Origin: Chryseobacterium sp.
GTDB lineage: Bacteria > Bacteroidota > Bacteroidia > Flavobacteriales > Weeksellaceae
Direction: 5' to 3'
DNA length: 64,000 nucleotides
Assembly: GCF_008831505.1 (NCBI RefSeq)
Contig: NZ_CP044507.1
Coordinates: 620,001 to 684,000 of the forward strand
Shown here: one piece after another, positions 1 through 64,000 of the stretch
How positions within the stretch are numbered: the stretch's first letter is position 1
Layout of the letters: each line of letters begins with the position of its first letter
Notes under the pieces: generated by a model
Database searches by the model: none
What the model was told of the DNA's origin: nothing
Seen by the model: the letters and a program-made list of their open reading frames with translations, nothing else
Program-made: the position numbers and the translations under genes

Positions 1-92
1 ACACTGCTGAGCTGGGTGGCAAAGAACCCTTCGCCCTCAAGTCCTGCAGGTGGTTGGGCATCCATACGGATTACCGGTTTATTATCAGACAT
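1..92 (-). CDS. nuoB: NADH-quinone oxidoreductase subunit B, N-terminal fragment
   Basis: Only the first 30 codons are inside the window; the gene continues past base 1. The reading frame starts at an ATG (bases 90-92 on the reverse strand) and gives MSDNKPVIRMDAQPP followed by GLEGEGFFATQLSSV. This is the N-terminal extension typical of flavobacterial NuoB, the membrane-arm-facing subunit of respiratory complex I that carries iron-sulfur cluster N2; the cluster cysteines lie outside the window. It follows nuoA on the same strand after a 65-base gap, so the two are the first genes of a nuo operon running off the left edge. The identity rests on this short stretch plus the nuoA neighbour. Confidence 0.85.
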   Translation of the reverse strand, partial: MSDNKPVIRMDAQPPAGLEGEGFFATQLSS

Positions 93-157
93 AATTATTT
101 CTTTAAAAAGTTAAACATATCCGCGGGAATACCTAAGTACTTTACCCGCGAATTAAT

Positions 158-529
158 TTATTTGTCCCAGTCCAGGGCGCCGCGTTTCCAGACATATACA
201 AATGCCATAAAGAAAACGGATACAAACATCAGTACTGCCAGAAATCCTTCCATCCCGAATTCGCGGAAATTGACCGCATACGGATAGAAGAAAACGATCT
301 CAATATCAAACAGAACAAAGAGAATGGCTGTAAGGAAATATTTAACTGAGAATGGAGTTCTTGCATTCCCCTCAACTTCAATGCCGCACTCAAAACTTTC
401 GTTTTTACGGGTATTGGATTTTTGCTGTTTTGGTCCCAGAAAATGGGTTCCTGCCAGTGAAAGCAAAACGAAACCAAGGCCAACTGCTGCCTGTATGAGG
501 ATGGGAATATATGATTCAGGTAAACTCAT
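158..529 (-). CDS. nuoA: NADH-quinone oxidoreductase subunit A
   Basis: 123-residue inner-membrane protein with three hydrophobic segments (about residues 8-28, 63-83 and 94-112), the normal layout and length for NuoA of complex I. Diagnostic stretches are NESFECGIE around residue 42 (the conserved loop containing the invariant Cys and Glu), the following PFSVKYFLTAILFVLFDIE and the C-terminal WKRGALDW. NuoA helps form the quinone-reaction region of the membrane arm. It is the first gene of the nuo operon, with nuoB next on the reverse strand. A TAnnTTTG box at 622-629 lies about 93 bases upstream of the ATG and is the likely promoter. Confidence 0.96.
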   Translation of the reverse strand: MSLPESYIPILIQAAVGLGFVLLSLAGTHFLGPKQQKSNTRKNESFECGIEVEGNARTPFSVKYFLTAILFVLFDIEIVFFYPYAVNFREFGMEGFLAVLMFVSVFFMAFVYVWKRGALDWDK

Positions 530-718
530 GTAAATTATTTTTTAAATTTAATTAACAGCGGAAGAAGGTTCCTAAACCCCAGTTTCCGCAGTTACAACCT
601 AGTCCTGGTAAATACAAGATGCAAATTTAGGTATTTATAGGCAACAGGCGAAATATAACCAACATAAATAATCCGGCGTAGAAAAAAGAGAGAACTAATT
701 TAGAATAATTCCAAATAA
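530..718. other. Upstream region of nuoA
   Basis: Intergenic. The predicted nuo leader contains GCGGAA and TTCCGC arms (reverse strand, roughly 555-590) enclosing a small GGTT/AACC inner stem, so a leader hairpin is possible. No gene is seen. Confidence 0.4.
622..629 (-). promoter_or_regulatory. -7 box of nuoA promoter
   Basis: TAAATTTG on the reverse strand matches the Bacteroidota -7 consensus TAnnTTTG, about 93 bases before the nuoA ATG. No convincing -33 box was found. Confidence 0.55.
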
Positions 719-907
719 TTACTTTTTTGAAATATTCCTGATCTTTTTCAGCGCCAGAAAAGCCAGATAAGCGATATAAAGAAACAGTATGCTGGCAAAA
801 AGTATATTGACGATTTCGTTGAGCCGCGGATCCTGCAACTGAAAAAACCGGTTGTAAAGGATATACGCCGCAATGAGAACTGCGTAAATGATAAGTTGTT
901 TTTTCAT
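719..907 (-). CDS. Small two-helix membrane protein, unknown function
   Basis: 62 residues starting MKKQLIIYAVL. Two hydrophobic segments (about residues 3-20 and 34-53) separated by a short polar stretch, with a basic tail (LKKIRNISKK), so both ends probably face the cytoplasm. It lies 3 bases downstream of the GNAT-like gene on the same strand and is very likely co-transcribed with it. I do not recognise a family. The ATG, tight spacing and hydrophobic pattern support it as a real gene. Confidence 0.65.
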   Translation of the reverse strand: MKKQLIIYAVLIAAYILYNRFFQLQDPRLNEIVNILFASILFLYIAYLAFLALKKIRNISKK

Positions 908-910
908 TAT

Positions 911-2035
911 CTATACTAATTTTGAAAATGTGGCCCGGCGTTTATGATTTACCGGATTATAGTCCTGCCAAAGCAGCTGTATGGCTTTATTATCTGCCAG
1001 TTCAGGATTGGTTTCCAGGTACTTAACACCTTTACGTTTGAAGATGTCATAGATCTCCTTGAAAATGATGGACGTTACCCCCCGCTTCTGGTAATCGGGA
1101 TGGATACCGATCAGGTAAAAGTTCGCTCTTTCATTCTTTTTGCCAGCCTGCAGGAAATGCCACCATCCAACCGGCAGCAGGTGGCCGTTGGCCTTTTGAA
1201 GAGCCTCGGAATAAGAAGGCATTGTAACTGCAAAAGCAATTAGGTTGTCATCTTTGTCCGCGATGCAGATGATGAAGTCCTTATCCAGCAGTGAAAAGTA
1301 CTTATCCTTATAACTCTGAACCTGTTCCGGTGTAAGCGGCGTGTACGTAGACAGCGTGCTGTATGTTTGATCCAGAAGTTTGAACATAGGGTCCACCAGT
1401 GGCAGAAATTCCTTCTTCGACCTGAATTTCATTACCCGGAGTTGGTATTTTTCTTTTATCAGTTCGTTGAACTTCACCACTTTCTCCGGCAAAACTTCAG
1501 GAAAAACGATTTCATACTCTACCCATTCCTTTTCTCTGGTCAAGCCCAGTTTTTCAAAGTGAATTGGATAATATTCATGGTTATAAATGCCGATCATTGT
1601 GGCCATTTTGTCAAAACCCATGGTCAGGGTTCCGGCCTTGTCCAGATTTGTAAATCCCATGGGACCTTCAATTTTTGAAATACCGTTAGCCTTTGCAAAT
1701 TCTTCTGCTTTCTCCAGAAGTGCCCTGGATACATTTAGGTCATTGATAAAATCGATCCAGCCAAACCGTACTTTGCTGATTCCCAATTCCTCCTTTTCCT
1801 TTCCGTTGATGATTACTGCAATCCGTCCTACAGTTTTACCGTCTTTCCTGGCCAGAAACTGTTTGGCTTTGCAATAGGCCAATGCAGGATTTTCGCGGGG
1901 ATCCCACGTCTCCCGTTCGCCCTGTATGAGGGATGGTACGTAATTTTTATTATTTTTGTAGAGTTCCATCGGGAAGCGGATAAATTCCATTAATTCTTTC
2001 CCGGATTTTACTTCCATCACCTGGATTTCAGACAT
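911..2035 (-). CDS. GNAT-like acetyltransferase of a Bacteroidota family
   Basis: 374 residues from the ATG giving MSEIQVMEVKSGKEL. The start at 2035 is preferred over an upstream ATG at 2065 because a -7 box (2063-2070) overlaps the latter. The sequence follows a family of large GNAT-fold proteins common in Bacteroidota: an N-terminal part with FPMELYKNNKNYVPSL, then FLARKDGKTVGRIAVIIN and RFGWIDF, and near the C-terminus an acetyl-CoA-binding-like segment, FYLIGIHPDYQKRGVTS, whose QKRGV fits the GNAT Q/RxxG pyrophosphate loop. The substrate is unknown. It forms a two-gene unit with the small membrane protein after it and is divergent from the Zn-peptidase gene. Confidence 0.8.
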   Translation of the reverse strand: MSEIQVMEVKSGKELMEFIRFPMELYKNNKNYVPSLIQGERETWDPRENPALAYCKAKQFLARKDGKTVGRIAVIINGKEKEELGISKVRFGWIDFINDLNVSRALLEKAEEFAKANGISKIEGPMGFTNLDKAGTLTMGFDKMATMIGIYNHEYYPIHFEKLGLTREKEWVEYEIVFPEVLPEKVVKFNELIKEKYQLRVMKFRSKKEFLPLVDPMFKLLDQTYSTLSTYTPLTPEQVQSYKDKYFSLLDKDFIICIADKDDNLIAFAVTMPSYSEALQKANGHLLPVGWWHFLQAGKKNERANFYLIGIHPDYQKRGVTSIIFKEIYDIFKRKGVKYLETNPELADNKAIQLLWQDYNPVNHKRRATFSKLV

Positions 2036-2062
2036 CGTTTTCGTACTTTGTTTTGTGATGAA

Positions 2063-2070
2063 CAAATATA
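2063..2070 (-). promoter_or_regulatory. -7 box of the GNAT-like gene
   Basis: TATATTTG on the reverse strand, 27 bases before the ATG at 2035. It decides the start codon, because the longer reading frame would begin inside the promoter. Confidence 0.6.
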
Positions 2071-2155
2071 ACGGAAAGCATGTTAAAAATGCTGGTATTT
2101 GGCATAGTTTTTAGAGGAAAAGAGGTACAGAAAAGACAGATAGAAAGATAAAGTT

Positions 2156-2851
2156 ATGATGACCTATTATTTAATTATTGGTGTAGTATTTATCATCAGT
2201 ATGATCGTCCAGAACCGCTTGCGGTCAAAATTTGAGCATTACTCAAAAGTACATCTCCAGAACGGGATGTCCGGAAAGGAAATTGCAGAGAAAATGCTGC
2301 GTGACAGTAATATTCACGATGTGCAGGTAATTTCGGTTCCCGGCCAGCTTACCGATCATTACAATCCTATGAACAAGACAATTAACCTTTCGGAAGGTGT
2401 TTATATGCAGCGAAATGCAGCGGCTGCAGCGGTTGCAGCTCATGAAACGGGCCATGCAGTTCAGCATGCGGTAGGTTATTCCATGCTGCAGCTCAGATCC
2501 AAGATGGTACCGATGGTAAATGTTGCCTCCAGACTGCTGCAGTTTGTACTAATGGCTGGTATTGTGTTGATGGCAATGAGTGGCTCCAAGACGGTATTAC
2601 TGATCGGAGTTATTCTATTCGCAGTAACTACAGCGTTTGCCTTTATTACTTTACCGGTAGAATATGACGCAAGCAAAAGAGCCTTGGTTTGGCTAAAAAC
2701 ATCGGGTACACTGGCCAATAATGCAGAGTATGCAGGGGCGGAAGACAGCCTGAAATGGGCAGCACGTACTTATGTGGTGGCAGCCCTGGGATCTCTTGCG
2801 CAACTCATTTACTTCGCATCCATGCTTGCCGGAGGAAGAAGTAATGATTAA
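2156..2851 (+). CDS. Membrane zinc metallopeptidase (YugP/Zn_peptidase_2 family)
   Basis: 231 residues. N-terminal membrane segment (about 3-17), then a cytosolic or membrane-apposed catalytic part with the HExxH-type motif HETGHAVQH around residue 96, preceded by an alanine-rich helix. Further hydrophobic segments lie near 130-170 and at the C-terminus. The motif order SKVHLQNGMSGKEIAEKML and LSEGVY is that of the neutral zinc metallopeptidase family typified by Bacillus YugP, whose substrates are not established. The reading frame can start at either of two adjacent ATGs. The stop overlaps that of the convergent yigZ gene, and its strong terminator lies inside yigZ. Confidence 0.9.
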   Translation: MMTYYLIIGVVFIISMIVQNRLRSKFEHYSKVHLQNGMSGKEIAEKMLRDSNIHDVQVISVPGQLTDHYNPMNKTINLSEGVYMQRNAAAAAVAAHETGHAVQHAVGYSMLQLRSKMVPMVNVASRLLQFVLMAGIVLMAMSGSKTVLLIGVILFAVTTAFAFITLPVEYDASKRALVWLKTSGTLANNAEYAGAEDSLKWAARTYVVAALGSLAQLIYFASMLAGGRSND

Positions 2852-3450
2852 TTCCGGAACTTAAATGAAACATGCTGCATCTCCGATAACTGATCGGAGA
2901 TGTTTTTTTTATGGGTGAGCGTGAGCGAGGCGGTGATCATACATGAATTTGCTGACCTGAAATCCAAAATCTTTGCACCATATCTGTTCAGCAGGGTGAA
3001 CACAGTATTCTGCAGACCGAACGGAAATTCAACGTCCAGTTCACATTCCAGTTCCCGGGCAATTATAATTCCCGCTTCCAGTGTGGCTTTTGCACATTCC
3101 TTATAGGTCTTCACCAGACCCGAAACTCCAAGTTTTGTTCCGCCGTAGTAGCGCACGACCACCACCAGGATATTAGTCACACCGTGGGCGAGCAACTGAT
3201 TGTAAATGGGAAGACCCGCACTTCCTGAGGGCTCACCGTCATCATTTGCACGGTATTTTTCCCCATTGATGCCAAGCCGATAGGCATAACAATGATGGGT
3301 GGCTTTCGGATGTTCATCTTTCAGGGTTTCCAGGCGTTCGCGAATTTCCGCTTCACTCTGCACATTCCACGCAAATCCGATGAAACGGCTGCCTTTCTCC
3401 TTCAGAATGATGTCTTCAACAGGCTGCTGAAGGGTATTGTAACTGTGCAT
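2848..3450 (-). CDS. yigZ: YigZ/IMPACT family protein
   Basis: 200 residues, the usual length. The N-terminal UPF0029 (IMPACT) domain is recognised by KGSRFIGFAW, HHCYAYRLG, NDDGEPSGSAGLPI and VVVVRYYGGTKLG, followed by a smaller C-terminal domain of the DUF1949 type. Members are implicated in translation-related regulation, with the bacterial role unsettled. I chose the ATG at 3450 over a TTG six bases upstream; it is 2 bases from the ribD stop, so the two are translationally close. The 3' coding end doubles as the terminator hairpin of the convergent peptidase gene (2878-2910). Confidence 0.93.
   Translation of the reverse strand: MHSYNTLQQPVEDIILKEKGSRFIGFAWNVQSEAEIRERLETLKDEHPKATHHCYAYRLGINGEKYRANDDGEPSGSAGLPIYNQLLAHGVTNILVVVVRYYGGTKLGVSGLVKTYKECAKATLEAGIIIARELECELDVEFPFGLQNTVFTLLNRYGAKILDFRSANSCMITASLTLTHKKNISDQLSEMQHVSFKFRN
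2878..2910 (+). terminator. Rho-independent terminator of the Zn-peptidase, inside yigZ coding DNA
   Basis: Perfect 10-bp stem CATCTCCGAT/ATCGGAGATG with a 5-base AACTG loop, followed by eight T. It begins 26 bases after the peptidase stop and lies wholly inside the antisense yigZ reading frame, where the T-run encodes the Lys-Lys of KKNISDQ. Confidence 0.9.
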
Positions 3451-3452
3451 GA

Positions 3453-4472
3453 TCAATTTCGGTAAAATTCAATGACATTATCACGGTAAATCTCTTTCTT
3501 TTCAGGAAGGGCATTCCACAAGGGTGCTTTCGTCCCGGATTCCAGAAGCAGGCCTGGATTACGGATCAGAATGGCTTCGTCCCACAGATCCGCGTCTATG
3601 AACTGCTGAAGGGTAAAACTTCCGCCTTCAACGATCAGCGACTGTATTTCCAGGGTGTAAAGTGTTTCCAACATTGCCTGAAGGAAGTTTTCGGCAGGTA
3701 TCTTAATCAGCCTGAAATTATCTTCAGTTCCGGTTTCAAGAAAATTAAATATAATTGTGGGGGCTTCGCCGTCATAAATCTTCTGATGCCGCGGAACAAT
3801 CAGATGCGGGTCTATAAGGATTCTAACCGGATGGTTTCCCGGAATATGCCTTACTGTCAGTCCCGGGTTGTCGCGCAGTGCAGTAGTGGCACCCACGAGG
3901 ATGGCATGTTCATCTGCTCGCAGCTGATGGGTGAACTGATTCACAAGATCGTTGGATATACGCGCCGGTGTAAAGCCCTGATCCAGGAATCCATCGCCCG
4001 ACTGAGCCCATTTCAGGATAATATGCGGACGTTTCTTTTCATGATAAGTAAAAAAACGCCTGTTCAGTATGCGGCTGTCTTCTTCCAGAATACCGGAAAT
4101 TACCGCGCAGCCGCCCTCTTTCAGGATCTGTATTCCTTTTCCGTCTACTTTATCATGCGCATCACGCGCGCCTATCACCACTTTTTTAATGCCTGCCTCA
4201 ACAATGGCATTCGCGCATGGCGGGGTGCGACCGTAATGAGCGCAGGGTTCCAGTGAAACATAAATGGTTGCGTTCTTCAGAAGTTCAGGATTCTTAACGG
4301 AATGAATTGCATTGATTTCCGCGTGTGCTTCGCCGGCTTTGTGATGGTAGCCCTCGCCGATAATACGGTTATCCGAAACAATCACACTTCCCACCAAGGG
4401 GTTAGGGTAGGTCTGTCCGCTGGCTTTCCGGGCCAGCTCAATACATCTGCGTATGTAAAATTCGTGGTTCAT
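3453..4472 (-). CDS. ribD: Bifunctional riboflavin biosynthesis deaminase/reductase RibD
   Basis: 339 residues from MNHEFYIRRC; two codons of an upstream ATG extension were left out. The N-terminal deaminase domain carries the zinc site HAE (His50, Glu52) and PCAHYGRTPPC (Cys77, Cys86). The C-terminal reductase domain begins near residue 145 (RPHIILKWAQS) and contains the LIVEGG nucleotide-binding stretch. The protein converts diaminohydroxyphosphoribosylaminopyrimidine to 5-amino-6-ribitylamino-uracil phosphate in two steps of riboflavin synthesis. yigZ follows 2 bases later. Other rib genes are not in the window. Confidence 0.96.
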   Translation of the reverse strand: MNHEFYIRRCIELARKASGQTYPNPLVGSVIVSDNRIIGEGYHHKAGEAHAEINAIHSVKNPELLKNATIYVSLEPCAHYGRTPPCANAIVEAGIKKVVIGARDAHDKVDGKGIQILKEGGCAVISGILEEDSRILNRRFFTYHEKKRPHIILKWAQSGDGFLDQGFTPARISNDLVNQFTHQLRADEHAILVGATTALRDNPGLTVRHIPGNHPVRILIDPHLIVPRHQKIYDGEAPTIIFNFLETGTEDNFRLIKIPAENFLQAMLETLYTLEIQSLIVEGGSFTLQQFIDADLWDEAILIRNPGLLLESGTKAPLWNALPEKKEIYRDNVIEFYRN

Positions 4473-4530
4473 GGTTATAAAAAACACCCAACTTATGTTG
4501 AGCGTTATTACTGGTAAATATAGGGTGGCC

Positions 4531-5052
4531 TTAATATTCCGGCTTGATCTGAATCATTTCCGGCAGCTTAGTTACAACTGATTCTTTATCGGGATTACCA
4601 CCGAAATACTCAATCACAAAACTTCCCTTGGACTTTGCATCTACGGCATTCACATTTCCGATCAGGATTTCCCTCCTCTCGGCTTTCTTATCTGTTGTAT
4701 AAAGATATTTGATGCTGTGAAATCCTTCATCATCACTGTTCATCTCAACCTCAGATAATTTTTTGTCGTCACTACCTTTAATTTCCTCGGCTTTCAATTC
4801 CCAAATTTGCACAGCTTCTTGACCAGGATGAAAGGACACCATTACACGGTCACCGGCAGGGGATTTAGGTTGATATTCCTGCGTAATCACTCTGGTCTTC
4901 GGATTAACGCTGCTTTTTGTAAGCTTATATTCTACTGTAGCGTCGGCAGTTTCAAGTTTGAGCGGCCCCGGTACCCCGAGTCTGTCCTTCTGTTGTGCAA
5001 ATGCGGTTAATGCAGCGAAGATGAATAATGTTTGTAAGGTTTTCTTTAGCAT
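4531..5052 (-). CDS. Secreted protein of unknown function
   Basis: 173 residues with a clear signal peptide (MLKKTLQTLFIFAALTAFAQ, cleavage likely after FAQ). The mature part is acidic and beta-like, with no cysteine pairs, no sorting domain and no motif I recognise. It lies 17 bases downstream of the DUF349 gene on the same strand, so the two are probably in one transcript. The likely site is the periplasm or the outer membrane face. No function is offered. Confidence 0.75.
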   Translation of the reverse strand: MLKKTLQTLFIFAALTAFAQQKDRLGVPGPLKLETADATVEYKLTKSSVNPKTRVITQEYQPKSPAGDRVMVSFHPGQEAVQIWELKAEEIKGSDDKKLSEVEMNSDDEGFHSIKYLYTTDKKAERREILIGNVNAVDAKSKGSFVIEYFGGNPDKESVVTKLPEMIQIKPEY

Positions 5053-5069
5053 AATATTTCTGTAAATGA

Positions 5070-7121
5070 TTATTCGCCGGTGATCATATGATGAAGGCTT
5101 TGCTTCATTGATTCAAGCTGGGATTTCTTTTCTTCGATTTTCTTATAAGTATCCTTCAATAACGGATTTTCCGGCGTGGGATTGTGGAAGAAACCAAGAT
5201 TATTTTCCAGTTTAACAATTTCAGCTTCCAAATCGGCAATTTGGTTCTTGATTTTTCTGGCCTTATCGGTTACCTGATTTTCGGATAGACCCTCCTCTTT
5301 CAGGTCGTAATCGTGGATTTTGTTGAGTTTCATCTTCTCTCTCAGCACCCTGTTAAAATCTGTGTTGATGGATAATTTCTCACGGGGAACTTTGCCGATA
5401 CTGTTCCAGCTGTTTTTGATCTGTTCAATTTTTTCCACGCTGCCTTCAGCTTCCTGCACTTCAGACAATTCGTCCAGCAACGCTTTTTTCTTCTTATAGT
5501 TTTCCTTCCAGTTATCACCGCCTGAATCATTCTTGGCGCGGTAATTTTCAAAAAAAACATTGCAGGCATTTCGGAATTCATCCCAAACTTTGTTGGTCAT
5601 GCTTCGCGGTACGTGGCCGATTTTTTTCCAGTCTTCCTGCAGTTTTTTGAACAGAGGTATCGCGGTTTCCCAGTCTTCCGTGTTCATATGCGCCTTAGCC
5701 GTTTCTATAAGCTTCAGTTTTTCATCCAGGTTGTGCTGCTGACTGTTTTTCAGGCCTTTATAAAACTCATTCTTACGGTTATTAAAAGTGCGAAGTACCT
5801 GCTTAAAGTCATTCCAGTTCTGATTGGAGATCTTGCGAGGTACGCTGCCGGTTTTCAGAAACTCAGTACGCAATTCCTCTACCTGCTTTATTGCATTTTG
5901 CCAATAGTTGTGATTGGGATCTTTTTCCGGCTGAACCAGTTTCTTAATCTGCTCTATAATGCCGTTCTTCTTTTCCAGATTGGCGGTTTGCTCACTTTCT
6001 ATCTGGCTGCTTAGTTCGGCCCGGCGTTCGTGCACCCTGTTTGAAATTTCCTTAAACAGCTGCCAGGTTTTCTCGCGGAATTCCTCTGCTACGGGTTCTG
6101 CCTCTTCTTTCCAAAGTTTGTGCAGGTACTGCAGTTCATTCAGTGCTTTCTGTACAGACGGCTCGTTTTCCAGTTCCCGGGCGCGGGCAATTATATGTTC
6201 ACGCTTTTCCAGGTTGTGAGCATATTCCTGTTCCAGATATTCTTTGTTCATATCAAGCATCTGGTAAAACTGATTAAGATGGTGGAAGTAATTATTGTTC
6301 AGTAATTTGAATTCCGACTTTGGAACCTGTCCGGCCTGGCTCCAGGCCTCCTTAATCTCACGAATCTCCCGGAAAAAGTTGGTACCAACCTCAGAGTTGG
6401 TATACAGATTTTTTAACCGTTCAATAACGGCTTGGCGTGTTTCCATGTTTTTCGCATGTTCTTCTTCCTGCTTTCTGTGGAATTCGTCCTGTTTTTCCCG
6501 ATAAATGTTACTTAGGCCCGAAAGTTTCGCTTTGGAAGGATGTTCATAGCTGAAGTCCTCCTCACCATTTCCCGCGGATGCCAGTTCCTGCTTCTTCTCT
6601 TCGGTTTCGTCATGAATAATTCGTGAAGCCTCATCCCGGAGTTTGGCAAATAATTTAAAATCCGCTCCGCCATCCTTGCTGTTGATGACCTTTTCCATCC
6701 GGTCAAAAATTTGCGTCAGGGACAGGCCCGAAACTTCGTCGTCAGCAGCGTGCCTTTCCTCCTGATTTTTCTCAGCTGCGGTATTTTCTTCTTCAGACGT
6801 GGCAGTATTGTTATTTACTGATGCTCCAGTCGCTGGTTTGGGGGTTTCTGGCTCCTGCACAGGCATCGGTTCAGTATCGGTTGTTGGTGCTTCAACGGGC
6901 GTTTCGGAAACACCGGGACTGGAAGGTTCCTCCTCGCCAGAGCTGCTTTGCTCAGCCGAAACCTCCACATCAGGTACAGTTACACCTGATTCGGCAGTTG
7001 CTTCACTGACCTGTGGAGTCGCTGTGTTAGGCTCAGTTGGTAATTCGGAAACAGTTTCCGGCTGTTGTACATCAGCAGGTTTTTTTTCTTCGTTCTCGGA
7101 GTGGGATGGTTCCGGTGTCAT
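5070..7121 (-). CDS. Multi-repeat DUF349 protein
   Basis: 683 residues. The first 150 or so are acidic and low in complexity (runs rich in E, P, T and S), probably disordered. The rest is helical and holds about five DUF349 repeats, each marked by a Trp and a VP(R/K) turn: WSQAGQVPK, a degenerate WKEEAEPVAEE, FLKTGSVPRK, WKKIGHVPRS and WNSIGKVPRE. The C-terminus ends in a coiled-coil-like segment. DUF349 proteins are cytosolic with no settled biochemical role. It lies downstream of aroE and 17 bases upstream of the secreted hypothetical gene. Confidence 0.9.
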   Translation of the reverse strand: MTPEPSHSENEEKKPADVQQPETVSELPTEPNTATPQVSEATAESGVTVPDVEVSAEQSSSGEEEPSSPGVSETPVEAPTTDTEPMPVQEPETPKPATGASVNNNTATSEEENTAAEKNQEERHAADDEVSGLSLTQIFDRMEKVINSKDGGADFKLFAKLRDEASRIIHDETEEKKQELASAGNGEEDFSYEHPSKAKLSGLSNIYREKQDEFHRKQEEEHAKNMETRQAVIERLKNLYTNSEVGTNFFREIREIKEAWSQAGQVPKSEFKLLNNNYFHHLNQFYQMLDMNKEYLEQEYAHNLEKREHIIARARELENEPSVQKALNELQYLHKLWKEEAEPVAEEFREKTWQLFKEISNRVHERRAELSSQIESEQTANLEKKNGIIEQIKKLVQPEKDPNHNYWQNAIKQVEELRTEFLKTGSVPRKISNQNWNDFKQVLRTFNNRKNEFYKGLKNSQQHNLDEKLKLIETAKAHMNTEDWETAIPLFKKLQEDWKKIGHVPRSMTNKVWDEFRNACNVFFENYRAKNDSGGDNWKENYKKKKALLDELSEVQEAEGSVEKIEQIKNSWNSIGKVPREKLSINTDFNRVLREKMKLNKIHDYDLKEEGLSENQVTDKARKIKNQIADLEAEIVKLENNLGFFHNPTPENPLLKDTYKKIEEKKSQLESMKQSLHHMITGE

Positions 7122-7264
7122 AGCCAGTCTTTTTTAGTTATATTTCGTTAAATGGTGATTCAGTTGCTTACAGCAACTGTTTTGTGCAATAAATATAAAC
7201 AAAAATTATAACTCACAGAAAAGGTAACCTCAAACGTGCACTGATTGTTTGTGGATCATCCTGT

Positions 7265-7999
7265 TCACGCCTCCCTATTCCAAATTTCCCAGGCTTTTTC
7301 TGCCTGCTGCTCCAGCATCATCTGCCCGTTAGCAGTTATGGCGCCCCTTGAGGCAGATTCACGCAAAAAAAGGGTTTGGGAGGGATTGTAAATAAGGTCT
7401 ATGACCAGATGTTGAGAGGACAGGGCATCGAACGGAAAATTTAAACAGTCCTCAATATTTGGAAAAGTACCCACTGGGGTAGTTTGTATAATGATCTTAT
7501 GAGCCTGTACCTCTTCAGCTGTAAGTGTATCGAAATTGAGCGCGCCTTTTCTGTAAACGGTATTATACGGAATTTGATGGTGCTTTAGCACAAATTTAAC
7601 CGCTTTAGCTGCACCTCCATTACCTAAAACAAGTGCGGACCGGTGATGATCCCGTTTCAGCCTCATCAGGGTGGCCTCAAACCCTGCTGCGTCGGTATTG
7701 TATCCCTTCAGTTGACCGTTCCGGACTGCAACAGTATTTACGGCACCAATCATCTTTGCTTCTTCGCTGAGGCTGTCCAGCAGCGGAATGATCTTTTCCT
7801 TGAACGGAATGGTGACGTTAAAACCACTTAATTTTTCTTTTTCACAAAACTGCCTTAAACTTTCGAGGTCATTAAGATCAAATATTTTGTATGAATAGTT
7901 ATCCAGACCGAGCTGCCTGAATTTCTCTGTAAAGTATTTTCCCGAAAAAGAATAGGAAATATTCTGTCCGATCAGACCAAACTTTTTTGCTGCACCCAT
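7265..7999 (-). CDS. aroE: Shikimate dehydrogenase
   Basis: 244 residues, slightly short for AroE. The N-terminal substrate domain has the SxS-type motif in NISYSFSGKYF and the catalytic lysine in NVTIPFKEK (Lys67). The NADP domain has VLGNGGAAKAV with a Gly-rich loop, then TTPVGT and DLIYNPSQT. It reduces 3-dehydroshikimate in the aromatic amino acid pathway. The start is fixed by a -7 box (8004-8011) only four bases upstream, so the mRNA is probably leaderless. The terminator of the next gene upstream directly abuts this promoter. Confidence 0.95.
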   Translation of the reverse strand: MGAAKKFGLIGQNISYSFSGKYFTEKFRQLGLDNYSYKIFDLNDLESLRQFCEKEKLSGFNVTIPFKEKIIPLLDSLSEEAKMIGAVNTVAVRNGQLKGYNTDAAGFEATLMRLKRDHHRSALVLGNGGAAKAVKFVLKHHQIPYNTVYRKGALNFDTLTAEEVQAHKIIIQTTPVGTFPNIEDCLNFPFDALSSQHLVIDLIYNPSQTLFLRESASRGAITANGQMMLEQQAEKAWEIWNREA

Positions 8000-8003
8000 G
8001 ATT

Positions 8004-8011
8004 CAAAAGTA
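8004..8011 (-). promoter_or_regulatory. -7 box of aroE, 4 bases from ATG
   Basis: TACTTTTG on the reverse strand. The four bases between the box and the ATG put the expected transcription start at or next to the A of the start codon. Confidence 0.65.
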
Positions 8012-8012
8012 C

Positions 8013-8038
8013 AAAAAAGGCCGGTTAAAATGCCGGCC
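8013..8038 (-). terminator. Terminator of the secreted endonuclease gene
   Basis: Stem GGCCGG/CCGGCC with an 8-base loop; on the reverse strand it is followed by six T. A T-run also lies on the other side (8043-8049). Confidence 0.85.
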
Positions 8039-8065
8039 TCACTTTTTTTGGATGTACAGTAAATG

Positions 8066-9838
8066 CTATTTCACAATGAATTGTATTGATTTACCGTCCA
8101 CGGTCAGGAAATAGACTCCTGATTTTAAATTAGTCAGTTTAATGCTGTCCGATTTTACAAAGGGTTTTGCCACACTTTGAACCAATCTTCCGTCTGCGCT
8201 GTAGATATCTGCTTTGAGGACCTTTTTCAAATCAGTACCTTTTACAAAGATCTCATCGTTTACCACAGGATTTGGATAAAGGCTGAGGTTCGGCACTGTG
8301 GAAGTTTCGCCTGTACTTAGGGTATAGCAAGTCCAGCTAAGGTCGTCAAAGGCCACACGGTTACCGGTGATGCTGTTGTCGGTGATGCTGATCACGGCAT
8401 TACCCGATATATTGAGATTGTCTACAGTTGTGGTTACCGAAGTGTCCGGTGTGCCGCTGTAGGGGATGGTTCCTACAATATTGCCGTTTACGCGAAGGTT
8501 AAATGTACCTGCATTAGCGCCAAATTTTAGCTGTGTAGTTACCGTAATGCTTTTGATTCCGCCCGTAACAGTCGAAGAGGTCAGGGATCCGTTTCGGATG
8601 GTGACAGCACGGCCGTTAATGGTTTGGTCGGTACGGGCGTCCGTTGCCGTCCAGGTAATATTGTTGGAAGTCCAGGTACGGACTGCGTAACCACTGTTAT
8701 TGGCCGGCATTCCGTCAAAAGTTTCGGTCCCGCAACTTCCGCCAGGTGTGCCTGCCGAAGTAGTTGCCGTTACGGTATTGCTCGCAGGTGAAAGATTACC
8801 CGCCAGATCTTTGGCAATCACGTGAAAAGTGTAGGCGGTAGCAGGTGCAAGTCCGCTAACCGTTGCCGACGTTCCTGAAACAGTAGAATGGTACACACCG
8901 TTAACATAAATATCATAAGCCACCACAGCAATATTATCGGTAGAGGCAGTCCAGTTTAAAGGAACCGAAGAGCTGGTAGGAGTACCTGCGGTAAGTCCTG
9001 CCGGCGCGCTGGGAGCAATAATGTCTGAAGTACCCCAAATCGTATTTACCCATTGAGGGTTGTCAATAAAGGGATTTCTGTTACCCTGAAAGGTGTATGA
9101 AGCATTGTTTATGGCAATTTCTACCTGTGAAACAGGATCCTGCGCGTGCCACAGCAGGAGCTGCTGCAATTGCCAGGACTGCAGGCCCGGGTAAGCAGAG
9201 CCACCCAGCATATCGCCTGAACTGAAGCTGCTTAGCTGGTTTTCATATCTTGTTACGAAATAAAAGATCATTCTGGCTACGTCACCTTTGAACGCGTCAA
9301 TGGGCTCGAAAACCGTACCGCTGAAGCCCGGAGAAACCGAAGTTCCCAGTTTTGACCCGTTTAACGAAGTGAATGTAGCTGAACCTACCATTCCAAAAGG
9401 AAAGTTACTTCTCATGCCGTTTACCTTACCGTCTGTAGCGCGAACGAAATGAATGTCATTTTTCATGGGGCTGGCTTCATTGAAAAGACTTTGTGGTACA
9501 ATGTGTTCACGGTTGTAGCAGTCGCCTTCACTGGAGTAATTGCCGCACTGATCTGTTATGGGAGTAAAAGTATAGGGATCCGGACCTGCCACATTTTCGG
9601 AGTAGATATCAAGGATAGTACCGTCATTTTCGTAAAAATAATCGCGGTCTGTAGTCAGGTAGCCGGTCCAGAGACCGCCGTAACCCATATCCGAGTGCCC
9701 GTTGGTAATGATGATGCTTAGCTGTGTTTTCAACTGTGCGCCGGTGCCTGTAGCGCCGTTGTAATAGCCTGCAGGTGGCTGTGCGGAAAGCAGGCCGAAA
9801 AACAGACTCAGAATAAATATTACTGATGACTTTTTCAT
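8066..9838 (-). CDS. Secreted endonuclease I with fibronectin III domain and T9SS sorting domain
   Basis: 590 residues. Signal peptide at 1-19 (cleavage after LLSAQ). The endonuclease I domain (about 22-275) contains the catalytic NREHIVPQS motif (Asn109 to His112), the NREHxWP-type signature of the EndA/NucM family. A fibronectin type III domain follows (about 278-365, APAGLTAGTPTSSSVPLNW), then a beta-sandwich region, and finally a type A sorting domain (from SLYPNPV to GVYFLTVDGKSIQFIVK). It should be exported by the Sec pathway and then by the type IX system, and degrade extracellular DNA. It is monocistronic with its own promoter and terminator. Confidence 0.93.
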   Translation of the reverse strand: MKKSSVIFILSLFFGLLSAQPPAGYYNGATGTGAQLKTQLSIIITNGHSDMGYGGLWTGYLTTDRDYFYENDGTILDIYSENVAGPDPYTFTPITDQCGNYSSEGDCYNREHIVPQSLFNEASPMKNDIHFVRATDGKVNGMRSNFPFGMVGSATFTSLNGSKLGTSVSPGFSGTVFEPIDAFKGDVARMIFYFVTRYENQLSSFSSGDMLGGSAYPGLQSWQLQQLLLWHAQDPVSQVEIAINNASYTFQGNRNPFIDNPQWVNTIWGTSDIIAPSAPAGLTAGTPTSSSVPLNWTASTDNIAVVAYDIYVNGVYHSTVSGTSATVSGLAPATAYTFHVIAKDLAGNLSPASNTVTATTSAGTPGGSCGTETFDGMPANNSGYAVRTWTSNNITWTATDARTDQTINGRAVTIRNGSLTSSTVTGGIKSITVTTQLKFGANAGTFNLRVNGNIVGTIPYSGTPDTSVTTTVDNLNISGNAVISITDNSITGNRVAFDDLSWTCYTLSTGETSTVPNLSLYPNPVVNDEIFVKGTDLKKVLKADIYSADGRLVQSVAKPFVKSDSIKLTNLKSGVYFLTVDGKSIQFIVK

Positions 9839-9867
9839 AATGTCTTGAACTGTAAAAAATTGGAAGG

Positions 9868-9875
9868 CAAAATTA
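9868..9875 (-). promoter_or_regulatory. -7 box of the endonuclease gene
   Basis: TAATTTTG on the reverse strand, 29 bases before the ATG at 9838. Confidence 0.5.
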
Positions 9876-9898
9876 CTAAAAAAATAAGTAGCAGGATG

Positions 9899-11110
9899 TT
9901 AAGCTTTAGTAATGTGCTGCCTGTTGATTTTGGAGAATGCCCACGAGATCAGCAGGCCAAAGGTTGCTGCCGTAGTGGCTACAATAAGATAGTTAATGGG
10001 CAGTATACGCACCGGAAATGCCAGGTCTATGGCCGCGTTGGCTTTAAAGAAACCTGTTTGAAGCTGTATGAAACAAACCACTGTTCCTATAAAGAGTCCT
10101 GAAATAATGCCCGTAAAAACAATTAGCATGCCCGTAAAGAAGTAGGTTCTCCTTAATTCGCGCAGCGGCAGACCCAGTGAAAGCAACGAGCGGGCCTGTT
10201 CTTTTTTGTCCAGTTGCAGGATAATAATTGCGCCCGCAAGGTTAAAGGTAGTAATGAATATTACCAGAACGAAAATGAAGTAAATAAACAGTTTTTCAAT
10301 ATTGATCATTTTCCAGAAAGCAGCATTCTCTTCCTTTTTGGTGGTGATTATATAATTGCTGCCCACCTGCTTCTGAAGCTCATCCCGAACCGAATCGGCC
10401 TGGTCGCCGTTGCGAAGCTTCACCAACAGTTGATAAGCCGCGCTTTCCGGAAGATTCAGAAGTTGCTGTGCCAGTGTTATGGGCGCAATGATATAATTGT
10501 TAAGCTGATCGTTGCCCGAGAATACCCCGGTTACATAAATGTCCTGCCTGTTAAAAATATCTTCTTCCTTATTGATAAGTCCCGTTCCGGCTTTGGGCAT
10601 GAAGACGGTAGCAAAATCTGCCTGACTGCCCACCGGGATGGAGAGCCGATTGCCAAGCTGGTTTTCCATTACCACCTCGTTCGGAAACTCAAAAGTGGGG
10701 TAGGAGCCGTAAAAAATGTTTTTATTAACCGGATTTACAGAAATGTAAGCTGAATCTACACCACGCAGGTAGGCAATATCGCCTTTTCCGCCGTAATCAA
10801 TATAGACTTTCTCTTCAATGGCCTTGGAAAGTCCGGCCACATCCTCTCTTTTGCTTATTACTTCCTGGAGTTTGGCCACATCCTTCAGGACTTTACCCTG
10901 TGTGCTTTTCACCGTGAGATCGGCGTGCAGGTCGGAGATCAGTTCACGGTTAAGATCCTCCAGGCCTGAAAATACCGAGATGATAATAAACATCGCGGCA
11001 ACCGCCACCGTCATGGCCAGTGCGGCCAGCCAGGTAATAAAAGTTACGGCCGTACTGCCTTTTTTGGCAATAAGGTAACGTTTGGCTATGTGAAAAGCAG
11101 TCCCGGGCAC
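9899..11110 (-). CDS. FtsX/LolC-type ABC transporter permease
   Basis: 403 residues with the FtsX/LolCE layout: an N-terminal membrane helix (about 20-45, AALAMTVAVAAMFIIISVF), a large periplasmic domain (about 50-270), then three membrane helices at roughly 273-300, 322-345 and 370-392. LolC/E proteins pull lipoproteins out of the inner membrane with the ATPase LolD; no ATPase is encoded next to it here. It starts 8 bases after rbfA on the same strand, a pairing I regard as probably operonic. The exact substrate remains open. Confidence 0.88.
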   Translation of the reverse strand: MPGTAFHIAKRYLIAKKGSTAVTFITWLAALAMTVAVAAMFIIISVFSGLEDLNRELISDLHADLTVKSTQGKVLKDVAKLQEVISKREDVAGLSKAIEEKVYIDYGGKGDIAYLRGVDSAYISVNPVNKNIFYGSYPTFEFPNEVVMENQLGNRLSIPVGSQADFATVFMPKAGTGLINKEEDIFNRQDIYVTGVFSGNDQLNNYIIAPITLAQQLLNLPESAAYQLLVKLRNGDQADSVRDELQKQVGSNYIITTKKEENAAFWKMINIEKLFIYFIFVLVIFITTFNLAGAIIILQLDKKEQARSLLSLGLPLRELRRTYFFTGMLIVFTGIISGLFIGTVVCFIQLQTGFFKANAAIDLAFPVRILPINYLIVATTAATFGLLISWAFSKINRQHITKA

Positions 11111-11118
11111 TTTAGGAA

Positions 11119-11481
11119 TTAAAGCATTGGATTATCACCTTCGCCCCGAAGTTCTTTTTCAATCTTTTCAACATCGTCCAGCGACGTATCCAGATAGAAG
11201 TTAAGCTGGGGAATGACACGTACCTGCTTGCCCATTTTCTGGCCAATAAAATTACGGTACTGGGATTTGTTCACCTCAATTTCCTGCATAATCGGTTTAC
11301 GGAATTCCTGGGGGAAAATACTCAGGTAGATTTTGGCAATGCTGAGGTCGGGAGTAACTTTTACATCAGAAACACTCACCATAAAGCTTTCCTTACTCTC
11401 GGATGACTGCTTGCGGAAGAGTTCAGCAAAATCTTCCTGGATAATCTGTGCTACTTTTCGCTGTCTGTTACTTTCGTTCAT
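11119..11481 (-). CDS. rbfA: 30S ribosome-binding factor A
   Basis: 120 residues, single KH-type domain. MNESNRQRKVAQIIQEDFAELF is the typical N-terminal helix and SVSDVKVTPDLSIAKIYLSIFP is the hallmark RbfA core. It acts in late maturation of the 16S rRNA 5' end and in cold adaptation. It is first in an operon with the permease gene. A -7 box (11486-11493) ends four bases before the ATG, so a leaderless transcript is predicted. That box sits back to back with the -7 box for mce. Confidence 0.95.
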   Translation of the reverse strand: MNESNRQRKVAQIIQEDFAELFRKQSSESKESFMVSVSDVKVTPDLSIAKIYLSIFPQEFRKPIMQEIEVNKSQYRNFIGQKMGKQVRVIPQLNFYLDTSLDDVEKIEKELRGEGDNPML

Positions 11482-11485
11482 GGGG

Positions 11486-11493
11486 CAAATTTA
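11486..11493 (-). promoter_or_regulatory. -7 box of rbfA, 4 bases from ATG
   Basis: TAAATTTG on the reverse strand, separated from the start codon by CCCC only. One base away on the other side is the forward -7 box of mce. Confidence 0.65.
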
Positions 11494-11494
11494 C

Positions 11495-11502
11495 TACTTT
11501 TG
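11495..11502 (+). promoter_or_regulatory. -7 box of mce
   Basis: TACTTTTG on the forward strand. A transcript from here would carry the folded element at 11514-11657 in its 5' leader before the mce ATG at 11690. Confidence 0.55.
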
Positions 11503-11513
11503 TTTCAATTATC

Positions 11514-11657
11514 AGGGCGTGGCCATCCTGTTGCGCGGCCGCAGGCCGCGCAACAGGATGGCCGGTCTCCGTGCAGTCGCTTTTTCTCTGTTTGGGGGCG
11601 GCGGCGCAGCCGCCGCCCCCAAACAGAGAAAAGAGCTCCAACAATGCACTCCGCCCT
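11514..11657. repeat. Structured intergenic element: three-way junction with two perfect hairpins
   Basis: A GC-rich 144-base element. The closing stem AGGGCG/CGCCCT pairs 11514-11519 with 11652-11657. Inside, hairpin 1 (11521-11563) is a perfect 20-bp stem with loop GCA. Hairpin 2 (11582-11632) is a perfect 24-bp stem, also with loop GCA, and is extended by GCT/AGC around a bulged G. A further stem GTGCA/TGCAC (11571-11575 with 11645-11649) encloses hairpin 2. Neither hairpin has a T-run. From memory, the ends GGGCGT and CCCTCACGC resemble a dispersed repeat of flavobacterial intergenic regions; I could not check this. No reading frame is supported across it. Confidence 0.85.
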
Positions 11658-11689
11658 CACGCGCAGGAAGTCATCAAAACAAATTCAGC

Positions 11690-12088
11690 ATGAAAATAGA
11701 ACATTTAGGAATCGCCGTAAAATCACTTGAAACATCAGATAATTTATTTGCCCGCCTTCTGGGAAAAGACAGTTATAATAAAGAGTCCGTGGAAAGGGAA
11801 GGCGTAACTACTTCCTTTTACCAGGTAGGTGAAAGCAAAATTGAACTTCTGGAAGCAAGCAATACCAACAGTCCCATCGCTAAGTTCCTGGATAAGAAAG
11901 GGGAGGGAATACACCATATCGCTTTTGGCGTAGAAGATATCCGGCTGGAAATCGAGAGATTAAAGAAGGAAGGTTTTACATTTATCTCCGAAGAGCCTAA
12001 AGACGGTGCCGACAATAAACTGGTGGTTTTTCTTCATCCAAAGTCAACGAATGGTGTATTGGTAGAATTATGTCAGGAAAAGCCCTGA
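11690..12088 (+). CDS. mce: Methylmalonyl-CoA epimerase
   Basis: 132 residues in the vicinal-oxygen-chelate fold. Metal-ligand positions are visible in MKIEHLGIAV (His5), SKIELLE, GIHHIAFGVEDI (His) and VLVELCQ (Glu). It interconverts (R)- and (S)-methylmalonyl-CoA in propionate and odd-chain metabolism. The reading frame is open for 119 codons upstream, but that stretch is antisense to rbfA and runs through the hairpin element, so I start at the ATG at 11690. The gene is divergent from rbfA, with its promoter next to that of rbfA. Mutase genes are not in the window. Confidence 0.93.
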   Translation: MKIEHLGIAVKSLETSDNLFARLLGKDSYNKESVEREGVTTSFYQVGESKIELLEASNTNSPIAKFLDKKGEGIHHIAFGVEDIRLEIERLKKEGFTFISEEPKDGADNKLVVFLHPKSTNGVLVELCQEKP

Positions 12089-12116
12089 AAAATTTTTACA
12101 GATTCAAAAAAATGTT

Positions 12117-12124
12117 TACATTTG
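12117..12124 (+). promoter_or_regulatory. -7 box of the tRNA gene
   Basis: TACATTTG, 38 bases before the first base of the tRNA. Confidence 0.6.
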
Positions 12125-12162
12125 CAACTCGCAAAACAAAAGGTTTAGTCCGATTGTTTTCT

Positions 12163-12236
12163 GGCCTTGTAACTCAGCTGGTTAGAGTAGCTGACTCATA
12201 ATCAGCAAGTCCTTGGTTCGAGCCCAAGCTGGGCCA
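12163..12236 (+). tRNA. tRNA with CAU anticodon (elongator Met or Ile2)
   Basis: 74 bases fold as a cloverleaf: acceptor GGCCTTG/CTGGGCC with one U-U mismatch and a G-U, D stem ACTC/GAGT with AGCTGGTTA loop, anticodon stem GCTGA/TCAGC with loop CTCATAA (anticodon CAU), T arm CTTGG/CCAAG with loop TTCGAGC, discriminator A. The CCA end is not encoded (ACT follows). CAU is read either by elongator tRNA-Met or, after lysidine modification, by tRNA-Ile2. The acceptor does not decide this for me. Confidence 0.95.
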
Positions 12237-12245
12237 CTTTAAATT

Positions 12246-12284
12246 GAAGCACTTACAGAAACGTAGGTGCTTCCTTCTTTTTAT
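12246..12284 (+). terminator. Terminator of the tRNA transcript
   Basis: GAAGCAC and GTGCTTC arms (12246-12252 and 12267-12273) with an inner TAC/GTA pair, followed by a T-rich tail. Confidence 0.8.
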
Positions 12285-12475
12285 TACAGCTCTTTCTCCT
12301 GCTTGTATACATCCAATCCTTATTGATATACTTTATTTTATAGGTAAGCTGCCCACTAATTTCCTATTTTACTTATTTGTACGTTCGATCAGATTTAATA
12401 TCTGTTGGAATAAATATTGACAAGAGTCTTCAAATCTTTTTTATCACAAAATCAATTAACATAAAAAATAGAATT

Positions 12476-13156
12476 ATGAATGTACTGTTTGTCCTAACGT
12501 CCCACGCTGAGTTGGGAGATTCCGGTAAGAAAACCGGTTTCTGGATTGAGGAATTTGCCAGTCCTTATTATTACCTCACGGACAGGGGTGTTGAAGTGAC
12601 CTTGGCATCACCGGCGGGAGGTCAGCCGCCAATTGATCCTACCAGTGATCAACCTGAAAACCAGACTGAATCCACCATCCGCTTTAAAGGAGATGAGGCC
12701 CTGCAGGAAAAACTTAGCAGAACGCTGTCGCTGGCAGATGTAAGCGCAGATGATTATGATGCCGTTTTCTATCCGGGAGGTCACGGACCGCTTTGGGATT
12801 TGGCGGAAAGCGAGGATTCAAGGTTACTGATACAGACCTTTTATGGGATGCAGAAGCCTGTTGGATTCGTTTGCCACGCGCCGGCAGCTTTAAAGAATGT
12901 AAAAGATGATAAGGGTGAAGCGTTGGTAAAGGGTAAAAAAGTAACCGGGTTTTCCAATACTGAAGAGGAGCTTGTTCAGCTCAAAGAGGTCGTGCCCTTT
13001 CTTGTAGAAGATATGCTGAAAGAAAACGGTGGCAACTATTCCAAAGCGGGTGATTTTGAACCCTATGCTCTGGAAGACGGTCTTCTAATTACAGGACAGA
13101 ATCCTGCTTCATCCGAAAAGGTAGCAGAACTTTTGCTGGCTCAGCTGAAAAAATAG
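12476..13156 (+). CDS. DJ-1/PfpI family protein (Hsp31-like, class I glutamine amidotransferase-like)
   Basis: 226 residues from MNVLFVLTSHAELG. The nucleophile elbow is GFVCHAPAAL around residue 138, and VFYPGGHGPLWDL near 107 supplies the second glycine-rich turn with its His. KTGFWIEEFASPYY near residue 20 contains the conserved Glu that pairs with the cysteine. This is the Hsp31/glyoxalase III-like branch, linked to methylglyoxal or protein deglycation. The reading frame extends 99 bases upstream, but the extension is AT-rich and not protein-like. Single gene, with two downstream hairpins. Confidence 0.88.
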   Translation: MNVLFVLTSHAELGDSGKKTGFWIEEFASPYYYLTDRGVEVTLASPAGGQPPIDPTSDQPENQTESTIRFKGDEALQEKLSRTLSLADVSADDYDAVFYPGGHGPLWDLAESEDSRLLIQTFYGMQKPVGFVCHAPAALKNVKDDKGEALVKGKKVTGFSNTEEELVQLKEVVPFLVEDMLKENGGNYSKAGDFEPYALEDGLLITGQNPASSEKVAELLLAQLKK

Positions 13157-13157
13157 T

Positions 13158-13206
13158 TTTACACGGATAGGTGTAAAGTTCCGTGATGCATGTCGCGGAA
13201 TTTTTT
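13158..13206 (+). terminator. Tandem hairpins after the DJ-1/PfpI gene
   Basis: TTTACAC/GTGTAAA (13158-13164 with 13171-13177) overlaps the start of TTCCG/CGGAA (13179-13183 with 13196-13200), which is followed by six T. The second is the likely terminator. Confidence 0.55.
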
Positions 13207-13367
13207 ATTGGTAGATAGCTCTCATTCCACTACGATGCAGGCTCGTGGACTCAATAAGTGAGGACAACCGATGCCATTACAGATTTTGTGCGAAATAAAA
13301 TGTCAGCAATTTCTGCTTCTTCATTGCCTCAGAAATCAATAAATTGCTTGCTCTTATTCATAATACC

Positions 13368-13805
13368 ATGAAACTTACTGCCCAGGCTACCCTCCAGATT
13401 CAAAAAACCGTTGGTGAGGTTTTTGAAGCCATAGTCAATCCTGATCACATGACTCAGTATTTTATTTCGGAAAGCAGCGGCCGACTGGAGTCCGGAAAGA
13501 ATCTGACTTGGAAATTTCCGGAGTTTGAAGATGAATTCCCGGTGACACAGGTACGCATCCAGGCTCCGAACCTGATTTCATTTGTTTGGGACCCCGAAAC
13601 CACAGTAAACATTTTCCTGAATGCTCAGGCCGACCAAAGTACGTTGGTCAAAGTTACAGAAGGCGATAAAGAGCTGGATGACGATAACCTGAAATGGCTT
13701 ATCAGTAATACCGAAGGTTGGGCCAACTTTCTGGCCTGCCTAAAGGCTTACTTAGAATATGGCGTGCACCTCCGCAAAGGCGCCTACGATTTTATGAGAA
13801 AATAA
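13368..13805 (+). CDS. SRPBCC (AHSA1-like) domain protein
   Basis: 145 residues from MKLTAQATLQ. A single START/SRPBCC helix-grip fold is suggested by KTVGEVFEAIVNPDHMTQYFIS at the start, the central WKFPEFEDEFPVTQVRI and the C-terminal helix SNTEGWANFLACLKAYLEYG. These proteins bind small hydrophobic ligands or assist Hsp90-like chaperones; no specific role can be given. The eight codons upstream of the chosen ATG are not protein-like. It converges on the DUF421 gene with about 35 bases between. Confidence 0.85.
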   Translation: MKLTAQATLQIQKTVGEVFEAIVNPDHMTQYFISESSGRLESGKNLTWKFPEFEDEFPVTQVRIQAPNLISFVWDPETTVNIFLNAQADQSTLVKVTEGDKELDDDNLKWLISNTEGWANFLACLKAYLEYGVHLRKGAYDFMRK

Positions 13806-13839
13806 ACAGTTGGCTTGGGGACTCATACAGGTACAGAGT

Positions 13840-14541
13840 TTAGGTTACGCGTTTATTATTGCTGGAGCTCACCCACTTTTCCTTTCCGCAATGTGAACAT
13901 TTGCCCGCTGCACCGGGCGTTTTTTCTTCAGTATAACCACAGAAGGTACAGGAGTAAAAACCCGCCTTTTCAATGACCTTTACAGGATGATCCAGGGAAT
14001 TCAGCATAATGGGAAGGCCGTAGCGGATTTCATCAGTTTCCCGGAAAAAGACACTAACACCGCCTGAGGTTTCCTCGATAGCTGTTTCTATCTGTCCCAG
14101 GTGGGAGATTCCGCGTAAACGGAGCTCAGCGAAGAATTCGTCGTTCCCGAGATTCTCTTTCTTAAAATTTTCAATTTCAAAAACCCCGTCCCTGATCAGG
14201 CATACCGGCTTGCCCTCTACCATGTCCTCAAATCTTTTGGATTTACCAAGAAAATAGGTAAGTAGCGCATACAATGCGATGATTACGATAAAAACCAGAA
14301 GCGAGAACACGATACCCACATCCTTATAAAACATAGGGTCGCCCGCGGCCGATCCCAAACCTATAATGACTACGAGCTCAAAAACCGAAAGCTGTTTCAC
14401 ACCCCTTTTTCCCAGAATCCGAAGTCCCAGAATAATAATCAGGAACATGATGACGGTTCTCAGGATGACTTCCGGCAGGAACGACCAGTCTTCGGACCCA
14501 AGTAACAGGTCCTTCCAGTCTATAACGGCAATTGTGTTCAT
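13840..14541 (-). CDS. DUF421 membrane protein with C-terminal zinc ribbon
   Basis: 233 residues. Three membrane helices lie near 24-43, 52-66 and 74-98 (RTVIMFLIIILGLRILGKRG is the family start), followed by the cytosolic YetF-like domain (KRFEDMVEGKPVCLIRDG; NDEFFAELRLRGI). The last 40 residues add a rubredoxin-like four-cysteine ribbon, FYSCTFCGY then CSHCGKEKW: Cys198, Cys201, Cys215, Cys218. I do not see this ribbon as part of the standard DUF421 architecture. Function is unknown; some homologues are tied to envelope stress. Confidence 0.88.
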   Translation of the reverse strand: MNTIAVIDWKDLLLGSEDWSFLPEVILRTVIMFLIIILGLRILGKRGVKQLSVFELVVIIGLGSAAGDPMFYKDVGIVFSLLVFIVIIALYALLTYFLGKSKRFEDMVEGKPVCLIRDGVFEIENFKKENLGNDEFFAELRLRGISHLGQIETAIEETSGGVSVFFRETDEIRYGLPIMLNSLDHPVKVIEKAGFYSCTFCGYTEEKTPGAAGKCSHCGKEKWVSSSNNKRVT

Positions 14542-14640
14542 AGAGTAGTGTTTCGGAACCTATAGCCAAAAGAATGCCTATTTGGAAAACACCGCTTGCG
14601 GATTAGGCAAAATGATTTCCGGGCAGCCGCTTTAACAAAG

Positions 14641-14674
14641 AAATCCTCCTGAACTTTGAAATTCAGGAGGATTT
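14641..14674 (-). terminator. Terminator of the sorting-domain gene
   Basis: Perfect 13-bp stem (AAATCCTCCTGAA/TTCAGGAGGATTT) with an 8-base loop; T-rich on both sides, so it may act both ways. Confidence 0.8.
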
Positions 14675-14703
14675 TATTGGAAATTATAAACTTGTTCAGC
14701 CAG

Positions 14704-15699
14704 TTATTTTTTAATGAAGTTAAGCGTTCTTGCTTCCACCGTTGGGCCACTTATCTCCAGAAAATAAACGCCTGCCGGCAAATCGGATACTTCCACCTTA
14801 CCCTCTTTTATTACACGTGACCTGACCAGTTTTCCGTCCGCTGCGAAAATCTTAGCAGATGAATACCTGCTGATCTCTCCGGTGAGATGAATAATTTCCT
14901 GTGCCGGATTCGGGAAAATCTGCAGTTTTGATGCTGGGTCAGCATTAACTGTGCTCAGAAACACCTCGTTAAGAGCCTGTGCACCGGTGGTAGTCTGGTT
15001 AATGCCCAGCAGCGGAACACTTATATTGGCGCTGGTGTAGGAAAGTATAGGGAACTTGCGCACATTATCATAATAAGTGTAGGTAGTGTTCGTTACCGTA
15101 CCTATCGGTACCAGGAAAAGGATATCACTGCTTTGGTGAAGGTTCAGATTCTGCACAGATTTCAGGCGCAGTACATTCGGATAGGTTTGGGATCCCAAAA
15201 TCAGCGTGCCGGCAGCATCTGCAGTATTGGTGATGGTACCTTTAAAGATTCCTGACGCTGCAGACGAGGTGAAAGTCCCCTGAGCCTGATCTGTCTCATT
15301 ATAACCAAAGGCGGCCGGATACGTGATCACTGTTCCGTTGTTCACTGAAAAGTTCAGCGTAGCATCGGGTGTAATAAGTCCCGTAATTTCCAGCTTGGTA
15401 GCTGTTTGCTTGTAAAGTACCGTATTTCCAAGGCCGTTCATCTTAATGGTGCTGCCCGGGAAAGTGGTAAGTTCCGACGCACTGGGCGCTGTGTAGGTGG
15501 TTGCCGCAGCTGCTCCCTGAGTAAGGCTGCCGTTCTGGAAAGTTACACCTGCGCCGGTAGCGGAATTATCTACAGTACCGTTCACGGTTACATAATTCAC
15601 CGTTTCGCCCACAACAGGATCATTAAATGCTTTAGTTATGGTGGTTTGAGCGGAAACCATACCTGTAAACGCTGTAATAAGCAGTATTGATTTTTTCAT
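14704..15699 (-). CDS. Secreted protein with T9SS type A sorting domain
   Basis: 331 residues. Signal peptide MKKSILLITAFTGMVSAQ. The mature N-terminal part (20-240) is Thr, Ser, Asn and Gly rich beta structure with no catalytic motif that I can see. The C-terminal sorting domain starts near IFPNPAQEIIHLTGE and ends GVYFLEISGPTVEARTLNFIKK. It is expected to be secreted by the type IX system and anchored at the cell surface or released. Single gene with its own -7 box (15713-15720) and terminator. Confidence 0.88.
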   Translation of the reverse strand: MKKSILLITAFTGMVSAQTTITKAFNDPVVGETVNYVTVNGTVDNSATGAGVTFQNGSLTQGAAAATTYTAPSASELTTFPGSTIKMNGLGNTVLYKQTATKLEITGLITPDATLNFSVNNGTVITYPAAFGYNETDQAQGTFTSSAASGIFKGTITNTADAAGTLILGSQTYPNVLRLKSVQNLNLHQSSDILFLVPIGTVTNTTYTYYDNVRKFPILSYTSANISVPLLGINQTTTGAQALNEVFLSTVNADPASKLQIFPNPAQEIIHLTGEISRYSSAKIFAADGKLVRSRVIKEGKVEVSDLPAGVYFLEISGPTVEARTLNFIKK

Positions 15700-15712
15700 C
15701 GAATATTTTTTG

Positions 15713-15720
15713 CAAATATA
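15713..15720 (-). promoter_or_regulatory. -7 box of the sorting-domain gene
   Basis: TATATTTG on the reverse strand, 13 bases from the ATG. Confidence 0.6.
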
Positions 15721-15837
15721 GACAAAAACTAAAATTAAGTTTGTAGTTTATCGATAATGTATAATATTATAAACTTAGGATGTGAAAAAGCCTGGCTGCA
15801 TACGCGGACCTCTGACTTAGGAAACGGAGGCGTATAG

Positions 15838-15958
15838 AAATTGTGATGAATTTCCGTTAAAAAATTTCCATTGTTTGAGTGGCGGCGAGAAAAGAAATTT
15901 TGCAGCATTAGTGTATTTCCGCCCGAGTTTGGAAATTTTAGGAAATTCATTACAATTT
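15838..15958. repeat. Long imperfect inverted repeat
   Basis: The outer arms AAATTGTGATGAATTTCC (15838-15855) and GGAAATTCATTACAATTT (15941-15958) pair over 18 positions with one G-U. Inside them AAAATTTCC pairs with GGAAATTTT (15861-15869 with 15931-15939), then GGCGG with CCGCC (15881-15885 with 15919-15923), leaving a 33-base loop. It lies in the 375-base gap between the sorting-domain gene and tex. An 88-codon frame crosses it on the reverse strand, but its composition looks like the repeat, not a protein. Confidence 0.75.
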
Positions 15959-15971
15959 TAGCCGAGTTTCC

Positions 15972-16012
15972 AGTCTTGAATTTTTGGTTCTTTTGTTTCA
16001 AGACTAAAGAAC
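15972..16012. repeat. Two mutually exclusive hairpins
   Basis: AGTCTTGAA (15972-15980) pairs with TTCAAGACT (15997-16005). Its loop contains GTTCTTT (15987-15993), which instead can pair with AAAGAAC (16006-16012). The two stems cannot form together sensibly because no bases are left to cross the first stem. From memory, similar sequences are dispersed in Chryseobacterium-type genomes; this was not checked. Confidence 0.65.
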
Positions 16013-16074
16013 AACTATGTTTCTTCTACCAATAATACATAAAGAATCCTGGCGGTGTTGTATAAAGTGCCTTC

Positions 16075-18198
16075 TTACAAAATCATACTCAGCTGCACGC
16101 GCTTCCTTGCCTCATCAACCTCAGTCACCTTTACCTGCACATGCTGGTGCAGTTTCACCACCTCATTTACATCCGACACAAATCCCTCTTTCAGCTGTGA
16201 TATGTGAACCAGGCCGCTTTCCTTGATGCCCAGGTCCACAAAGCAGCCAAAAGCCGTAATATTGTTCACGATTCCGGGCAAAATCATGCCTGGTTTTAAA
16301 TCCTTAATGCCTTTCACTCCTGGGTCGAACTCAAAGACTTTCGCGGCTTTTCGCGGGTCCAGACCCGGCTTTTCCAGTTCTTTCAGGATATCTCTGATTC
16401 CCAGGATCCCGACTGTTTCAGTAATATAGTTCTCAGGATTAATTTGCACGATCTTCTCTTTGTTGGCAATAAGGTCTGCAGTTTTGAGGCCCAAATCTCT
16501 AGCCATCTTTTCAACAATGGGGTAGGCCTCCGGATGGACCGCCGAATTGTCCAGCGGATTCTTCCCGTTGGCAATCCTTACAAAAGCTGCCGCCTGCTGA
16601 TAAGCTTTTTCGCCAAGCCTTGGAACTTTTTTAAGCTGCTTCCGGTCTTCAAAAGCACCGTTTTCCGCACGGAAATTCACAATGTTTTCGGCCATCTTTT
16701 CGCCGATTCCCGAAACGTAGCTCAGCAAAGATTTGCTGGCGGTATTCAGGTTAATGCCCACCGCATTCACGCAACTCATGACAGTGGAATCGAGGTCATT
16801 TTTCAGTTGGGTCTGGTCCACATCGTGCTGATACTGGCCCACACCAATGGATTTTGCATCGATTTTCACAAGTTCTGCCAGGGGGTCCGAAAGTCTTCTT
16901 CCGATAGAAATGGCACCACGCACGGTGACGTCGAAGGACGGGAATTCTTCCCGCGCAATCTTGCTCGCAGAGTAAACGGAGGCCCCCGCTTCCGAGACTA
17001 CAAAGACCTGCGGCGGTTTATCGAAGGCAATTTTTCTGATGAAGAATTCCGTTTCGCGGCTGGCTGTACCGTTGCCGATGGATATTGCCTGAATATTATA
17101 GGCATTCACCATCGAGCGGATTTTCTTCATGGCCATGCCCGTTTCGTTCTGCGGTGCATGCGGATAGATGGTTTCGTTGTGCAGTAAATCGCCTTTCTCA
17201 TCCAGACAAACCACCTTGCAGCCGCTTCGGTAGCCGGGGTCTATAGCCAGTATTCGTTTTTCACCCAATGGCGCTGCCAGAAGCAGTTGCCTTAGGTTTT
17301 CTGAAAATATGGAAATTGCTTTTTCATCGGCTTTTTCTTTTGCCTCCTGCAGCGTTTCATTGGCAAGTGCGGGTTCCTGCAGCCTTTTGTAACTGTCCTT
17401 TATGGCCAGCCTGATCTGCTCCGTACATTCGTTATGTGATTTAATGATGGCCTGTTCAATAAGGTTAATGGCTTCATCCTTATCAGTCTCAACTTTGGTC
17501 TTCACAAAACCTTCAGTTTCCGCTCTCAGCATGGCCAAAAGCCGGTGCGAGGGAATGCGGTTCAGGCTTTCTTCCCACTCGAAATACTGACTGTACTTTT
17601 GGGCGGCTTGTTCGTCTTTTTTGGTTTTCACTACCCTGGACGAAATCATGGCTTTCCTTTGGAAAAGCCGGCGCAGGTTTTTTCTCACATAACCGTTTTC
17701 ATTGATCCATTCGGCCATAATATCACGGGCGCCCTGCAGTGCTTCCTCTTCTGTATTGACTTCTGAATTCAGATATTTCAGAGCCAGCGACTGCAGGCCA
17801 TTTGCCTTCTGACTCATTATGATTTTGGCTAAAGGTTCCAGTCCCTTCTCCTTCGCCGCGTCGGCTTTGGTTTTGCGGCGTTTTTTATAAGGAAGGTAAA
17901 GGTCTTCCAGTTCCTGAAGGTTAAAACTGCTGTCAATGCGCTGTTTAAGTTCAGAAGTTAATGCGTCCTGTTCTGTAATGGATTTCAGGATGCTTTCTTT
18001 CCTTTTAATGATTTCTTCAAACTGCGTATTCAGTTTCGCGATCTGTTCAATCTGCACTTCATCCAGGTTTCCTGTAGCATCCTTTCGGTAGCGCGAAATA
18101 AAGGGAACAGTGCAGTCTTCCGCAAGCAGTTTTAGTGTTGCATTAATGTATTTATCAGAAATTTGAAGGGATTGTTGGATAAAACCGGTGGATGTCAT
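16075..18198 (-). CDS. tex: Tex family RNA-binding transcription accessory protein
   Basis: 707 residues, close to the family norm. The N-terminal helical region has FISRYRKDATGNLDEVQI; the YqgF/RNase H-like domain is at about 320-440 (RILAIDPGYRSGCKVVCLD and AISIGNGTASRETE); helix-hairpin-helix motifs lie at about 490-560 (VNAVGINLNTASKSLLSYVSGIG); a C-terminal S1 domain is at about 635-705 (PGMILPGIVNNITAFGCFVDLG). Tex is a cytosolic nucleic-acid-binding protein acting on transcription. The start uses the ATG at 18198 rather than a TTG two codons upstream. No partner genes are adjacent. Confidence 0.96.
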   Translation of the reverse strand: MTSTGFIQQSLQISDKYINATLKLLAEDCTVPFISRYRKDATGNLDEVQIEQIAKLNTQFEEIIKRKESILKSITEQDALTSELKQRIDSSFNLQELEDLYLPYKKRRKTKADAAKEKGLEPLAKIIMSQKANGLQSLALKYLNSEVNTEEEALQGARDIMAEWINENGYVRKNLRRLFQRKAMISSRVVKTKKDEQAAQKYSQYFEWEESLNRIPSHRLLAMLRAETEGFVKTKVETDKDEAINLIEQAIIKSHNECTEQIRLAIKDSYKRLQEPALANETLQEAKEKADEKAISIFSENLRQLLLAAPLGEKRILAIDPGYRSGCKVVCLDEKGDLLHNETIYPHAPQNETGMAMKKIRSMVNAYNIQAISIGNGTASRETEFFIRKIAFDKPPQVFVVSEAGASVYSASKIAREEFPSFDVTVRGAISIGRRLSDPLAELVKIDAKSIGVGQYQHDVDQTQLKNDLDSTVMSCVNAVGINLNTASKSLLSYVSGIGEKMAENIVNFRAENGAFEDRKQLKKVPRLGEKAYQQAAAFVRIANGKNPLDNSAVHPEAYPIVEKMARDLGLKTADLIANKEKIVQINPENYITETVGILGIRDILKELEKPGLDPRKAAKVFEFDPGVKGIKDLKPGMILPGIVNNITAFGCFVDLGIKESGLVHISQLKEGFVSDVNEVVKLHQHVQVKVTEVDEARKRVQLSMIL

Positions 18199-18449
18199 TA
18201 GCAATTTTTGGAAATGCTAAAATAGGGATTTTAGTGATGTAAATCATCCGTGTGAGGTGTGCCTGCGTATTGATTTTACTTTTATTCCGAGAAGAATAGG
18301 GCGGGGACAATGAAATATGGATCAGCTGAAAATGTCAAAAAAAAATCACTACATTTGGATTAACTGATAATCTAATGCTCCACATCTGCATTGTCGAATA
18401 TGGATTATAAGGTTATCACATCTGTTTCCAAATACAAAGCCAATACACA

Positions 18450-18770
18450 ATGAAAAAGATATTTACCACTGTTTCAATATTCTGCGGATTGATCTCTGCT
18501 TTTGCGCAGAATTATACTCCGTCTAAAACCAAGAATGAACGCAAAGCCGATTATTCTGTTTCTGTTAAATCGGCTGAAGTTGATAACATCGACTGGAAGT
18601 CCATTAAGGATTTTTTCGCTGATAAAAAGGAGAATGATTCTGTTAAAATTTCAGTTAGAGTTATTGAGCCACAAATGACCAACCTGAAAACTGAAAAGAA
18701 ATATACCACACAGGGAATAGTAAAAAATATTAATGAGCTGATTTCGGTTCTAAAAAATATGCTGAAATAG
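18450..18770 (+). CDS. Small secreted protein, unknown function
   Basis: 106 residues with a signal peptide (MKKIFTTVSIFCGLISAFAQ). The mature 86 residues are lysine rich, with KADYSVSVKSAEVDNIDWKSIKDFFADKKENDSV followed by a short beta-like stretch (split here only for description). No cysteines and no sorting domain. I do not recognise a family. It stands alone between tex and a reverse-strand sorting-domain gene. A periplasmic location is likely. Confidence 0.7.
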   Translation: MKKIFTTVSIFCGLISAFAQNYTPSKTKNERKADYSVSVKSAEVDNIDWKSIKDFFADKKENDSVKISVRVIEPQMTNLKTEKKYTTQGIVKNINELISVLKNMLK

Positions 18771-18880
18771 TTTGCAGCAACTAATCGTGAAGCCCGTTTT
18801 GTCGCAGAGCATAAAGTGAAAGATGCGCCCAAATTGCTTATCTGCTGCGGCTTTTATTAAAAATCTTTACTACTTAATCC

Positions 18881-18913
18881 AAAAAAACCGTTCCCACATC
18901 TGCGGGAACGGTT
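18881..18913 (-). terminator. Terminator of the sorting-domain gene at 18932
   Basis: AACCGTTCCC/GGGAACGGTT, 10-bp stem with an 8-base loop, followed on the reverse strand by seven T. Confidence 0.88.
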
Positions 18914-18931
18914 ATCTTATATTTTATACTT

Positions 18932-19744
18932 CTATTTCTTAATAAATCTGCTGTTCAATACAGTTTCCTCTTTATCTTCAATGGTGATAAAGTAAACACC
19001 GGCTGAAAGCTCAGACACATCAACAGTTCCTCTTTTGGAAACTTCTCCTTTTTTTATCAAACGCCCGGCAGGGTCGTGAACTGAATATGCCGCATCAGCA
19101 GAAACTTTGGTTATGTGGAGAACGTCGGTTACTGGATTCGGATAAATTTTCAAGCCATTTTCTGCGCCTACTTCCGTGGTGGCCATGGCATTGTCCATAT
19201 CGAAGCCCATAGTGGCCAACCTGTGCTGAACTGTACCGCTGGCATTATTCATATTGCCGAAGACCGTTCGCGAATTCACGTTTATGGAGCCCTGCATAAT
19301 CTGAAATCCCGGTGAGTATCCCTCCTGCGAAAGCTCTACCATCAGGTTCTGTGTAGGATCATACGGGAAAGGCGTCTGAAGCGATATTTTGATATAATTA
19401 CCGCTTATCACCGGCGTGTTATAATTGACGGAATACACGGTCTGTAGGCCTGTAATAAAAGTGGAAGTCGGGAAAATAGTCATTGTGGTCGTGCCCATCT
19501 TAACTTTCAGGTTGGTAATATTGGGCGACGCTGCCGTTGAGGCTTTAAGATAGATCGCGACAATATTTCCTGCCGGTGCGGTCGGGAAATCACTTGGGTA
19601 ATATATGGATTGCCTGAAGTTACTTGATGAGTTCGCAAAGGGAATGGTATTGGCAATTTCAGTGGTCCCGGTGTACATATACTGCTGCGCAAAACCCTGT
19701 ACAGCCATCGCAGCGACTAAAAAAAGGAAGTTGATTTTTTTCAT
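18932..19744 (-). CDS. Secreted protein with T9SS type A sorting domain
   Basis: 270 residues. Signal peptide MKKINFLFLVAAMAVQGFAQ. The body (21-190) is a beta-rich module with repeated short hydrophobic strands and no visible catalytic residues. The sorting domain runs from about residue 196 (GLKIYPNPVTDVLHI) to the end, with GVYFITIEDKEE near the C-terminus. The likely fate is outer surface or extracellular, via the type IX system. Single gene with a strong terminator; no clear -7 box was seen upstream. Confidence 0.87.
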   Translation of the reverse strand: MKKINFLFLVAAMAVQGFAQQYMYTGTTEIANTIPFANSSSNFRQSIYYPSDFPTAPAGNIVAIYLKASTAASPNITNLKVKMGTTTMTIFPTSTFITGLQTVYSVNYNTPVISGNYIKISLQTPFPYDPTQNLMVELSQEGYSPGFQIMQGSINVNSRTVFGNMNNASGTVQHRLATMGFDMDNAMATTEVGAENGLKIYPNPVTDVLHITKVSADAAYSVHDPAGRLIKKGEVSKRGTVDVSELSAGVYFITIEDKEETVLNSRFIKK

Positions 19745-20010
19745 AGCTAATTATTTTGAGGTTTGAAGTTATGAATTCAGAGACCATTATTCACTGTCTT
19801 AGATAGAGGTCTTTAACAAATCTACTTATTTTATAAGTATGTTGTACAGTAAAGGCTTTTATTTTTTTGATGTATTTAGTGTTTTACAATATATGTTGAA
19901 TAAACTGTAAATAAATTTTGAAGAAGTGCGAAAAGACCTAGTTGGAAAAAGTCACCGGAATCTAGGAATTGGCATCATGGGTTGACGCTCTTTACTTTTA
20001 CATTTATCCA
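19745..20010. other. AT-rich intergenic stretch
   Basis: I see no gene, RNA or strong inverted repeat here. Confidence 0.5.
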
Positions 20011-20218
20011 ATGACTGAAACTCAAAAGCAAATCCTGGAAGAAATTTCAGGATATGAAGCAAAATCCTGGACAGCGTTTTGCGCAGGTACTGTTTAACCT
20101 GGATATTACGCAGTTTAAACCCAGCTCCGGTGAAGTCCGGGACATCTTTTACGATAGGGATGAGGTAGTATTGGAAAGAATTAGAGAAAGGATTGTGCAG
20201 TTTAAGGAACCAAAATAG
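20011..20218 (+). pseudogene. Frameshifted small protein gene (or a 54-residue remnant)
   Basis: The ATG at 20011 opens MTETQKQILEEIS, which then shifts frame; the next frame over reads on as DMKQNPGQRFAQVLFNLDI, ...QFKPSSGEVRDIFYDRDEV... and ends IVQFKEPK at a TAG (20216-20218). Joined, they make a coherent acidic protein of about 70 residues with the RFAQVLFNLDI pattern I associate with small conserved bacterial proteins of unknown function. A one-base change or short deletion near 20048-20052 would explain the break. An internal ATG at 20054 could still express the last 54 codons. Confidence 0.55.
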
Positions 20219-20757
20219 TAAGACACCCGGTTGTCATTCCAAAGGAACTTTGCAATACGCAGCAATTGTGAGGAAGCTGCACAATTTCAGTGTTGCTGGT
20301 TCTGTATGGATCAGTTGCACTTCAGGAAGTCGTCTAAGGTCTTTACCCATTAGGCATTCCAGCATTACTTATACTCCGGTCTCGCCTGAAAAATATTGAT
20401 AGCGGCCTTCTTGGATTATTGTAGCGGCAGCGTAGAGTGGAGCGGGACTTGAATAAGGCCAAAGCTTCACATTTGGCGAAATCTGCTTCAGTATCCCGTT
20501 TTAAAAAAAGATTTACGAAAATATATTTTCCAGTTACGGTACATTGGGGGCATTATTGCATGAGCAGTAAAAGAAATTCGGTAGAGACTTTATCATCCTA
20601 ATTATCAGGCAGCCGTAATCTCGGTAGCAGTCAATATAAATAGGATCCGTCAGGCTGGTAATCCTTTGAAACGAAATACGTCTGTTGGTACAATATTTCA
20701 GCGAGAATTCAGGAACAGAATCAGAAACCTTTTTACCACAACATTTATATCACTATA
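20219..20757. other. Gene-poor region, probably degenerate
   Basis: About 540 bases without a supportable gene. Short open frames exist but lack starts and protein-like composition. GGCCTT and AAGGCC arms flank a GC-rich patch at about 20400-20460, which may be the remains of a repeat. Nothing further can be said. Confidence 0.4.
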
Positions 20758-21291
20758 ATGAAAAAAAGTCTTTTAGAATCAGTAGGCAGTTGGTCTTCGG
20801 AATGTGAGATTTGCTATGGCAACGAATCAGAGACTGTTCAGTTTGGTTGTGTACAGGGAAGAAATATATGTTTAACCTGCATTCAGAAATATGAGTTAAA
20901 AAATTCGGACAGGACCCTTAATGAAGAACGCTCCCAGGTGCTAGAGAAAATCAGGGAGGAAATAAATGAAGTGATGGACGGGCAACATGTTCTCCGCGAA
21001 AATTTAAACAGTTGTGACAGTGAAAAGCTGTCCAAGATGATCGAATATTTAAACATAATCTGTGAGACCAAAATTAAACTGTCGGAAATGATTGCAGTAG
21101 CTTCGGTGTTGGAAGAAGATATTCTGAAGTTAAGGCATTCAGCGCATACTGATCCTATGAGTTTAAGCCATAAGGTAAGCCGGCAAAAGGATATAGAAGC
21201 AAATCTTATCACACAGAAACAATTGCTGGATAAAGTTTTAATACTGGGAGTATGCGAAGGATTAAATTATTACAGATCGTCCCAAATCTGA
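20758..21291 (+). CDS. ClpX-type zinc-finger protein with helical tail, unknown function
   Basis: 177 residues. The N-terminus has four cysteines in a C-x2-C-x18-C-x2-C layout (Cys16, Cys19, Cys38, Cys41: CEICYGN and NICLTCIQ), with spacing and flanking residues like the C4 zinc-binding domain of ClpX. An extra Cys31 lies between. The rest (about 50-165) is helical and charged, probably coiled coil (SQVLEKIREEINEV and later HKVSRQKDIEANLITQK). There is no ATPase domain, so it is not ClpX itself. It is preceded by degenerate DNA and followed by 220 bases with no gene, so no operon partner helps. Confidence 0.75.
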   Translation: MKKSLLESVGSWSSECEICYGNESETVQFGCVQGRNICLTCIQKYELKNSDRTLNEERSQVLEKIREEINEVMDGQHVLRENLNSCDSEKLSKMIEYLNIICETKIKLSEMIAVASVLEEDILKLRHSAHTDPMSLSHKVSRQKDIEANLITQKQLLDKVLILGVCEGLNYYRSSQI

Positions 21292-21511
21292 TTTCCGGTT
21301 TAATTCCGTTCTATATTCCGGCTAGACTAACAAATATTTAAGTTGGAGGCAAAGTCCGCGGAACTGTAGGCTGTCAGCCTCGGTTCAGCATACCTTTTCT
21401 TATTTTAAATCAGCCTGATGAAAGTATTTAGAGCGATTTTTTCCTTAAGATGCGTCCATTCCCTTTCCTCAGCCTGATTACAAAGCAAGACCTCCATCGT
21501 CTGTTCAGATG

Positions 21512-21778
21512 TTATAAACCCGAAGTGGGGGAAGCTGGAATTGCTGCTTCATTTTTGCCTCGCTGTTTCCGGAACTGGATATAAAGAACCGTTCCCGCGA
21601 TAATTTCAACTGAAGCGCCGGCCAGAGTGGAGTAGAAGGCGCCGGCCTGGAGGGGAAAAAGTACAAAAGCTGCCGCTCCCAGCAGCGAACCCATCAGCCA
21701 GTAGACTTTCAGGCCGTATAGCGTGGTGAATGTAAGGTATCGTCCGCCAATGATCATGAAACCGGAACTAAATCCCAC
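21512..21778 (-). CDS. Small membrane protein, unknown function
   Basis: 88 residues if the GTG at 21778 is used, or 81 from the ATG at 21757. There are two to three hydrophobic segments (about 4-20, 25-43 and 48-66) and a polar basic tail (FRKQRGKNE...). No family recognised. It is divergent from trmH with 20 bases between the starts, so its promoter would have to lie inside or beyond the trmH promoter. Coding confidence is moderate because of the unusual start. Confidence 0.55.
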   Translation of the reverse strand: MGFSSGFMIIGGRYLTFTTLYGLKVYWLMGSLLGAAAFVLFPLQAGAFYSTLAGASVEIIAGTVLYIQFRKQRGKNEAAIPASPTSGL

Positions 21779-21786
21779 ATTTTCCC

Positions 21787-21794
21787 TACTTTTG
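21787..21794 (+). promoter_or_regulatory. -7 box of trmH, 4 bases from ATG
   Basis: TACTTTTG followed by CCGC and then the ATG at 21799; predicts a leaderless mRNA. Confidence 0.65.
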
Positions 21795-21798
21795 CCGC

Positions 21799-22467
21799 AT
21801 GGATCACCAAACCACCTTTAACTACTTAAAGCGCTTTCTTACCGACGAAAGGCTGGCCAAAATTGAGCATTATGCGCCCGAAAGTTCGGATTTTGTGCTG
21901 CCCGTGATGGAGGATATTTTTCAGTTCCGGAATGCGGCGGCCATTGTAAGGTCGGTGGAGGCCTGTGGTTTCCACAAAATTGTGGCCATGGAAAGCATTA
22001 ATGAGTTCAGCCCCAATCCCAAGGTGACCAAAGGTGCCGAAACCTGGGTGGAGGTACAAAAAATGCCGCATAACCTGGATTCACTGCAGAAAATTAAGGA
22101 CAGTGGCTATAAAATCCTGGCCGTTTCGCCGGAGAATAATTCCACAATGCTCCCGGATTACGAACTGACGGCTCCTGTAGCGCTGGTGTTCGGCACCGAG
22201 AAAGAAGGCGTCACCGACGAAATCCTGAATTTTGCGGATGAAACGCTGGCCATTCCCATGTACGGTTTTACCAAAAGCTTCAATGTTTCGGTGGCGGCCG
22301 CCATCTGCTTTTATGAGCTCAAACAGAAGCTCATCAGGTCGGGCACGGACTACAAACTCTCCGGCGAGAAACTCTGGGAACTCAAGGTGCGCTGGGCCCG
22401 GAATTCCATTCCGCGCGGCCAGGAAGTCCTGGACAATTACCTGAAGTCATTGGAAAGCCAGATATAA
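21799..22467 (+). CDS. trmH: tRNA (guanosine-2'-O-)-methyltransferase, TrmH type
   Basis: 222 residues, SpoU/TrmH SPOUT fold. Motif 1 is visible as FQFRNAAAIVRSVEACGF (with the conserved Asn and Arg), motif 2 as VALVFGTEKEGVTDE and motif 3 as IPMYGFTKSFNVSVAAAI. The C-terminal extension KVRWARNSIPRGQEVLDNYL is that of TrmH, which methylates G18 in the D-loop of tRNA. The start is supported by a -7 box four bases upstream. A bidirectional-looking terminator follows. Confidence 0.95.
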   Translation: MDHQTTFNYLKRFLTDERLAKIEHYAPESSDFVLPVMEDIFQFRNAAAIVRSVEACGFHKIVAMESINEFSPNPKVTKGAETWVEVQKMPHNLDSLQKIKDSGYKILAVSPENNSTMLPDYELTAPVALVFGTEKEGVTDEILNFADETLAIPMYGFTKSFNVSVAAAICFYELKQKLIRSGTDYKLSGEKLWELKVRWARNSIPRGQEVLDNYLKSLESQI

Positions 22468-22491
22468 CCTTAAGCTTTTCATCATAAATAC

Positions 22492-22525
22492 AAATGCTCC
22501 GAAGCCTGAACTCCGGAGCATTTTT
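22492..22525 (+). terminator. Terminator between trmH and the SPFH gene
   Basis: TGCTCCG/CGGAGCA stem (22495-22501 with 22514-22520) flanked by A-run and T-run; it can serve both convergent genes. Confidence 0.88.
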
Positions 22526-22540
22526 GTGGACAAACACCTC

Positions 22541-23503
22541 TTATTTCATTTGGTAAAGGGTGTTGCTGCCGCTGCCCAAAACGGTGGTCGGCATTACGCC
22601 GTCCCATTTCAGCACGCGCTGGTATTCCACATAGGTAGAGGTGATTTCCTGCTGCTTCAGGCTGATGGCCTTGGCATCGGCCTGTGCACGGATCACGATG
22701 GAGGCGGAGTCACCTTTGGCCAGCTGGATTTTCCTTTGCGCATCGGCCTGGGCTACACGCGCCTGGGCTTCGGCTTTGATGGCATCGGCATCAGCGGTGG
22801 CCTTGTCTTCAATGGACTGGCGGATGGCTTTGGGCGGCTGGATATTGGTCTTCAGCTGGGATACCAGGAACCATTTTCCGATTCTTTTGTTCACCTCAGA
22901 TAAAATCTCGGCTTCGTAAGTTTCCCTGTTATTGAAAAGGTAATCGATGGAGTGTCTGTTGGCCACATCATTGATCGCCCCGATGATGGCGTTGTTCAGC
23001 CAGCCTTCCTGTATGGCTTCCAGTCCGCCCTTGGTGTAGGTGGAACGCAGGTTGGTAAACATATCAGCGGCCGTACTTTCCTTCACCGAATAGTTGAAGG
23101 AAGGTTTGATGGGGCAGGGGAAACCGCCTTTGGCCACAATAATGGATTCCGGGTATTCGATATGACGCTGGTCCAGCGGGATTTCCTGGATTTCCTGGGT
23201 GTATTTATTGTAGAACACGACTCCTGAAACTTCCTCGGTGTAAGACACTCCACGCTTGTCGCCCAGCAGGTTGATGAGCAGTCCTTTGTGTCCTACGCTG
23301 ATGACATCGTAGTTCATAGGTTGGAGCAGTGCGGCCACTATGGCTACAAAAATGAAAGTGGCGGGTTTCCACTTCATCCCTGTGGGTGTGCGCCGGCCGT
23401 TTTTGTCCGGCTCGGAGTAGGTGAGGAGATCCAGTTTGCGGGTGAAAATCCCGATAATGACAATGAGTGCAATAAGCAGCAATAGTAAAAATGTTAACGA
23501 CAT
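22541..23503 (-). CDS. SPFH/prohibitin-family membrane protein
   Basis: 320 residues. Two N-terminal membrane segments (about 2-22 and 46-63) precede a band 7/SPFH domain (GHKGLLINLLGDKRG onward) and a long charged helix (about 235-295) rich in Ala, Gln and Lys typical of prohibitin-like coiled coils (EAQARVAQADAQRKIQ). Such proteins form large ring assemblies in membrane microdomains and often protect or steer proteases such as FtsH. Single gene, convergent with trmH. Confidence 0.9.
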   Translation of the reverse strand: MSLTFLLLLLIALIVIIGIFTRKLDLLTYSEPDKNGRRTPTGMKWKPATFIFVAIVAALLQPMNYDVISVGHKGLLINLLGDKRGVSYTEEVSGVVFYNKYTQEIQEIPLDQRHIEYPESIIVAKGGFPCPIKPSFNYSVKESTAADMFTNLRSTYTKGGLEAIQEGWLNNAIIGAINDVANRHSIDYLFNNRETYEAEILSEVNKRIGKWFLVSQLKTNIQPPKAIRQSIEDKATADADAIKAEAQARVAQADAQRKIQLAKGDSASIVIRAQADAKAISLKQQEITSTYVEYQRVLKWDGVMPTTVLGSGSNTLYQMK

Positions 23504-23715
23504 ATAAATAGTTTTTAATGGTTTTGATTAATAATAAGGAAATTTTATGAAAAATCCAAGTATTTATATCAATAAACTATTAAAATGTGTTAATTCTATA
23601 TCAATTAATTTACGATGATGATTTATGCTGCTTGTATTCAGGTCTTTAGGGGTTGGCCGTAGAGTCGGTCAGTAAATTGTTAAATTTAAGCTTCAAGTCT
23701 GGCTTCTTTGTCCAA
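23504..23715. other. Intergenic, no feature
   Basis: AT-rich. A 23-codon frame starts at an ATG near 23550 but has no support. No RNA gene is seen. Confidence 0.4.
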
Positions 23716-23741
23716 ATAAAAAACGCTCCTGAAAAGGAGCG
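23716..23741 (-). terminator. Terminator of the M23 peptidase gene
   Basis: CGCTCCT/AGGAGCG stem with a four-base loop, followed on the reverse strand by six or more T. Confidence 0.9.
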
Positions 23742-23764
23742 CAGATGTTTTTATGTGGCTGTTC

Positions 23765-24787
23765 TTAAAAGTTCATAAACAGTTTGGGGTTAACCGGTGT
23801 ATTGTTCTTGTGAACCTCGTAGTGAAGGTGTGGTCCGGTGGAGCGGCCGCTGTTTCCTGATTTGGCTATCACATGATTTACTTTTACCTTGTCATTGGTG
23901 CGTACCAGGATATCGGAGAGGTGCGCGTAAAGTGTGGCGAGTCCGTTTCCATGCGAAACAATCACACAGTTGCCGTAACCGCCTTTCTGGCCGGCAAAGA
24001 TAACGGTACCCGCGGCAGTACATCGTACGTCGCTGCCATAAGACACAGCGAAATCCATCCCCTTATGAAACTGGATCTGGTCCGGTTCTGCCGGAGCGTT
24101 ATTGACCTCGCGAACAGTCGATTTCTTAGCCGAAGCAGGAGCGCTGATAGTGGCTGAGGCAGCTGCTGAGGCAGGAACCGTAACATTGGCGTATACAGGT
24201 ACTGTTTTCTTGCTGATATTACCGAGGCTGTCTTTTTCCTCCACTATCTTCACAGATACCACCTTGCGCTCCACAGTTGTGGTGGGCACAGCTGCTACAG
24301 GTGCGCTGGCCCTTGCGGTCGGCGTTTTTACAGAAGCAAGTACGGTGCGGAAAGGAATGGGGTTTTTCCTTTTGCCAAAATTAGAGGAGATATAACCGTC
24401 GGTGGGCATTCCCAGGGGCACCTGCATCAGTTTGTTCTGCAAATCCATAAGGTATTGGCTGTAACGGTTGGATTGTTTGGCCAGATAAACAGAACTTGCC
24501 AGACTGTCCTGATCCAGCTGTTCCACTTTCAGGTTGGAAACATTTCTGGACGCGAGAAAGGAATTGAGGTCGCGCACCGTATTGTCTACCTGAAGCAGGT
24601 CATTCTTCATTCTGGCATAATCCACACTGTCTTTCTGGGTGTTGATTTTTACAAGATTGACTTCATAATTCCGGTCGTCCCTGGTGGTCCACAGTTTGGC
24701 AATAATGAGTGACTGTGCAAAGATTACCGCGAGGAACCCGCCCAGCAGCAGCCTCATTTTCCTCTTTTTTGTAAATAACTTTTTCAT
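23765..24787 (-). CDS. M23 (LytM-type) peptidase with interrupted catalytic domain
   Basis: 340 residues. Membrane anchor at 11-31, then a periplasmic helical region (50-125). The peptidase starts with GYISSNFGKRKNP (131-143), but the next conserved block HKGMDFAVSYGSDV begins only at 241. The roughly 93 residues between are an Ala, Ser, Thr, Val and Pro rich insert. The zinc ligands His241 and Asp245 and the late motif HLHYEVHK (around 320-327) are all present, so it is likely an active peptidoglycan endopeptidase or an amidase activator. Own -7 box and terminator. Confidence 0.92.
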   Translation of the reverse strand: MKKLFTKKRKMRLLLGGFLAVIFAQSLIIAKLWTTRDDRNYEVNLVKINTQKDSVDYARMKNDLLQVDNTVRDLNSFLASRNVSNLKVEQLDQDSLASSVYLAKQSNRYSQYLMDLQNKLMQVPLGMPTDGYISSNFGKRKNPIPFRTVLASVKTPTARASAPVAAVPTTTVERKVVSVKIVEEKDSLGNISKKTVPVYANVTVPASAAASATISAPASAKKSTVREVNNAPAEPDQIQFHKGMDFAVSYGSDVRCTAAGTVIFAGQKGGYGNCVIVSHGNGLATLYAHLSDILVRTNDKVKVNHVIAKSGNSGRSTGPHLHYEVHKNNTPVNPKLFMNF

Positions 24788-24827
24788 TGTAAGAAATTGC
24801 GTGCTGTATGTTTTAAATAACAGTCGG

Positions 24828-24835
24828 CAAAATTA
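24828..24835 (-). promoter_or_regulatory. -7 box of the M23 peptidase gene
   Basis: TAATTTTG on the reverse strand, 40 bases before the ATG. Confidence 0.5.
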
Positions 24836-24972
24836 AAAAAAAATGAACATGACTGTCATTTTTTAACAGAACTTTAGTTTAGAGTAGTTTAAACGCAGAA
24901 AAAATGATTAAATTGTATAATCAGGCGTGTTTCGTTACATTAATCATAAAGAGACCACTCCGGCCTTTTGCC

Positions 24973-24980
24973 TATCTTTG
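24973..24980 (+). promoter_or_regulatory. -7 box of gpsA
   Basis: TATCTTTG, 17 bases before the chosen ATG; it excludes the longer reading frame that begins at 24968. Confidence 0.65.
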
Positions 24981-24997
24981 CAAACTCGAATTGTGTT

Positions 24998-26044
24998 ATG
25001 GTAAATAAAAATACAGCAGCAGAAAATTTGGCATCAGCCGCGCAGAAAGGATCTGCCGGCATACGCGTGGGGGTTGTCGGAAGCGGCAGTTTTGCTACTG
25101 CCATTGTAAAGATGCTGGTGGAGAACTGTGATAAGGTGCACTGGTGTGTACGCAGTGAGTTTGTGAAAGGTGCGGTTGAACTTCGCGGTCACAATCCCAC
25201 TTACCTTACTTCGGTAAGTTTTGACCTCAATAAGCTCAATATTACTACAGACATCAACGAACTGGTAAGCGCCTGTGATATTATCGTACTGGCCACGCCG
25301 TCCATTTATCTTTCCGATGCGATGGACAGGCTGCAGGTAGACTATTCGGATAGGATATTCGTATCTGCGATCAAAGGTATTGTACCAAAGGTGAATGATG
25401 TGGTGGCACATTACCTTAGACAGGAATTCAACATCGGCTTCCGCAACCAGGCGGTGCTGGCAGGTCCCTGCCATGCCGAAGAGGTAGGGATGGAGAGGCT
25501 TTCTTATCTCACCATCGCCACCGTGGAAGATGAGGTTTCAGAGAAACTGAACAGCATCTTTGCCTCGTCATTTATCAAGGTGACTGCCAGCAAGGATGTC
25601 CTGGGCAATGAGTACAGCGCCATCCTTAAAAATATTTACGCGGTGGGAGCCGGTATCGCAAGTGGTCTGGGTTACGGCGATAACTTTACCGCTGTATTTG
25701 TGTCCAATGCGGTACGCGAGATGGAAACCTTTCTGGAGGCTATTTATGAGGCACCCCGCGACGTTAATGACAGTGCTTATCTCGGCGACCTCCTGGTTAC
25801 TGCCTACTCACTTTTCTCCAGGAACCGAAGCCTGGGGAATCTGATCGGCAAAGGCTATACGGTAAAATCGGCGATTCAGTCTATGAATATGGTGGCCGAG
25901 GGCTACTATGCCGCCGACTCGATTTATGCCACAGCCAAGGAGAAGAACGTGAAGACACCCATCATAGATGCGATTTACAGAATACTGTATAATGAGGAAA
26001 ACGCTGAAAATGTTTTTGCCGAACTTACGGCAGAACTGAATTAG
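24998..26044 (+). CDS. gpsA: NAD(P)H-dependent glycerol-3-phosphate dehydrogenase
   Basis: 348 residues from MVNKNTAAENL. The nucleotide loop is VGVVGSGSFATAIVKML, slightly unlike the common GxGxWGTA. The catalytic region is conserved: VSAIKGIVP, AGPCHAEEV, and the substrate-site lysine in ILKNIYAVGAGI, then LGYGDNF. The enzyme makes sn-glycerol 3-phosphate for phospholipids. The start is chosen because a -7 box lies over the start of the longer frame. A hypothetical gene follows after 32 bases and may share the transcript. Confidence 0.95.
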   Translation: MVNKNTAAENLASAAQKGSAGIRVGVVGSGSFATAIVKMLVENCDKVHWCVRSEFVKGAVELRGHNPTYLTSVSFDLNKLNITTDINELVSACDIIVLATPSIYLSDAMDRLQVDYSDRIFVSAIKGIVPKVNDVVAHYLRQEFNIGFRNQAVLAGPCHAEEVGMERLSYLTIATVEDEVSEKLNSIFASSFIKVTASKDVLGNEYSAILKNIYAVGAGIASGLGYGDNFTAVFVSNAVREMETFLEAIYEAPRDVNDSAYLGDLLVTAYSLFSRNRSLGNLIGKGYTVKSAIQSMNMVAEGYYAADSIYATAKEKNVKTPIIDAIYRILYNEENAENVFAELTAELN

Positions 26045-26076
26045 GATTTCTTCTGAATATTATAATCAGGTTATCA

Positions 26077-26481
26077 ATGAACGGTTCCGACACCATTACC
26101 GTACCCCGGCCCACAGTTGCACCTGAACTTTTGGAGCAGCTGCAAAACCTCACCGAAGTGGAGCGGCAGGTCATCGTGCATTGCTGTTTTCCGGCTACGC
26201 CCTTCTGGGGCAGCTTAATCCGCATCTGGCCCACCACTTATCTCATAGATGATGCGAGTGGCACCCGCAGCCAGCTCGTACATTCAGAAAATATCTCAAT
26301 GGCACCGTACTGGACCGAAGTTCCGCCAATGAAAGATTTCTGGTTTACACTGATTTTTTCGGGCTTGCCAAAATCCTGTACCCAGTTCGACCTTAAAGAG
26401 CTGATTGCCGAAGAGGGCGGTTTCTGTGTGAGGAATATCAGGAGAAATGCTACTGATGTGTACCGTGTTAAAATTGAATAG
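26077..26481 (+). CDS. Hypothetical protein
   Basis: 134 residues, no signal peptide and no membrane segment. Tryptophan and proline rich in the middle (FWGSLIRIWPTTYLI), followed by a motif ENISMAPYWTEVPP; it ends in a basic strand (RNIRRNATDVYRVKIE). I do not recognise it. It lies 32 bases after gpsA and 40 before the DUF1684 gene on the same strand, so it may be part of a small operon. Probably cytosolic. Confidence 0.7.
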   Translation: MNGSDTITVPRPTVAPELLEQLQNLTEVERQVIVHCCFPATPFWGSLIRIWPTTYLIDDASGTRSQLVHSENISMAPYWTEVPPMKDFWFTLIFSGLPKSCTQFDLKELIAEEGGFCVRNIRRNATDVYRVKIE

Positions 26482-26521
26482 ATTTTTGCCAGATTGTCCC
26501 TTAACCGGCTTTTTGTTTTGA

Positions 26522-27139
26522 ATGAAAAAATTAAGTTTACTGCTGCTCCTTTTTTCACAGTTTGTATTTTCACAATCGGTGGAAGAGCATGCAGTTGAAA
26601 TCCTGAAATTCCAGGCCGAACTTAACCGTGAATACCGTGACGTGCGGGAGACCCCTTTGCGTGGGGTCAATTTCAAAAATTTTAAGGAACATCCTTTCTT
26701 CGCTGTTGATTTTAATTATAGAATTGCAGCAAAATTTAAAAGGATCGAAAATGCGCTGCCGTTTGAGATTTCTACATCGTCCGGGCATACAAAACCATAC
26801 GTCGAGTTTGGAGAGGCAACTTTTGCTGTTGATGGTAAGAATTTTATGCTTAAGATTTACCAAAGTGTGCATCTTGTTCAGAAGCCGGAATATAAGAACC
26901 ATCTCTTTCTGCCGTTTCACGATGCTACCAACGGAAAGGAAACTTACGGCGGCGGCAGATATCTTGATCTGGAGATACCTTCCGGTGATACGGTGGTCCT
27001 GGATTTCAACAAGGCATATCAGCCTTATTGTGCATACAACGCTTATGACTACAGTTGCCCCATCGTTCCCACAGAAAACACTTTGCCAGTGGCGGTTAAG
27101 GCAGGAGTAAGGTATGAGGACGTTTATTTTATTCATTAA
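26522..27139 (+). CDS. DUF1684 family secreted protein
   Basis: 205 residues. Signal peptide MKKLSLLLLLFSQFVFSQ. The body matches DUF1684 by its C-terminal signature: FHDATNGKETYGGGRYLDL, then LDFNKAYQPYCAYN, and YSCPIVPTENTLPVAVKAG. The family is widespread and its function is unknown. The conserved Tyr, Asn and Cys cluster suggests a ligand-binding pocket, which is inference. It sits 16 bases upstream of the membrane glycosyltransferase gene, and the two are probably co-transcribed. Confidence 0.88.
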   Translation: MKKLSLLLLLFSQFVFSQSVEEHAVEILKFQAELNREYRDVRETPLRGVNFKNFKEHPFFAVDFNYRIAAKFKRIENALPFEISTSSGHTKPYVEFGEATFAVDGKNFMLKIYQSVHLVQKPEYKNHLFLPFHDATNGKETYGGGRYLDLEIPSGDTVVLDFNKAYQPYCAYNAYDYSCPIVPTENTLPVAVKAGVRYEDVYFIH

Positions 27140-27155
27140 ACGATCCTGAAAATTT

Positions 27156-28439
27156 ATGAAAAAGATGTTTATTTCCAGATTTGGAATCCTGAATATGAAA
27201 ACATTTCTGTTTTTCAGTTCCATAGTCTTAGTTGCTAAAATAGGCTACAGCCTGATCATGGGCTTCCCCGGCGGCACCTTTGAGGATTGGAATATCGCAA
27301 AGAATCTTGCAGAACACGGGGCCTATGCGGAATTTACTGAAGTAGGTCCTACTGCCTATAAGTTGCCAGCCTATTCCTTTTTTCTGTCCGTCTACATTTA
27401 TATTTTCGGAGAATTTGGTAAAGAAGCTGCGGTCATCGCTCAACATATCCTGTTCTTCCTGGTACCGCTGCAGATCATCAACATTTTCAGGATCTTCAAC
27501 AAGACCAAGGCAGGAATATTGGCTGGCTATTTCTTTATTTTTTCACCGGTTTACTTTTACTATTCCAATGTCCTGGAGATCACCAATATTTTTATACCAC
27601 TTTTCCTGTTGTGGATCCGGCAGTTTGTCATAATATACCGTTCAACCGAGGCTTCCCGCAAGAACATCATACTTTTGGGAATCATAACCGGTGTGCTTTT
27701 TCTTACCCAGGTCATTGTGGTACCGTTGGTATTGGTGCTGATCTTTGCACTGGTTTATCAAAAAAAGCTAAGGTTCTCAGGATTTGTGCTTCTGTTTGGA
27801 CTGGCCTCCGTGCTGTACTCCCCGTGGATCATTCGAAATTATGTTGTTTTTGATAAAATTATCCTCACCAAAACTCCTTTCTGGCAAAATATCTATCTGA
27901 GCTTTATCCCTCTGGTGAATGTTTGCGACACGGTTAAACTAATCCCGGCAGAACATGACCTGTATACCTTTCATTTGAGAAAAACGGTTAATGAGTTTGA
28001 AATGGAAAAGATATACAAATCCAAGGTGGTGGAGGTGCTCCGGGGGAAGGAAGAGATGTTCGTCTTGAAAGCCATTCAGAATGCAGGAATTCTATGGTAT
28101 GTGCCTTCACGCTATTTTTACGATAAACCAACCGCAATGTTTGGCCGGCAGATTTTTGTGATCTTGTTGAATATACTGACGCTGTTTGCCCTGATTTACT
28201 TTTTCAGGAGGAACAGGCTACTTTTATATGTTTCCCTGCTGCTTTTTGCAGCCTTTACCGCGCCCTATATGATAGGACATGCAGCGAATATGAGGTTTAA
28301 ACTTGATTTCGAATGGTACCAGTATACACTGATTGCTCTCTTTCTGTATGAACGTTTCAGTTTCTTCCGGCTCAATGACCATCCGTCTGAAATAGTTGCT
28401 GCACAATCTCCAGCGAAGCCGGAATCCGGAAATCACTGA
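27156..28439 (+). CDS. GT-C fold membrane glycosyltransferase (ArnT/PMT-like, GT39 type)
   Basis: 427 residues with about ten membrane segments. The first periplasmic loop has PGGTFEDWNIAKNLAEHG, with the acidic residues expected of a GT-C catalytic loop, followed by PTAYKLPAYSFFLSV, like the GPxA/PPLY stretch of this superfamily. Such enzymes move sugars from lipid carriers to lipids or proteins in the periplasm. A start at 27195 (MKTFLFF) is also possible. The last 68 bases overlap the convergent recO coding end, so both C-termini use the same DNA. Confidence 0.82.
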   Translation: MKKMFISRFGILNMKTFLFFSSIVLVAKIGYSLIMGFPGGTFEDWNIAKNLAEHGAYAEFTEVGPTAYKLPAYSFFLSVYIYIFGEFGKEAAVIAQHILFFLVPLQIINIFRIFNKTKAGILAGYFFIFSPVYFYYSNVLEITNIFIPLFLLWIRQFVIIYRSTEASRKNIILLGIITGVLFLTQVIVVPLVLVLIFALVYQKKLRFSGFVLLFGLASVLYSPWIIRNYVVFDKIILTKTPFWQNIYLSFIPLVNVCDTVKLIPAEHDLYTFHLRKTVNEFEMEKIYKSKVVEVLRGKEEMFVLKAIQNAGILWYVPSRYFYDKPTAMFGRQIFVILLNILTLFALIYFFRRNRLLLYVSLLLFAAFTAPYMIGHAANMRFKLDFEWYQYTLIALFLYERFSFFRLNDHPSEIVAAQSPAKPESGNH

Positions 28440-29073
28440 AATGATAATGGTTATACACCAAAATGCTGTCCATAAAAGCTTTGCGCTGCTGCGGCGCGAT
28501 GGCAACAGTATATGGCGCAGTGCCGGATAATATTTCTTTCCAGATAGCGGACAGCTCAGCATCAAAAAGATCATGCACTTTATTTTCGGTAAAACTGCCG
28601 CTTTCAGGATCCAGAAAAGCGCCTGGACCAACCAGGGGCTGAACGCCTGAGATTTCAAGAAATCTTACCATAAAGATAAGGTGTGCACGGAAATTATTAC
28701 CGTTCAGCTCTTCCAGGAAATGCGCCGTTTCAGCATAGATCCCCGGGTTCACGCCTTCGTTCCTGAGTACCTGATTCAGGAAATCGGCCACGAAGAATAT
28801 GACCGAATTGGCCTTGATATTATGCGGAACCTTTGAGCCCTGAACCGGTTCCAGCCTGGAGACGGGTAACATGCTGCCAGCCACCGGGTTTTTGTACATG
28901 GTAAAGGATAGCTCCGCCAGCGGGTGCAGGTAAGCTTTCCGTTTGCTCTTTTTTCCGTAAACACCTTTCACGAAAAGACTTTGGTAACCTTTTTCACCTG
29001 TAAAACAGTGAAGCACACAGTCATTGTCGCCGTATTTCAGATAGGAAAGCAGGAAACCGTTAAGGTGCAGCAT
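28372..29073 (-). CDS. recO: DNA repair protein RecO
   Basis: 233 residues. The N-terminal OB-fold is recognised by GFLLSYLKYGDNDCVLHCFT and KGVYGKKSKRKAYLHPLAELSF. The helical C-terminal domain follows (FVADFLNQVLRNEG and later LEISGVQPL). It lacks the zinc cysteines seen in some RecO proteins. RecO loads RecA onto SSB-coated DNA with RecR. Its C-terminal coding end overlaps the antisense glycosyltransferase gene by 68 bases. porZ follows downstream with a 3-base gap from its start codon to the next stop on the same strand, so the order of transcription is porZ then recO. Confidence 0.92.
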   Translation of the reverse strand: MLHLNGFLLSYLKYGDNDCVLHCFTGEKGYQSLFVKGVYGKKSKRKAYLHPLAELSFTMYKNPVAGSMLPVSRLEPVQGSKVPHNIKANSVIFFVADFLNQVLRNEGVNPGIYAETAHFLEELNGNNFRAHLIFMVRFLEISGVQPLVGPGAFLDPESGSFTENKVHDLFDAELSAIWKEILSGTAPYTVAIAPQQRKAFMDSILVYNHYHFSDFRIPASLEIVQQLFQTDGH

Positions 29074-29076
29074 ATT

Positions 29077-31350
29077 TTAATTTACCACCGCAATTTTGGC
29101 GGTTGCTTTATCTGTACCGTCGGCGTTGGTCATAAGCACAAAGTAAACTCCGGAGGCTACACGTTTTCCGCGCTGATTGTTGAGGTCCCACTGGTGAAAA
29201 CCTCCGCGAGCAACAGCCTGATGAACCAGATTTCCGGCCGCGTCTACAATGCGGATATTTGTTCTTTCGGCCAGACCGCGGATGGTGACAAATCCCTTGA
29301 AATTTGCTGTTACCACCGGGTTGGGATATACCACCACATTTCCGAAGTTTGAAGTGACATCCACCACATCACCCTGATAAACCACAATTCCGTCAAAGGT
29401 CACAAAATAAACTTTACCTGTCCTGTTATCCACTTTAATGTCCGTGATACTGTTGGTAGGTATAGGCGAATTTTCGCGTGTAAACTGCAGCAAAGTCCTT
29501 TCACCGTTGGCACTCAGCAAATAGGCGCCACCACCGTCTACCGAAACCCATTTATAGTTTCCGGAGTCTACTTCAACCTGCAGTATGGCTCCGTCGCGGA
29601 AGAGTTCTTCCGGAATACCGTTCTGCTCAATAATAACGGGCTCAAGCTGTGGACTGTTCTTCACCTCGGTGGGTGCCGAGGGCAGGATCCTTAAACCGGT
29701 ATCGGTTCCTATCCAGGCATCATCATTTTTATCGAAAGCGATGGAAATCGTACCTTCTGAGTTTGTGGGCAGTCCATTTTGGTCAGTGATATTGTACGGC
29801 ACATCGTCCGAAAAGTTCAGCGGTGAATTTTTATAGTCATAGGCCATTAGGTCGGTGGTACGTGGCAGGGGAATCCACATCAGGTCGCCGTAAAAAACCG
29901 GTTTCTGCGTGGAGAAGCTTACGGGAAGATTTCTGGTCAGGAAGGTATCCGCGGCTTTGTCGTAGGCCATGATTCCGGCTGAAAATGAGTTGGTGGCATC
30001 GTTGAAAAGAAAACCTATGGTTCCCATCAGATTATTGTTGCCGTCGAAGGCCAGTCCCGTAGGCCGGTTATAGGAATGGATGGTGGAGGTGGGGTAGAAT
30101 TTCTGAAGACTGAAATCCTTTGATGAAGCCTCGTATTTCATTCTGTAAATGCCCTGTCCGGGTTTTTCCGTGTGATTTGCAAAGAAAACTTCGTCAGTAT
30201 CCGCGGGGTTGGTTACCACATCCATTACATTATATACGGTATCCGTATTGTCAATGAACATGGTGGGATATACCCACTGCATACCGTCAAAATGATAGAA
30301 ACCAAGGTTGGCCGGGTCGGGCTGTGAACCGTTGTAACGGTCTTTACGCGCGCCCGAAGATACCCAGAGTTTGTTATTCCTGATTTCAATCTTATAGGAC
30401 CTGTTGTTAAAGGGCCCGTCGGGCTTTATGGAACTTTTGGCGGCATTCATGATGCCTGAACGCTGAGTTCCGGCAAAGACCTGTCCGCCTATGTAAGTCC
30501 CCGTATTACAGGGCTGTGCAAATCCGGCACTGTTTACCGCCGCTCCGGCGGTCGTGAATACATAAATGCGCTCATTGTCTGTTACGGTGATGTGCTGATC
30601 AGTGACAACAACATCTGAAATTTTACCAAAAGCCTGTGTCAGTTGGGAAAAGGAGGTGCCGTTACCGTAATAAACGTTGTTGGCGGTGGCGTATACCGTT
30701 GTGTTTTCAGAATCTGCATGAATGAAATTACCGGCTGTCTGGGTATTCCAGGTGGAGTACACCGGGAAGGTTACATCAATCTCGTGTGTTTTTAGTCCGG
30801 TAGCGGTAGCGGCGTAAACGGTATTGTCCTTTATAGTGGCCTCATTGGCCGCTTCAAAACCGGTACCTGTGGTAAAGAAGGCCGATTGGGCAAATTCTTT
30901 TTTCTTAAGGTCAAATATGGAAACTCCGTAGCCAACGGAGATTACGGCCCTGTCACCGCTGATAGAAATATGGTTGATGCGCTTATCACCATTATAACCG
31001 GTAGCAATGGGAATATCCACCACATAGGTGATTCCCCCGGGTGTAATTACGTCCATGGAACCGTTTCTGTAGCCCACCAGGCCTATTCCGGTCTGAGGAT
31101 TATAGTCGAATGCTGAGATCTTTACTTCGTGCAGGCCATTTGCCTTTGAAAGTTTGGTGATCTCGCCGGAGGAAAGGTTATAGTAAAAGATACCGTTCTC
31201 GGTGGCGGCCACGAGTTTTCCGTTATCCTCTTTTATGGCCAGCACATTGTTATATGAAAACAGGTCGCTCCATTTTTTTGATGAGATGGTTTGCCCGGTT
31301 ACTAGGCTGCCGGCAGAAATTAGTACGGAAAACAGTATTGCTTTTTTCAT
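29077..31350 (-). CDS. porZ: PorZ-like T9SS beta-propeller protein with sorting domain
   Basis: 757 residues. Signal peptide MKKAILFSVLISAGSLVTGQ. Two seven-bladed-like beta-propeller regions fill about 25-660. The opening WSDLFSYNNVLAIKEDNGK, then ATENGIFYYN and KANGLHEVKISAFDYN is the pattern of PorZ, a cell-surface part of the type IX secretion attachment complex that handles A-LPS coupling of cargo. A type A sorting domain closes the protein (VVYPNPVVTANFKGF to GVYFVLMTNADG). It ends 3 bases upstream of recO. The name rests on pattern and length; the fallback call is a generic propeller protein. Confidence 0.8.
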   Translation of the reverse strand: MKKAILFSVLISAGSLVTGQTISSKKWSDLFSYNNVLAIKEDNGKLVAATENGIFYYNLSSGEITKLSKANGLHEVKISAFDYNPQTGIGLVGYRNGSMDVITPGGITYVVDIPIATGYNGDKRINHISISGDRAVISVGYGVSIFDLKKKEFAQSAFFTTGTGFEAANEATIKDNTVYAATATGLKTHEIDVTFPVYSTWNTQTAGNFIHADSENTTVYATANNVYYGNGTSFSQLTQAFGKISDVVVTDQHITVTDNERIYVFTTAGAAVNSAGFAQPCNTGTYIGGQVFAGTQRSGIMNAAKSSIKPDGPFNNRSYKIEIRNNKLWVSSGARKDRYNGSQPDPANLGFYHFDGMQWVYPTMFIDNTDTVYNVMDVVTNPADTDEVFFANHTEKPGQGIYRMKYEASSKDFSLQKFYPTSTIHSYNRPTGLAFDGNNNLMGTIGFLFNDATNSFSAGIMAYDKAADTFLTRNLPVSFSTQKPVFYGDLMWIPLPRTTDLMAYDYKNSPLNFSDDVPYNITDQNGLPTNSEGTISIAFDKNDDAWIGTDTGLRILPSAPTEVKNSPQLEPVIIEQNGIPEELFRDGAILQVEVDSGNYKWVSVDGGGAYLLSANGERTLLQFTRENSPIPTNSITDIKVDNRTGKVYFVTFDGIVVYQGDVVDVTSNFGNVVVYPNPVVTANFKGFVTIRGLAERTNIRIVDAAGNLVHQAVARGGFHQWDLNNQRGKRVASGVYFVLMTNADGTDKATAKIAVVN

Positions 31351-31362
31351 TTGTATTTTTTT

Positions 31363-32313
31363 TTAAGCAGGGAGCTGCGCGTTGATGGGCTGGTTAAGCC
31401 AGGTGATTTTCTGTACCTTCCGCAGACGGTCAAATTCAAAATCAATTCTGCCAAGTAACAATCCGGCCCAGCCTACCTGGTTTACCAGCACTGTTTTGCC
31501 GGCTTTGTTCACGAGTTGTTGCGGCTCGGGCAGGAAGGTGTGCGTATGTCCGCCCAGGATAAGGTCTATTCCTTCGGTCCCGGCGGCCAGGATTCGGTCC
31601 GAAACCTTATTCGGATTGTCACGGTAATCGTAGCCTATATGGGAAAGACAGATTACCAGATCGCATTTTTTTTCTTCGCGCAGGATGCGGGTATATTCCT
31701 GAGCAGTTTCTATAGGATTCAGGTATACCGTTTCACCATAATGTGTTTTTCCTACCAGTCCCGCCAGTTCGATGCCTACGCCGAAAACACCTACTTTAAT
31801 TCCGTCTTTTCTGAATATCCTGTATTTTTCTGTGTGGCCCTCCAGAATGGTGTTGCTGAAATCGTAATTGGAGCATATAAATGGAAATTTTGCATGCGGA
31901 AGTGCCTTCTTAAAACCTTCAAGTCTGTTGTCGAACTCGTGATTTCCCATGGTAGAGGCGTCGTATCCCATCATGGACATCAGTTTGAATTCCAGTTCGC
32001 CGCCAAAAAAATTGAAGTAGGGAGTTCCCTGAAAAACGTCGCCGGAATCAAGCAGCAAAACATTTTTTTCTTCGGAACGTATCTTCTGAATCAATGTTGC
32101 GCGTCTGGCAAAACCTCCCTGGTTGGGATTCCGGACATAGGAAGCGTCAAATGGTTCGATGCGGCTGTGCTGGTCATTGGTATGGAGTATTGTAAGACGT
32201 GTCCCGCCTTCCGGAACTGCCAGCTCAGAACCGCCTGCGAGCAGGAGCTGTGGTGCAAGTGTGAGTGCCAGGGTACCGCCTCCCAGGGTTTTTATAAAGT
32301 TCTTTCTATTCAT
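31363..32313 (-). CDS. Metallophosphatase, catalytic half of a split 5'-nucleotidase
   Basis: 316 residues from MNRKNFIKTLGGG. The leader has a basic pair followed by FIKT and a hydrophobic stretch, so a Tat-like or Sec signal. The calcineurin-type metal motifs are complete: ILHTNDQHSRIEP, LLLDSGDVFQGTPYF, MGNHEFD, ICLSHIGYD and LILGGHTHTF. The C-terminal substrate domain of canonical 5'-nucleotidases is missing and is encoded by the gene just upstream. The ATG overlaps the stop of that gene by 8 bases, which indicates translational coupling. Expected to be periplasmic. Confidence 0.9.
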   Translation of the reverse strand: MNRKNFIKTLGGGTLALTLAPQLLLAGGSELAVPEGGTRLTILHTNDQHSRIEPFDASYVRNPNQGGFARRATLIQKIRSEEKNVLLLDSGDVFQGTPYFNFFGGELEFKLMSMMGYDASTMGNHEFDNRLEGFKKALPHAKFPFICSNYDFSNTILEGHTEKYRIFRKDGIKVGVFGVGIELAGLVGKTHYGETVYLNPIETAQEYTRILREEKKCDLVICLSHIGYDYRDNPNKVSDRILAAGTEGIDLILGGHTHTFLPEPQQLVNKAGKTVLVNQVGWAGLLLGRIDFEFDRLRKVQKITWLNQPINAQLPA

Positions 32314-33076
32314 TTTGGGTTCCGTTGGATTTGTTTTTAAACTGAAGCCGCAAGTCTTTAGGAGCAACTACCTGAGGCGTTGCTCTGAATTTCTCTATGA
32401 AAAGGTCGCGCATCTTAATTCCGGTAGGTATAAGTTCTGCTCCCGCGAAAAACTGCATATTATCTCCGCCACCGGCCAGATAGTCTGAAGTGGCTATGTA
32501 ATAGGTTCTGTTTTTGTCGAATAATTCACCATTGATCCTGCTGGAGATCAGTTTGCTTCCGTCGGTTTCAATAAAAAGACCAGAAACAGGGTTGTTTTTC
32601 TGATACTTCCGGTAGAATTCAAAGAGATCCGCCATTCTTTTGCCGTCCAGTTTCATGATTACCACCTCATTTTCAAAAGGCATCACTTCGTAAATATGCC
32701 GTGTCAGGATATCACCTTTCCCTATGGAAGTCCGAATACCGCCAATGTTGATAACCGCGGCATCTACGGGCGGGCGGCCATTGCTGTTTGCCCATTCGGC
32801 GGCTCCCTGCAGGGTGAAGTCTGCCAGAAGGTTGCCCAGATTGCTGTTATCGCCCTGTTTGTTAAGATCTACAGAAGTGAAAGACAGGCGCGTGTTCATT
32901 TTGCTGTCCAGATCTTTTTTGTAAGGTGCTATTACAGCCATGTAATCTGCGTCCGGGGTGAGCGCATCGGTGATGGAAATGTTTTTCTGCGTCTGTACAC
33001 CACTTATTGCCAGTGGTGCCCGACAGGCAGTAAGGGCGAGCAGCACCAGGGCTGAACTCCAGTATTTATGATTCAT
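32306..33076 (-). CDS. 5'-nucleotidase C-terminal domain lipoprotein
   Basis: 256 residues from MNHKYWSSALVLL. Lipobox LTAC near residue 18, so a lipoprotein. The body is the substrate-binding domain of the UshA/5'-nucleotidase family: NLLADFTLQGA, AAVINIGGIRTSI, GDILTRHIYEVMPFENEVV and TSDYLAGGGDNM. There is no metallophosphatase domain. It is transcribed first and coupled to the catalytic partner by an 8-base overlap. The start at 33076 is chosen because the upstream -7 box (33098-33105) fits it. Confidence 0.9.
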   Translation of the reverse strand: MNHKYWSSALVLLALTACRAPLAISGVQTQKNISITDALTPDADYMAVIAPYKKDLDSKMNTRLSFTSVDLNKQGDNSNLGNLLADFTLQGAAEWANSNGRPPVDAAVINIGGIRTSIGKGDILTRHIYEVMPFENEVVIMKLDGKRMADLFEFYRKYQKNNPVSGLFIETDGSKLISSRINGELFDKNRTYYIATSDYLAGGGDNMQFFAGAELIPTGIKMRDLFIEKFRATPQVVAPKDLRLQFKNKSNGTQNE

Positions 33077-33097
33077 TATTTTTTTGGATATCACCTA

Positions 33098-33105
33098 CAA
33101 ATATA
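33098..33105 (-). promoter_or_regulatory. -7 box of the split 5'-nucleotidase operon
   Basis: TATATTTG on the reverse strand, 21 bases before the ATG at 33076. Confidence 0.6.
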
Positions 33106-33159
33106 TGATTTGAAAGCAAATTTTCACTTTATTTAACGAAAATTATTGCCTGAAAGGTG

Positions 33160-33167
33160 TAAATTTG
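33160..33167 (+). promoter_or_regulatory. -7 box of dapA
   Basis: TAAATTTG, 20 bases before the dapA ATG. A TTG lies 11 bases further up, closer than the usual -33 spacing. Confidence 0.6.
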
Positions 33168-33187
33168 AGACATTAAAATTTTAAAGC

Positions 33188-34060
33188 ATGAGCAAACTAA
33201 AAGGAGTTGGGGTGGCATTGGTAACACCGTTCAATGAAGATTTATCAGTAGATTTTGATTCGCTTACCAAGCTTGTAGATTTCAATATTGACAACGGGAC
33301 TTCCTTCCTGGTTGTATTGGGAACCACGGCTGAAGCCGCCACCCTGAGTGAGGAGGAAAAGCAGCAGGTCATCAGTCATGTTGTAAAAACGAACCGTAAA
33401 AGAGTACCGCTCGTGCTCGGTATTGGCGGTAATAATACTATGGAAGTGAAAAGGCAGATTGAAGAGGCCGACCTCACTGAATTTGAAGCGGTACTTTCGG
33501 TATCTCCCTATTATAACAAACCCAGCCAGGAAGGTCTGTATCAGCATTTTAAGATGCTGGCTGAAACCGGTAAACAGATTATCATCTATAATGTTCCTTC
33601 ACGGACCGGCCAAAATATTGAGGCCTCAACCACACTTCGTCTGGCCAATGAGTTTCCGAATCTGTTCATGATTAAAGAAGCGGCGCCAAATATCCTGCAG
33701 TATTTTGATATCCTGAGACAGAAGCCGGATGGTTTCGGGTTGCTTTCAGGTGACGATGAATTTACCCTGCCGGTCACCCTCGCCGGTGGAGTGGGTGTAA
33801 TTTCGGTGATCGGACAGGCATATCCTAAGGAATTCTCTACCATGGTGCAGCTGGCCTTTGACGGCAGAGTGAAAGAGGCTTATGAGATTCATAACCGTCT
33901 TGTAAATATAACGCGGCTTATTTTTGCTGAAGGAAACCCGTGTGGCATCAAGGCCGTACTCGCTGAAATGGGAATTGTGAAAAACCATCTGCGTTTACCC
34001 CTCATACCGGCGTCCGATGATTTGCATCACCGCATAAAAGCCGAAATGAAAAATATCTAG
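33188..34060 (+). CDS. dapA: 4-hydroxy-tetrahydrodipicolinate synthase
   Basis: 290 residues, TIM barrel. Conserved landmarks: GVGVALVTPFNEDLSVD at the start, LGTTAEAATLSEEE (the T-T of the catalytic triad), the tyrosine in VSPYYNKPSQEGLYQHF and the Schiff-base lysine in LFMIKEAA. It condenses pyruvate with aspartate semialdehyde in lysine and diaminopimelate synthesis. Single gene with its own -7 box and a strong terminator. Confidence 0.97.
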   Translation: MSKLKGVGVALVTPFNEDLSVDFDSLTKLVDFNIDNGTSFLVVLGTTAEAATLSEEEKQQVISHVVKTNRKRVPLVLGIGGNNTMEVKRQIEEADLTEFEAVLSVSPYYNKPSQEGLYQHFKMLAETGKQIIIYNVPSRTGQNIEASTTLRLANEFPNLFMIKEAAPNILQYFDILRQKPDGFGLLSGDDEFTLPVTLAGGVGVISVIGQAYPKEFSTMVQLAFDGRVKEAYEIHNRLVNITRLIFAEGNPCGIKAVLAEMGIVKNHLRLPLIPASDDLHHRIKAEMKNI

Positions 34061-34066
34061 ACTGAG

Positions 34067-34090
34067 AAATGGGCTCCGGCCCATTTTTTA
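34067..34090 (+). terminator. Terminator of dapA
   Basis: AAATGGGC/GCCCATTT, an 8-bp stem with a four-base loop and six T. Confidence 0.9.
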
Positions 34091-34101
34091 TTTGCAGCAT
34101 C

Positions 34102-34596
34102 ATGATAAAAATTTCAAAAGCATCACAAACTGATATTCAAACAATCCGGAAATTGGCAGAAGCCTCGTGGCGGGATAATTACCGAAATCTTCTAAGTCCT
34201 GACCAGATAGAGTACATGCTTAAAATGATGTATTCCGAAGAAGAACTTCAGAACCATTTCTCGCAGACCACCTACCCCTACTATATAATCCGGGACTCAG
34301 GCAAGCCGGTGGGTTTTTTGGGATTCGAATATGATTTTGAACCCGGCACCACCAAACTGCACCGGATCTATCTTCTGCAGGAATGCAAAGGCCTGGGATT
34401 CGGCAAACGGGCGCTTGACTTCTTAAAAGAAAAAGTGCGTAGCTACGGAAATTCACGTATCATACTGAATGTAAACAAAGGCAATCCCGCCCGCGGTTTT
34501 TACACGACCCAAGGATTTACCGTCTTCGATGATGGGGTTTTTGATATCGGCAACGGATTCGTTATGGATGATGTACTGATGGAATTTTTTGTTTAA
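34102..34596 (+). CDS. GNAT family N-acetyltransferase
   Basis: 164 residues from MIKISKASQTD. Complete single-domain GNAT fold: the strand before the CoA site reads KLHRIYLLQECKGLGFGKRAL, containing the QxxGxG/A-type loop, and the late motif ILNVNKGNPARGFYTTQGFTV is that of the RimI/YjcF-like group. The substrate is unknown. The reading frame opens earlier, but that part is the dapA terminator. It lies 9 bases upstream of the next hypothetical gene. Confidence 0.88.
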   Translation: MIKISKASQTDIQTIRKLAEASWRDNYRNLLSPDQIEYMLKMMYSEEELQNHFSQTTYPYYIIRDSGKPVGFLGFEYDFEPGTTKLHRIYLLQECKGLGFGKRALDFLKEKVRSYGNSRIILNVNKGNPARGFYTTQGFTVFDDGVFDIGNGFVMDDVLMEFFV

Positions 34597-34605
34597 ATTT
34601 AGTTA

Positions 34606-35277
34606 ATGAAAAGAAACCTTATCCTGCTCTGCTGGCTGAGCTTCCTGCCGCTGAATGCGCAGATACAGAAGGCCGTTACTGAATCCGGAAAAGAAGTTGT
34701 TCTTTTGGATGACAGGACATGGCGTTTCGTCCATGAGTCCGACAGTACTGCGCTCGAAACAATTGTACAGAATAAGGCTGAATTTACCCGCGATGCCAAA
34801 GCAACGTTTTCAGTACAGAGTGCCAACCTGAATGTTGCGGTGTACCATGATCCCAAAAAATGGAAAACTGCGGCCAGCGGTCTTCAGAATATTGAGTATC
34901 TGTTTATAGGTCCCGACCATATTTTTGCAACACTGACTGCCGACCGCTCCAGGATTCCCAACCTTCGGATTGTGAAGGATGTTGTGATTTCCAACGTCAG
35001 GCAGGCAACCGATTATTTCCGGCTGAAGGAATCCGAATACCGTACAGTAAACGGCAGGAGGATGCTTTATCTGCGCTATATAGCCAACCTTAAAGGTTTG
35101 GATTTTGAATATGCCGGTTATTATTTTATAAATGATTCGGGTTTTGCGATGGTGGTAGCTTACACCATGCAGCAGGATTTCGAAGCGAAATTTCCGGAAA
35201 TACAGAAATTTCTGAATGGTTTTACGGAAATCAGTTATCAGCCGCCGCCACCTCCTATGAGAGTCCCCAAACTTTAA
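34606..35277 (+). CDS. Secreted hypothetical protein
   Basis: 223 residues. Signal peptide MKRNLILLCWLSFLPLNAQ. After it, SGKEVVLLDDRTWRFV resembles the short beta motif found at the start of DUF3157-like periplasmic proteins. The remaining part is a mixed alpha/beta domain with no cysteine and ends in a proline run (YQPPPPPMRVPKL). Function is unknown. Nine bases after the GNAT gene, so probably co-transcribed with it. Confidence 0.75.
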   Translation: MKRNLILLCWLSFLPLNAQIQKAVTESGKEVVLLDDRTWRFVHESDSTALETIVQNKAEFTRDAKATFSVQSANLNVAVYHDPKKWKTAASGLQNIEYLFIGPDHIFATLTADRSRIPNLRIVKDVVISNVRQATDYFRLKESEYRTVNGRRMLYLRYIANLKGLDFEYAGYYFINDSGFAMVVAYTMQQDFEAKFPEIQKFLNGFTEISYQPPPPPMRVPKL

Positions 35278-35363
35278 TATTATAAAAGGCGCTTATAATT
35301 CTGTAAAGACCTGCTGTTCATAATTACGCATTTTTGTAAGGTAATTGTTTAACAGAAGAACGA

Positions 35364-35621
35364 ATGAACAGGTTAGAAGTTTTTGAAGATTATTTTGTTT
35401 CACTGTACAAGAAATTTGGTATCGCAAAGGTGAACTATGACCGGGAACTGCACCTTGATGAAAAGGATATCCACAGGATGGTATTCTCATCTGACGATTT
35501 CAACCGTGATTACAGCCGCCTGAAATCCCACTGTAAAAAAGTTTATAAACTGCTCAAACGCCGTTACCACATTACTGTCCGTAAAGATTATGGCGATAAT
35601 TATTATGTCACTGTCGATTAA
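35364..35621 (+). CDS. Small basic hypothetical protein
   Basis: 85 residues, no signal peptide, mixed charge with many Tyr, Lys and Asp residues (YSRLKSHCKKVYKLLKRRYHI). Predicted helical in the middle and beta at the end (VRKDYGDNYYVTVD). I do not recognise a family. The ATG, good length and isolated position with its own upstream gap of 86 bases support a real gene. Confidence 0.6.
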   Translation: MNRLEVFEDYFVSLYKKFGIAKVNYDRELHLDEKDIHRMVFSSDDFNRDYSRLKSHCKKVYKLLKRRYHITVRKDYGDNYYVTVD

Positions 35622-35734
35622 AAAAACTCAAATTACTTTTCTTTTTTATCTATCGTTGGTTTCCTGCAGAAGAATCTGTGGGAAACCTTATTTTGAAGCC
35701 TGGTTCTCATAGCATTCGCGCAGCCATTTAAGCT

Positions 35735-35742
35735 TAAATTTG
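35735..35742 (+). promoter_or_regulatory. -7 box of the AraC-receiver-kinase cluster
   Basis: TAAATTTG, 33 bases before the AraC-type gene. A second near match (TATCTTTA) follows at 35745-35752. Confidence 0.5.
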
Positions 35743-35775
35743 TTATCTTTACCCATATAAATAGTTCCTCATACA

Positions 35776-36333
35776 ATGAAAATCTATCTCAAATTTGATT
35801 TTAATACCATCTGCAAATCCGTACTGGATCAAAAACTTGGCGAAAAAGGATGGAAGTACCGTATACTGAGTTTTGGCGAAGTGGAGTTTCTGGAACAGAT
35901 TCCAAAGGAGCAGATGAAGGAGCTTACGGAATCGTTAAATGAGTATGGTATTGAGATTATTGAAAACCAGAAATCAGCCCTGGTGCAGAAAATCAAGGAT
36001 GTGATCTACGACATGGTTTTTTCCGAGAAAGATGTTCATGTGAAGGCTTCGGTTTATCTGGCAGAGAAGCTGAACCACAGTTACGGTTATCTCTCCAATC
36101 TTTTTTCCGAGGTTACCTACACTTCCATAGAGAACTTCATTATTATGCAGAAAATCGATTATGCCAAACAGCTGATAGTGAACGATAAACTTACACTTAC
36201 GGAAATTGCTTACCGACTGAATTATTCCAGTGTGGCTCACCTAAGTACCCAATTCAAGAATACCACCGGCATTACGCCTTCCCAGTTCCAGAAAATCATT
36301 GCCAAGAGGCGCGAACTGGCCAACTTAAAATAA
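35776..36333 (+). CDS. Short AraC-type transcription regulator
   Basis: 185 residues. The N-terminal 65 or so (MKIYLKFDFNTICKSVLDQ, then FGEVEFLEQIPKEQ) look like a ferredoxin-like ligand or metal-binding module found fused to AraC domains in Bacteroidota. The C-terminal AraC domain (about 85-180) has both helix-turn-helix units: LNHSYGYLSNLFSEV, then LTEIAYRLNYSSVAHLSTQFK and GITPSQFQK. First gene of a cluster with a lone receiver and a histidine kinase, so they likely form one signalling unit. The signal is not known. Confidence 0.88.
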   Translation: MKIYLKFDFNTICKSVLDQKLGEKGWKYRILSFGEVEFLEQIPKEQMKELTESLNEYGIEIIENQKSALVQKIKDVIYDMVFSEKDVHVKASVYLAEKLNHSYGYLSNLFSEVTYTSIENFIIMQKIDYAKQLIVNDKLTLTEIAYRLNYSSVAHLSTQFKNTTGITPSQFQKIIAKRRELANLK

Positions 36334-36344
36334 ATACAACAGAA

Positions 36345-36791
36345 ATGGTTAAAGAATATATGCACATCATCCTGGCGGATGACGATGAAGATGACAGGCT
36401 TTTTTTTACGGATGCATTTGAAGAACTCAAGATAAATACGAAAGTCCGCACGTATAACGATGGCGCTGAACTCATGGATTATCTGAACGGCGATGATGCG
36501 GTTCTGCCCGAAATTCTATTTCTGGACCTTAATATGCCGAAGAAAAACGGTATCGAGTGCCTGGAAGAGATTAAAAACAACCCTAAACTGTCCAATATTG
36601 CCATTGCCATTTATTCCACATCTTCCTCGGAAGAGCATATTGAGGAGACATTTGTAAAAGGAGCCAATATTTACATCAAGAAACCCAGCGATTTCGGAGC
36701 CCTTAAGAAAGTGCTTTCCGATGTCGTAACCATTAACTGGCAGTATCAGACTTCGGGACTTAACAAAGACAATTTCCTGCTCAGAATGTGA
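36345..36791 (+). CDS. Single-domain response regulator
   Basis: 148 residues, one receiver domain and no output domain. Acidic pocket ADDDEDDR at 11-18, phosphorylation site Asp61 in FLDLNMPKKNG, Ser/Thr in IYSTSSSE and lysine in IKKPSDF. It matches the Rcp1-like receivers that partner phytochrome-type kinases. It lies 12 bases after the AraC gene, and its stop is 2 bases from the kinase ATG. It could be a phosphate shuttle from the kinase to an unseen partner. Confidence 0.93.
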   Translation: MVKEYMHIILADDDEDDRLFFTDAFEELKINTKVRTYNDGAELMDYLNGDDAVLPEILFLDLNMPKKNGIECLEEIKNNPKLSNIAIAIYSTSSSEEHIEETFVKGANIYIKKPSDFGALKKVLSDVVTINWQYQTSGLNKDNFLLRM

Positions 36792-36793
36792 AG

Positions 36794-39001
36794 ATGAACA
36801 AACTCTTCCGGACGCGGTCCTCCTTCCTGCTCACAGTAATATTTATTGTGGCAACCGCCCTTATGTTTTTTCTGATGGCTGTAACTTATAAGCATCTCGA
36901 ACGTCAGTCTGAAAACTCGGACTGGATGACGGACAGTTATGAAGTGTCGGTTAAACTGGAAAGGATCTACTCCAACCTGAAAGACATTGAAACAGAAAGG
37001 CGCAATTTTATCCTGACCGATGATCCCACCTCACGGCAAACGGTCTCGGCCAAAATGAAGGAAATAAACACTTTGCTTGCTGATCTGGATACTTTTTTCC
37101 GTGAGCACCCGGGACAGCGTGAAAATATGGACAGTCTGAAACTGATGATCAGGTACAAATATGATATTGTATCCGAAAGTTTCGACACCCATCTTTCCTA
37201 TGACGAAATGGACGCGCTGAAGGAATCACTTATGACCGGCCAGCGCGTAATGGCCAGTATCAATGACAAAATAGAACAGATGCTGCAGGATGAAAAACAC
37301 CTGCTCGAAAGCCGTAAAGCCGCTTTCATGTTCAGCCAGAAATCGACCCCGTTCTATCTTTACCTTATTTCACTTTTCGCGTTGGGTCTTCTTATTTTTA
37401 TCTTTTATAAGGTTAATGCAGATATCAAGAACCAGCGAAAACTCAATTATGACCTTCAGGTCAGCCTGGATACGGCTCAGCTTGCGGAAAAAGTGGGCGG
37501 ATACGGAATCTGGATTCTGGATTATCAAAGCGATTCCTATTATTATTCTGATAACCAATACCGTCTTTTAGGGTATGAACCGCAGGCTTTCAAGGCAGAT
37601 TACGGCAGTTTTATGACCAATGTTCATCGGGATGACCTGCAAATGGTACGCACCAAATATGCGGAAATGGTACAGAACGGTAATATGGCACCCTTCCGCT
37701 ACCGTATTGTAAGGGAAGATGGTGTGGTGAAGTACCTTCACGTGGTGGGGAAATCGGTACTGTCGCCTAATGACGAAAAAATTCTGCTGGGCATCACCAT
37801 GGATGTGAGCAGTGAGATTGAAAATCAGCTGCAGCTTGAAAAAGTGAATGCCATCCTTACCGACAGGAATATCAATCTCAATGTGGCCAACAAAACCTTT
37901 GAGGAGGCGGAAAAGATTGGTATGTTCGGCACGCTGCAGTGGATTCTGGAAGACAACCGGTTTGTTTTTTCTGATAATCTGGTACGTCTCTTCGGTTTTG
38001 AAGCCGAGGATTTTGACCATCACCCACGTTCCTTTCTTAAAACCGTACATCCACAGGATATCAGGATGGTTGAAGACCGTATTGCAGCTATAGCTGAACT
38101 TCAGCATATCTCACCTTTTACCTTTCGTATTCTGCGCAATACCGATAAGAAGCTGCTTTATATTGATGTGACCTGTAAAATCATCCGTGATTCGGAGCTT
38201 GGCGATTATTTCCTTTTTATACTACAGGACGCAACAGAGGAAGTATTGGCCAAGAATGACATTGAAGAAAAAAACAGGATACTGGAAGCCAAAAATACAG
38301 AACTTCAGGCCTTTAACTATTTTGCGAGTCATGACCTGCAGGAGCCGCTTCGCAAGATTCAAACCTTTATAAGCCGGCTGAAAGACAAGGAATATGACCG
38401 TCTTTCCGATACAGGTAAGCAGTATCTGGAGCGGATTGAGTCCTCCTCGGGCCGTATGCGTTTGTTAATTAAGGACCTGCTGCAGTTCTCCCGCACCACA
38501 AGCGCCGAACAGGTATTTGAGACTGCGGACCTGAACCAACTTATGTATAATGCGCTGGAAGAACTTCATCATCCTATTGAGGAAAAGAAAGCGGTAATTA
38601 AAACAGAAAGCCTGCCTGTGTTGAGTGTGGTTCCTTTTCAAATCCAGCAGCTTTTCATCAACCTTATCAGTAACTCATTAAAATATTCGCGCGAAAATGT
38701 TACACCGGAAATAAAGGTGACTGTGGGACGTGTAGAATCCGGCGATGAGGGACTGCCCGTAAAGGCCGGAAATTATTTTTATAAAATGGTATTCAGCGAT
38801 AACGGGATTGGTTTTGAACAGCAGTACGCCGAGAAGATTTTCACCCTGTTCAGCCGCCTGCACGGTAAACTGGAATATGAGGGTACCGGAATCGGACTGG
38901 CCATTTGTAAGAAAATTGCTGAAAATCACAGCGGTTTCATCAAAGCTGACGGCACACCGGGAGAAGGTTCCGTATTCACAGTTTATTTACCTGTACAGTA
39001 A
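36794..39001 (+). CDS. Membrane sensor histidine kinase with CHASE3 and two PAS domains
   Basis: 735 residues from MNKLFRTRSS; a GTG two codons earlier is possible. TM1 lies at 11-31. A CHASE3-like helical domain follows (about 36-175, with DIETERRNFILT). TM2 is at 186-206, then PAS domains at about 230-340 and 370-480. The HisKA domain carries the phospho-acceptor in FASHDLQEPLRKI (His513). The HATPase domain has NLISNSLKYS, DNGIGFEQ and GTGIGLAICKKIAE. It is the phytochrome-like type that usually signals to Rcp1-like receivers, which fits the preceding gene. Confidence 0.94.
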   Translation: MNKLFRTRSSFLLTVIFIVATALMFFLMAVTYKHLERQSENSDWMTDSYEVSVKLERIYSNLKDIETERRNFILTDDPTSRQTVSAKMKEINTLLADLDTFFREHPGQRENMDSLKLMIRYKYDIVSESFDTHLSYDEMDALKESLMTGQRVMASINDKIEQMLQDEKHLLESRKAAFMFSQKSTPFYLYLISLFALGLLIFIFYKVNADIKNQRKLNYDLQVSLDTAQLAEKVGGYGIWILDYQSDSYYYSDNQYRLLGYEPQAFKADYGSFMTNVHRDDLQMVRTKYAEMVQNGNMAPFRYRIVREDGVVKYLHVVGKSVLSPNDEKILLGITMDVSSEIENQLQLEKVNAILTDRNINLNVANKTFEEAEKIGMFGTLQWILEDNRFVFSDNLVRLFGFEAEDFDHHPRSFLKTVHPQDIRMVEDRIAAIAELQHISPFTFRILRNTDKKLLYIDVTCKIIRDSELGDYFLFILQDATEEVLAKNDIEEKNRILEAKNTELQAFNYFASHDLQEPLRKIQTFISRLKDKEYDRLSDTGKQYLERIESSSGRMRLLIKDLLQFSRTTSAEQVFETADLNQLMYNALEELHHPIEEKKAVIKTESLPVLSVVPFQIQQLFINLISNSLKYSRENVTPEIKVTVGRVESGDEGLPVKAGNYFYKMVFSDNGIGFEQQYAEKIFTLFSRLHGKLEYEGTGIGLAICKKIAENHSGFIKADGTPGEGSVFTVYLPVQ

Positions 39002-39196
39002 CACATTCCTTATATTCTGCAAGCTTTACGCTTCATGATGTAATATTTAGCCCACGACTCCTTGCGATATTTGTTCATTGAAGGTGAGACAACTGTTATT
39101 GGTACTTAAGCACCAAACTGTATAAACATATAATCTAATTTTATAATATCATGCTTCAAACTTTCAGGCATATTTGCACTGGACAATATATATAAA
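39002..39196. other. Intergenic, no feature
   Basis: AT-rich; no gene or clear -7 box. CATATTTG near 39170 is a partial match only. Confidence 0.4.
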
Positions 39197-39352
39197 ATGA
39201 AAGATAATATACTGTATATAATGGCGGCGGTTTTATTTTTCAGCTGGATGATTGGTTACATGCTGTTTGACATTGGAGGAGTATTTCACTTCATGTTTCT
39301 CTTCTCAGTGTTGGCTGTTCTTCTAAAACTGGTAAAAGACTATTCACGTTAA
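39197..39352 (+). CDS. Lmo0937/DUF5670-like small membrane protein
   Basis: 51 residues: MKDNILYIMAAVLFFSW, then MIGYMLFDIGGVFHFM and LAVLLKLVKDYSR. Two hydrophobic helices are joined by a GYxxFDxGGxxH turn, which matches the pattern of the small Lmo0937/DUF5670 family (often read LYxIAVILIIGWLIGF...GGIIHILLVIAIIAILLRL). The family has no established role, but members often lie near stress genes. It is followed by another tiny membrane protein. Confidence 0.75.
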   Translation: MKDNILYIMAAVLFFSWMIGYMLFDIGGVFHFMFLFSVLAVLLKLVKDYSR

Positions 39353-39381
39353 TCTCAATTATAACCTAAAAATAAACTATT

Positions 39382-39621
39382 ATGACAAAATTTCCTTTAT
39401 TTACAAAAGTGCAGTTATTCGTTTACTCACTGTTCTTTTCAGCAATTGCATTCGCACAGAATTCCAGCCCGGACCTGGATGTAGATGTTGACGTATCAAA
39501 ACCGGGTGATGCTATGGGTGGCGACTGGATGTCTAATCCATTGGTATGGGTGATAGGCGCACTGGTACTTATCGTAATTATCGCTTTGGTAGCCAGAGGA
39601 AATAACAATAACAGAGCTTAG
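39382..39621 (+). CDS. Small secreted/membrane protein, unknown function
   Basis: 79 residues. A signal-like N-terminus (LFVYSLFFSAIAFAQ), a short Asp- and Val-rich stretch (DLDVDVDVSKPGD) and one membrane helix near the C-terminus (PLVWVIGALVLIVIIALVA), ending in an Asn-rich tail. If the first segment is cleaved, it is a single-pass protein with a short periplasmic part. It is 29 bases after the DUF5670-like gene, probably in one unit. Confidence 0.7.
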   Translation: MTKFPLFTKVQLFVYSLFFSAIAFAQNSSPDLDVDVDVSKPGDAMGGDWMSNPLVWVIGALVLIVIIALVARGNNNNRA

Positions 39622-39647
39622 TTTCTGCTACACCAAATCACAGAATG

Positions 39648-39678
39648 AGCTGCCTGCCGCGTGCAGGCAGCTTTTTTT
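39648..39678 (+). terminator. Terminator after the small membrane genes
   Basis: AGCTGCCTGC/GCAGGCAGCT, a 10-bp stem with loop CGCGT and seven T. Confidence 0.92.
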
Positions 39679-39720
39679 ATGATGCAGGAAAAGTGATGTA
39701 AGGCGACTTCCGTTCAGGAC

Positions 39721-41814
39721 TCAGGAAATTTTCCCCCAACTTGTTTTACTGCGGAAATGAAGCAGGTAATAATTTTTTAGATTTTGGTGCTCAGGCAAGG
39801 CCAGGAACGGATCTTGCTGAAGAATGGCCGCCACGGCGTCCTTGGATGCCTGTATAATATTTGCATCTGTAGTAAGGTCCAGTTTCTTAAAGTCAAGGAT
39901 TCCACTCTGCTGTGTACCCAGCAGATCACCGGGGCCCCTGAGCTGCATATCCACTTCCGAGATTTTAAAACCGTCATTTGTTTCCGTCATAGTTTTTATG
40001 CGGGTCCTGCTTTCCTTTGTCAGTTTGTCTGATGTCATCAGGATGCAGAAACTCTGTTCAGCCCCGCGTCCCACACGACCGCGCAACTGATGAAGCTGCG
40101 AAAGTCCGAACCTTTCCGCACTTTCTATGATCATTACCGAAGCATTAGGCACATTTACCCCCACTTCTATTACCGTGGTGGCTACCATGATCTGCGCCTT
40201 GCCGGAGGCAAAATACTGCATGGCCTCTTCCTTTTCATTAGGCTTCATTCTGCCGTGGAGCATTGTGACATTGCATTCCTCAAAAAACTGCATGATATGG
40301 TCGAAATTCTCCATCAGGTTTTTATAGTCCAGGGTTTCGGATTCCTCAATCAGAGGATAAACGAAATACACCTGACGCCCTTTCGCAATCTCTTCGCGGG
40401 CGAAACGGAAGACACTTAACCGGTCTTTTTCGCGGCGGTGTGCCGTGATAATTGGTTTCCTGCCTAACGGCATTTCGTCGATCACCGATACATCCAAGTC
40501 ACTGTAGAAACTCATTGCCAGGGTCCGAGGTATGGGCGTGGCGGTCATTACCAGAATATGCGGCGGAATCCGGTTTTTGGCCCATAAACGTGCCCGCTGT
40601 GCCACACCGAAGCGGTGCTGTTCGTCTATGATGGCCAACCCCAGGTTTTTAAACTTTACGACATCCTCCAGAACTGCGTGTGTGCCTACCAAAATGGAAA
40701 GTTCCCCGCTGAGCAGGGAGTCATGAATCAATATTCGGTCTGACTTTTTTGTTGATCCTGTAAGCAAACTGATACGGATTCCGGCAGGTTCGGTAAGTTC
40801 TTTTAGCGAATTGAAATGCTGTTGGGCCAGAATTTCGGTAGGTGCCATCATCACACTTTGGAAGCCATTGTCCATGGCAATAAGCATGGCTAAAAGTGCC
40901 ACGATGGTTTTTCCGGAGCCCACATCACCCTGTAGCAAACGGTTCATCTGTACAGGTCTCCGCATATCCATCCTGATTTCCCTGACGACTCTTTTCTGCG
41001 CATTGGTGAGGGGGAAGGGCAGGTAGTGCTTGTAAAATGTGGTAAAATAGTCTCCCACCAGCGTAAATGGATTTCCCACAGCATTGGCCTGATGGTGCTG
41101 CTTCTTAAGCGCATAACTCAGCTGGAAAAAAAAGGCCTCCTCAAATTTGATCCTGCGGCTTGCCTGCTCACAGATTCGGTGGTTGGCCGGAAAATGAATA
41201 TTCAGGTAAGCGTCGGCGCGGGAAAGCAGTTTCAGTCTCTGGCGTAAAGAGTCGGGGATATTCTCGCTCAGAAGCAGGGGAATTTGCGAACAGAGGCCGC
41301 GCAGAATATTCTGAAAGAACTTTTGATTCAGGCCCCGCTTGCTCAGTTTTTCCGAGCCTGGATAGATCGGTACCACTGCGGAAGTCCTCTCTTTGATGTC
41401 CTCAGTTTCAATCTCCGGATGGGACATGGAGAATTGGCTGTTAAATAAATTTACTTTGCCAAATATAAAAACAGTTCGGTTTACCGGCAGTTGTTCTCTG
41501 AGCCATTTCGAATATTTAAACCACACAAGTTCCATAGTGCCTGTCTCGTCCTGAAACTTTGCAGAAAGTCTTTTGCTGCGGCCCTCGCCCAGTTCTCGTA
41601 CCTCTATGATACGCCCTTTCAGCTGAACTTCAGGCAAATTGTCGGTAAGATCCGTTATACGGTACACTTTGCTTTTGTCCAGATAGCGCAGCGGAAAAAA
41701 GTTCAGGAAATCCGCAACTGTCGCAATGCCTAAAACATTCCGGATCAGTTTCGCACGTTCCGGACCTATACTTTTCAGATATTCTACAGGGGTATCTAAG
41801 GACAGCTGATTCAT
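39721..41814 (-). CDS. recG: ATP-dependent DNA helicase RecG
   Basis: 697 residues from MNQLSLDTPVEYLKSIGPERA; the 24 codons before it are low in complexity and left out. The wedge/OB domain (about 60-150) is followed by the helicase core with the Walker A LLQGDVGSGKTIVALLA, the DEQH box in AIIDEQHRFGVAQR, motif III VMTATPIPRTLA and late motifs VATTVIEVGVNVPNA and QLRGRVGRG. It remodels stalled replication forks. Reverse strand, downstream of the thioredoxin gene by 98 bases with a weak hairpin between. Confidence 0.97.
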   Translation of the reverse strand: MNQLSLDTPVEYLKSIGPERAKLIRNVLGIATVADFLNFFPLRYLDKSKVYRITDLTDNLPEVQLKGRIIEVRELGEGRSKRLSAKFQDETGTMELVWFKYSKWLREQLPVNRTVFIFGKVNLFNSQFSMSHPEIETEDIKERTSAVVPIYPGSEKLSKRGLNQKFFQNILRGLCSQIPLLLSENIPDSLRQRLKLLSRADAYLNIHFPANHRICEQASRRIKFEEAFFFQLSYALKKQHHQANAVGNPFTLVGDYFTTFYKHYLPFPLTNAQKRVVREIRMDMRRPVQMNRLLQGDVGSGKTIVALLAMLIAMDNGFQSVMMAPTEILAQQHFNSLKELTEPAGIRISLLTGSTKKSDRILIHDSLLSGELSILVGTHAVLEDVVKFKNLGLAIIDEQHRFGVAQRARLWAKNRIPPHILVMTATPIPRTLAMSFYSDLDVSVIDEMPLGRKPIITAHRREKDRLSVFRFAREEIAKGRQVYFVYPLIEESETLDYKNLMENFDHIMQFFEECNVTMLHGRMKPNEKEEAMQYFASGKAQIMVATTVIEVGVNVPNASVMIIESAERFGLSQLHQLRGRVGRGAEQSFCILMTSDKLTKESRTRIKTMTETNDGFKISEVDMQLRGPGDLLGTQQSGILDFKKLDLTTDANIIQASKDAVAAILQQDPFLALPEHQNLKNYYLLHFRSKTSWGKIS

Positions 41815-41822
41815 GGTGATGG

Positions 41823-41872
41823 CCAGACAATTTCCGAAAAAAAGAAAAGACTTCCAAAAAAATGGAAAGCCT
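41823..41872 (-). terminator. Possible terminator between the thioredoxin gene and recG
   Basis: CTTTCCA/TGGAAG stem around a T-run loop, followed by a T-rich stretch on the reverse strand. Weak stem. Confidence 0.35.
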
Positions 41873-41911
41873 TTCTTATTTAGCAAGTTTTCATCGATGT
41901 CTGTGGGGACT

Positions 41912-42445
41912 TTAGTCTTTTATTTTTGACTTAAATTTTTTCTGATAATTCTCCCATTCTTCTCGGGTCTTGATTTTCAGATGTTCATCGTTCGCAAAGA
42001 AGTAAATATAGGGTTCCAGTTCCTGGGCGGTAAGCGCACCCTGAAGCATCGTAATAGGGTTGGCCTGCTCGTCCAGAAATACAACGCTGGGTACCGCGTT
42101 TACATTCATGTACTGCGTAAGTTCGTGCATGGCATTGCGCCGTTTTTTATTGCCGAAATCCGGATTACTGAAGGTGCGCCCGTACATTTTAATTTTCTGA
42201 TTTCCTTCCGCATCAAATTTCACAGGATAGTAATTCTGGTTCAGATATTCGGCAATCTGCGGATGGTTATAGGTTTTCTTCTCCATCACTTTGCAGGGGC
42301 CACACCAGTCGGCATAAAAATCAATCAGAATCTTCCGTGGAGCGACTTTCTGCGCGGCTATTGCCTCATCAAGAGTCATCCATTTCAGCTGAGCTGACGC
42401 TGTGGTAAAAATCAGAAGCAGTAACACTGCGGCAAACTTTCTCAT
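41912..42445 (-). CDS. Secreted thioredoxin-fold protein
   Basis: 177 residues. Signal peptide MRKFAAVLLLLIFTTASA. Thioredoxin-like fold with the active site ADWCGPCKVMEKKTYNHP (Cys48, Cys51) and cis-proline in VNAVPSVVFLD. The CGPC motif and the DUF255-like surroundings fit a periplasmic thiol-disulfide protein. It lies 40 bases downstream of a POT transporter gene, so probably in its transcript. The partner protein is unknown. Confidence 0.9.
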   Translation of the reverse strand: MRKFAAVLLLLIFTTASAQLKWMTLDEAIAAQKVAPRKILIDFYADWCGPCKVMEKKTYNHPQIAEYLNQNYYPVKFDAEGNQKIKMYGRTFSNPDFGNKKRRNAMHELTQYMNVNAVPSVVFLDEQANPITMLQGALTAQELEPYIYFFANDEHLKIKTREEWENYQKKFKSKIKD

Positions 42446-42485
42446 AGTATATTAGATGTATAAAATCTGATAATGTTAAATGGGA

Positions 42486-43997
42486 TTACCTTACTTCCTG
42501 CATCAGCTTTTTCACTAACGGCGATATGGCAATCAGGATTACACCGGCTATAACGGCATAAATGCCTAGCTGCCTGTAGCCCTCTGTATAAGCCAGGAGC
42601 GCGTCCATATTGGTTGAGCCTTCCTTGGCCGTAGCCATGCCGGCACCAATAATTCCGGCCACGTACTGTCCGTAAGCGGAGGCCAGAAACCAGAGACCCA
42701 TCATCATTCCCTGCAGCTTTTCGGTTGAAAGTTTGGTCATGATACTGAGTCCGATGGGTGAAAGGCACAGTTCGCCAAAGGTGATGACGAGCAATGCGAT
42801 GGTGAAAATATTAAGTGAGGTGATGCCCTGCAGGTCCGCGAAGAATCTGGTAGCAAAAAGTACGTAGTAACCGGCCCCTAGGAAGATAAAGCCAAGTCCG
42901 AACTTTATAACGGTATTAGGTTCCAGTTTTCTTTTGCTTAGCCAGATCCACAGCAGCCCTAATAGTGGTGCCAGAAAAATAATGAAGAAAGCACCACCGG
43001 AATTATTTACGCCGTTAGGATCCAGGCCAAGCAGGTCCTGGTTAAGGTTCTTGGCGGCAAATATGCTTAATGAGCCCCCAGACTGTTCATATATTCCCCA
43101 AAACAGGATGGAGAAGATAATGAAGACAAGTGCTGCCCAAAGTTTTTTGCGCTCTGCGGTATTCACCTTCGCCATCTCATAAAACAGATAGATCAGGGTT
43201 AGCGGCCCCACAGTATACATAAAATAATCAGTGTACTGGGGAACCGAGACCATGATCATGATTAACGGTACAAAAAGCAGGGTCAGGATATAGGTCCCAA
43301 CTACTTTCCAACGGGGCTGGCTTTGAAGTGTGCCGTCGGCCGCCAAACTCTGGGGCATTAGACCAATGGGACCCAGGCGGCGCTGGGTGAAAATAAAGTT
43401 GATGAGGCTGATGACCATCACAACCGCGGCCAGGCCGAATGCAATATTCCAGCGAAGTGCTTCCGGAATAATGTTGGCAAACATCTCGCCTTTCCCAATG
43501 GCTATACAGATATAACCTCCAAGGAGTGCGCCCAGGTTGATGCCGGCATAAAACAGCGAAAAACCTGCATCCGTCCGCGAATCTCCGGCACGGTACAGTT
43601 TACCCACCATCGTTGAAATATTGGGTTTAAAGAATCCTGTTCCCACAACGGTAAATGAGATACCCAGGAAAAAGAAATCATGCGGATTTGCGGCCAGGAT
43701 CAAACTCCCGACAATCATCAGCAAACCTCCCCAGAAAAGCGATTTCCTGAAGCCCAGAATTTTATCGGCAAAGAGACCGCCTACAAATGTAAAGGCATAT
43801 ACGAAGGCCTGGGTAGCTCCGTACTGAAGATTAGCCTGCTCGTCATCAAACTTTAATTGTGAGATCATAAAGAAAACCAGCATTCCCCGCATTCCGTAAA
43901 AGCAGAAGCGTTCCCACATTTCAGAAAAGAACAGGGACCATATTTGCCGTGGATATTTTCCTTTGAAATCCTGTATTTGTTCCAGCGTCAGATTCAT
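42486..43997 (-). CDS. POT/PTR family proton-coupled peptide transporter
   Basis: 503 residues with about 12 to 14 membrane helices. Family marks: MWERFCFYGMRGMLVFFM (ExxERFxYYG-type motif), the loop GGLFADKILGFRKS and FKPNISTMVGKLY (PTR2 signature). It should import di- and tripeptides with protons. It is one of three POT genes in the window. The secreted thioredoxin gene is next on the same strand. The promoter region shows only a near match to the -7 box. Confidence 0.93.
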   Translation of the reverse strand: MNLTLEQIQDFKGKYPRQIWSLFFSEMWERFCFYGMRGMLVFFMISQLKFDDEQANLQYGATQAFVYAFTFVGGLFADKILGFRKSLFWGGLLMIVGSLILAANPHDFFFLGISFTVVGTGFFKPNISTMVGKLYRAGDSRTDAGFSLFYAGINLGALLGGYICIAIGKGEMFANIIPEALRWNIAFGLAAVVMVISLINFIFTQRRLGPIGLMPQSLAADGTLQSQPRWKVVGTYILTLLFVPLIMIMVSVPQYTDYFMYTVGPLTLIYLFYEMAKVNTAERKKLWAALVFIIFSILFWGIYEQSGGSLSIFAAKNLNQDLLGLDPNGVNNSGGAFFIIFLAPLLGLLWIWLSKRKLEPNTVIKFGLGFIFLGAGYYVLFATRFFADLQGITSLNIFTIALLVITFGELCLSPIGLSIMTKLSTEKLQGMMMGLWFLASAYGQYVAGIIGAGMATAKEGSTNMDALLAYTEGYRQLGIYAVIAGVILIAISPLVKKLMQEVR

Positions 43998-44022
43998 AAG
44001 ATTTATTTGGCACGAATGTAGT

Positions 44023-44049
44023 AAAAAAAACCACCGGAAGTCCGGTGGT
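44023..44049 (-). terminator. Terminator of the second POT gene
   Basis: ACCACCGG/CCGGTGGT stem with a four-base loop and eight T on the reverse strand. Confidence 0.92.
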
Positions 44050-44072
44050 CATCATATTATAGAATGATTTTC

Positions 44073-45569
44073 TTAATGAATACCCTTCATGAACTTGTTC
44101 AGAATCGGTGAAAGCAATAATAATGCGACACCGGAAATCAACATAAGTACCGTAATGAACGGATACAGCGAAAAGTCATAGGTTTCCAGAATTTGCTCCA
44201 GGGTTGCTGCCAGATAATTACCCAGTGCAAAACTGGCCATCCAAACTCCCATCATAATGGACGTAATGTTACCCGGAGATAGTTTTGTAACCATAGAGAG
44301 ACCAATTGGCGACAGCATAAGCTCACCTATGGTCAGAAGTACGTAAACGGCTACCAGCCACATTGGACTCACCAGGTTTCCGGCATCGGCGCTGTTTTGC
44401 GCCTGAGTCATAATAAAGAAGGCGAAGGCACCAATAAACATGGCCAAGGCAAATTTCACCGGCGTCCTTGGGTTCAGTTTGCGGGCTGCAAGTTTGATCC
44501 ACAGCAGTGAAAATAAAGGCGCCAGGGTTACAATGGCAATTGGGTTAATGTTTTGGAACCAGGTAGTCGGGATCTCAAACCCACCTACTACACGGTCCGT
44601 ATTTTCCTGTGCAAAAAGGTTGAATGTTCCGCCTGCCTGTTCGAAACCTGCCCAGAAAACGATGTTAAAGAATGCAAGGATCAGAATTACAAAAACTCTT
44701 GTCCATTCTGTTGAACCATTGGTTCCTTTAAAGATGGAAAGGGCAATGAATCCGGTTCCGGCAATTCCCAGCACCCAAACCATAATGGTATGGATAAGGT
44801 CTGATGTGTTGTTCCAGATAAACATTACGGCAAATACAAAAGCTACATTTGCGATCGTGTACACGATAATGTCCCTCCAGTCCTTAGCTACAAGGTTGGT
44901 AATTCCCTTCTCTCTGTATCCCGGTGGCAGACCTTTGTCTCCAAGCGTGTTACGGCGTGCATAAAACCACAGCACACCGATCATCATTCCGATACCGGCA
45001 GCCAGGTATCCGTAGGGCCAACCTACTTTTTCACCAAGGGTTCCCGCAACAAACGGAGAAAGGAATGCACCTATGTTAATACCCATATAGAAGATGGTAA
45101 AGGCACCGTCTTTACGCGGGTCATCATTATCATAAAGGTCACCAACTATTGTAGAGATGTTTGGTTTGAAGAAACCATTACCCAGGATCAGGACACCCAA
45201 CCCAAGATAGAAGAAATTCTTTCTTGTTTCCAGGTCGCCCATCATGTCTCCTGCCGCTCCCGCAGCCAGCATAAACTGCCCGATGGCCATAACCAGACCA
45301 CCGATAAGGATTGATTTTCTCTGACCGAGGATCTTATCGGCAAACCATCCACCTAAGATAGGGGTGAGGTAAACCAGAGCGGTAAATATTCCGTAAACAG
45401 AAAGAGATTCTGCACGGTCCAGTCCGAAACCTCCGGTTGCCAGTTCTGCGGTCAGGAAGATGGTGAGCAGGGCGCGCATCCCATAATAGGAGAAACGTTC
45501 CCACATTTCTGTAAAAAACAGGGAATAGAGACCCTTTGGGTGCCCCTGCGTTGGTTGTGTTGTATCCAT
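44073..45569 (-). CDS. POT/PTR family proton-coupled peptide transporter
   Basis: 498 residues from MDTTQPTQGHPKGL; an upstream ATG at 45602 would place the start within the promoter. Motifs: EMWERFSYYGMRALL, GGWFADKILGQRKS and NGFFKPNISTIVGDLY. It is about the same size as the neighbouring POT gene but clearly a different paralogue. It is separated from it by a terminator, so it is transcribed alone from the -7 box at 45600-45607. Confidence 0.94.
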   Translation of the reverse strand: MDTTQPTQGHPKGLYSLFFTEMWERFSYYGMRALLTIFLTAELATGGFGLDRAESLSVYGIFTALVYLTPILGGWFADKILGQRKSILIGGLVMAIGQFMLAAGAAGDMMGDLETRKNFFYLGLGVLILGNGFFKPNISTIVGDLYDNDDPRKDGAFTIFYMGINIGAFLSPFVAGTLGEKVGWPYGYLAAGIGMMIGVLWFYARRNTLGDKGLPPGYREKGITNLVAKDWRDIIVYTIANVAFVFAVMFIWNNTSDLIHTIMVWVLGIAGTGFIALSIFKGTNGSTEWTRVFVILILAFFNIVFWAGFEQAGGTFNLFAQENTDRVVGGFEIPTTWFQNINPIAIVTLAPLFSLLWIKLAARKLNPRTPVKFALAMFIGAFAFFIMTQAQNSADAGNLVSPMWLVAVYVLLTIGELMLSPIGLSMVTKLSPGNITSIMMGVWMASFALGNYLAATLEQILETYDFSLYPFITVLMLISGVALLLLSPILNKFMKGIH

Positions 45570-45599
45570 AGTTAAATTAAAAATTATTTGTAACAGGAG

Positions 45600-45607
45600 C
45601 AAATATA
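45600..45607 (-). promoter_or_regulatory. -7 box of the second POT gene
   Basis: TATATTTG on the reverse strand, 30 bases before the ATG. Confidence 0.6.
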
Positions 45608-45789
45608 GTTTTTTTTCGCTTCTGTACTTAGTGATTGTTATATTTTGAGGTAGATTCAGCCTAATGAGTCATAATATTCCCCATTATACCACAGCATCCT
45701 GAGATCCTGAAAACGCTAAGAGAGCAGGTATTATCTCACGGAATGTGTATGACCAGACTTACATGTCTAAATTTCTCAATTCAGCATAC

Positions 45790-45816
45790 AAAACGGGGCA
45801 AAAATTTTGCCCCGGT
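45790..45816 (-). terminator. Terminator of the DUF937-OmpA gene
   Basis: CGGGGCAAAA/TTTTGCCCCG, a 10-bp stem with a single base between the arms (the innermost pairs open to form the loop), followed by a T-run on the reverse strand. Confidence 0.85.
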
Positions 45817-45840
45817 TATAAAATAAAAACTGTTTTCTTA

Positions 45841-47133
45841 CTATTTTGTAAATCTTACAGACATTTTTCTGTCTTTAGCTCGTTCAGCATCAGATGCGGA
45901 GGCATCAACTACGGCCTGCTCGCTGCCGTAACCTTCAGCACCGGTTACCTGTGCACCCACACCCAGTTTTGTAAGCTCAGACTTAATGAAATCTGCTCTG
46001 TCCTGAGAAAGTTTTTTGTTTGTTGCGGCATCGCCTGTTTTATCGGTATAACCACCAATCTTTATTTTTGCATCAGGGTATGCCTTCAGGATTTCCGCAA
46101 GATTCTGGATCTGTCCTTCAGAGCCTGGCTCAAGAGCGGTTGCAGATCCCATTTGGAAGTTTACATTGTCAAAATCGTACCATGTGGTTTTCAAAGCTTC
46201 ATCATCAGCGGCATTCGTATACCCTCCGGAACGTAAAAATTCGATCATGCGGGATTCCATACCGTTGGCATAACCCTGCAAGGGTGTTCCGTTAAGATCG
46301 ATTGCTGTCATTTCACCACGGTCCGCCGTCGTCATTGTTGTGTCCACCATTACGTTTGCAGAGTCCTCCACTATCACTGTAGAATCGGAATCAGTTGTCG
46401 TGACGGTTTCTTTATTATCACACTGTTTCATCAGGAACCATCCAACGAGAAGCAGGAGAAGTAGGGGAAGAAGCCATTTCCAGATGGAACTGCCTTCCGT
46501 CTTTACTTCGTCCCGGTCTACATTTACGTGGGTGGCCCCGGCGCGTGTCACCTCTACGTGAGGCTCGGTAGCGGTAGCGGTAGTGGCAGTCGCAGCTGCT
46601 TTTTCGGAGTAGCTGTCTCCGAACCAATCACCTAATCCAAGGCTGGCCATTGATAGACCCGCAGGCAAAAGTGTTGAAACTATCCCTTTCTGATCAGACA
46701 GTAATCCTGAGATTGCGCTGCGGTCCAGATTATTGTCGGCAGCGTATTTTCCCACAGAGCCGAGTGTCGCTCCTGTAACCATATTCAGCAAGGTGGAGGT
46801 AGTACCTGTACCAATCCCGGCGTAGCCTGAAATGGCATTGATGATGCCGGCAACCTTGTCTCCGAAAATACTTGCCAATACGTTCGAAATATAAGTGTTG
46901 TTCGCAGACCCGCCCAGCAAGTCGCCCAACAGCCCACTGTTTGCAGAGCCCGTAATCGAATCGAGTACTGTAGGATTGGAAGAATGGTTAGCAAAACCAC
47001 CCACTACCGCAGGCAGCAGACCACTGATCGCTTTGGAAATTCCGGATTCACTTTCTCCCAGCTGCGTAGCAGCCTGTGTAACGAGCGCAGGACCTAACTG
47101 TCCTCTGATAAGATCAAGAATGTTTAATGACAT
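45841..47133 (-). CDS. DUF937-OmpA fusion membrane protein
   Basis: 430 residues. The N-terminal 185 or so form a DUF937/YidB-like alpha domain (MSLNILDLIRGQLGPALVTQ, then ISGLLPAVVGGFA). An Ala- and Thr-rich linker follows, then one membrane helix (about 225-243, WLLPLLLLLLVGWFLM) and a C-terminal OmpA peptidoglycan-binding domain (about 310-430, with IKIGGYTDKTGD and LSQDRADFIKSEL). The DUF937 part lies on the cytosolic side if the helix spans once, and OmpA in the periplasm. I infer an envelope link protein. Confidence 0.88.
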   Translation of the reverse strand: MSLNILDLIRGQLGPALVTQAATQLGESESGISKAISGLLPAVVGGFANHSSNPTVLDSITGSANSGLLGDLLGGSANNTYISNVLASIFGDKVAGIINAISGYAGIGTGTTSTLLNMVTGATLGSVGKYAADNNLDRSAISGLLSDQKGIVSTLLPAGLSMASLGLGDWFGDSYSEKAAATATTATATEPHVEVTRAGATHVNVDRDEVKTEGSSIWKWLLPLLLLLLVGWFLMKQCDNKETVTTTDSDSTVIVEDSANVMVDTTMTTADRGEMTAIDLNGTPLQGYANGMESRMIEFLRSGGYTNAADDEALKTTWYDFDNVNFQMGSATALEPGSEGQIQNLAEILKAYPDAKIKIGGYTDKTGDAATNKKLSQDRADFIKSELTKLGVGAQVTGAEGYGSEQAVVDASASDAERAKDRKMSVRFTK

Positions 47134-47181
47134 AGTAGTTAAATTTTAATGTTTATCCGCAGGATGATGCAAGAATTAATC

Positions 47182-47189
47182 CAAATTTA
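47182..47189 (-). promoter_or_regulatory. -7 box of the DUF937-OmpA gene
   Basis: TAAATTTG on the reverse strand, 48 bases before the ATG. Confidence 0.5.
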
Positions 47190-47240
47190 AAACAGCCAAA
47201 AAACGCTCGCCTCGGGGAGAAAGCTTAGAACTTAAGGATA

Positions 47241-48716
47241 TTAATAAGCCTTGGCAAAAATGACGCGCCGGGTTGAAGGTTTACCGGAGATCAGAGAAAC
47301 TCCAGCCTCTTCTTTAGCATCCAAAGGAATACAGCGGATGGTTGCTTTTGTGAGATTCTTGATTTCCTCTTCTTCCTCAGCGGTGCCATCCCAGTGCGCA
47401 GAAATAAAGCCGCCTTTTTCTTCAAGTACCGATTTGAATTCCTCAAAAGTGTTTACTTCGGTAATGTTCGCATTCTTATAGTCCAGCGCTCTGTTATAGA
47501 TGTCTTTCTGTATGCTCTGCAGCAGTTCTTCAATATAAACCTCAAGGTTTTCAATCGGCTGGACTACCTTTGTCAGCGTGTCGCGGCGTGCCACCTCTAC
47601 GGTACGGTTTTCCAGGTCCCTGGCACCCATGGCTATCCTTACAGGTACTCCTTTCAATTCATATTCAGCAAACTTCCAGCCCGGTTTGTTCTGATCATCA
47701 TCATCAAATTTAACGGAAATATTTTTTGCCTTAAGTTTCTGTTGAATTTCATTTGCAACAGTACGGATGTTTTCCAGCTGTTCCTCTCCTTTAAATATTG
47801 GTACGATTACAACCTGAATCGGTGCTAGTGTTGGAGGCAGCACTAAACCGTAATCATCAGAGTGCGCCATGATCAGTGCGCCCATCAGTCGTGTGCTCAC
47901 ACCCCAGGAGGTAGCCCAGGCATATTCTGATTTACCCTCACGGTTAGTGAACTTTACATCGAAAGCTTTTGAGAAATTCTGACCCAGGAAGTGCGAGGTT
48001 CCGGCCTGCAGGGCTTTACCGTCCTGCATCATGGCTTCAATACAGTAAGTTTCCTCTGCCCCGGCAAAACGCTCTGTGGGCGTCTTGATGCCACGGATAA
48101 CCGGCATTGCCATATGATTTTCGGCAAAAGTGGCGTAAACTTCAAGCATTTTTTCTGTTTCCTCCAGCGCTTCTTCCCTGGTGGCATGTGCAGTATGTCC
48201 TTCCTGCCACAAAAATTCGGTTGTACGCAGGAATAATCGGGTTCTCATTTCCCAGCGTACGACATTGGCCCACTGGTTAATCAGTATGGGCAGGTCGCGG
48301 TAGCTCTGGATCCAGTTTTTATAGGTACTCCAGATAATAGCTTCGGATGTTGGACGTACAATGAGTTCCTCTTCCAGTTTGGCTTCAGGATCCACAATAA
48401 GTTTCTGCGGATTGTTAGGGTCGGTTTTCAGTCTGTAATGAGTCACCACAGCGCATTCCTTGGCAAAACCTTCAGCATTCTGCTCTTCAGCTTCAAAGAG
48501 GCTTTTCGGTACAAACAACGGGAAATAAGCATTCTGGTGACCTGTTTCCTTAAACATCCTGTCCAGTTCATCGCGCATTTTCTCCCAGATCGCGTATCCG
48601 TATGGTTTGATCACCATGCATCCGCGAACCTGCGAGTTCTCCGCCAGATCAGCTTTTACCACCAATTCATTATACCACTTGCTGTAATCCTGTTCTCTCG
48701 AAGTTAATTTTGCCAT
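47241..48716 (-). CDS. proS: Prolyl-tRNA synthetase, short archaeal/eukaryote-like type
   Basis: 491 residues. Class II synthetase of the short form without the bacterial editing insertion. [19 protein letters not shown] at the start, [15 protein letters not shown] near 31, the catalytic [16 protein letters not shown] and the ending RRVIFAKAY are all family marks. It charges tRNA-Pro. Single gene, about 140 bases away from the divergent lipoprotein gene. Confidence 0.96.
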
Positions 48717-48801
48717 TTTTTTACGTAAATTTTTATAAAACCCTATTTAACTTTTACCTTTTTCCGAATCTAAAATAAACACGTATATTTACGATATTAA
48801 T

Positions 48802-48809
48802 TACGTTTG
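48802..48809 (+). promoter_or_regulatory. -7 box of the aromatic-rich lipoprotein gene
   Basis: TACGTTTG, 50 bases before the ATG. Confidence 0.55.
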
Positions 48810-48859
48810 AGACCGCAAAAGCGGTGCAAAGATATTTAAAATTAAAATTTTTATATGCT

Positions 48860-49810
48860 ATGAAAAAATATATAATTGAAAATCTGACCCGTAGCTTGCG
48901 CTCCAATATGGTGCTTGCCGTAGCGGGTGGATTTATATTGATGTCCTGTGGTACACAGATGGGCGGCTACAGTGAAACCGACGGAGTGTATTACGATCCA
49001 GCCCGGGACACACTGCCTGAAGGTGTGGTGCTTGATAACCGTGGAAATCAGGTAGGTGAATATTACGATTACACGGACACTCAGATAGTAGAGGATGTGC
49101 GTGAGCGCAGCTGGCAGGAGAACAGTAAATATTGGGACGATAACGTATCCGATTCGGACTGGGGCGTTTATGCAGGCTCTGAGACCAATTTCTATCAGGA
49201 TAATTGGGGCTGGGGGATGCCATTCGGTTTCTACAGTCCTTACTATGGGCATGGTTTTCGTGTAGGAATGTCCTGGGGCTGGGGTTCGCCCTGGGCTTGG
49301 TATGACCCGTTCTGGGGTTTCAGCCCATATTCAAACTGGGGATGGTACAACGGTTTTTATCCGTATGGATGGTCCTCTCCGTATTACGGATTTTACAGCC
49401 CTTATTATTATGCACCAACCTATCGCTACCAGCGTAGCGGTGCAAACGGAAGGTTATATAACTCCTACCAGGGATCACAGGGTCTTCTGAAGCAGGGTGC
49501 CAACAATGGTTTCAGAAACCAGGGTGCGTCGGGCCGTATATCAAATCAGCAACCGGTGAATAACACGCCACGGTTCCGGACACCAACTCAAACCCGCGAT
49601 ATACAGCAAACACAGCCTCGCTCCGTTCCCAGAAACAGACCATATATGAATAATCCGCAAAGTGCTCCGCGGACTTCTGAGCCTCGAATCAGATCCAATG
49701 AAAACGGTGGTTTCAGATCAGGTGGCTTTAACAGTGGAAGTTCATCTTCCGGTGGTGGTTTCAGATCGGGTGGCTCTACCGGTGGCGGTATGCGTTCCGG
49801 AGGGAGATAA
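48860..49810 (+). CDS. Aromatic-rich lipoprotein of unknown function
   Basis: 316 residues from MKKYIIENLTRSLRS; the frame opens 12 codons earlier. Lipobox LMSCG around residue 29. The mature part has three zones: a polar acidic start, a Trp/Tyr/Gly/Pro-rich middle (about 110-195: WGWGMPFGFYSPYYGHG and WGSPWAWYDPFWGF), and a disordered Gln/Asn/Arg/Ser/Gly tail with repeated GGFRSGG units. No catalytic motif. The next gene, an outer membrane porin, begins 22 bases later, so they are probably one operon. Confidence 0.8.
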   Translation: MKKYIIENLTRSLRSNMVLAVAGGFILMSCGTQMGGYSETDGVYYDPARDTLPEGVVLDNRGNQVGEYYDYTDTQIVEDVRERSWQENSKYWDDNVSDSDWGVYAGSETNFYQDNWGWGMPFGFYSPYYGHGFRVGMSWGWGSPWAWYDPFWGFSPYSNWGWYNGFYPYGWSSPYYGFYSPYYYAPTYRYQRSGANGRLYNSYQGSQGLLKQGANNGFRNQGASGRISNQQPVNNTPRFRTPTQTRDIQQTQPRSVPRNRPYMNNPQSAPRTSEPRIRSNENGGFRSGGFNSGSSSSGGGFRSGGSTGGGMRSGGR

Positions 49811-49832
49811 ATTTTACTAACAGAGAATAACA

Positions 49833-51275
49833 ATGATAAAAAAATCTTTAGCGGTCTTTACCGTAGCTGCGGCTTTCTTTGCGCAGGCGCAGGATGTCTC
49901 TACTTTAAGAAACACAGTAGATGTTTACTCAAACAGTTCGCTGGGCAGTTCGGCCAAATGGAACGCCATGGCAGGTTCGGCTGGAGCACTGGGTGGCGAT
50001 GCAACCTCGCTTCTGAATAACCCTGCAGGTTTAGGAGTGGCCATCTCAAGTAATATTGGGGGAACGCTGGGGTTAAGCAACTATAAAAACGTTAGCAGTT
50101 CCGGGAACCAGTCTACTTCATTCAGTAATACTATGGCGGATCTGACGAATGCGAACGGTGTTGCCTCCTTCCAGTTGCTTACGGAAACTCCCTGGAAGTT
50201 TGTTAACCTGGGGGTGAACATCAGCAGCCGTAATCTGGATTCCTACGTCGAAACGCCGGGGAATGCGAACATCATCATTCCAAAAGACCTGGAAGACAGC
50301 ATGGGCACTCCGCTTGCCGGTAACCTGAGTTTCCTGGGGCATGGCTATGACCGCACGGGGCTGCAGACTAAAATGAGTGTGGGAATTGGGGCTAACTATA
50401 ATAATTCACTTTTCCTAGGTGCCGGACTAAATTTCCATTCCAGCAATCTGGAGCAGTTTGATACTGCAAGGTTCGGGCTGGATCTGGATAATTCGGTGGC
50501 TCAGTATGATAAACAGTACACGCCTTTCAGTGAACTTGGCAGTGGATTTTCGGCCAGTGTAGGTATCATAGGCAAACTGAATAATCAGTTCCGTGTAGGT
50601 GCGGCTCTGGAAACACCCACATGGTGGCAGGTTGAACGTGTTTACACAGATTATTTCACAGATGCGGACGGGTATATTTCCTATGAAACCCTGGCGGAAG
50701 ACAGAACTTTCACTTCACCGCTGAAAGCTACCTTGAGTGCGGCATTTGTTCCCAATAAAAATTTCTCGCTGAATGTTGATTATGGTATTGGTCTAACTAA
50801 ACCAAAATATAAGGTTCAGGGCCCGGCTGAAACTGAGTTAAATGATTTCTTTGACGATCACAGCACATCGGGTTCAGAAATTAAAGTAGGTGCGGAGTAC
50901 CGGATTAAAGCTTTAAGGCTGAGAGGTGGTTTTGCACACGCGAGTAATCCTTTTGATGCAGTAACTTTATCTGCATACAATAACAGTGGTGCGATATCCA
51001 ACCAAACTTTTGATAATCTTATTCTGGGCAGCAGGAACACGGTAGGACTTGGTGCAGGTTATGATTTTAAGTCATTTTACATAGACCTGGCGTACCAGAA
51101 CATGAATTCCGAATATTCCAATCCTTTCCTTTTCGGGAGTGTTGTTAACGGTTCGCCCCGATATGCGACCGGATATCATTCCGGTAATTTTGATGTCTCT
51201 GAAGAAGTGTCGGCGGTTTCCAGCGTGAAGAACAGTCAGAACAACCTTTTCCTTACCCTGGGTTGGAAGTTTTAA
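49833..51275 (+). CDS. OmpP1/FadL-like outer membrane protein
   Basis: 480 residues. Signal peptide MIKKSLAVFTVAAAFFAQAQ. Then DVSTLRNTVDVYSNSSLGSSA and NAMAGSAGALGGDATSLLNNPAGLG, the N-terminal plug region of FadL/OmpP1-type transport proteins, followed by a long series of beta strands ending NNLFLTLGWKF with a C-terminal Phe, as expected for a barrel. It probably passes hydrophobic molecules. It shares a transcript with the preceding lipoprotein gene. Confidence 0.88.
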   Translation: MIKKSLAVFTVAAAFFAQAQDVSTLRNTVDVYSNSSLGSSAKWNAMAGSAGALGGDATSLLNNPAGLGVAISSNIGGTLGLSNYKNVSSSGNQSTSFSNTMADLTNANGVASFQLLTETPWKFVNLGVNISSRNLDSYVETPGNANIIIPKDLEDSMGTPLAGNLSFLGHGYDRTGLQTKMSVGIGANYNNSLFLGAGLNFHSSNLEQFDTARFGLDLDNSVAQYDKQYTPFSELGSGFSASVGIIGKLNNQFRVGAALETPTWWQVERVYTDYFTDADGYISYETLAEDRTFTSPLKATLSAAFVPNKNFSLNVDYGIGLTKPKYKVQGPAETELNDFFDDHSTSGSEIKVGAEYRIKALRLRGGFAHASNPFDAVTLSAYNNSGAISNQTFDNLILGSRNTVGLGAGYDFKSFYIDLAYQNMNSEYSNPFLFGSVVNGSPRYATGYHSGNFDVSEEVSAVSSVKNSQNNLFLTLGWKF

Positions 51276-51301
51276 GCAGTACACAAGCCATAACATAAAT
51301 T

Positions 51302-51332
51302 AAATACTCCGGTTCTGCCGGAGTATTTCTTT
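51302..51332 (+). terminator. Terminator between the porin and ZIP genes
   Basis: AAATACTCCGG/CCGGAGTATTT, an 11-bp stem with loop TTCTG; flanked by T-runs both ways, so it may serve both convergent genes. Confidence 0.92.
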
Positions 51333-52024
51333 TAATGATGGTGGAAACTGTGACCCAGCATCGCAAGTGCAACACCCAGAATGACGAGTCCAATCTTAGA
51401 CCAGTTCACGTTGTGGTTTCTGTTGCTTTCAAAAATAATCACAGAAGATATATGAAGGAAAATTCCCCCTACCACAGCCATGAAATAGGGTTGCAGTTCC
51501 GGATCGAAATAAGCGCCAAAAATCATCCCCAGGGGTGATGCCAGTGCAAACAGGGTAATGACTACCCATGAGTTGCGCGAAAATTTCTTGCTTTTGAACA
51601 GAAAGGCTCCCAGAATAAACGAGATGGGCAGATTATGAAATATAATTCCCTGCAGATAGGGCGAAAACATATCGGTTTCATAAGCCAGCGGAAAACCTTC
51701 AATAAAAGCATGTACAAACATTCCCAGGATTAGTGCCATCGGCAATATGCCATGCTCTGAATGATGGTGAAAATGTCCGTGCTCAAAGCCTTTTGTAAGG
51801 TGTTCCAAAACCATTTGCAGCAGAACGCCGCCAATAACCCAAATTCCGATATTTTCCACATCTGCAGTGTATACGGAGGGGAACACTTCGTTCACGCAGA
51901 TGGTAATCAGAAAACCTGCGCTCAGAATAAGGAGGTTTTTCGCAAACTTTTCTTTGGTACCGAAGAATTTTCCAAGCAAAAACCCGGTCACTACACTGAG
52001 GATGAGCAGTAAGATAATTATCAT
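51332..52024 (-). CDS. ZIP family metal ion transporter
   Basis: 230 residues, about eight membrane helices. It contains the His-rich loop HGHFHHHSEHG and the two conserved helices with FVHAFIEGFPLAY and IIFHNLPISFILGAF, the HNxP/HxxxEG metal site of ZIP proteins (zinc, iron or manganese import). The start overlaps the stop of the methyltransferase gene by four bases (ATGA), so translation is coupled. Confidence 0.92.
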   Translation of the reverse strand: MIIILLLILSVVTGFLLGKFFGTKEKFAKNLLILSAGFLITICVNEVFPSVYTADVENIGIWVIGGVLLQMVLEHLTKGFEHGHFHHHSEHGILPMALILGMFVHAFIEGFPLAYETDMFSPYLQGIIFHNLPISFILGAFLFKSKKFSRNSWVVITLFALASPLGMIFGAYFDPELQPYFMAVVGGIFLHISSVIIFESNRNHNVNWSKIGLVILGVALAMLGHSFHHH

Positions 52025-52800
52025 AATGAGGAGCAGTCCGATTTTTTTCTGAAGACGTTAATGCAGCGCGGAGATGTTTCCGGATCAAAAGGTTCAAGAT
52101 GGTAATTCCCGTAAACTTTAACCAGCTCAAACCCAAACTCCCTGCCGTAATCTTCTATCTCGGAGGGCTCGTGAAGTTTCACCTTCTCATAGAAATGATG
52201 CTTCTTTCCGTTGTCCGTAAAGTTGATGTCTTTAATGACATGCTGATCAACAATCCGTTTATTAATATTGAAATCGATGTGACCTTTGGTCTGAATTTCC
52301 TGAGGTACCAGTGTTTTCTTTACCCAGGTTTCATTCAGAAAATCAAGGACAAAATAACCTCCATCATTCAGTGTATTGCAGACCGAACGGAATACCCTGC
52401 GGTCGTCATTTTCATCTTCAAAGTAGCCAAAACTGGTAAACAAGTTAAGTACGGCATCCACTTTAGCGGATGAAACGGCCGGGTAAATATCGTCGCGCAT
52501 ATCGTGAACCGCAAACTTAAGTTCGGGCTGCCTGTCACCATTTTCAGGGTGGATTTCGAACTGTTTGTTGTGTAAAATGCTTTCTTTCGAGAGGTCCAGA
52601 CCCAGCACATCATAACCTGCTTTATTCAGAAAAACGGAGTGGCGTCCTTTGCCGCAACCCAAATCAATGATTTTTGACCCTGCGGGCAACTGCAGTTCTT
52701 TAAGCAGTAATGAGATAAAATTTTCCGCTTCTTCAAAATCGCGGTCTTTGTAGAGTATATGATAATAAGGGGTATCAAACCATGTTTCGAACCATGCCAT
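52021..52800 (-). CDS. Class I SAM-dependent methyltransferase
   Basis: 259 residues from MAWFETWFDTPYYHIL. SAM site: KIIDLGCGKGRHSVFLNKAG (motif I with GCGKG), then VLGLDLS (acidic residue at the end of strand 2). Substrate unknown. The frame runs 31 codons upstream, but a -7 box (52805-52812) sits four bases before the ATG at 52800, so this start and a leaderless mRNA are favoured. ZIP follows with a four-base overlap. The link between the two functions is not clear. Confidence 0.88.
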   Translation of the reverse strand: MAWFETWFDTPYYHILYKDRDFEEAENFISLLLKELQLPAGSKIIDLGCGKGRHSVFLNKAGYDVLGLDLSKESILHNKQFEIHPENGDRQPELKFAVHDMRDDIYPAVSSAKVDAVLNLFTSFGYFEDENDDRRVFRSVCNTLNDGGYFVLDFLNETWVKKTLVPQEIQTKGHIDFNINKRIVDQHVIKDINFTDNGKKHHFYEKVKLHEPSEIEDYGREFGFELVKVYGNYHLEPFDPETSPRCINVFRKKSDCSSL

Positions 52801-52804
52801 TCTG

Positions 52805-52812
52805 CAAAAATA
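52805..52812 (-). promoter_or_regulatory. -7 box of the methyltransferase gene, 4 bases from ATG
   Basis: TATTTTTG on the reverse strand, separated from the ATG by CAGA. Confidence 0.6.
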
Positions 52813-52814
52813 AC

Positions 52815-52822
52815 TAAATTTG
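52815..52822 (+). promoter_or_regulatory. -7 box of the THUMP methyltransferase gene
   Basis: TAAATTTG on the forward strand, two bases from the reverse-strand box; 94 bases before the ATG at 52917. Confidence 0.5.
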
Positions 52823-52916
52823 CACTCGGTAACCACAAAGACCCGGTTTTTTAAGAAAGCATCCGGCAATAAGCATGCATAATGGGTCTGCAATCAGGTG
52901 TTACCGCCACGCAATT

Positions 52917-54089
52917 ATGGATACAGAAAATTTACAGATACAGATCAAAACGTTTTTCGGTCTGGAACAGGTGCTTGCCGAAGAGGTGAGGAAATTAGGC
53001 GGCAGAAATGTTGAAATAAAGAACCGTGCAGTTAACTGCGAAGGCGACCTGGGATTTCTGTACAAAATAAATTACTCGGCGCGTACGGCGCTTAAAATCA
53101 TGATTCCGGTGCTTACTTTCAAAGCCTGGGACGAAAACCGTTTCTACGATAAGCTTTTTGACTTTCCGTGGGACGACTTTATGCGTGTAGACCAGACTTT
53201 CGCGATTGATACCACGATCTATTCCGACCGTTTCCGCCATTCACAGTTTATGGCGCAGAAGATGAAAGACGCCATTGTAGACAGTTTCAAATTCAAATAC
53301 AGAAAAAGACCGGATGTAGATGCCCGCGATCCTGATATTAAATTCCATCTTCATATAGACCGCGAACTGGTTACGGTATCCATTGATTCTGCCGGAGATC
53401 CGCTGTTCAAGCGCGGTTACCGCCGCGAGCAGGGCGAAGCTCCGATCAACGAAGTGCTTGCATCAGGAATGCTTCAGTTGGCTGGCTGGGACGGTAAAGG
53501 GAATTTCCTGGACCCGATGTGTGGTTCCGGTACACTACTTATAGAGGCTGCGATGATCGCTATGGATTTGCCGGCGCAGATTTTCCGTAAAAAATTCTCC
53601 TTCCAGAACTGGAAAAATTATGATGATGAATTATTCCAGAAGATCAAGGAGGTCCGTATTGGGCGCATCCGGGAGTTTACCGGAAAAATTGTAGGTTACG
53701 ACCTGGATCCCGATATGCTGAATGCCGCGCATCTTAATATTGAAGCGGCCGAAATGGAAGATTTAATTGAGGTGAGAAGACAGGATTTCTTTGAATCGAA
53801 GAAGGAACTGTTCCCGCTGCTGATGGTATTTAATCCGCCTTATGACGAGAGAATTGAAATCACCGAAGACGATTTCTACAGAAAGATAGGCGATACCTTC
53901 AAGAAGAGCTACCCGAATACCCTGGCCTGGTTTATCTCATCTGATCTGGACGCGGCCAAGAAAGTGGGTCTAAGGCCTTCCAGAAAAATAAAACTGTACA
54001 ACGGCAAGCTGGAATGCCGATTCCTGCAGTTCGAGATGTACGAAGGTACCAAGAAGATCCATAAACTGGCCGGCAACCAACCGGAGTAA
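52917..54089 (+). CDS. THUMP-domain RNA (guanine-N2-) methyltransferase, RlmL-like
   Basis: 390 residues from MDTENLQIQIKTFFGLEQVLAEEV. The N-terminal ferredoxin-like and THUMP region (about 5-150) is followed by the catalytic Rossmann domain with FLDPMCGSGTLLIEAAMIA (SAM motif) and the NPPY catalytic motif in LMVFNPPYDERI. It resembles the N-terminal half of RlmL or the YpsC/YcbY group, which methylates 23S rRNA guanine N2. Start: the shorter ATG; 14 extra codons upstream are possible. The glycosyltransferase gene is 3 bases downstream. Confidence 0.92.
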   Translation: MDTENLQIQIKTFFGLEQVLAEEVRKLGGRNVEIKNRAVNCEGDLGFLYKINYSARTALKIMIPVLTFKAWDENRFYDKLFDFPWDDFMRVDQTFAIDTTIYSDRFRHSQFMAQKMKDAIVDSFKFKYRKRPDVDARDPDIKFHLHIDRELVTVSIDSAGDPLFKRGYRREQGEAPINEVLASGMLQLAGWDGKGNFLDPMCGSGTLLIEAAMIAMDLPAQIFRKKFSFQNWKNYDDELFQKIKEVRIGRIREFTGKIVGYDLDPDMLNAAHLNIEAAEMEDLIEVRRQDFFESKKELFPLLMVFNPPYDERIEITEDDFYRKIGDTFKKSYPNTLAWFISSDLDAAKKVGLRPSRKIKLYNGKLECRFLQFEMYEGTKKIHKLAGNQPE

Positions 54090-54092
54090 ATT

Positions 54093-55118
54093 TTGGCAGC
54101 ATTGATAAACGTTTCGGTCATCATCGCCATCTACAACCGTAAGGAAGAACTTTACGAGTTGCTGAAATCCCTGTCCCTGCAAATAGATCCCAATTTTGAG
54201 GTAGTGATTGTGGATGATGGCTCGCTGCTGGACCTTCGGCCCACGGTTAACCTGTTCGCTGAAAAACTGGATATTAAATTCTTCAGAAAAGATAACTCGG
54301 GACCCGGACTTTCCCGCAATTACGGTGCCCGACGTGTAAGTTCCGCGAACGATGAAAATCACTGGCTGGTTTTTGTAGATTCAGACGTCATTGTGGAGAA
54401 GGATTATATTGCAAACATTAAAAGCAATGTGATTACCTCCGAATGTGATGCTTTTGGAGGTGCCGATAAGGCGCATAAGGGCTTCAATCTAATGCAAAAG
54501 GCTATTTCCTATTCCATGACCTCGGTCTTTACAACAGGCGGAATCCGCGGTTCCAAGAAGGCGGTAAGCCGCTTCCAGCCGCGCAGTTTCAATATGGGTG
54601 TGAGGAAGTCAGCCTTTGATAGAGTAGGAGGTTTTTCTGAGATGCGCATCGGCGAAGATCCGGACCTTTCCATGACGCTTTGGGAAAACGGTTTCAAAAC
54701 TGCTTTTTTTGATGACATTGGTGTGTATCATAAGCGGCGCGTTGACTTTGGTAAATTCTCCAAACAGGTGTATCAGTTTGGCTGTGCCAGACCGATTCTC
54801 AATCAGAGGCATCCGGAGTATGTGAAAATATCATTCGCATTTCCGACTTTATTCCTGCTGGGTTATATTTTGGGTTTTATTGAATATTTTATTCTGGGCA
54901 AGGGTTTCTTACTCACCATGTACGGTTTGTACACCTTTGTAATATTTTTCCATGCTTTATACAAGACCCGCAACCTCAGCGTAGCCTCTATGGCCATCAT
55001 TTCTACCTACATCCAGATGTTTTCTTACGGGTATGGATTCCTGAAATCCTGGTTCCTGCTTAATATTTTAAGGATGAAGCCTGAAGAGGCTTTTCCTAGG
55101 CATTTTCATAAAAACTAA
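54093..55118 (+). CDS. Family 2 glycosyltransferase with C-terminal membrane helices
   Basis: 341 residues. GT-A fold: VSVIIAIYNRKEELYELL, VIVDDGS and WLVFVDSDVIVEKDYI (DxD-like metal site); GEDPDLSMTLWENG is the acceptor-side ED motif. Two to three hydrophobic segments lie near residues 248-310. It adds a sugar to an unknown acceptor. The start is a TTG at 54093, 3 bases after the previous stop; no nearby in-frame ATG precedes the first conserved strand. Translation is probably coupled to the methyltransferase gene. Confidence 0.85.
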   Translation: MAALINVSVIIAIYNRKEELYELLKSLSLQIDPNFEVVIVDDGSLLDLRPTVNLFAEKLDIKFFRKDNSGPGLSRNYGARRVSSANDENHWLVFVDSDVIVEKDYIANIKSNVITSECDAFGGADKAHKGFNLMQKAISYSMTSVFTTGGIRGSKKAVSRFQPRSFNMGVRKSAFDRVGGFSEMRIGEDPDLSMTLWENGFKTAFFDDIGVYHKRRVDFGKFSKQVYQFGCARPILNQRHPEYVKISFAFPTLFLLGYILGFIEYFILGKGFLLTMYGLYTFVIFFHALYKTRNLSVASMAIISTYIQMFSYGYGFLKSWFLLNILRMKPEEAFPRHFHKN

Positions 55119-55146
55119 AAGGGACACCTCGCGGTGTCCTAATTTT
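55117..55146 (+). terminator. Terminator between the glycosyltransferase and E1 genes
   Basis: GGACACC/GGTGTCC, a 7-bp stem with TCGC loop, A-run before and T-run after; it may serve both convergent genes. Confidence 0.88.
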
Positions 55147-57218
55147 TAGTCATTCAGCAGTCTTTCAATTTTCTGCGAAAGTTTATCGGCATTGGGCAGC
55201 ATTTCCTTCTCAAGCACCAGGTTGATGGGGACAGCCGGCAAATTCAATGAGCCTACGGCCTCAACCGCGGCATCCAGATGTTTGAAACAGTTGTTCGTGA
55301 TCCTATGCGCAAATGCTTCCGCAGATGAGTTCTGGATTTGCTCTTCGGTAAGGACGATACATTTTCCGTGGAGTTTTACCCTTTCGAATACCAGGTTTTC
55401 ATCCAGAGGAATAAGAGTTCTAAGGTCGATGATCTCCACACGGCCGGCAAATTTCTTAGCGGCTTCTTTCGCCCAGAAAACGCCCATCCCGTACGTTACA
55501 ACAACCATTGTCCGGCCTTTTTCAGTTTCTGAAGCGTCGGCTTCAAGCAGGATATTCCCTTTACCTAACGGCAGGATATAGTCCTCATCCGGTTCTAGTG
55601 TCTTTGCATCTTCAGTTCCCGGAACCTTGCTCCAGTACAGCCCTTTGTGTTCCAGCATAATCACTGGATTAGGGTCGTAATATGCGGCTTTCAGCAAGCC
55701 TTTAAAATCGGCAGCGTTACTTGGATAGGCAATCTTGATTCCTTTGATATTTGCCAAAATGCTCTCCACACTTCCGCTGTGGTAAGGGCCACCTCCGCCA
55801 TAGGCACCGATAGGTACTCTGATGATATTGCTTACGGGGAACTTGCCCTGCGAAAGATAGCAGGATTTTGATATTTCGGTGATCAACTGGTTGATTCCGG
55901 GGTAAATATAATCGGCAAACTGAACTTCTACGATCGGCTTCAGTCCAACGGCACTCATTCCCGCGGTGGATCCGATGATGTATGCTTCCTGGATTGGGGT
56001 ATTGAAGACACGTTTCTTTCCAAATTTCTGACCCAGCGTCACCGTTTCGCGGAATACGCCGCCAATCCTTTCACCAACGTCCTGGCCGTAAAGAAGTGCT
56101 TCCGGATGTTTCCACATCAATTCCTGTATGGCATGTATTGCTGCATCCACCATCACGATTTTCTCGCCGCCTTCAGGTTCACGGATACCGCTTTCTTCTG
56201 TAACAGGTGTGGGAGCAAAAACATGGTCTGCTACCGTTTCGGGTTTTGGATCTTCGGCAGCGACGGCTTTCTGGAATGCTTCTTCGGCCTCAATACGTGC
56301 CTTTTTTGTAATCTGCTTAAGTACATCCTCCGTAACGCCTTCCTCCAACAGGTAATTTCTGAGGATATCACCCGGATCTTTTGCGCGGTGCTTCACAAGG
56401 TCGGCATCGTCACGGTAGAATTCACGCCGTACACCGGAAGTGTGATGACCTATAAGCACAGTTTTTGCGCACACCAGCATGGGTTTACGTTCCGTACGTA
56501 CGAAATCCACCGCTTCTTTCATCGCTTCATAACTGGCCACGAAGTCGGTTCCGTCTACACGCATTCTGTTAAGACCTACAAATCCGGCCGTAAAATCATA
56601 AGCATCTGAAGTACGGGCTTCCTCCTTGGTTACAGAAATTCCCCATTCATTATCCTGCACCAGGAAAATAACAGGAAGCTGATGGAGCGCTGCAAACTGG
56701 AAAGCCTCAGAAACTTCGCCTTCCGTAACGGAGTTGTCGCCGAAACTGCACACAACAACCGGATTGTTTTCAAATGTTTTCAGGTTAAATTCCTCAATGT
56801 ATTTTATTCCCTGAGCTACGCCTGTGGTTGGGATGGCCTGCATACCGGTAGCTGAGCTCTGGTGGATAATCTTTGGTTTATCCTCTTCCAGGCTGGAAGG
56901 GTGGGAGTAGTATGAACGTCCGCCGGAAAAAGGATCACCGGCTTTTGCCAGTAACTGAAGCATAAGCCTGTAAGGTTCAAACCCAATTCCCATCAGTATA
57001 CTTTCGTCACGGTAGTAAGGAGACACCCAATCGTCTTTAGTTAACTGATAGGCCGTGGCCAGCTGTATGGCTTCGTGACCCCGCGAGGTGCTGTGTACGT
57101 ATTTGGTAATGGTACGGTTTTCCTCGTAAATGTCTGCCATTGCCTTGGCAAGCATCATATGGTTATAGGCTTTAAGCAGAATGTCCTGCGAAATTTTCTC
57201 TTTAGTCGTAATCTCCAT
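55146..57218 (-). CDS. Fused alpha-beta E1 component of a branched-chain-type 2-oxoacid dehydrogenase
   Basis: 690 residues from MEITTKEKISQDILL. The alpha-like half (about 1-335) contains STSRGHEAIQLATAYQL and the ThDP site (CSFGDNSVTEGEVSEAF with GDxS...E). The beta-like half (about 375-690) has LLYGQDVGERIGGVFRET, VGLKPIVEVQFADYIYPG and GAYGGGGPYHSGSVE. Joining alpha and beta in one chain is usual in flavobacteria and known elsewhere. It decarboxylates branched-chain 2-oxo acids (or pyruvate) with ThDP. E2 and E3 are not in the window. The -7 box at 57225-57232 supports this start. Confidence 0.93.
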   Translation of the reverse strand: MEITTKEKISQDILLKAYNHMMLAKAMADIYEENRTITKYVHSTSRGHEAIQLATAYQLTKDDWVSPYYRDESILMGIGFEPYRLMLQLLAKAGDPFSGGRSYYSHPSSLEEDKPKIIHQSSATGMQAIPTTGVAQGIKYIEEFNLKTFENNPVVVCSFGDNSVTEGEVSEAFQFAALHQLPVIFLVQDNEWGISVTKEEARTSDAYDFTAGFVGLNRMRVDGTDFVASYEAMKEAVDFVRTERKPMLVCAKTVLIGHHTSGVRREFYRDDADLVKHRAKDPGDILRNYLLEEGVTEDVLKQITKKARIEAEEAFQKAVAAEDPKPETVADHVFAPTPVTEESGIREPEGGEKIVMVDAAIHAIQELMWKHPEALLYGQDVGERIGGVFRETVTLGQKFGKKRVFNTPIQEAYIIGSTAGMSAVGLKPIVEVQFADYIYPGINQLITEISKSCYLSQGKFPVSNIIRVPIGAYGGGGPYHSGSVESILANIKGIKIAYPSNAADFKGLLKAAYYDPNPVIMLEHKGLYWSKVPGTEDAKTLEPDEDYILPLGKGNILLEADASETEKGRTMVVVTYGMGVFWAKEAAKKFAGRVEIIDLRTLIPLDENLVFERVKLHGKCIVLTEEQIQNSSAEAFAHRITNNCFKHLDAAVEAVGSLNLPAVPINLVLEKEMLPNADKLSQKIERLLND

Positions 57219-57224
57219 AGAAAG

Positions 57225-57232
57225 CAAAGATA
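57225..57232 (-). promoter_or_regulatory. -7 box of the E1 gene
   Basis: TATCTTTG on the reverse strand, six bases from the ATG at 57218; it overlaps the longer reading frame and rules it out. Confidence 0.65.
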
Positions 57233-57388
57233 AGGATTTTGTTAAAATGATTTTAGAACGGAAATGCAGATGATTTTTACGTTTCACAATTTTCATTTTG
57301 ATTTATATGATGTTTCGCACCACACCTGATTTAAAAAATATGGTTAGTTCTTTGATATAGCCATTTCAACATTTTAAAATTCATAAGC

Positions 57389-57679
57389 ATGAGATACATT
57401 CTTCCATTCACCGTCCTGTTTTTAGCGTCCTGCGAGAGTTCCAACGACAAATGTGACTGTACCCAGCAGCGTTGGGAACGAACTGCAGAGTATCAGGGAA
57501 CCAGCCAAACTATTGTAGCAGCTACTCCGTGGAGTGGAATGGGCACAGAAGAACCAATTGGCAGTAACGACTGTTCGCTGGACGGTAGCTTAGCGTCGGC
57601 AGGTGTACAGACTTCCACTGTACTGCCCAACGGAAATACCCGTAAAGAAGAATACGAATACAGAATTACCTGTTATTAA
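57389..57679 (+). CDS. Small lipoprotein, unknown function
   Basis: 96 residues with signal MRYILPFTVLFLASC, lipobox LASC (Cys15), and two further cysteine pairs in the mature chain (KCDCTQQ; NDCSLDG and a Cys near the end). No known family. It is short, Thr and Gly rich, and ends EYEYRITCY. Single gene with a terminator downstream. The disulfide-capable cysteines suggest a periplasmic or surface location. Confidence 0.72.
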   Translation: MRYILPFTVLFLASCESSNDKCDCTQQRWERTAEYQGTSQTIVAATPWSGMGTEEPIGSNDCSLDGSLASAGVQTSTVLPNGNTRKEEYEYRITCY

Positions 57680-57735
57680 TAAACCATTTCATTGGGTATC
57701 TGTCATCTTTTTGAAATCTCACTTATTTCAATGAA

Positions 57736-57772
57736 AAAGCAATCCGCTTCGGTTACCGAAACGGATTGTTTA
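57736..57772 (+). terminator. Terminator between the small lipoprotein and the third POT gene
   Basis: CAATCCG/CGGATTG with an inner TTCGG/CCGAA stem and a three-base loop; A-run before and T-run after, so it may act both ways. Confidence 0.85.
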
Positions 57773-57790
57773 ATATGAATCTAGGGGCTT

Positions 57791-59470
57791 TTACTTCACG
57801 CCTTTCTCGCGCATAACCTTGTTAAGGTTTTTCAGGATAGCTAATCCCAGGAGTGTCGCTACAAGCAGCAGTCCGAAGTTTACCCAGAAGAAATTGGCTT
57901 TATCTTCATAATTGTACCACATACTTGCCAGTACGCCTGAAAGTTTATTTCCGATTGAGGTGGACAGGAAAAAACCTCCCATCATAAGCGCAGTAATCCT
58001 TGGGGGAGACAGTTTGGAAACCAAAGAAAGTCCCATAGGCGAAAGGCAGAGTTCACCTACTGTAATAACTCCGTAGGCTGCAATTAGCCACCAGGAGGAA
58101 ACTTTCTCCAGACCGTTTCCGCCGGCATATACTGCACCTACCATCACAAGACATGAGAGTGCGGAGATAAAAAGACCAAGGACGATCTTGGAGGGTGTGC
58201 TTGGTTCTTTGCCACGCCTTCTCAGGAACATGAAAACTCCAACTACAACAGGTGTAAGAACAATAACCCAGAATGGATTTACGGACTGGAACAATTCTGT
58301 ATTGAAAAGGTAAATGTTCTTATCTGAGGCTGCCTCCAAAGACTGTCGCTGTTCCGGGCTGATATTCCGGAAATAGACATCTTTTCCCATAATGCGCAGT
58401 GGCTCACCTGCATCGTCCTTAAGACCTACAAACTGATCGTCATAGGAAGTTACTTCCTGATCTATATATTCTTTATTTTCAACCAGTGAGAAGGCCTTCA
58501 GCGGCTCTTCCAGAAATGCCGGAGCGGTACGGTCCGTATAATTCTCTGCCCAGTTGGTCAGGGCGGTACCATTTTGCTTAAAAATTGCCCAGAACATCAA
58601 ACATACAGCAAAAATGGTAAGCAAAGCCCCAATAGGTCTCTTGTCCTCCTGATTAGCCTTGAAATAAAGGCTCATATAGAAGTAAACCACAGGAATACAT
58701 GCAAAAAGGAAGGCGTCGTCAGTCTGTTTTCCAAAAATGGTGTCGCCTAAAATCATACCCGGCAAGAACCATCCTATAACTCCGGCGATTACCGCTGGCA
58801 AGAATACCTGAAGCAATACGGTGGACAGTTTTGTATCACCCTCCTGCACAGGTTTCATCACATTTGCCTTGCGAACATGTTTCATGCCTACTGTAAACAC
58901 AAGCAGCCCTACCAGCATTCCTACTCCCGCGGTGATGAATGCTGGTCCCCATCCATATTCGTTACGCATATAGGCAGCCACGAAGTTACAAATCAGCGCT
59001 CCGATATTGATCCCCATATAGAAAATATTGTAACCGGCATCTTTGTTGGCGGTATAGGGCTCTTCGGAATACAGATTCCCCAAAAGCGTTGAAATACTGG
59101 GTTTAAAGAAGCCGTTTCCAAGGATTACCAGTGCCAGAGAAAGGTAAAACAGGGGTAACTGCTGAAAAAGTCCAATGCCAATATAACCGGCTGCCATCAA
59201 TATACCGCCAATATAGATCGCCTTTACGTAACCCAGAACCCTGTCCGCCAGAAATCCACCCAGGAATGGCGTTAGGTAGGTCAGCGCTATGAAAGTCCCG
59301 AAAATATCGTAGGCATCTTTTGGTAAGAAATTCATACCACCCGTATCCTTGGGGTCAATCATATACAGAACAAAGATTCCGAGAATAAGATAATATCCGA
59401 ACCTTTCCCACATTTCCGTGAAAAAGAGATAGGGAAGCCCCTTGGGGTGCTTGTTGTTGCTTGTCGCCAT
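57791..59470 (-). CDS. POT/PTR family peptide transporter (longer type)
   Basis: 559 residues with about 14 membrane helices. Marks: EMWERFGYYLILGIFVLY, LGGFLADRVLGYVKA and KPSISTLLGNLYSEE. A larger loop (about residues 325-385, containing DAGEPLRIMGKDVYF) sets it apart from the other two POT proteins in the window. It begins 18 bases after the DPP4-like peptidase on the same strand, so the two form an operon for peptide cleavage and uptake. Confidence 0.93.
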   Translation of the reverse strand: MATSNNKHPKGLPYLFFTEMWERFGYYLILGIFVLYMIDPKDTGGMNFLPKDAYDIFGTFIALTYLTPFLGGFLADRVLGYVKAIYIGGILMAAGYIGIGLFQQLPLFYLSLALVILGNGFFKPSISTLLGNLYSEEPYTANKDAGYNIFYMGINIGALICNFVAAYMRNEYGWGPAFITAGVGMLVGLLVFTVGMKHVRKANVMKPVQEGDTKLSTVLLQVFLPAVIAGVIGWFLPGMILGDTIFGKQTDDAFLFACIPVVYFYMSLYFKANQEDKRPIGALLTIFAVCLMFWAIFKQNGTALTNWAENYTDRTAPAFLEEPLKAFSLVENKEYIDQEVTSYDDQFVGLKDDAGEPLRIMGKDVYFRNISPEQRQSLEAASDKNIYLFNTELFQSVNPFWVIVLTPVVVGVFMFLRRRGKEPSTPSKIVLGLFISALSCLVMVGAVYAGGNGLEKVSSWWLIAAYGVITVGELCLSPMGLSLVSKLSPPRITALMMGGFFLSTSIGNKLSGVLASMWYNYEDKANFFWVNFGLLLVATLLGLAILKNLNKVMREKGVK

Positions 59471-59488
59471 ATTTAATTTTTAGTTGTT

Positions 59489-61615
59489 TTATAAATTCTG
59501 CAGGATAAAGTCGGTCATTTTCTGGTAGAGCTGCGGTCTTGTATTTCCACCGAAAATGCCATGATTTTTGTCTGGATACGCCATAAATTCAAACTGCTTC
59601 TTATTTTGAATCAGTGCCTCAGAGAATTCCAGGGCATTCTGGAAATGAACATTGTCATCCGCCGTTCCGTGGATCAGTAAAAATTTGCCTTTCATCAGTT
59701 CAGCATATTCAGTAGGACTGTTTTCGTCATAACCTTTAGGGTTTTCCTGAGGAGTCCTTAAGAATCTTTCGGTGTAAACGGTGTCATAATAGCGCCAGTT
59801 GGTTACCGGGGCTACGGCAATACCAACTTTAAATACGTCTGCCCCTTTTGTAAGCGCCAGACTGGCCATATAGCCGCCGAAACTCCATCCAAAAATACCG
59901 ATTCGGTCTGCATCGATATAGGATTGCCTGCCAAACCATTGTGCAGCGGTGATCTGATCTTCAGTTTCATATTTGCCCAGGTTCAGATAGGTGGATTTTT
60001 TGTACTTGGTGCCTTTATAACCTGTTCCACGGCCATCTACACAGGCAACAATATATCCCTGCTGTACGAGATGGTTGAACCAAAGGCCGTTTCCACCGTC
60101 CCAGGAATTGCTTACACTTTGGGAGCCGGGTCCGGAATACTGAAACATGAACAGCGGGTATTTCTTGTTTGGGTCAAAGTTTTTTGGCTTCATTACCCAG
60201 GCGTTCATCTGGTCACCGGCATTGTTCGGAATGGTGAAGAATTCCCTGGTCACCATATTATCTGCCTGCAGCTTCTGCAGTAGTTGGTTATTGTTCTGCA
60301 GTTCCTTCACCGTTTTGCCGTTCCCGTCTTTCAGAATATAAGTAAAAGGACGGGCCGCTGTTGATGAGGTCTCGATGAAGTACTGATAATTTCCGCTGAA
60401 ATTCGCGCGGTTGTTGCCTTCGGTATTGGAGATGATCGCCGATTTTCCGTTTTGGATGTTAATTTTGGAAACTACCTTGTTGATGCTTCCTTTTTGTGTA
60501 GTTTGAACCAGCACCTCCTTAGTTTTAGGGTTATAACCGTAGTAGTCCGTTATCTCCCAGTTTCCTTTGGTTATCTGCTTTTTCAGCTTACCGTCGGGCG
60601 TATACCAGTACAGATGGCGGAAACCGTCACGTTCGGAGCCCCAGATAAATGAGTTGTCCTCCAGGAATTCCAGCGTCACATTGTCGGTGTCCACCCACTT
60701 CTCATCAGTTTCTGTGAACAGTTTGGTTATCTTTCCTGTTTTGGTATTGACTTTAAGTACATCTGACGCATTTTGAGTCCGTTCGGAGGTAATAAGGATG
60801 ATCTCATCAGACTTGGCGGTGCGGAAGACATTGGGCAGGTAGTAATTTTTGAATCCAGACAGGTCAAGTGCGGTAACTTTTCCCGAATCCAGTCTGTAAA
60901 GCTGTGCGGAAACCGTAGAGTTGGTTTCGCCGGCTTTAGGATATTTGAACCGCATTTCGGAGGGATACAGCTGCTTGTTATAGATTGGGATGTACATTTC
61001 GGGTACTGCAGTTTCGTCAGATTTGATGAAAACGATAGCATCCGAGTTTTTAGTCCACTCGTACTGCCGGGCGTGCCCGAATTCCTCTTCATATACCCAG
61101 TCGGCCAGACCGTTAAGTATGGAATTTTTTTGTCCGTCTGCAGTGATTTGGGTTATTTTCTGTGAGTTCAGGTCCTGATAGTAAAGATTATTATCTGCGA
61201 TGAAAGCCACCTTGGTTCCGTCCGGAGAGAAAGTCGGTTCCTGAACGAAGTCTCCATTGTTAAGGCTGATGACTGTACCCGACTTCAGGTCCTTGACATC
61301 AAATTTGCCCAGGAATGAATGTCTGTAGATGGGTTCACTTTCCTTCAGCAGTAAGATCTTACTTTCATCATCACTGAAAATATAGGATTCAAAACTGCCG
61401 TCAACAATATTTCCTGCTTTCTGTGAGGTTTTGTAGCAATATTTAGCAATTCCAGTGGGTTCAATTACAGCATAGTTTTCGCCGCCTTTCAGCGAAGCTA
61501 TGCCTGCAATACCGTTGCCCCTGTAATACCCAGAGTAAATTTTATCCAAAGTAATTTCCTGTCCGGAAAGTGCCATTGTACCCAACAGACAGAGCGATAT
61601 AATGATTTTTCTCAT
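59489..61615 (-). CDS. S9 peptidase, dipeptidyl peptidase 4-like
   Basis: 708 residues from MRKIIISLCLLGTMALSGQ (signal peptide). A beta-propeller (about 40-460) holds DWVYEEEFGHARQYEW, the double-Glu motif that binds the peptide N-terminus in DPP4. The alpha/beta hydrolase domain has the nucleophile in GIFGWSFGGYMASL (Ser578), Asp in HGTADDNVHF and His685 in PDKNHGI. It should cut X-Pro or X-Ala dipeptides from peptide N-termini in the periplasm. A POT transporter follows 18 bases later. Confidence 0.94.
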   Translation of the reverse strand: MRKIIISLCLLGTMALSGQEITLDKIYSGYYRGNGIAGIASLKGGENYAVIEPTGIAKYCYKTSQKAGNIVDGSFESYIFSDDESKILLLKESEPIYRHSFLGKFDVKDLKSGTVISLNNGDFVQEPTFSPDGTKVAFIADNNLYYQDLNSQKITQITADGQKNSILNGLADWVYEEEFGHARQYEWTKNSDAIVFIKSDETAVPEMYIPIYNKQLYPSEMRFKYPKAGETNSTVSAQLYRLDSGKVTALDLSGFKNYYLPNVFRTAKSDEIILITSERTQNASDVLKVNTKTGKITKLFTETDEKWVDTDNVTLEFLEDNSFIWGSERDGFRHLYWYTPDGKLKKQITKGNWEITDYYGYNPKTKEVLVQTTQKGSINKVVSKINIQNGKSAIISNTEGNNRANFSGNYQYFIETSSTAARPFTYILKDGNGKTVKELQNNNQLLQKLQADNMVTREFFTIPNNAGDQMNAWVMKPKNFDPNKKYPLFMFQYSGPGSQSVSNSWDGGNGLWFNHLVQQGYIVACVDGRGTGYKGTKYKKSTYLNLGKYETEDQITAAQWFGRQSYIDADRIGIFGWSFGGYMASLALTKGADVFKVGIAVAPVTNWRYYDTVYTERFLRTPQENPKGYDENSPTEYAELMKGKFLLIHGTADDNVHFQNALEFSEALIQNKKQFEFMAYPDKNHGIFGGNTRPQLYQKMTDFILQNL

Positions 61616-61633
61616 GAAAATTTGATAAGATTT

Positions 61634-61641
61634 CAAAGATA
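61634..61641 (-). promoter_or_regulatory. -7 box of the DPP4-POT operon
   Basis: TATCTTTG on the reverse strand, 18 bases before the ATG at 61615; it overlaps the longer reading frame and rules that out. Confidence 0.65.
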
Positions 61642-61738
61642 ACAAAATTCTCAATTTGAAGATTTAACTCCGGAAATAAGTTGAGTTTAGCTTAATTTAG
61701 TTGTAAATTTACTGTAGTAATCTAACACCTAAGGCATT

Positions 61739-62206
61739 ATGGAAACTTACAATCAGAAAAAACTCAGTAAATACCGGCTGGCTGGTCTTGAGATCACAGT
61801 TGGTTTCCCCAGGTACCGCGATGCGGAAAGTTATGCAGTATCACAAGGCGGCGAAGTGGTGGAAGTTGGATTCCTGGACGGCAATGATAATCCCGAAATT
61901 ACCAATGAAGCAGGGTTAATTGAAAAAAAACTGCATTTTTATGCTGATGCGGGACCTGAATATAAGTTCATACATTCATCTGATCCGGGTTTCAGGCGTT
62001 ATGCCGACGATCTGCAGCGGTTAAAATCATCTGCTGACCGTATGAGCTTTGAAGAGAAATACATTACAAATGCGGAACTTGAGATTTCGGAGGATCCTAT
62101 CATTGTTCTGCGCGATAACCGGTTTGAATCGGTGACCTCGCGCGAACGTGCCAAGTATCTTAAACATACCAAGGTATATGAAATTGGAGTTGCACGCAAA
62201 ATTTAG
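61739..62206 (+). CDS. Hypothetical cytosolic protein
   Basis: 155 residues, METYNQKKLSKYRLAGLE, no signal peptide and no membrane segment. Acidic with many Tyr and Arg residues; IVLRDNRFESVTSRERAKYLKHTK near the end is the most conserved-looking part. No family recognised. It is divergent from the DPP4 gene and converges on the HPP gene. An upstream TAAATTTA is only a near match to a -7 box. Confidence 0.7.
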   Translation: METYNQKKLSKYRLAGLEITVGFPRYRDAESYAVSQGGEVVEVGFLDGNDNPEITNEAGLIEKKLHFYADAGPEYKFIHSSDPGFRRYADDLQRLKSSADRMSFEEKYITNAELEISEDPIIVLRDNRFESVTSRERAKYLKHTKVYEIGVARKI

Positions 62207-62224
62207 ATAGAAGTAAAAGTGCAT

Positions 62225-62881
62225 TTACCTCCTTCTTATTTGCCGTTTCAGCCTTCTTAGTCTGCGGCCTCTTTTTATTTGTAGGGATTGGGTTCGTACT
62301 GGATTAAGAAACCAGTTAAAGGTTCGGGAAAAACGGCCGTCGTTGGGATAGACGCGCTGTGAGGTAATGTTATTTACCAGCAGGGCCACGAGTAAAAGAA
62401 TAATGACACCGGCCAGCACCGGATACAGTACGTACAGATAACCCATTGCTTTTATCTGTTCCGACCCGCTTACGGCAATAAGTGCGGTAGCACCGCCGGG
62501 TGGATGCAGGGTCTTGGTGAACTGCATTCCCAGGATAGACAGCGACACCGCCAATGGTGCGGTAATCCAGAGAATGTCGGGTAGCACCTGTGCAACTGTC
62601 ACTCCAACCAGGGCACTCACCAGATGGCCTCCAAGCAGATTTCGCGGTTGGGCCAGCGGGCTCTGTATTACTCCGTAGATCAGCACACTGCTGGCACCGA
62701 ATGACCCTATGAGAAAGAGGTTGTCATGAGCGTTTAGAAAAAAACTCTGTATGGCTGCAATGGTACCGATCCCCACAAAAGAACCCACAAAGGACCACAA
62801 TTTTTCCCTGTAATCGATCAGCGTTTCTTTGTAGACCACATACCTGCTGATCCTGTAAGAACGTTTAAGCTGTTTTCTCAC
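62225..62881 (-). CDS. HPP family membrane protein
   Basis: 218 residues with about four membrane helices. The naming motif HPPGGATALIA is present near residue 125, and GSFGASSVLIYG and SPLAQPRNLLGGHLVSALVG are further family blocks. Members are implicated in nitrite transport into chloroplasts; bacterial roles are not settled. The C-terminus is very basic (RGRRLRRLKRQIRRR), unusual and likely cytosolic. Neighbour: the glgP-like gene on the same strand, 71 bases upstream. Confidence 0.9.
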   Translation of the reverse strand: MRKQLKRSYRISRYVVYKETLIDYREKLWSFVGSFVGIGTIAAIQSFFLNAHDNLFLIGSFGASSVLIYGVIQSPLAQPRNLLGGHLVSALVGVTVAQVLPDILWITAPLAVSLSILGMQFTKTLHPPGGATALIAVSGSEQIKAMGYLYVLYPVLAGVIILLLVALLVNNITSQRVYPNDGRFSRTFNWFLNPVRTQSLQIKRGRRLRRLKRQIRRR

Positions 62882-62952
62882 GATGGCTTCCTCTTCTCAT
62901 CATAAACTGTAATTGACCCTGGCGTCTCCTGAATATCACCCCGCTCATCCAG

Positions 62953-64000
62953 TTACGGTTTTGTTTCGTAAATTTTCTTATAATATTCATCAGCCATACG
63001 GTCACTGTTAAAGGCGTCTTTCACGTCATCCATGGCTTGCCACTGGATTTGCCTCCATTTTTCGGGATGCTCATAGTAGGTGGGTACGATTTCATTTTCC
63101 AGCAGATCATACAGTTTCTGCATATCATAACGGTCCTGTTCATATACACTCATTTCAGTATAGTCTGCCTTGGGAACTACAAATGAGTTCTCACCATGTC
63201 GCGCGAATTCCGGAATCCAGCCGTCGTCTGTTGATAAGTTTACCGACGCGTTCATTGCCGCGGTCATTCCGGAAGTCCCGGACGCTTCCCGCGGTACACG
63301 AGGATTGTTCAGCCACAGATCTGAACCCTGTTTCATCAGTTTGCTCAGGGCCAGTTCATAACCTGTAAGTACGGCCATATTCTTGAAATATTTACTTTCC
63401 TCCACCAGTGTGTTGAACATGGAGATGGCTGAATAATCCATAGGATAGGGTTTTCCGGCCCAAATAATCTGCACAGGATACTTTGGGTGGTTCAGCAGTT
63501 TTTCAAATCTTGCTCTGTCGTGCAGCAACAGATCTGCACGCTTATAGCCGGCAAAACGTCTTGCCCAAACAATGGTAAAGACTTCCGGATCAAAAAGTTT
63601 TCCGCACTGGTCTGCCACAGTTTTGAACAGCCGTTTTTTTATGTGCTTCTTTCTCAGGTCAAAAAGGCCGTGATCGTTATTTTGCCTGGCATCGTAAAGC
63701 GGTTTGTCTGACCAGTACCTGAATTCCTGGGCATTGGTAATGGACGTTATTTCGCAGATTCCCTGATACTTGCCCCACATGGCGCGCGAAACATGACCAT
63801 GCAACTCGGAAACTCCGTTGGCGATTCTTGCAAGCCTAAGCGCACAAAGTGAATGGTTAAATAACTCAGGATCACTACCTCCCTCTATCTCTTTTACCTT
63901 TTCCTTACTGAGACCGGAAAAATAAGACATGTCATAACACATCTGGAAGTTGTGCTTTTCATTACCTGCTTCTTCGGGGGTGTGGGTAGTGAAGACCAAC
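62953..64000 (-). CDS. glgP: Alpha-glucan phosphorylase, C-terminal part (N-terminus outside window)
   Basis: About 349 residues to the window edge; the gene starts beyond base 64000. It contains the hallmark VFTTHTPEEAGNEKH, WARRFAGYKRADLLL and NNPRVPREASGTSGMTAAMN. In phosphorylases the residue after the SGM is the PLP lysine; here it is Thr (codon 63262-63264). Otherwise the region continues as STDDGWIPEF and HGENSFVVP. It would cleave glucose-1-phosphate from alpha-glucans; the missing lysine makes this uncertain, unless this subfamily works differently. Confidence 0.85.
   Translation of the reverse strand, partial: LVFTTHTPEEAGNEKHNFQMCYDMSYFSGLSKEKVKEIEGGSDPELFNHSLCALRLARIANGVSELHGHVSRAMWGKYQGICEITSITNAQEFRYWSDKPLYDARQNNDHGLFDLRKKHIKKRLFKTVADQCGKLFDPEVFTIVWARRFAGYKRADLLLHDRARFEKLLNHPKYPVQIIWAGKPYPMDYSAISMFNTLVEESKYFKNMAVLTGYELALSKLMKQGSDLWLNNPRVPREASGTSGMTAAMNASVNLSTDDGWIPEFARHGENSFVVPKADYTEMSVYEQDRYDMQKLYDLLENEIVPTYYEHPEKWRQIQWQAMDDVKDAFNSDRMADEYYKKIYETKP

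Follow-up and report, generated by a model that had tools for sequence, protein, structure and literature searches.

The element at positions 11514–11662 of the window (the whole analysed stretch of 64,000 nucleotides of Chryseobacterium sp.) is one copy of a dispersed, modular and mostly intergenic repeat, and the type A copies of this repeat are the Flavo-1 of Rfam (RF01705). The frame of the repeat, that is, the ends, the spacers and the foot with a bulged G, is conserved, and the hairpin interiors are nearly free. The copies are dispersed over many related genomes, the element is present or absent at fixed sites, and its stems covary almost wholly by Watson-Crick pairs. What the copies keep is nearly strict Watson-Crick pairing, from which we infer folding of the DNA strand itself within the cell; the repeat would move or be lost through such folding. 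A fold at the DNA level, in which a dispersed repeat that can be lost forms a hairpin or cruciform, is favoured over an RNA, with a probability of about 0.6.

Structure of the element

The element lies between two open frames, rbfA on the minus strand (11119–11481) and mce on the plus strand (11690–12088), the names being those of the preliminary description. The frames diverge around the element, starting from 11481 and 11690, respectively. The strand of the window copy that corresponds to Flavo-1 in the sister copies is the minus strand, which is also the rbfA strand. A position in the 5′ leader of mce, given in the preliminary description, is thus only putative.

From the 5′ end of the strand read, the order is the outer stem P0, hairpin 1, P1 with the pair N:N′, P2, and hairpin 2, the foot of which has three pairs and a bulged G. 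The left side of P0, GCGTG (11517–11521), shares its final G with hairpin 1 (11521–11563). Hairpin 1 has 20 bp and a GCA loop, and its interior differs among copies at the same site. According to the comparison with other copies, 11564–11567 holds the left side of P1 (GG), the unpaired T11566, and C11567, which is N of the N:N′ pair. The left side of P2, GTGCA (11571–11575), precedes hairpin 2 (11579–11636), which consists of a variable interior and the conserved foot GCTTTT / AAAA-G-AGC. The perfect part of hairpin 2 (11582–11632) has 24 bp and again a GCA loop. The linker TCCAACAA (11637–11644) joins hairpin 2 to the right side of P2, TGCAC (11645–11649); P2 is assigned from both the fold and the comparison. 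The family form of the linker is TCMAACAA, which was mostly part of the search pattern. N′ (G11653) and the right side of P1 (CC) are located at 11653–11655, and in another copy at the same site (L129) T:A replaces C:G. The right side of P0, CACGC (11658–11662), is assigned by family comparison.

The two perfect hairpins with GCA loops and the GTGCA/TGCAC stem enclosing the second one are present as read in the preliminary description. A closing stem of AGGGCG (11514–11519) and CGCCCT (11652–11657) was also proposed there. These two segments can pair, but the covarying closing stem of the family is the competing GCGTG/CACGC stem. In type A copies, P0 is fully Watson-Crick in 27 of 34 (shuffled mean 6.0, maximum 12). 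Thus, the end of the element is 11662, not 11657.

Hairpin 2 is lengthened by GCT (11579–11581) and AGC (11634–11636) across a base that, from the family comparison, is probably a bulged G11633. RNAfold on the window copy puts the bulge at an A of the A run, not at G11633. For the region 11490–11680, the RNAfold energy is −114 kcal/mol. Dinucleotide shuffles (n = 200) gave −64.1 ± 4.4 (z = −11.4), and none of them was as low (0/200). The two perfect hairpins, set in a three-way junction, are thus far outside the range of shuffled sequence. The G+C content is 0.67 in 11514–11662, and the flanking 300 bases have 0.42 on one side and 0.41 on the other, in agreement with the earlier remark that the element is GC-rich compared with its neighbours.

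Distribution and modules of the repeat family

In the preliminary description, the ends were likened to those of a flavobacterial repeat that is dispersed and keeps its ends while its hairpins vary. The searches support this likeness, and similar elements were found in many related genomes. In the genome of the window itself (2.76 Mb, two contigs), sequence search gave two more places. One of them is a full element; its ends, GGGCGTG and CTCACGC, are the same, and its hairpins are quite unlike those of the window copy. The type A model gave 10 matches in this genome at E up to 0.1.

The type B pattern, which describes the type of the window copy, was found in 54 of 296 genomes of the family, and the reversed control pattern gave none among the matches listed. 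Type B was also detected in 17 stretches of named contigs, which include Kaistella, Chryseobacterium, Cloacibacterium, Polaribacter, Kordia, Xanthomarina and Wenyingzhuangia. A second core defines type A, whose pattern occurs in 15 of 149 relatives. With covariance models (CMs), R1 (type A) matches 98 and R2 (type B) matches 72 of 120 sampled family genomes; many of the type A counts per genome are lower bounds (at least 35). One type B copy (L094) is on a contig titled Bifidobacterium breve (MAG), which is probably a mis-binned Bacteroidota contig.

The cores differ at the foot of hairpin 2, which is ATC/GAT in type A and GCT/AGC in type B. A third core, with the foot ACT/AGT, is located at the rbfA site of one genus. 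The bulge of type A is present in both the computed consensus and the Rfam model. A second end set, AGGAGC ... GGGGCTA, joins both cores, and it often occurs without hairpin 1. In four Polaribacter copies (L086, L095, L096 and L099), the interior of hairpin 1 contains an apparent second, terminator-like hairpin, and this arm thus seems able to accept other sequence. In three loci (L119, L251 and L365), the interior of hairpin 2 contains a sequence like GTCATNCTGAG... or a complement-like counterpart. This sequence looks like another dispersed repeat.

The places occupied by copies differ from genome to genome, and other places are without the element. Long open reading frames hold few of them, 15 of 128 in a first sample and 5 of 115 in a second sample. 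In the second sample, 108 copies were used after 5 in long frames and 2 at edges were left out, and their orientations to the neighbouring genes were 51 ++, 25 −−, 20 −+ and 12 +−. Co-orientation was observed with 63 upstream genes (p = 0.10) and 71 downstream genes (p = 0.001). The first sample, from which 15 copies in long frames and 11 at edges were left out, gave ++ 58, +− 18, −− 15 and −+ 11 (n = 102). This first count suggested a placement downstream of co-oriented genes; many of its loci are, however, orthologous. Considering this together with the values of the second sample, no firm orientation rule is claimed. A replication bias was also rejected, since half of the copies (54 of 108) have a positive 10-kb GC skew on the element strand. 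The exact type A pattern gave no hits in viral contigs, and one type A copy used as a query gave no match in plasmid and phage records.

Relation to Flavo-1

Fifteen element loci were scanned with Rfam. RF01705 was reached in nine of them, always on the strand opposite to the strand read. All eight type A loci reached it (L065, L068, L178, L215, L217, L237, L275 and L276), corresponding to seven places, as L065 and L215 are one place. Only one of seven type B loci reached it: L105 did, and L088, L098, L099, L102, L128 and L244 did not. L105 combines the core of the window copy with the other end set, and its score is 44.5 against the cut-off of 42. The window copy itself does not match RF01705 at the gathering score or among matches up to E = 10. 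Its other Rfam matches up to this E value are all under the cut-offs and are mostly miRNA-like hairpins.

The window copy is therefore a Flavo-1-like variant, not a member by the rule of Rfam. The architecture of Flavo-1, consisting of P1, P2 and a hairpin with a bulged base, is found in the fold of the window copy and in the type B alignment including L105. The Flavo-1 consensus and the family agree in the order of P1, P2 and the hairpin, in the bulged base and in the single-stranded blocks. The window copy differs in its core (the GCT/AGC foot, TCMAACAA and a longer P2), and it has the outer stem and hairpin 1, which are absent from the 76-position model as printed. The window copy thus extends the family beyond the Rfam model: the cores are of more types, and an outer stem and another hairpin arm are added.

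Covariation and Watson-Crick pairing

In type A, P1 is fully Watson-Crick in 48 of 52 copies (partner-shuffled mean 14.7, maximum 25), and P2 is fully Watson-Crick in 51 of 52 (mean 26.4, maximum 39). In type B, 34 of the 42 copies parsed for P1 have it Watson-Crick throughout (shuffled mean 7.2, maximum 15), whereas P2 is fully paired in only 40 of 75 (mean 13.6, maximum 22), a count flattered by taking the better of two registers and shuffling on the chosen one. These counts use 52 of 53 type A copies, with P0 counted in 34 (L228 was not parsed), and for type B P1 42 of 75 were parsed. Among 70 type B copies, N and N′ form a Watson-Crick pair in 68, and the other two are neither G-U nor A-C.

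In the CM alignment (72 matches, 69 distinct), which is fitted to its own model, 98.7% of 1230 cells are paired, and 14 of 18 pairs change on both sides. Double-sided changes occupy 224 cells, compared with 66.5 in shuffles and at most 53 with the partners slid. The stems thus differ among copies with compensating changes, the kind of covariation to which the preliminary description had pointed.

The rarity of wobble pairs was evaluated against tRNA. In 102 distinct type A copies, 505 of 510 cells are Watson-Crick, where the positions left free in the regular expression were counted; G-U is 0, A-C is 4 and other is 1. On the opposite strand of the same copies, G-U is thus 4 of 510. In the 1230 cells of the CM alignment, G-U is 8 on the strand read and 5 on the other strand (that is, A-C 5), and other is 11. 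As a control, 41 distinct tRNAs present in the same loci were used; their acceptor and T stems gave G-U 38, A-C 3 and other 22 in 492 cells, with the acceptor register chosen to maximise pairs including G-U. The 22 other cells suggest that some tRNA stems may be misplaced. Compared with the tRNA share of G-U, the Fisher p values are 9e-13 (0/510), 1e-8 (4/510, other strand) and 2e-14 (8/1230); they are guides, because the cells of related copies are not independent. The P2 letters were fixed by the search pattern in the first type A set, and many copies came from searches with models in which pairing raises the score and G-U ranks above A-C. The observed share of mismatches is therefore a lower bound.

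In the arms of hairpin 2 (89 distinct copies, 1013 cells), the mismatches on the strand read are A-C 16, G-U 2 and other 10. The A-C mismatches correspond to wobbles on the Flavo-1 strand, and their share is 1.6%; three of the 16 are from related copies, by eye. The short stems lean likewise, with A-C 10 against G-U 4, and P2 of type B adds 12 against 8. The CM alignment is without this lean (A-C 5 against G-U 8).

Presence, absence and pair changes at the ybeY-mnmG site

The site between ybeY and mnmG provides filled and element-free loci. An intact element is present in 14 of 33 loci, requiring at least four changes on the tree of the flanking DNA. L394 is scored here as element-free, and by eye a decayed copy is present. 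The 14 copies carry all four Watson-Crick states of N:N′ (GC 3, TA 3, AT 1 and CG 7), with at least five changes on the same tree, in which 17 of 30 inner branches are weak.

Six element-free relatives group together, and five of them read AAGCTAAA. Where these relatives have AAGCTAAA, L383 has AGAAGC, the element and TAAATAA. The alignment of filled and element-free sites is consistent with a clean join that would leave no target duplication; the element-free state may be either an old empty site or a loss. L383–L412, L103, L105 and L111 form a series of filled and element-free loci in one genus (gene names by eye), which is suited to determining the polarity and mapping the ends.

Folding as DNA or as RNA

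In the favoured reading, the DNA strand would adopt either a cruciform in the cell or a hairpin formed while it is single-stranded, in replication or movement. The Watson-Crick pairing may then be kept because a protein recognises the folded DNA, or because mismatches within the folded strand are repaired to perfect pairs. Repair of this kind would explain both the long perfect hairpins of the window copy and the differences among copies at the same site. A new mismatch in one arm would be turned into a Watson-Crick pair, the hairpins and the nested stems of 1–3 bp would change in concert, and the pairs would pass through all four states without lasting intermediates. The perfect hairpins of 20 and 24 bp in the window would be end products of such repair. 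The full proposal, that Flavo-1 is a DNA element folding in living cells, not an RNA, and that its stems are perfected by repair within the strand, is put forward tentatively; taken as a whole, it is possible though less likely than not.

The alternative that survives best is a structured noncoding or untranslated RNA made from the Flavo-1 strand, which at this site is the rbfA strand; we regard it as unlikely. Relatives of the element are filed in this way by Rfam, where RF01705 has the type 'sRNA'. Flavo-1 was inferred computationally, and its authors rated an RNA as probable and cis-regulation as improbable (PMC2864571). In Flavobacterium psychrophilum, several 5′ transcribed regions are described as coinciding with Flavo-1 hits; according to the same account, the hits appear indistinct between sense and antisense to the transcribed regions, many are in none, and the transcriptome gave no real clue to a function (PMC9723704). 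One review names Flavo-1 where it treats the small RNAs most abundant in bacteria, and leaves its function column blank (PMC9029176), and RF01705 is also named in PMC3765529 and PMC7682815. A description of Flavo-1 as a DNA element was not found in the freely available article text searched.

The 16-to-2 lean of the hairpin 2 mismatches toward wobbles of the Flavo-1 strand argues against a DNA fold. It would be expected under selection of an RNA from this strand, and yet it is far weaker than in tRNA. Further points against the favoured reading are the full pairing of type B P2 in only 40 of 75 copies, the use of pairing-rewarding models to find many of the copies, and the negative outcome of the searches for an enzyme and, with type A queries, for copies in viral, plasmid and phage records. 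On either strand, the G-U share of the stems is at most about a fifth of that of tRNA, and in some counts it is below a tenth. True RNAs tolerate G-U pairs. At the ybeY-mnmG site, one pair occurs in four Watson-Crick states and no intermediate was caught, which is odd for a helix tolerating wobbles. The two orientations of the copies to neighbouring genes and the similar sense and antisense placement in the transcriptome also speak against an RNA.

If the fold is a DNA fold, many Flavo-1 annotations would be of the wrong kind, and the family would serve as a natural archive of how DNA hairpins form and are corrected in living cells.

Comparison with transposase-associated repeats

Mobilisation as a REP-like element by a RAYT (Y1 transposase), for example of TnpA_REP subclass 2.6, is an improbable explanation. 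The element is folded, intergenic and dispersed, and a target duplication was not seen at the one mapped site. TnpA_REP subclass 2.6 is described as mostly from Bacteroidetes, with atypical flanking structures of which copies occur elsewhere (PMC6006769). A Y1_Tnp match is present in 56 of 65 element-bearing genomes, and the genome of the window has four.

The lead to a RAYT/REP transposase in the preliminary description was followed by scanning 54 Y1_Tnp loci (240 kb at 52 places) with regular expressions and CMs. Four of the loci are from the genome of the window, 30 were best-scoring, and 20 were chosen by place for subclass 2.6-like genes. Among the last 20, two re-cover genes of the genome of the window and seven show YIHQNP, as in subclass 2.6. 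The element was matched in only one of the 54 loci, about 1.3 kb from the gene, and in none of the seven with YIHQNP. Two element-rich genomes, G038 (at least 35 R1 matches) and G152 (at least 32), are without a PF01797 match. A RAYT is therefore not an evident present partner, and as a present-day neighbour of the copies it is largely refuted. No enzyme for the element was found in the Y1_Tnp loci examined. One Y1_Tnp gene of the genome of the window (C1:747198; L061 and L210) is frameshifted and carries NHLH, WQ and YIHQNP motifs like those of TnpA_REP subclass 2.6. No family element is present in the surrounding 6 kb or so.

The family resembles REP, BIME and REPIN in being short, folded, intergenic repeats with many copies in both orientations. 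It differs from them in having two hairpins and nested stems of variable sequence, and from REP with RAYT in the absence of adjoining Y1 transposase genes, which two copy-rich genomes do not have at all. The ends of IS200/IS605 are folded DNA, their specificity depends on base pairing rather than on fixed letters, and insertion occurs without target duplication. By analogy, the element may resemble these ends in mechanism, as folded DNA with pairing prevailing over letters and without target duplication; unlike IS200/IS605, it has no tnpA inside. The attC sites of integrons act as a folded single strand with conserved boxes, an unpaired base and a variable terminal hairpin. The conserved boxes, unpaired base and variable terminal hairpin of the element suggest a similar likeness in mechanism; unlike attC, the element is without a GTTRRRY core, by eye.

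The rbfA-mce site

At the site of the window copy, eight genomes have an almost constant spacer, GGT(C/T)TNCG(T/G)GCAGTCGC, and an almost constant tail, GAGCTCCAA(C/T)AATGC..., and their hairpins are very different. The hairpins of L127 are similar to those of L128, and a G+C-rich tip is common to the window copy and L170. Eighteen distinct regions were parsed, of which seven have the type B core, four have the third core and seven have no element.

The element is kept at this site in several genera (11 of the 18 regions), but a role as attenuator or stabiliser, acting in the 5′ leader of mce (or rbfA) and retained for that gene, is very improbable, as the 7 element-free regions include one from the genus of the window itself (G002, L190), the same frame adjoins many other genes, and within hairpin 2 the conserved T run lies on the 5′ side of the stem and the A run on the 3′ side. 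By eye, a T run directly 3′ of a G+C-rich hairpin is absent in the window element, and the position of the T run in the 5′ arm, not after hairpin 2, thus indicates no standard terminator.

Protein matches to the mce frame at E ≤ 0.001 occur in 104 of 120 genomes and include weak ones. A tRNA gene is located downstream of mce at 12163–12236 on the plus strand. In two of the seven element-free regions, short pieces like remnants of the element were observed by eye, in the opposite orientation.
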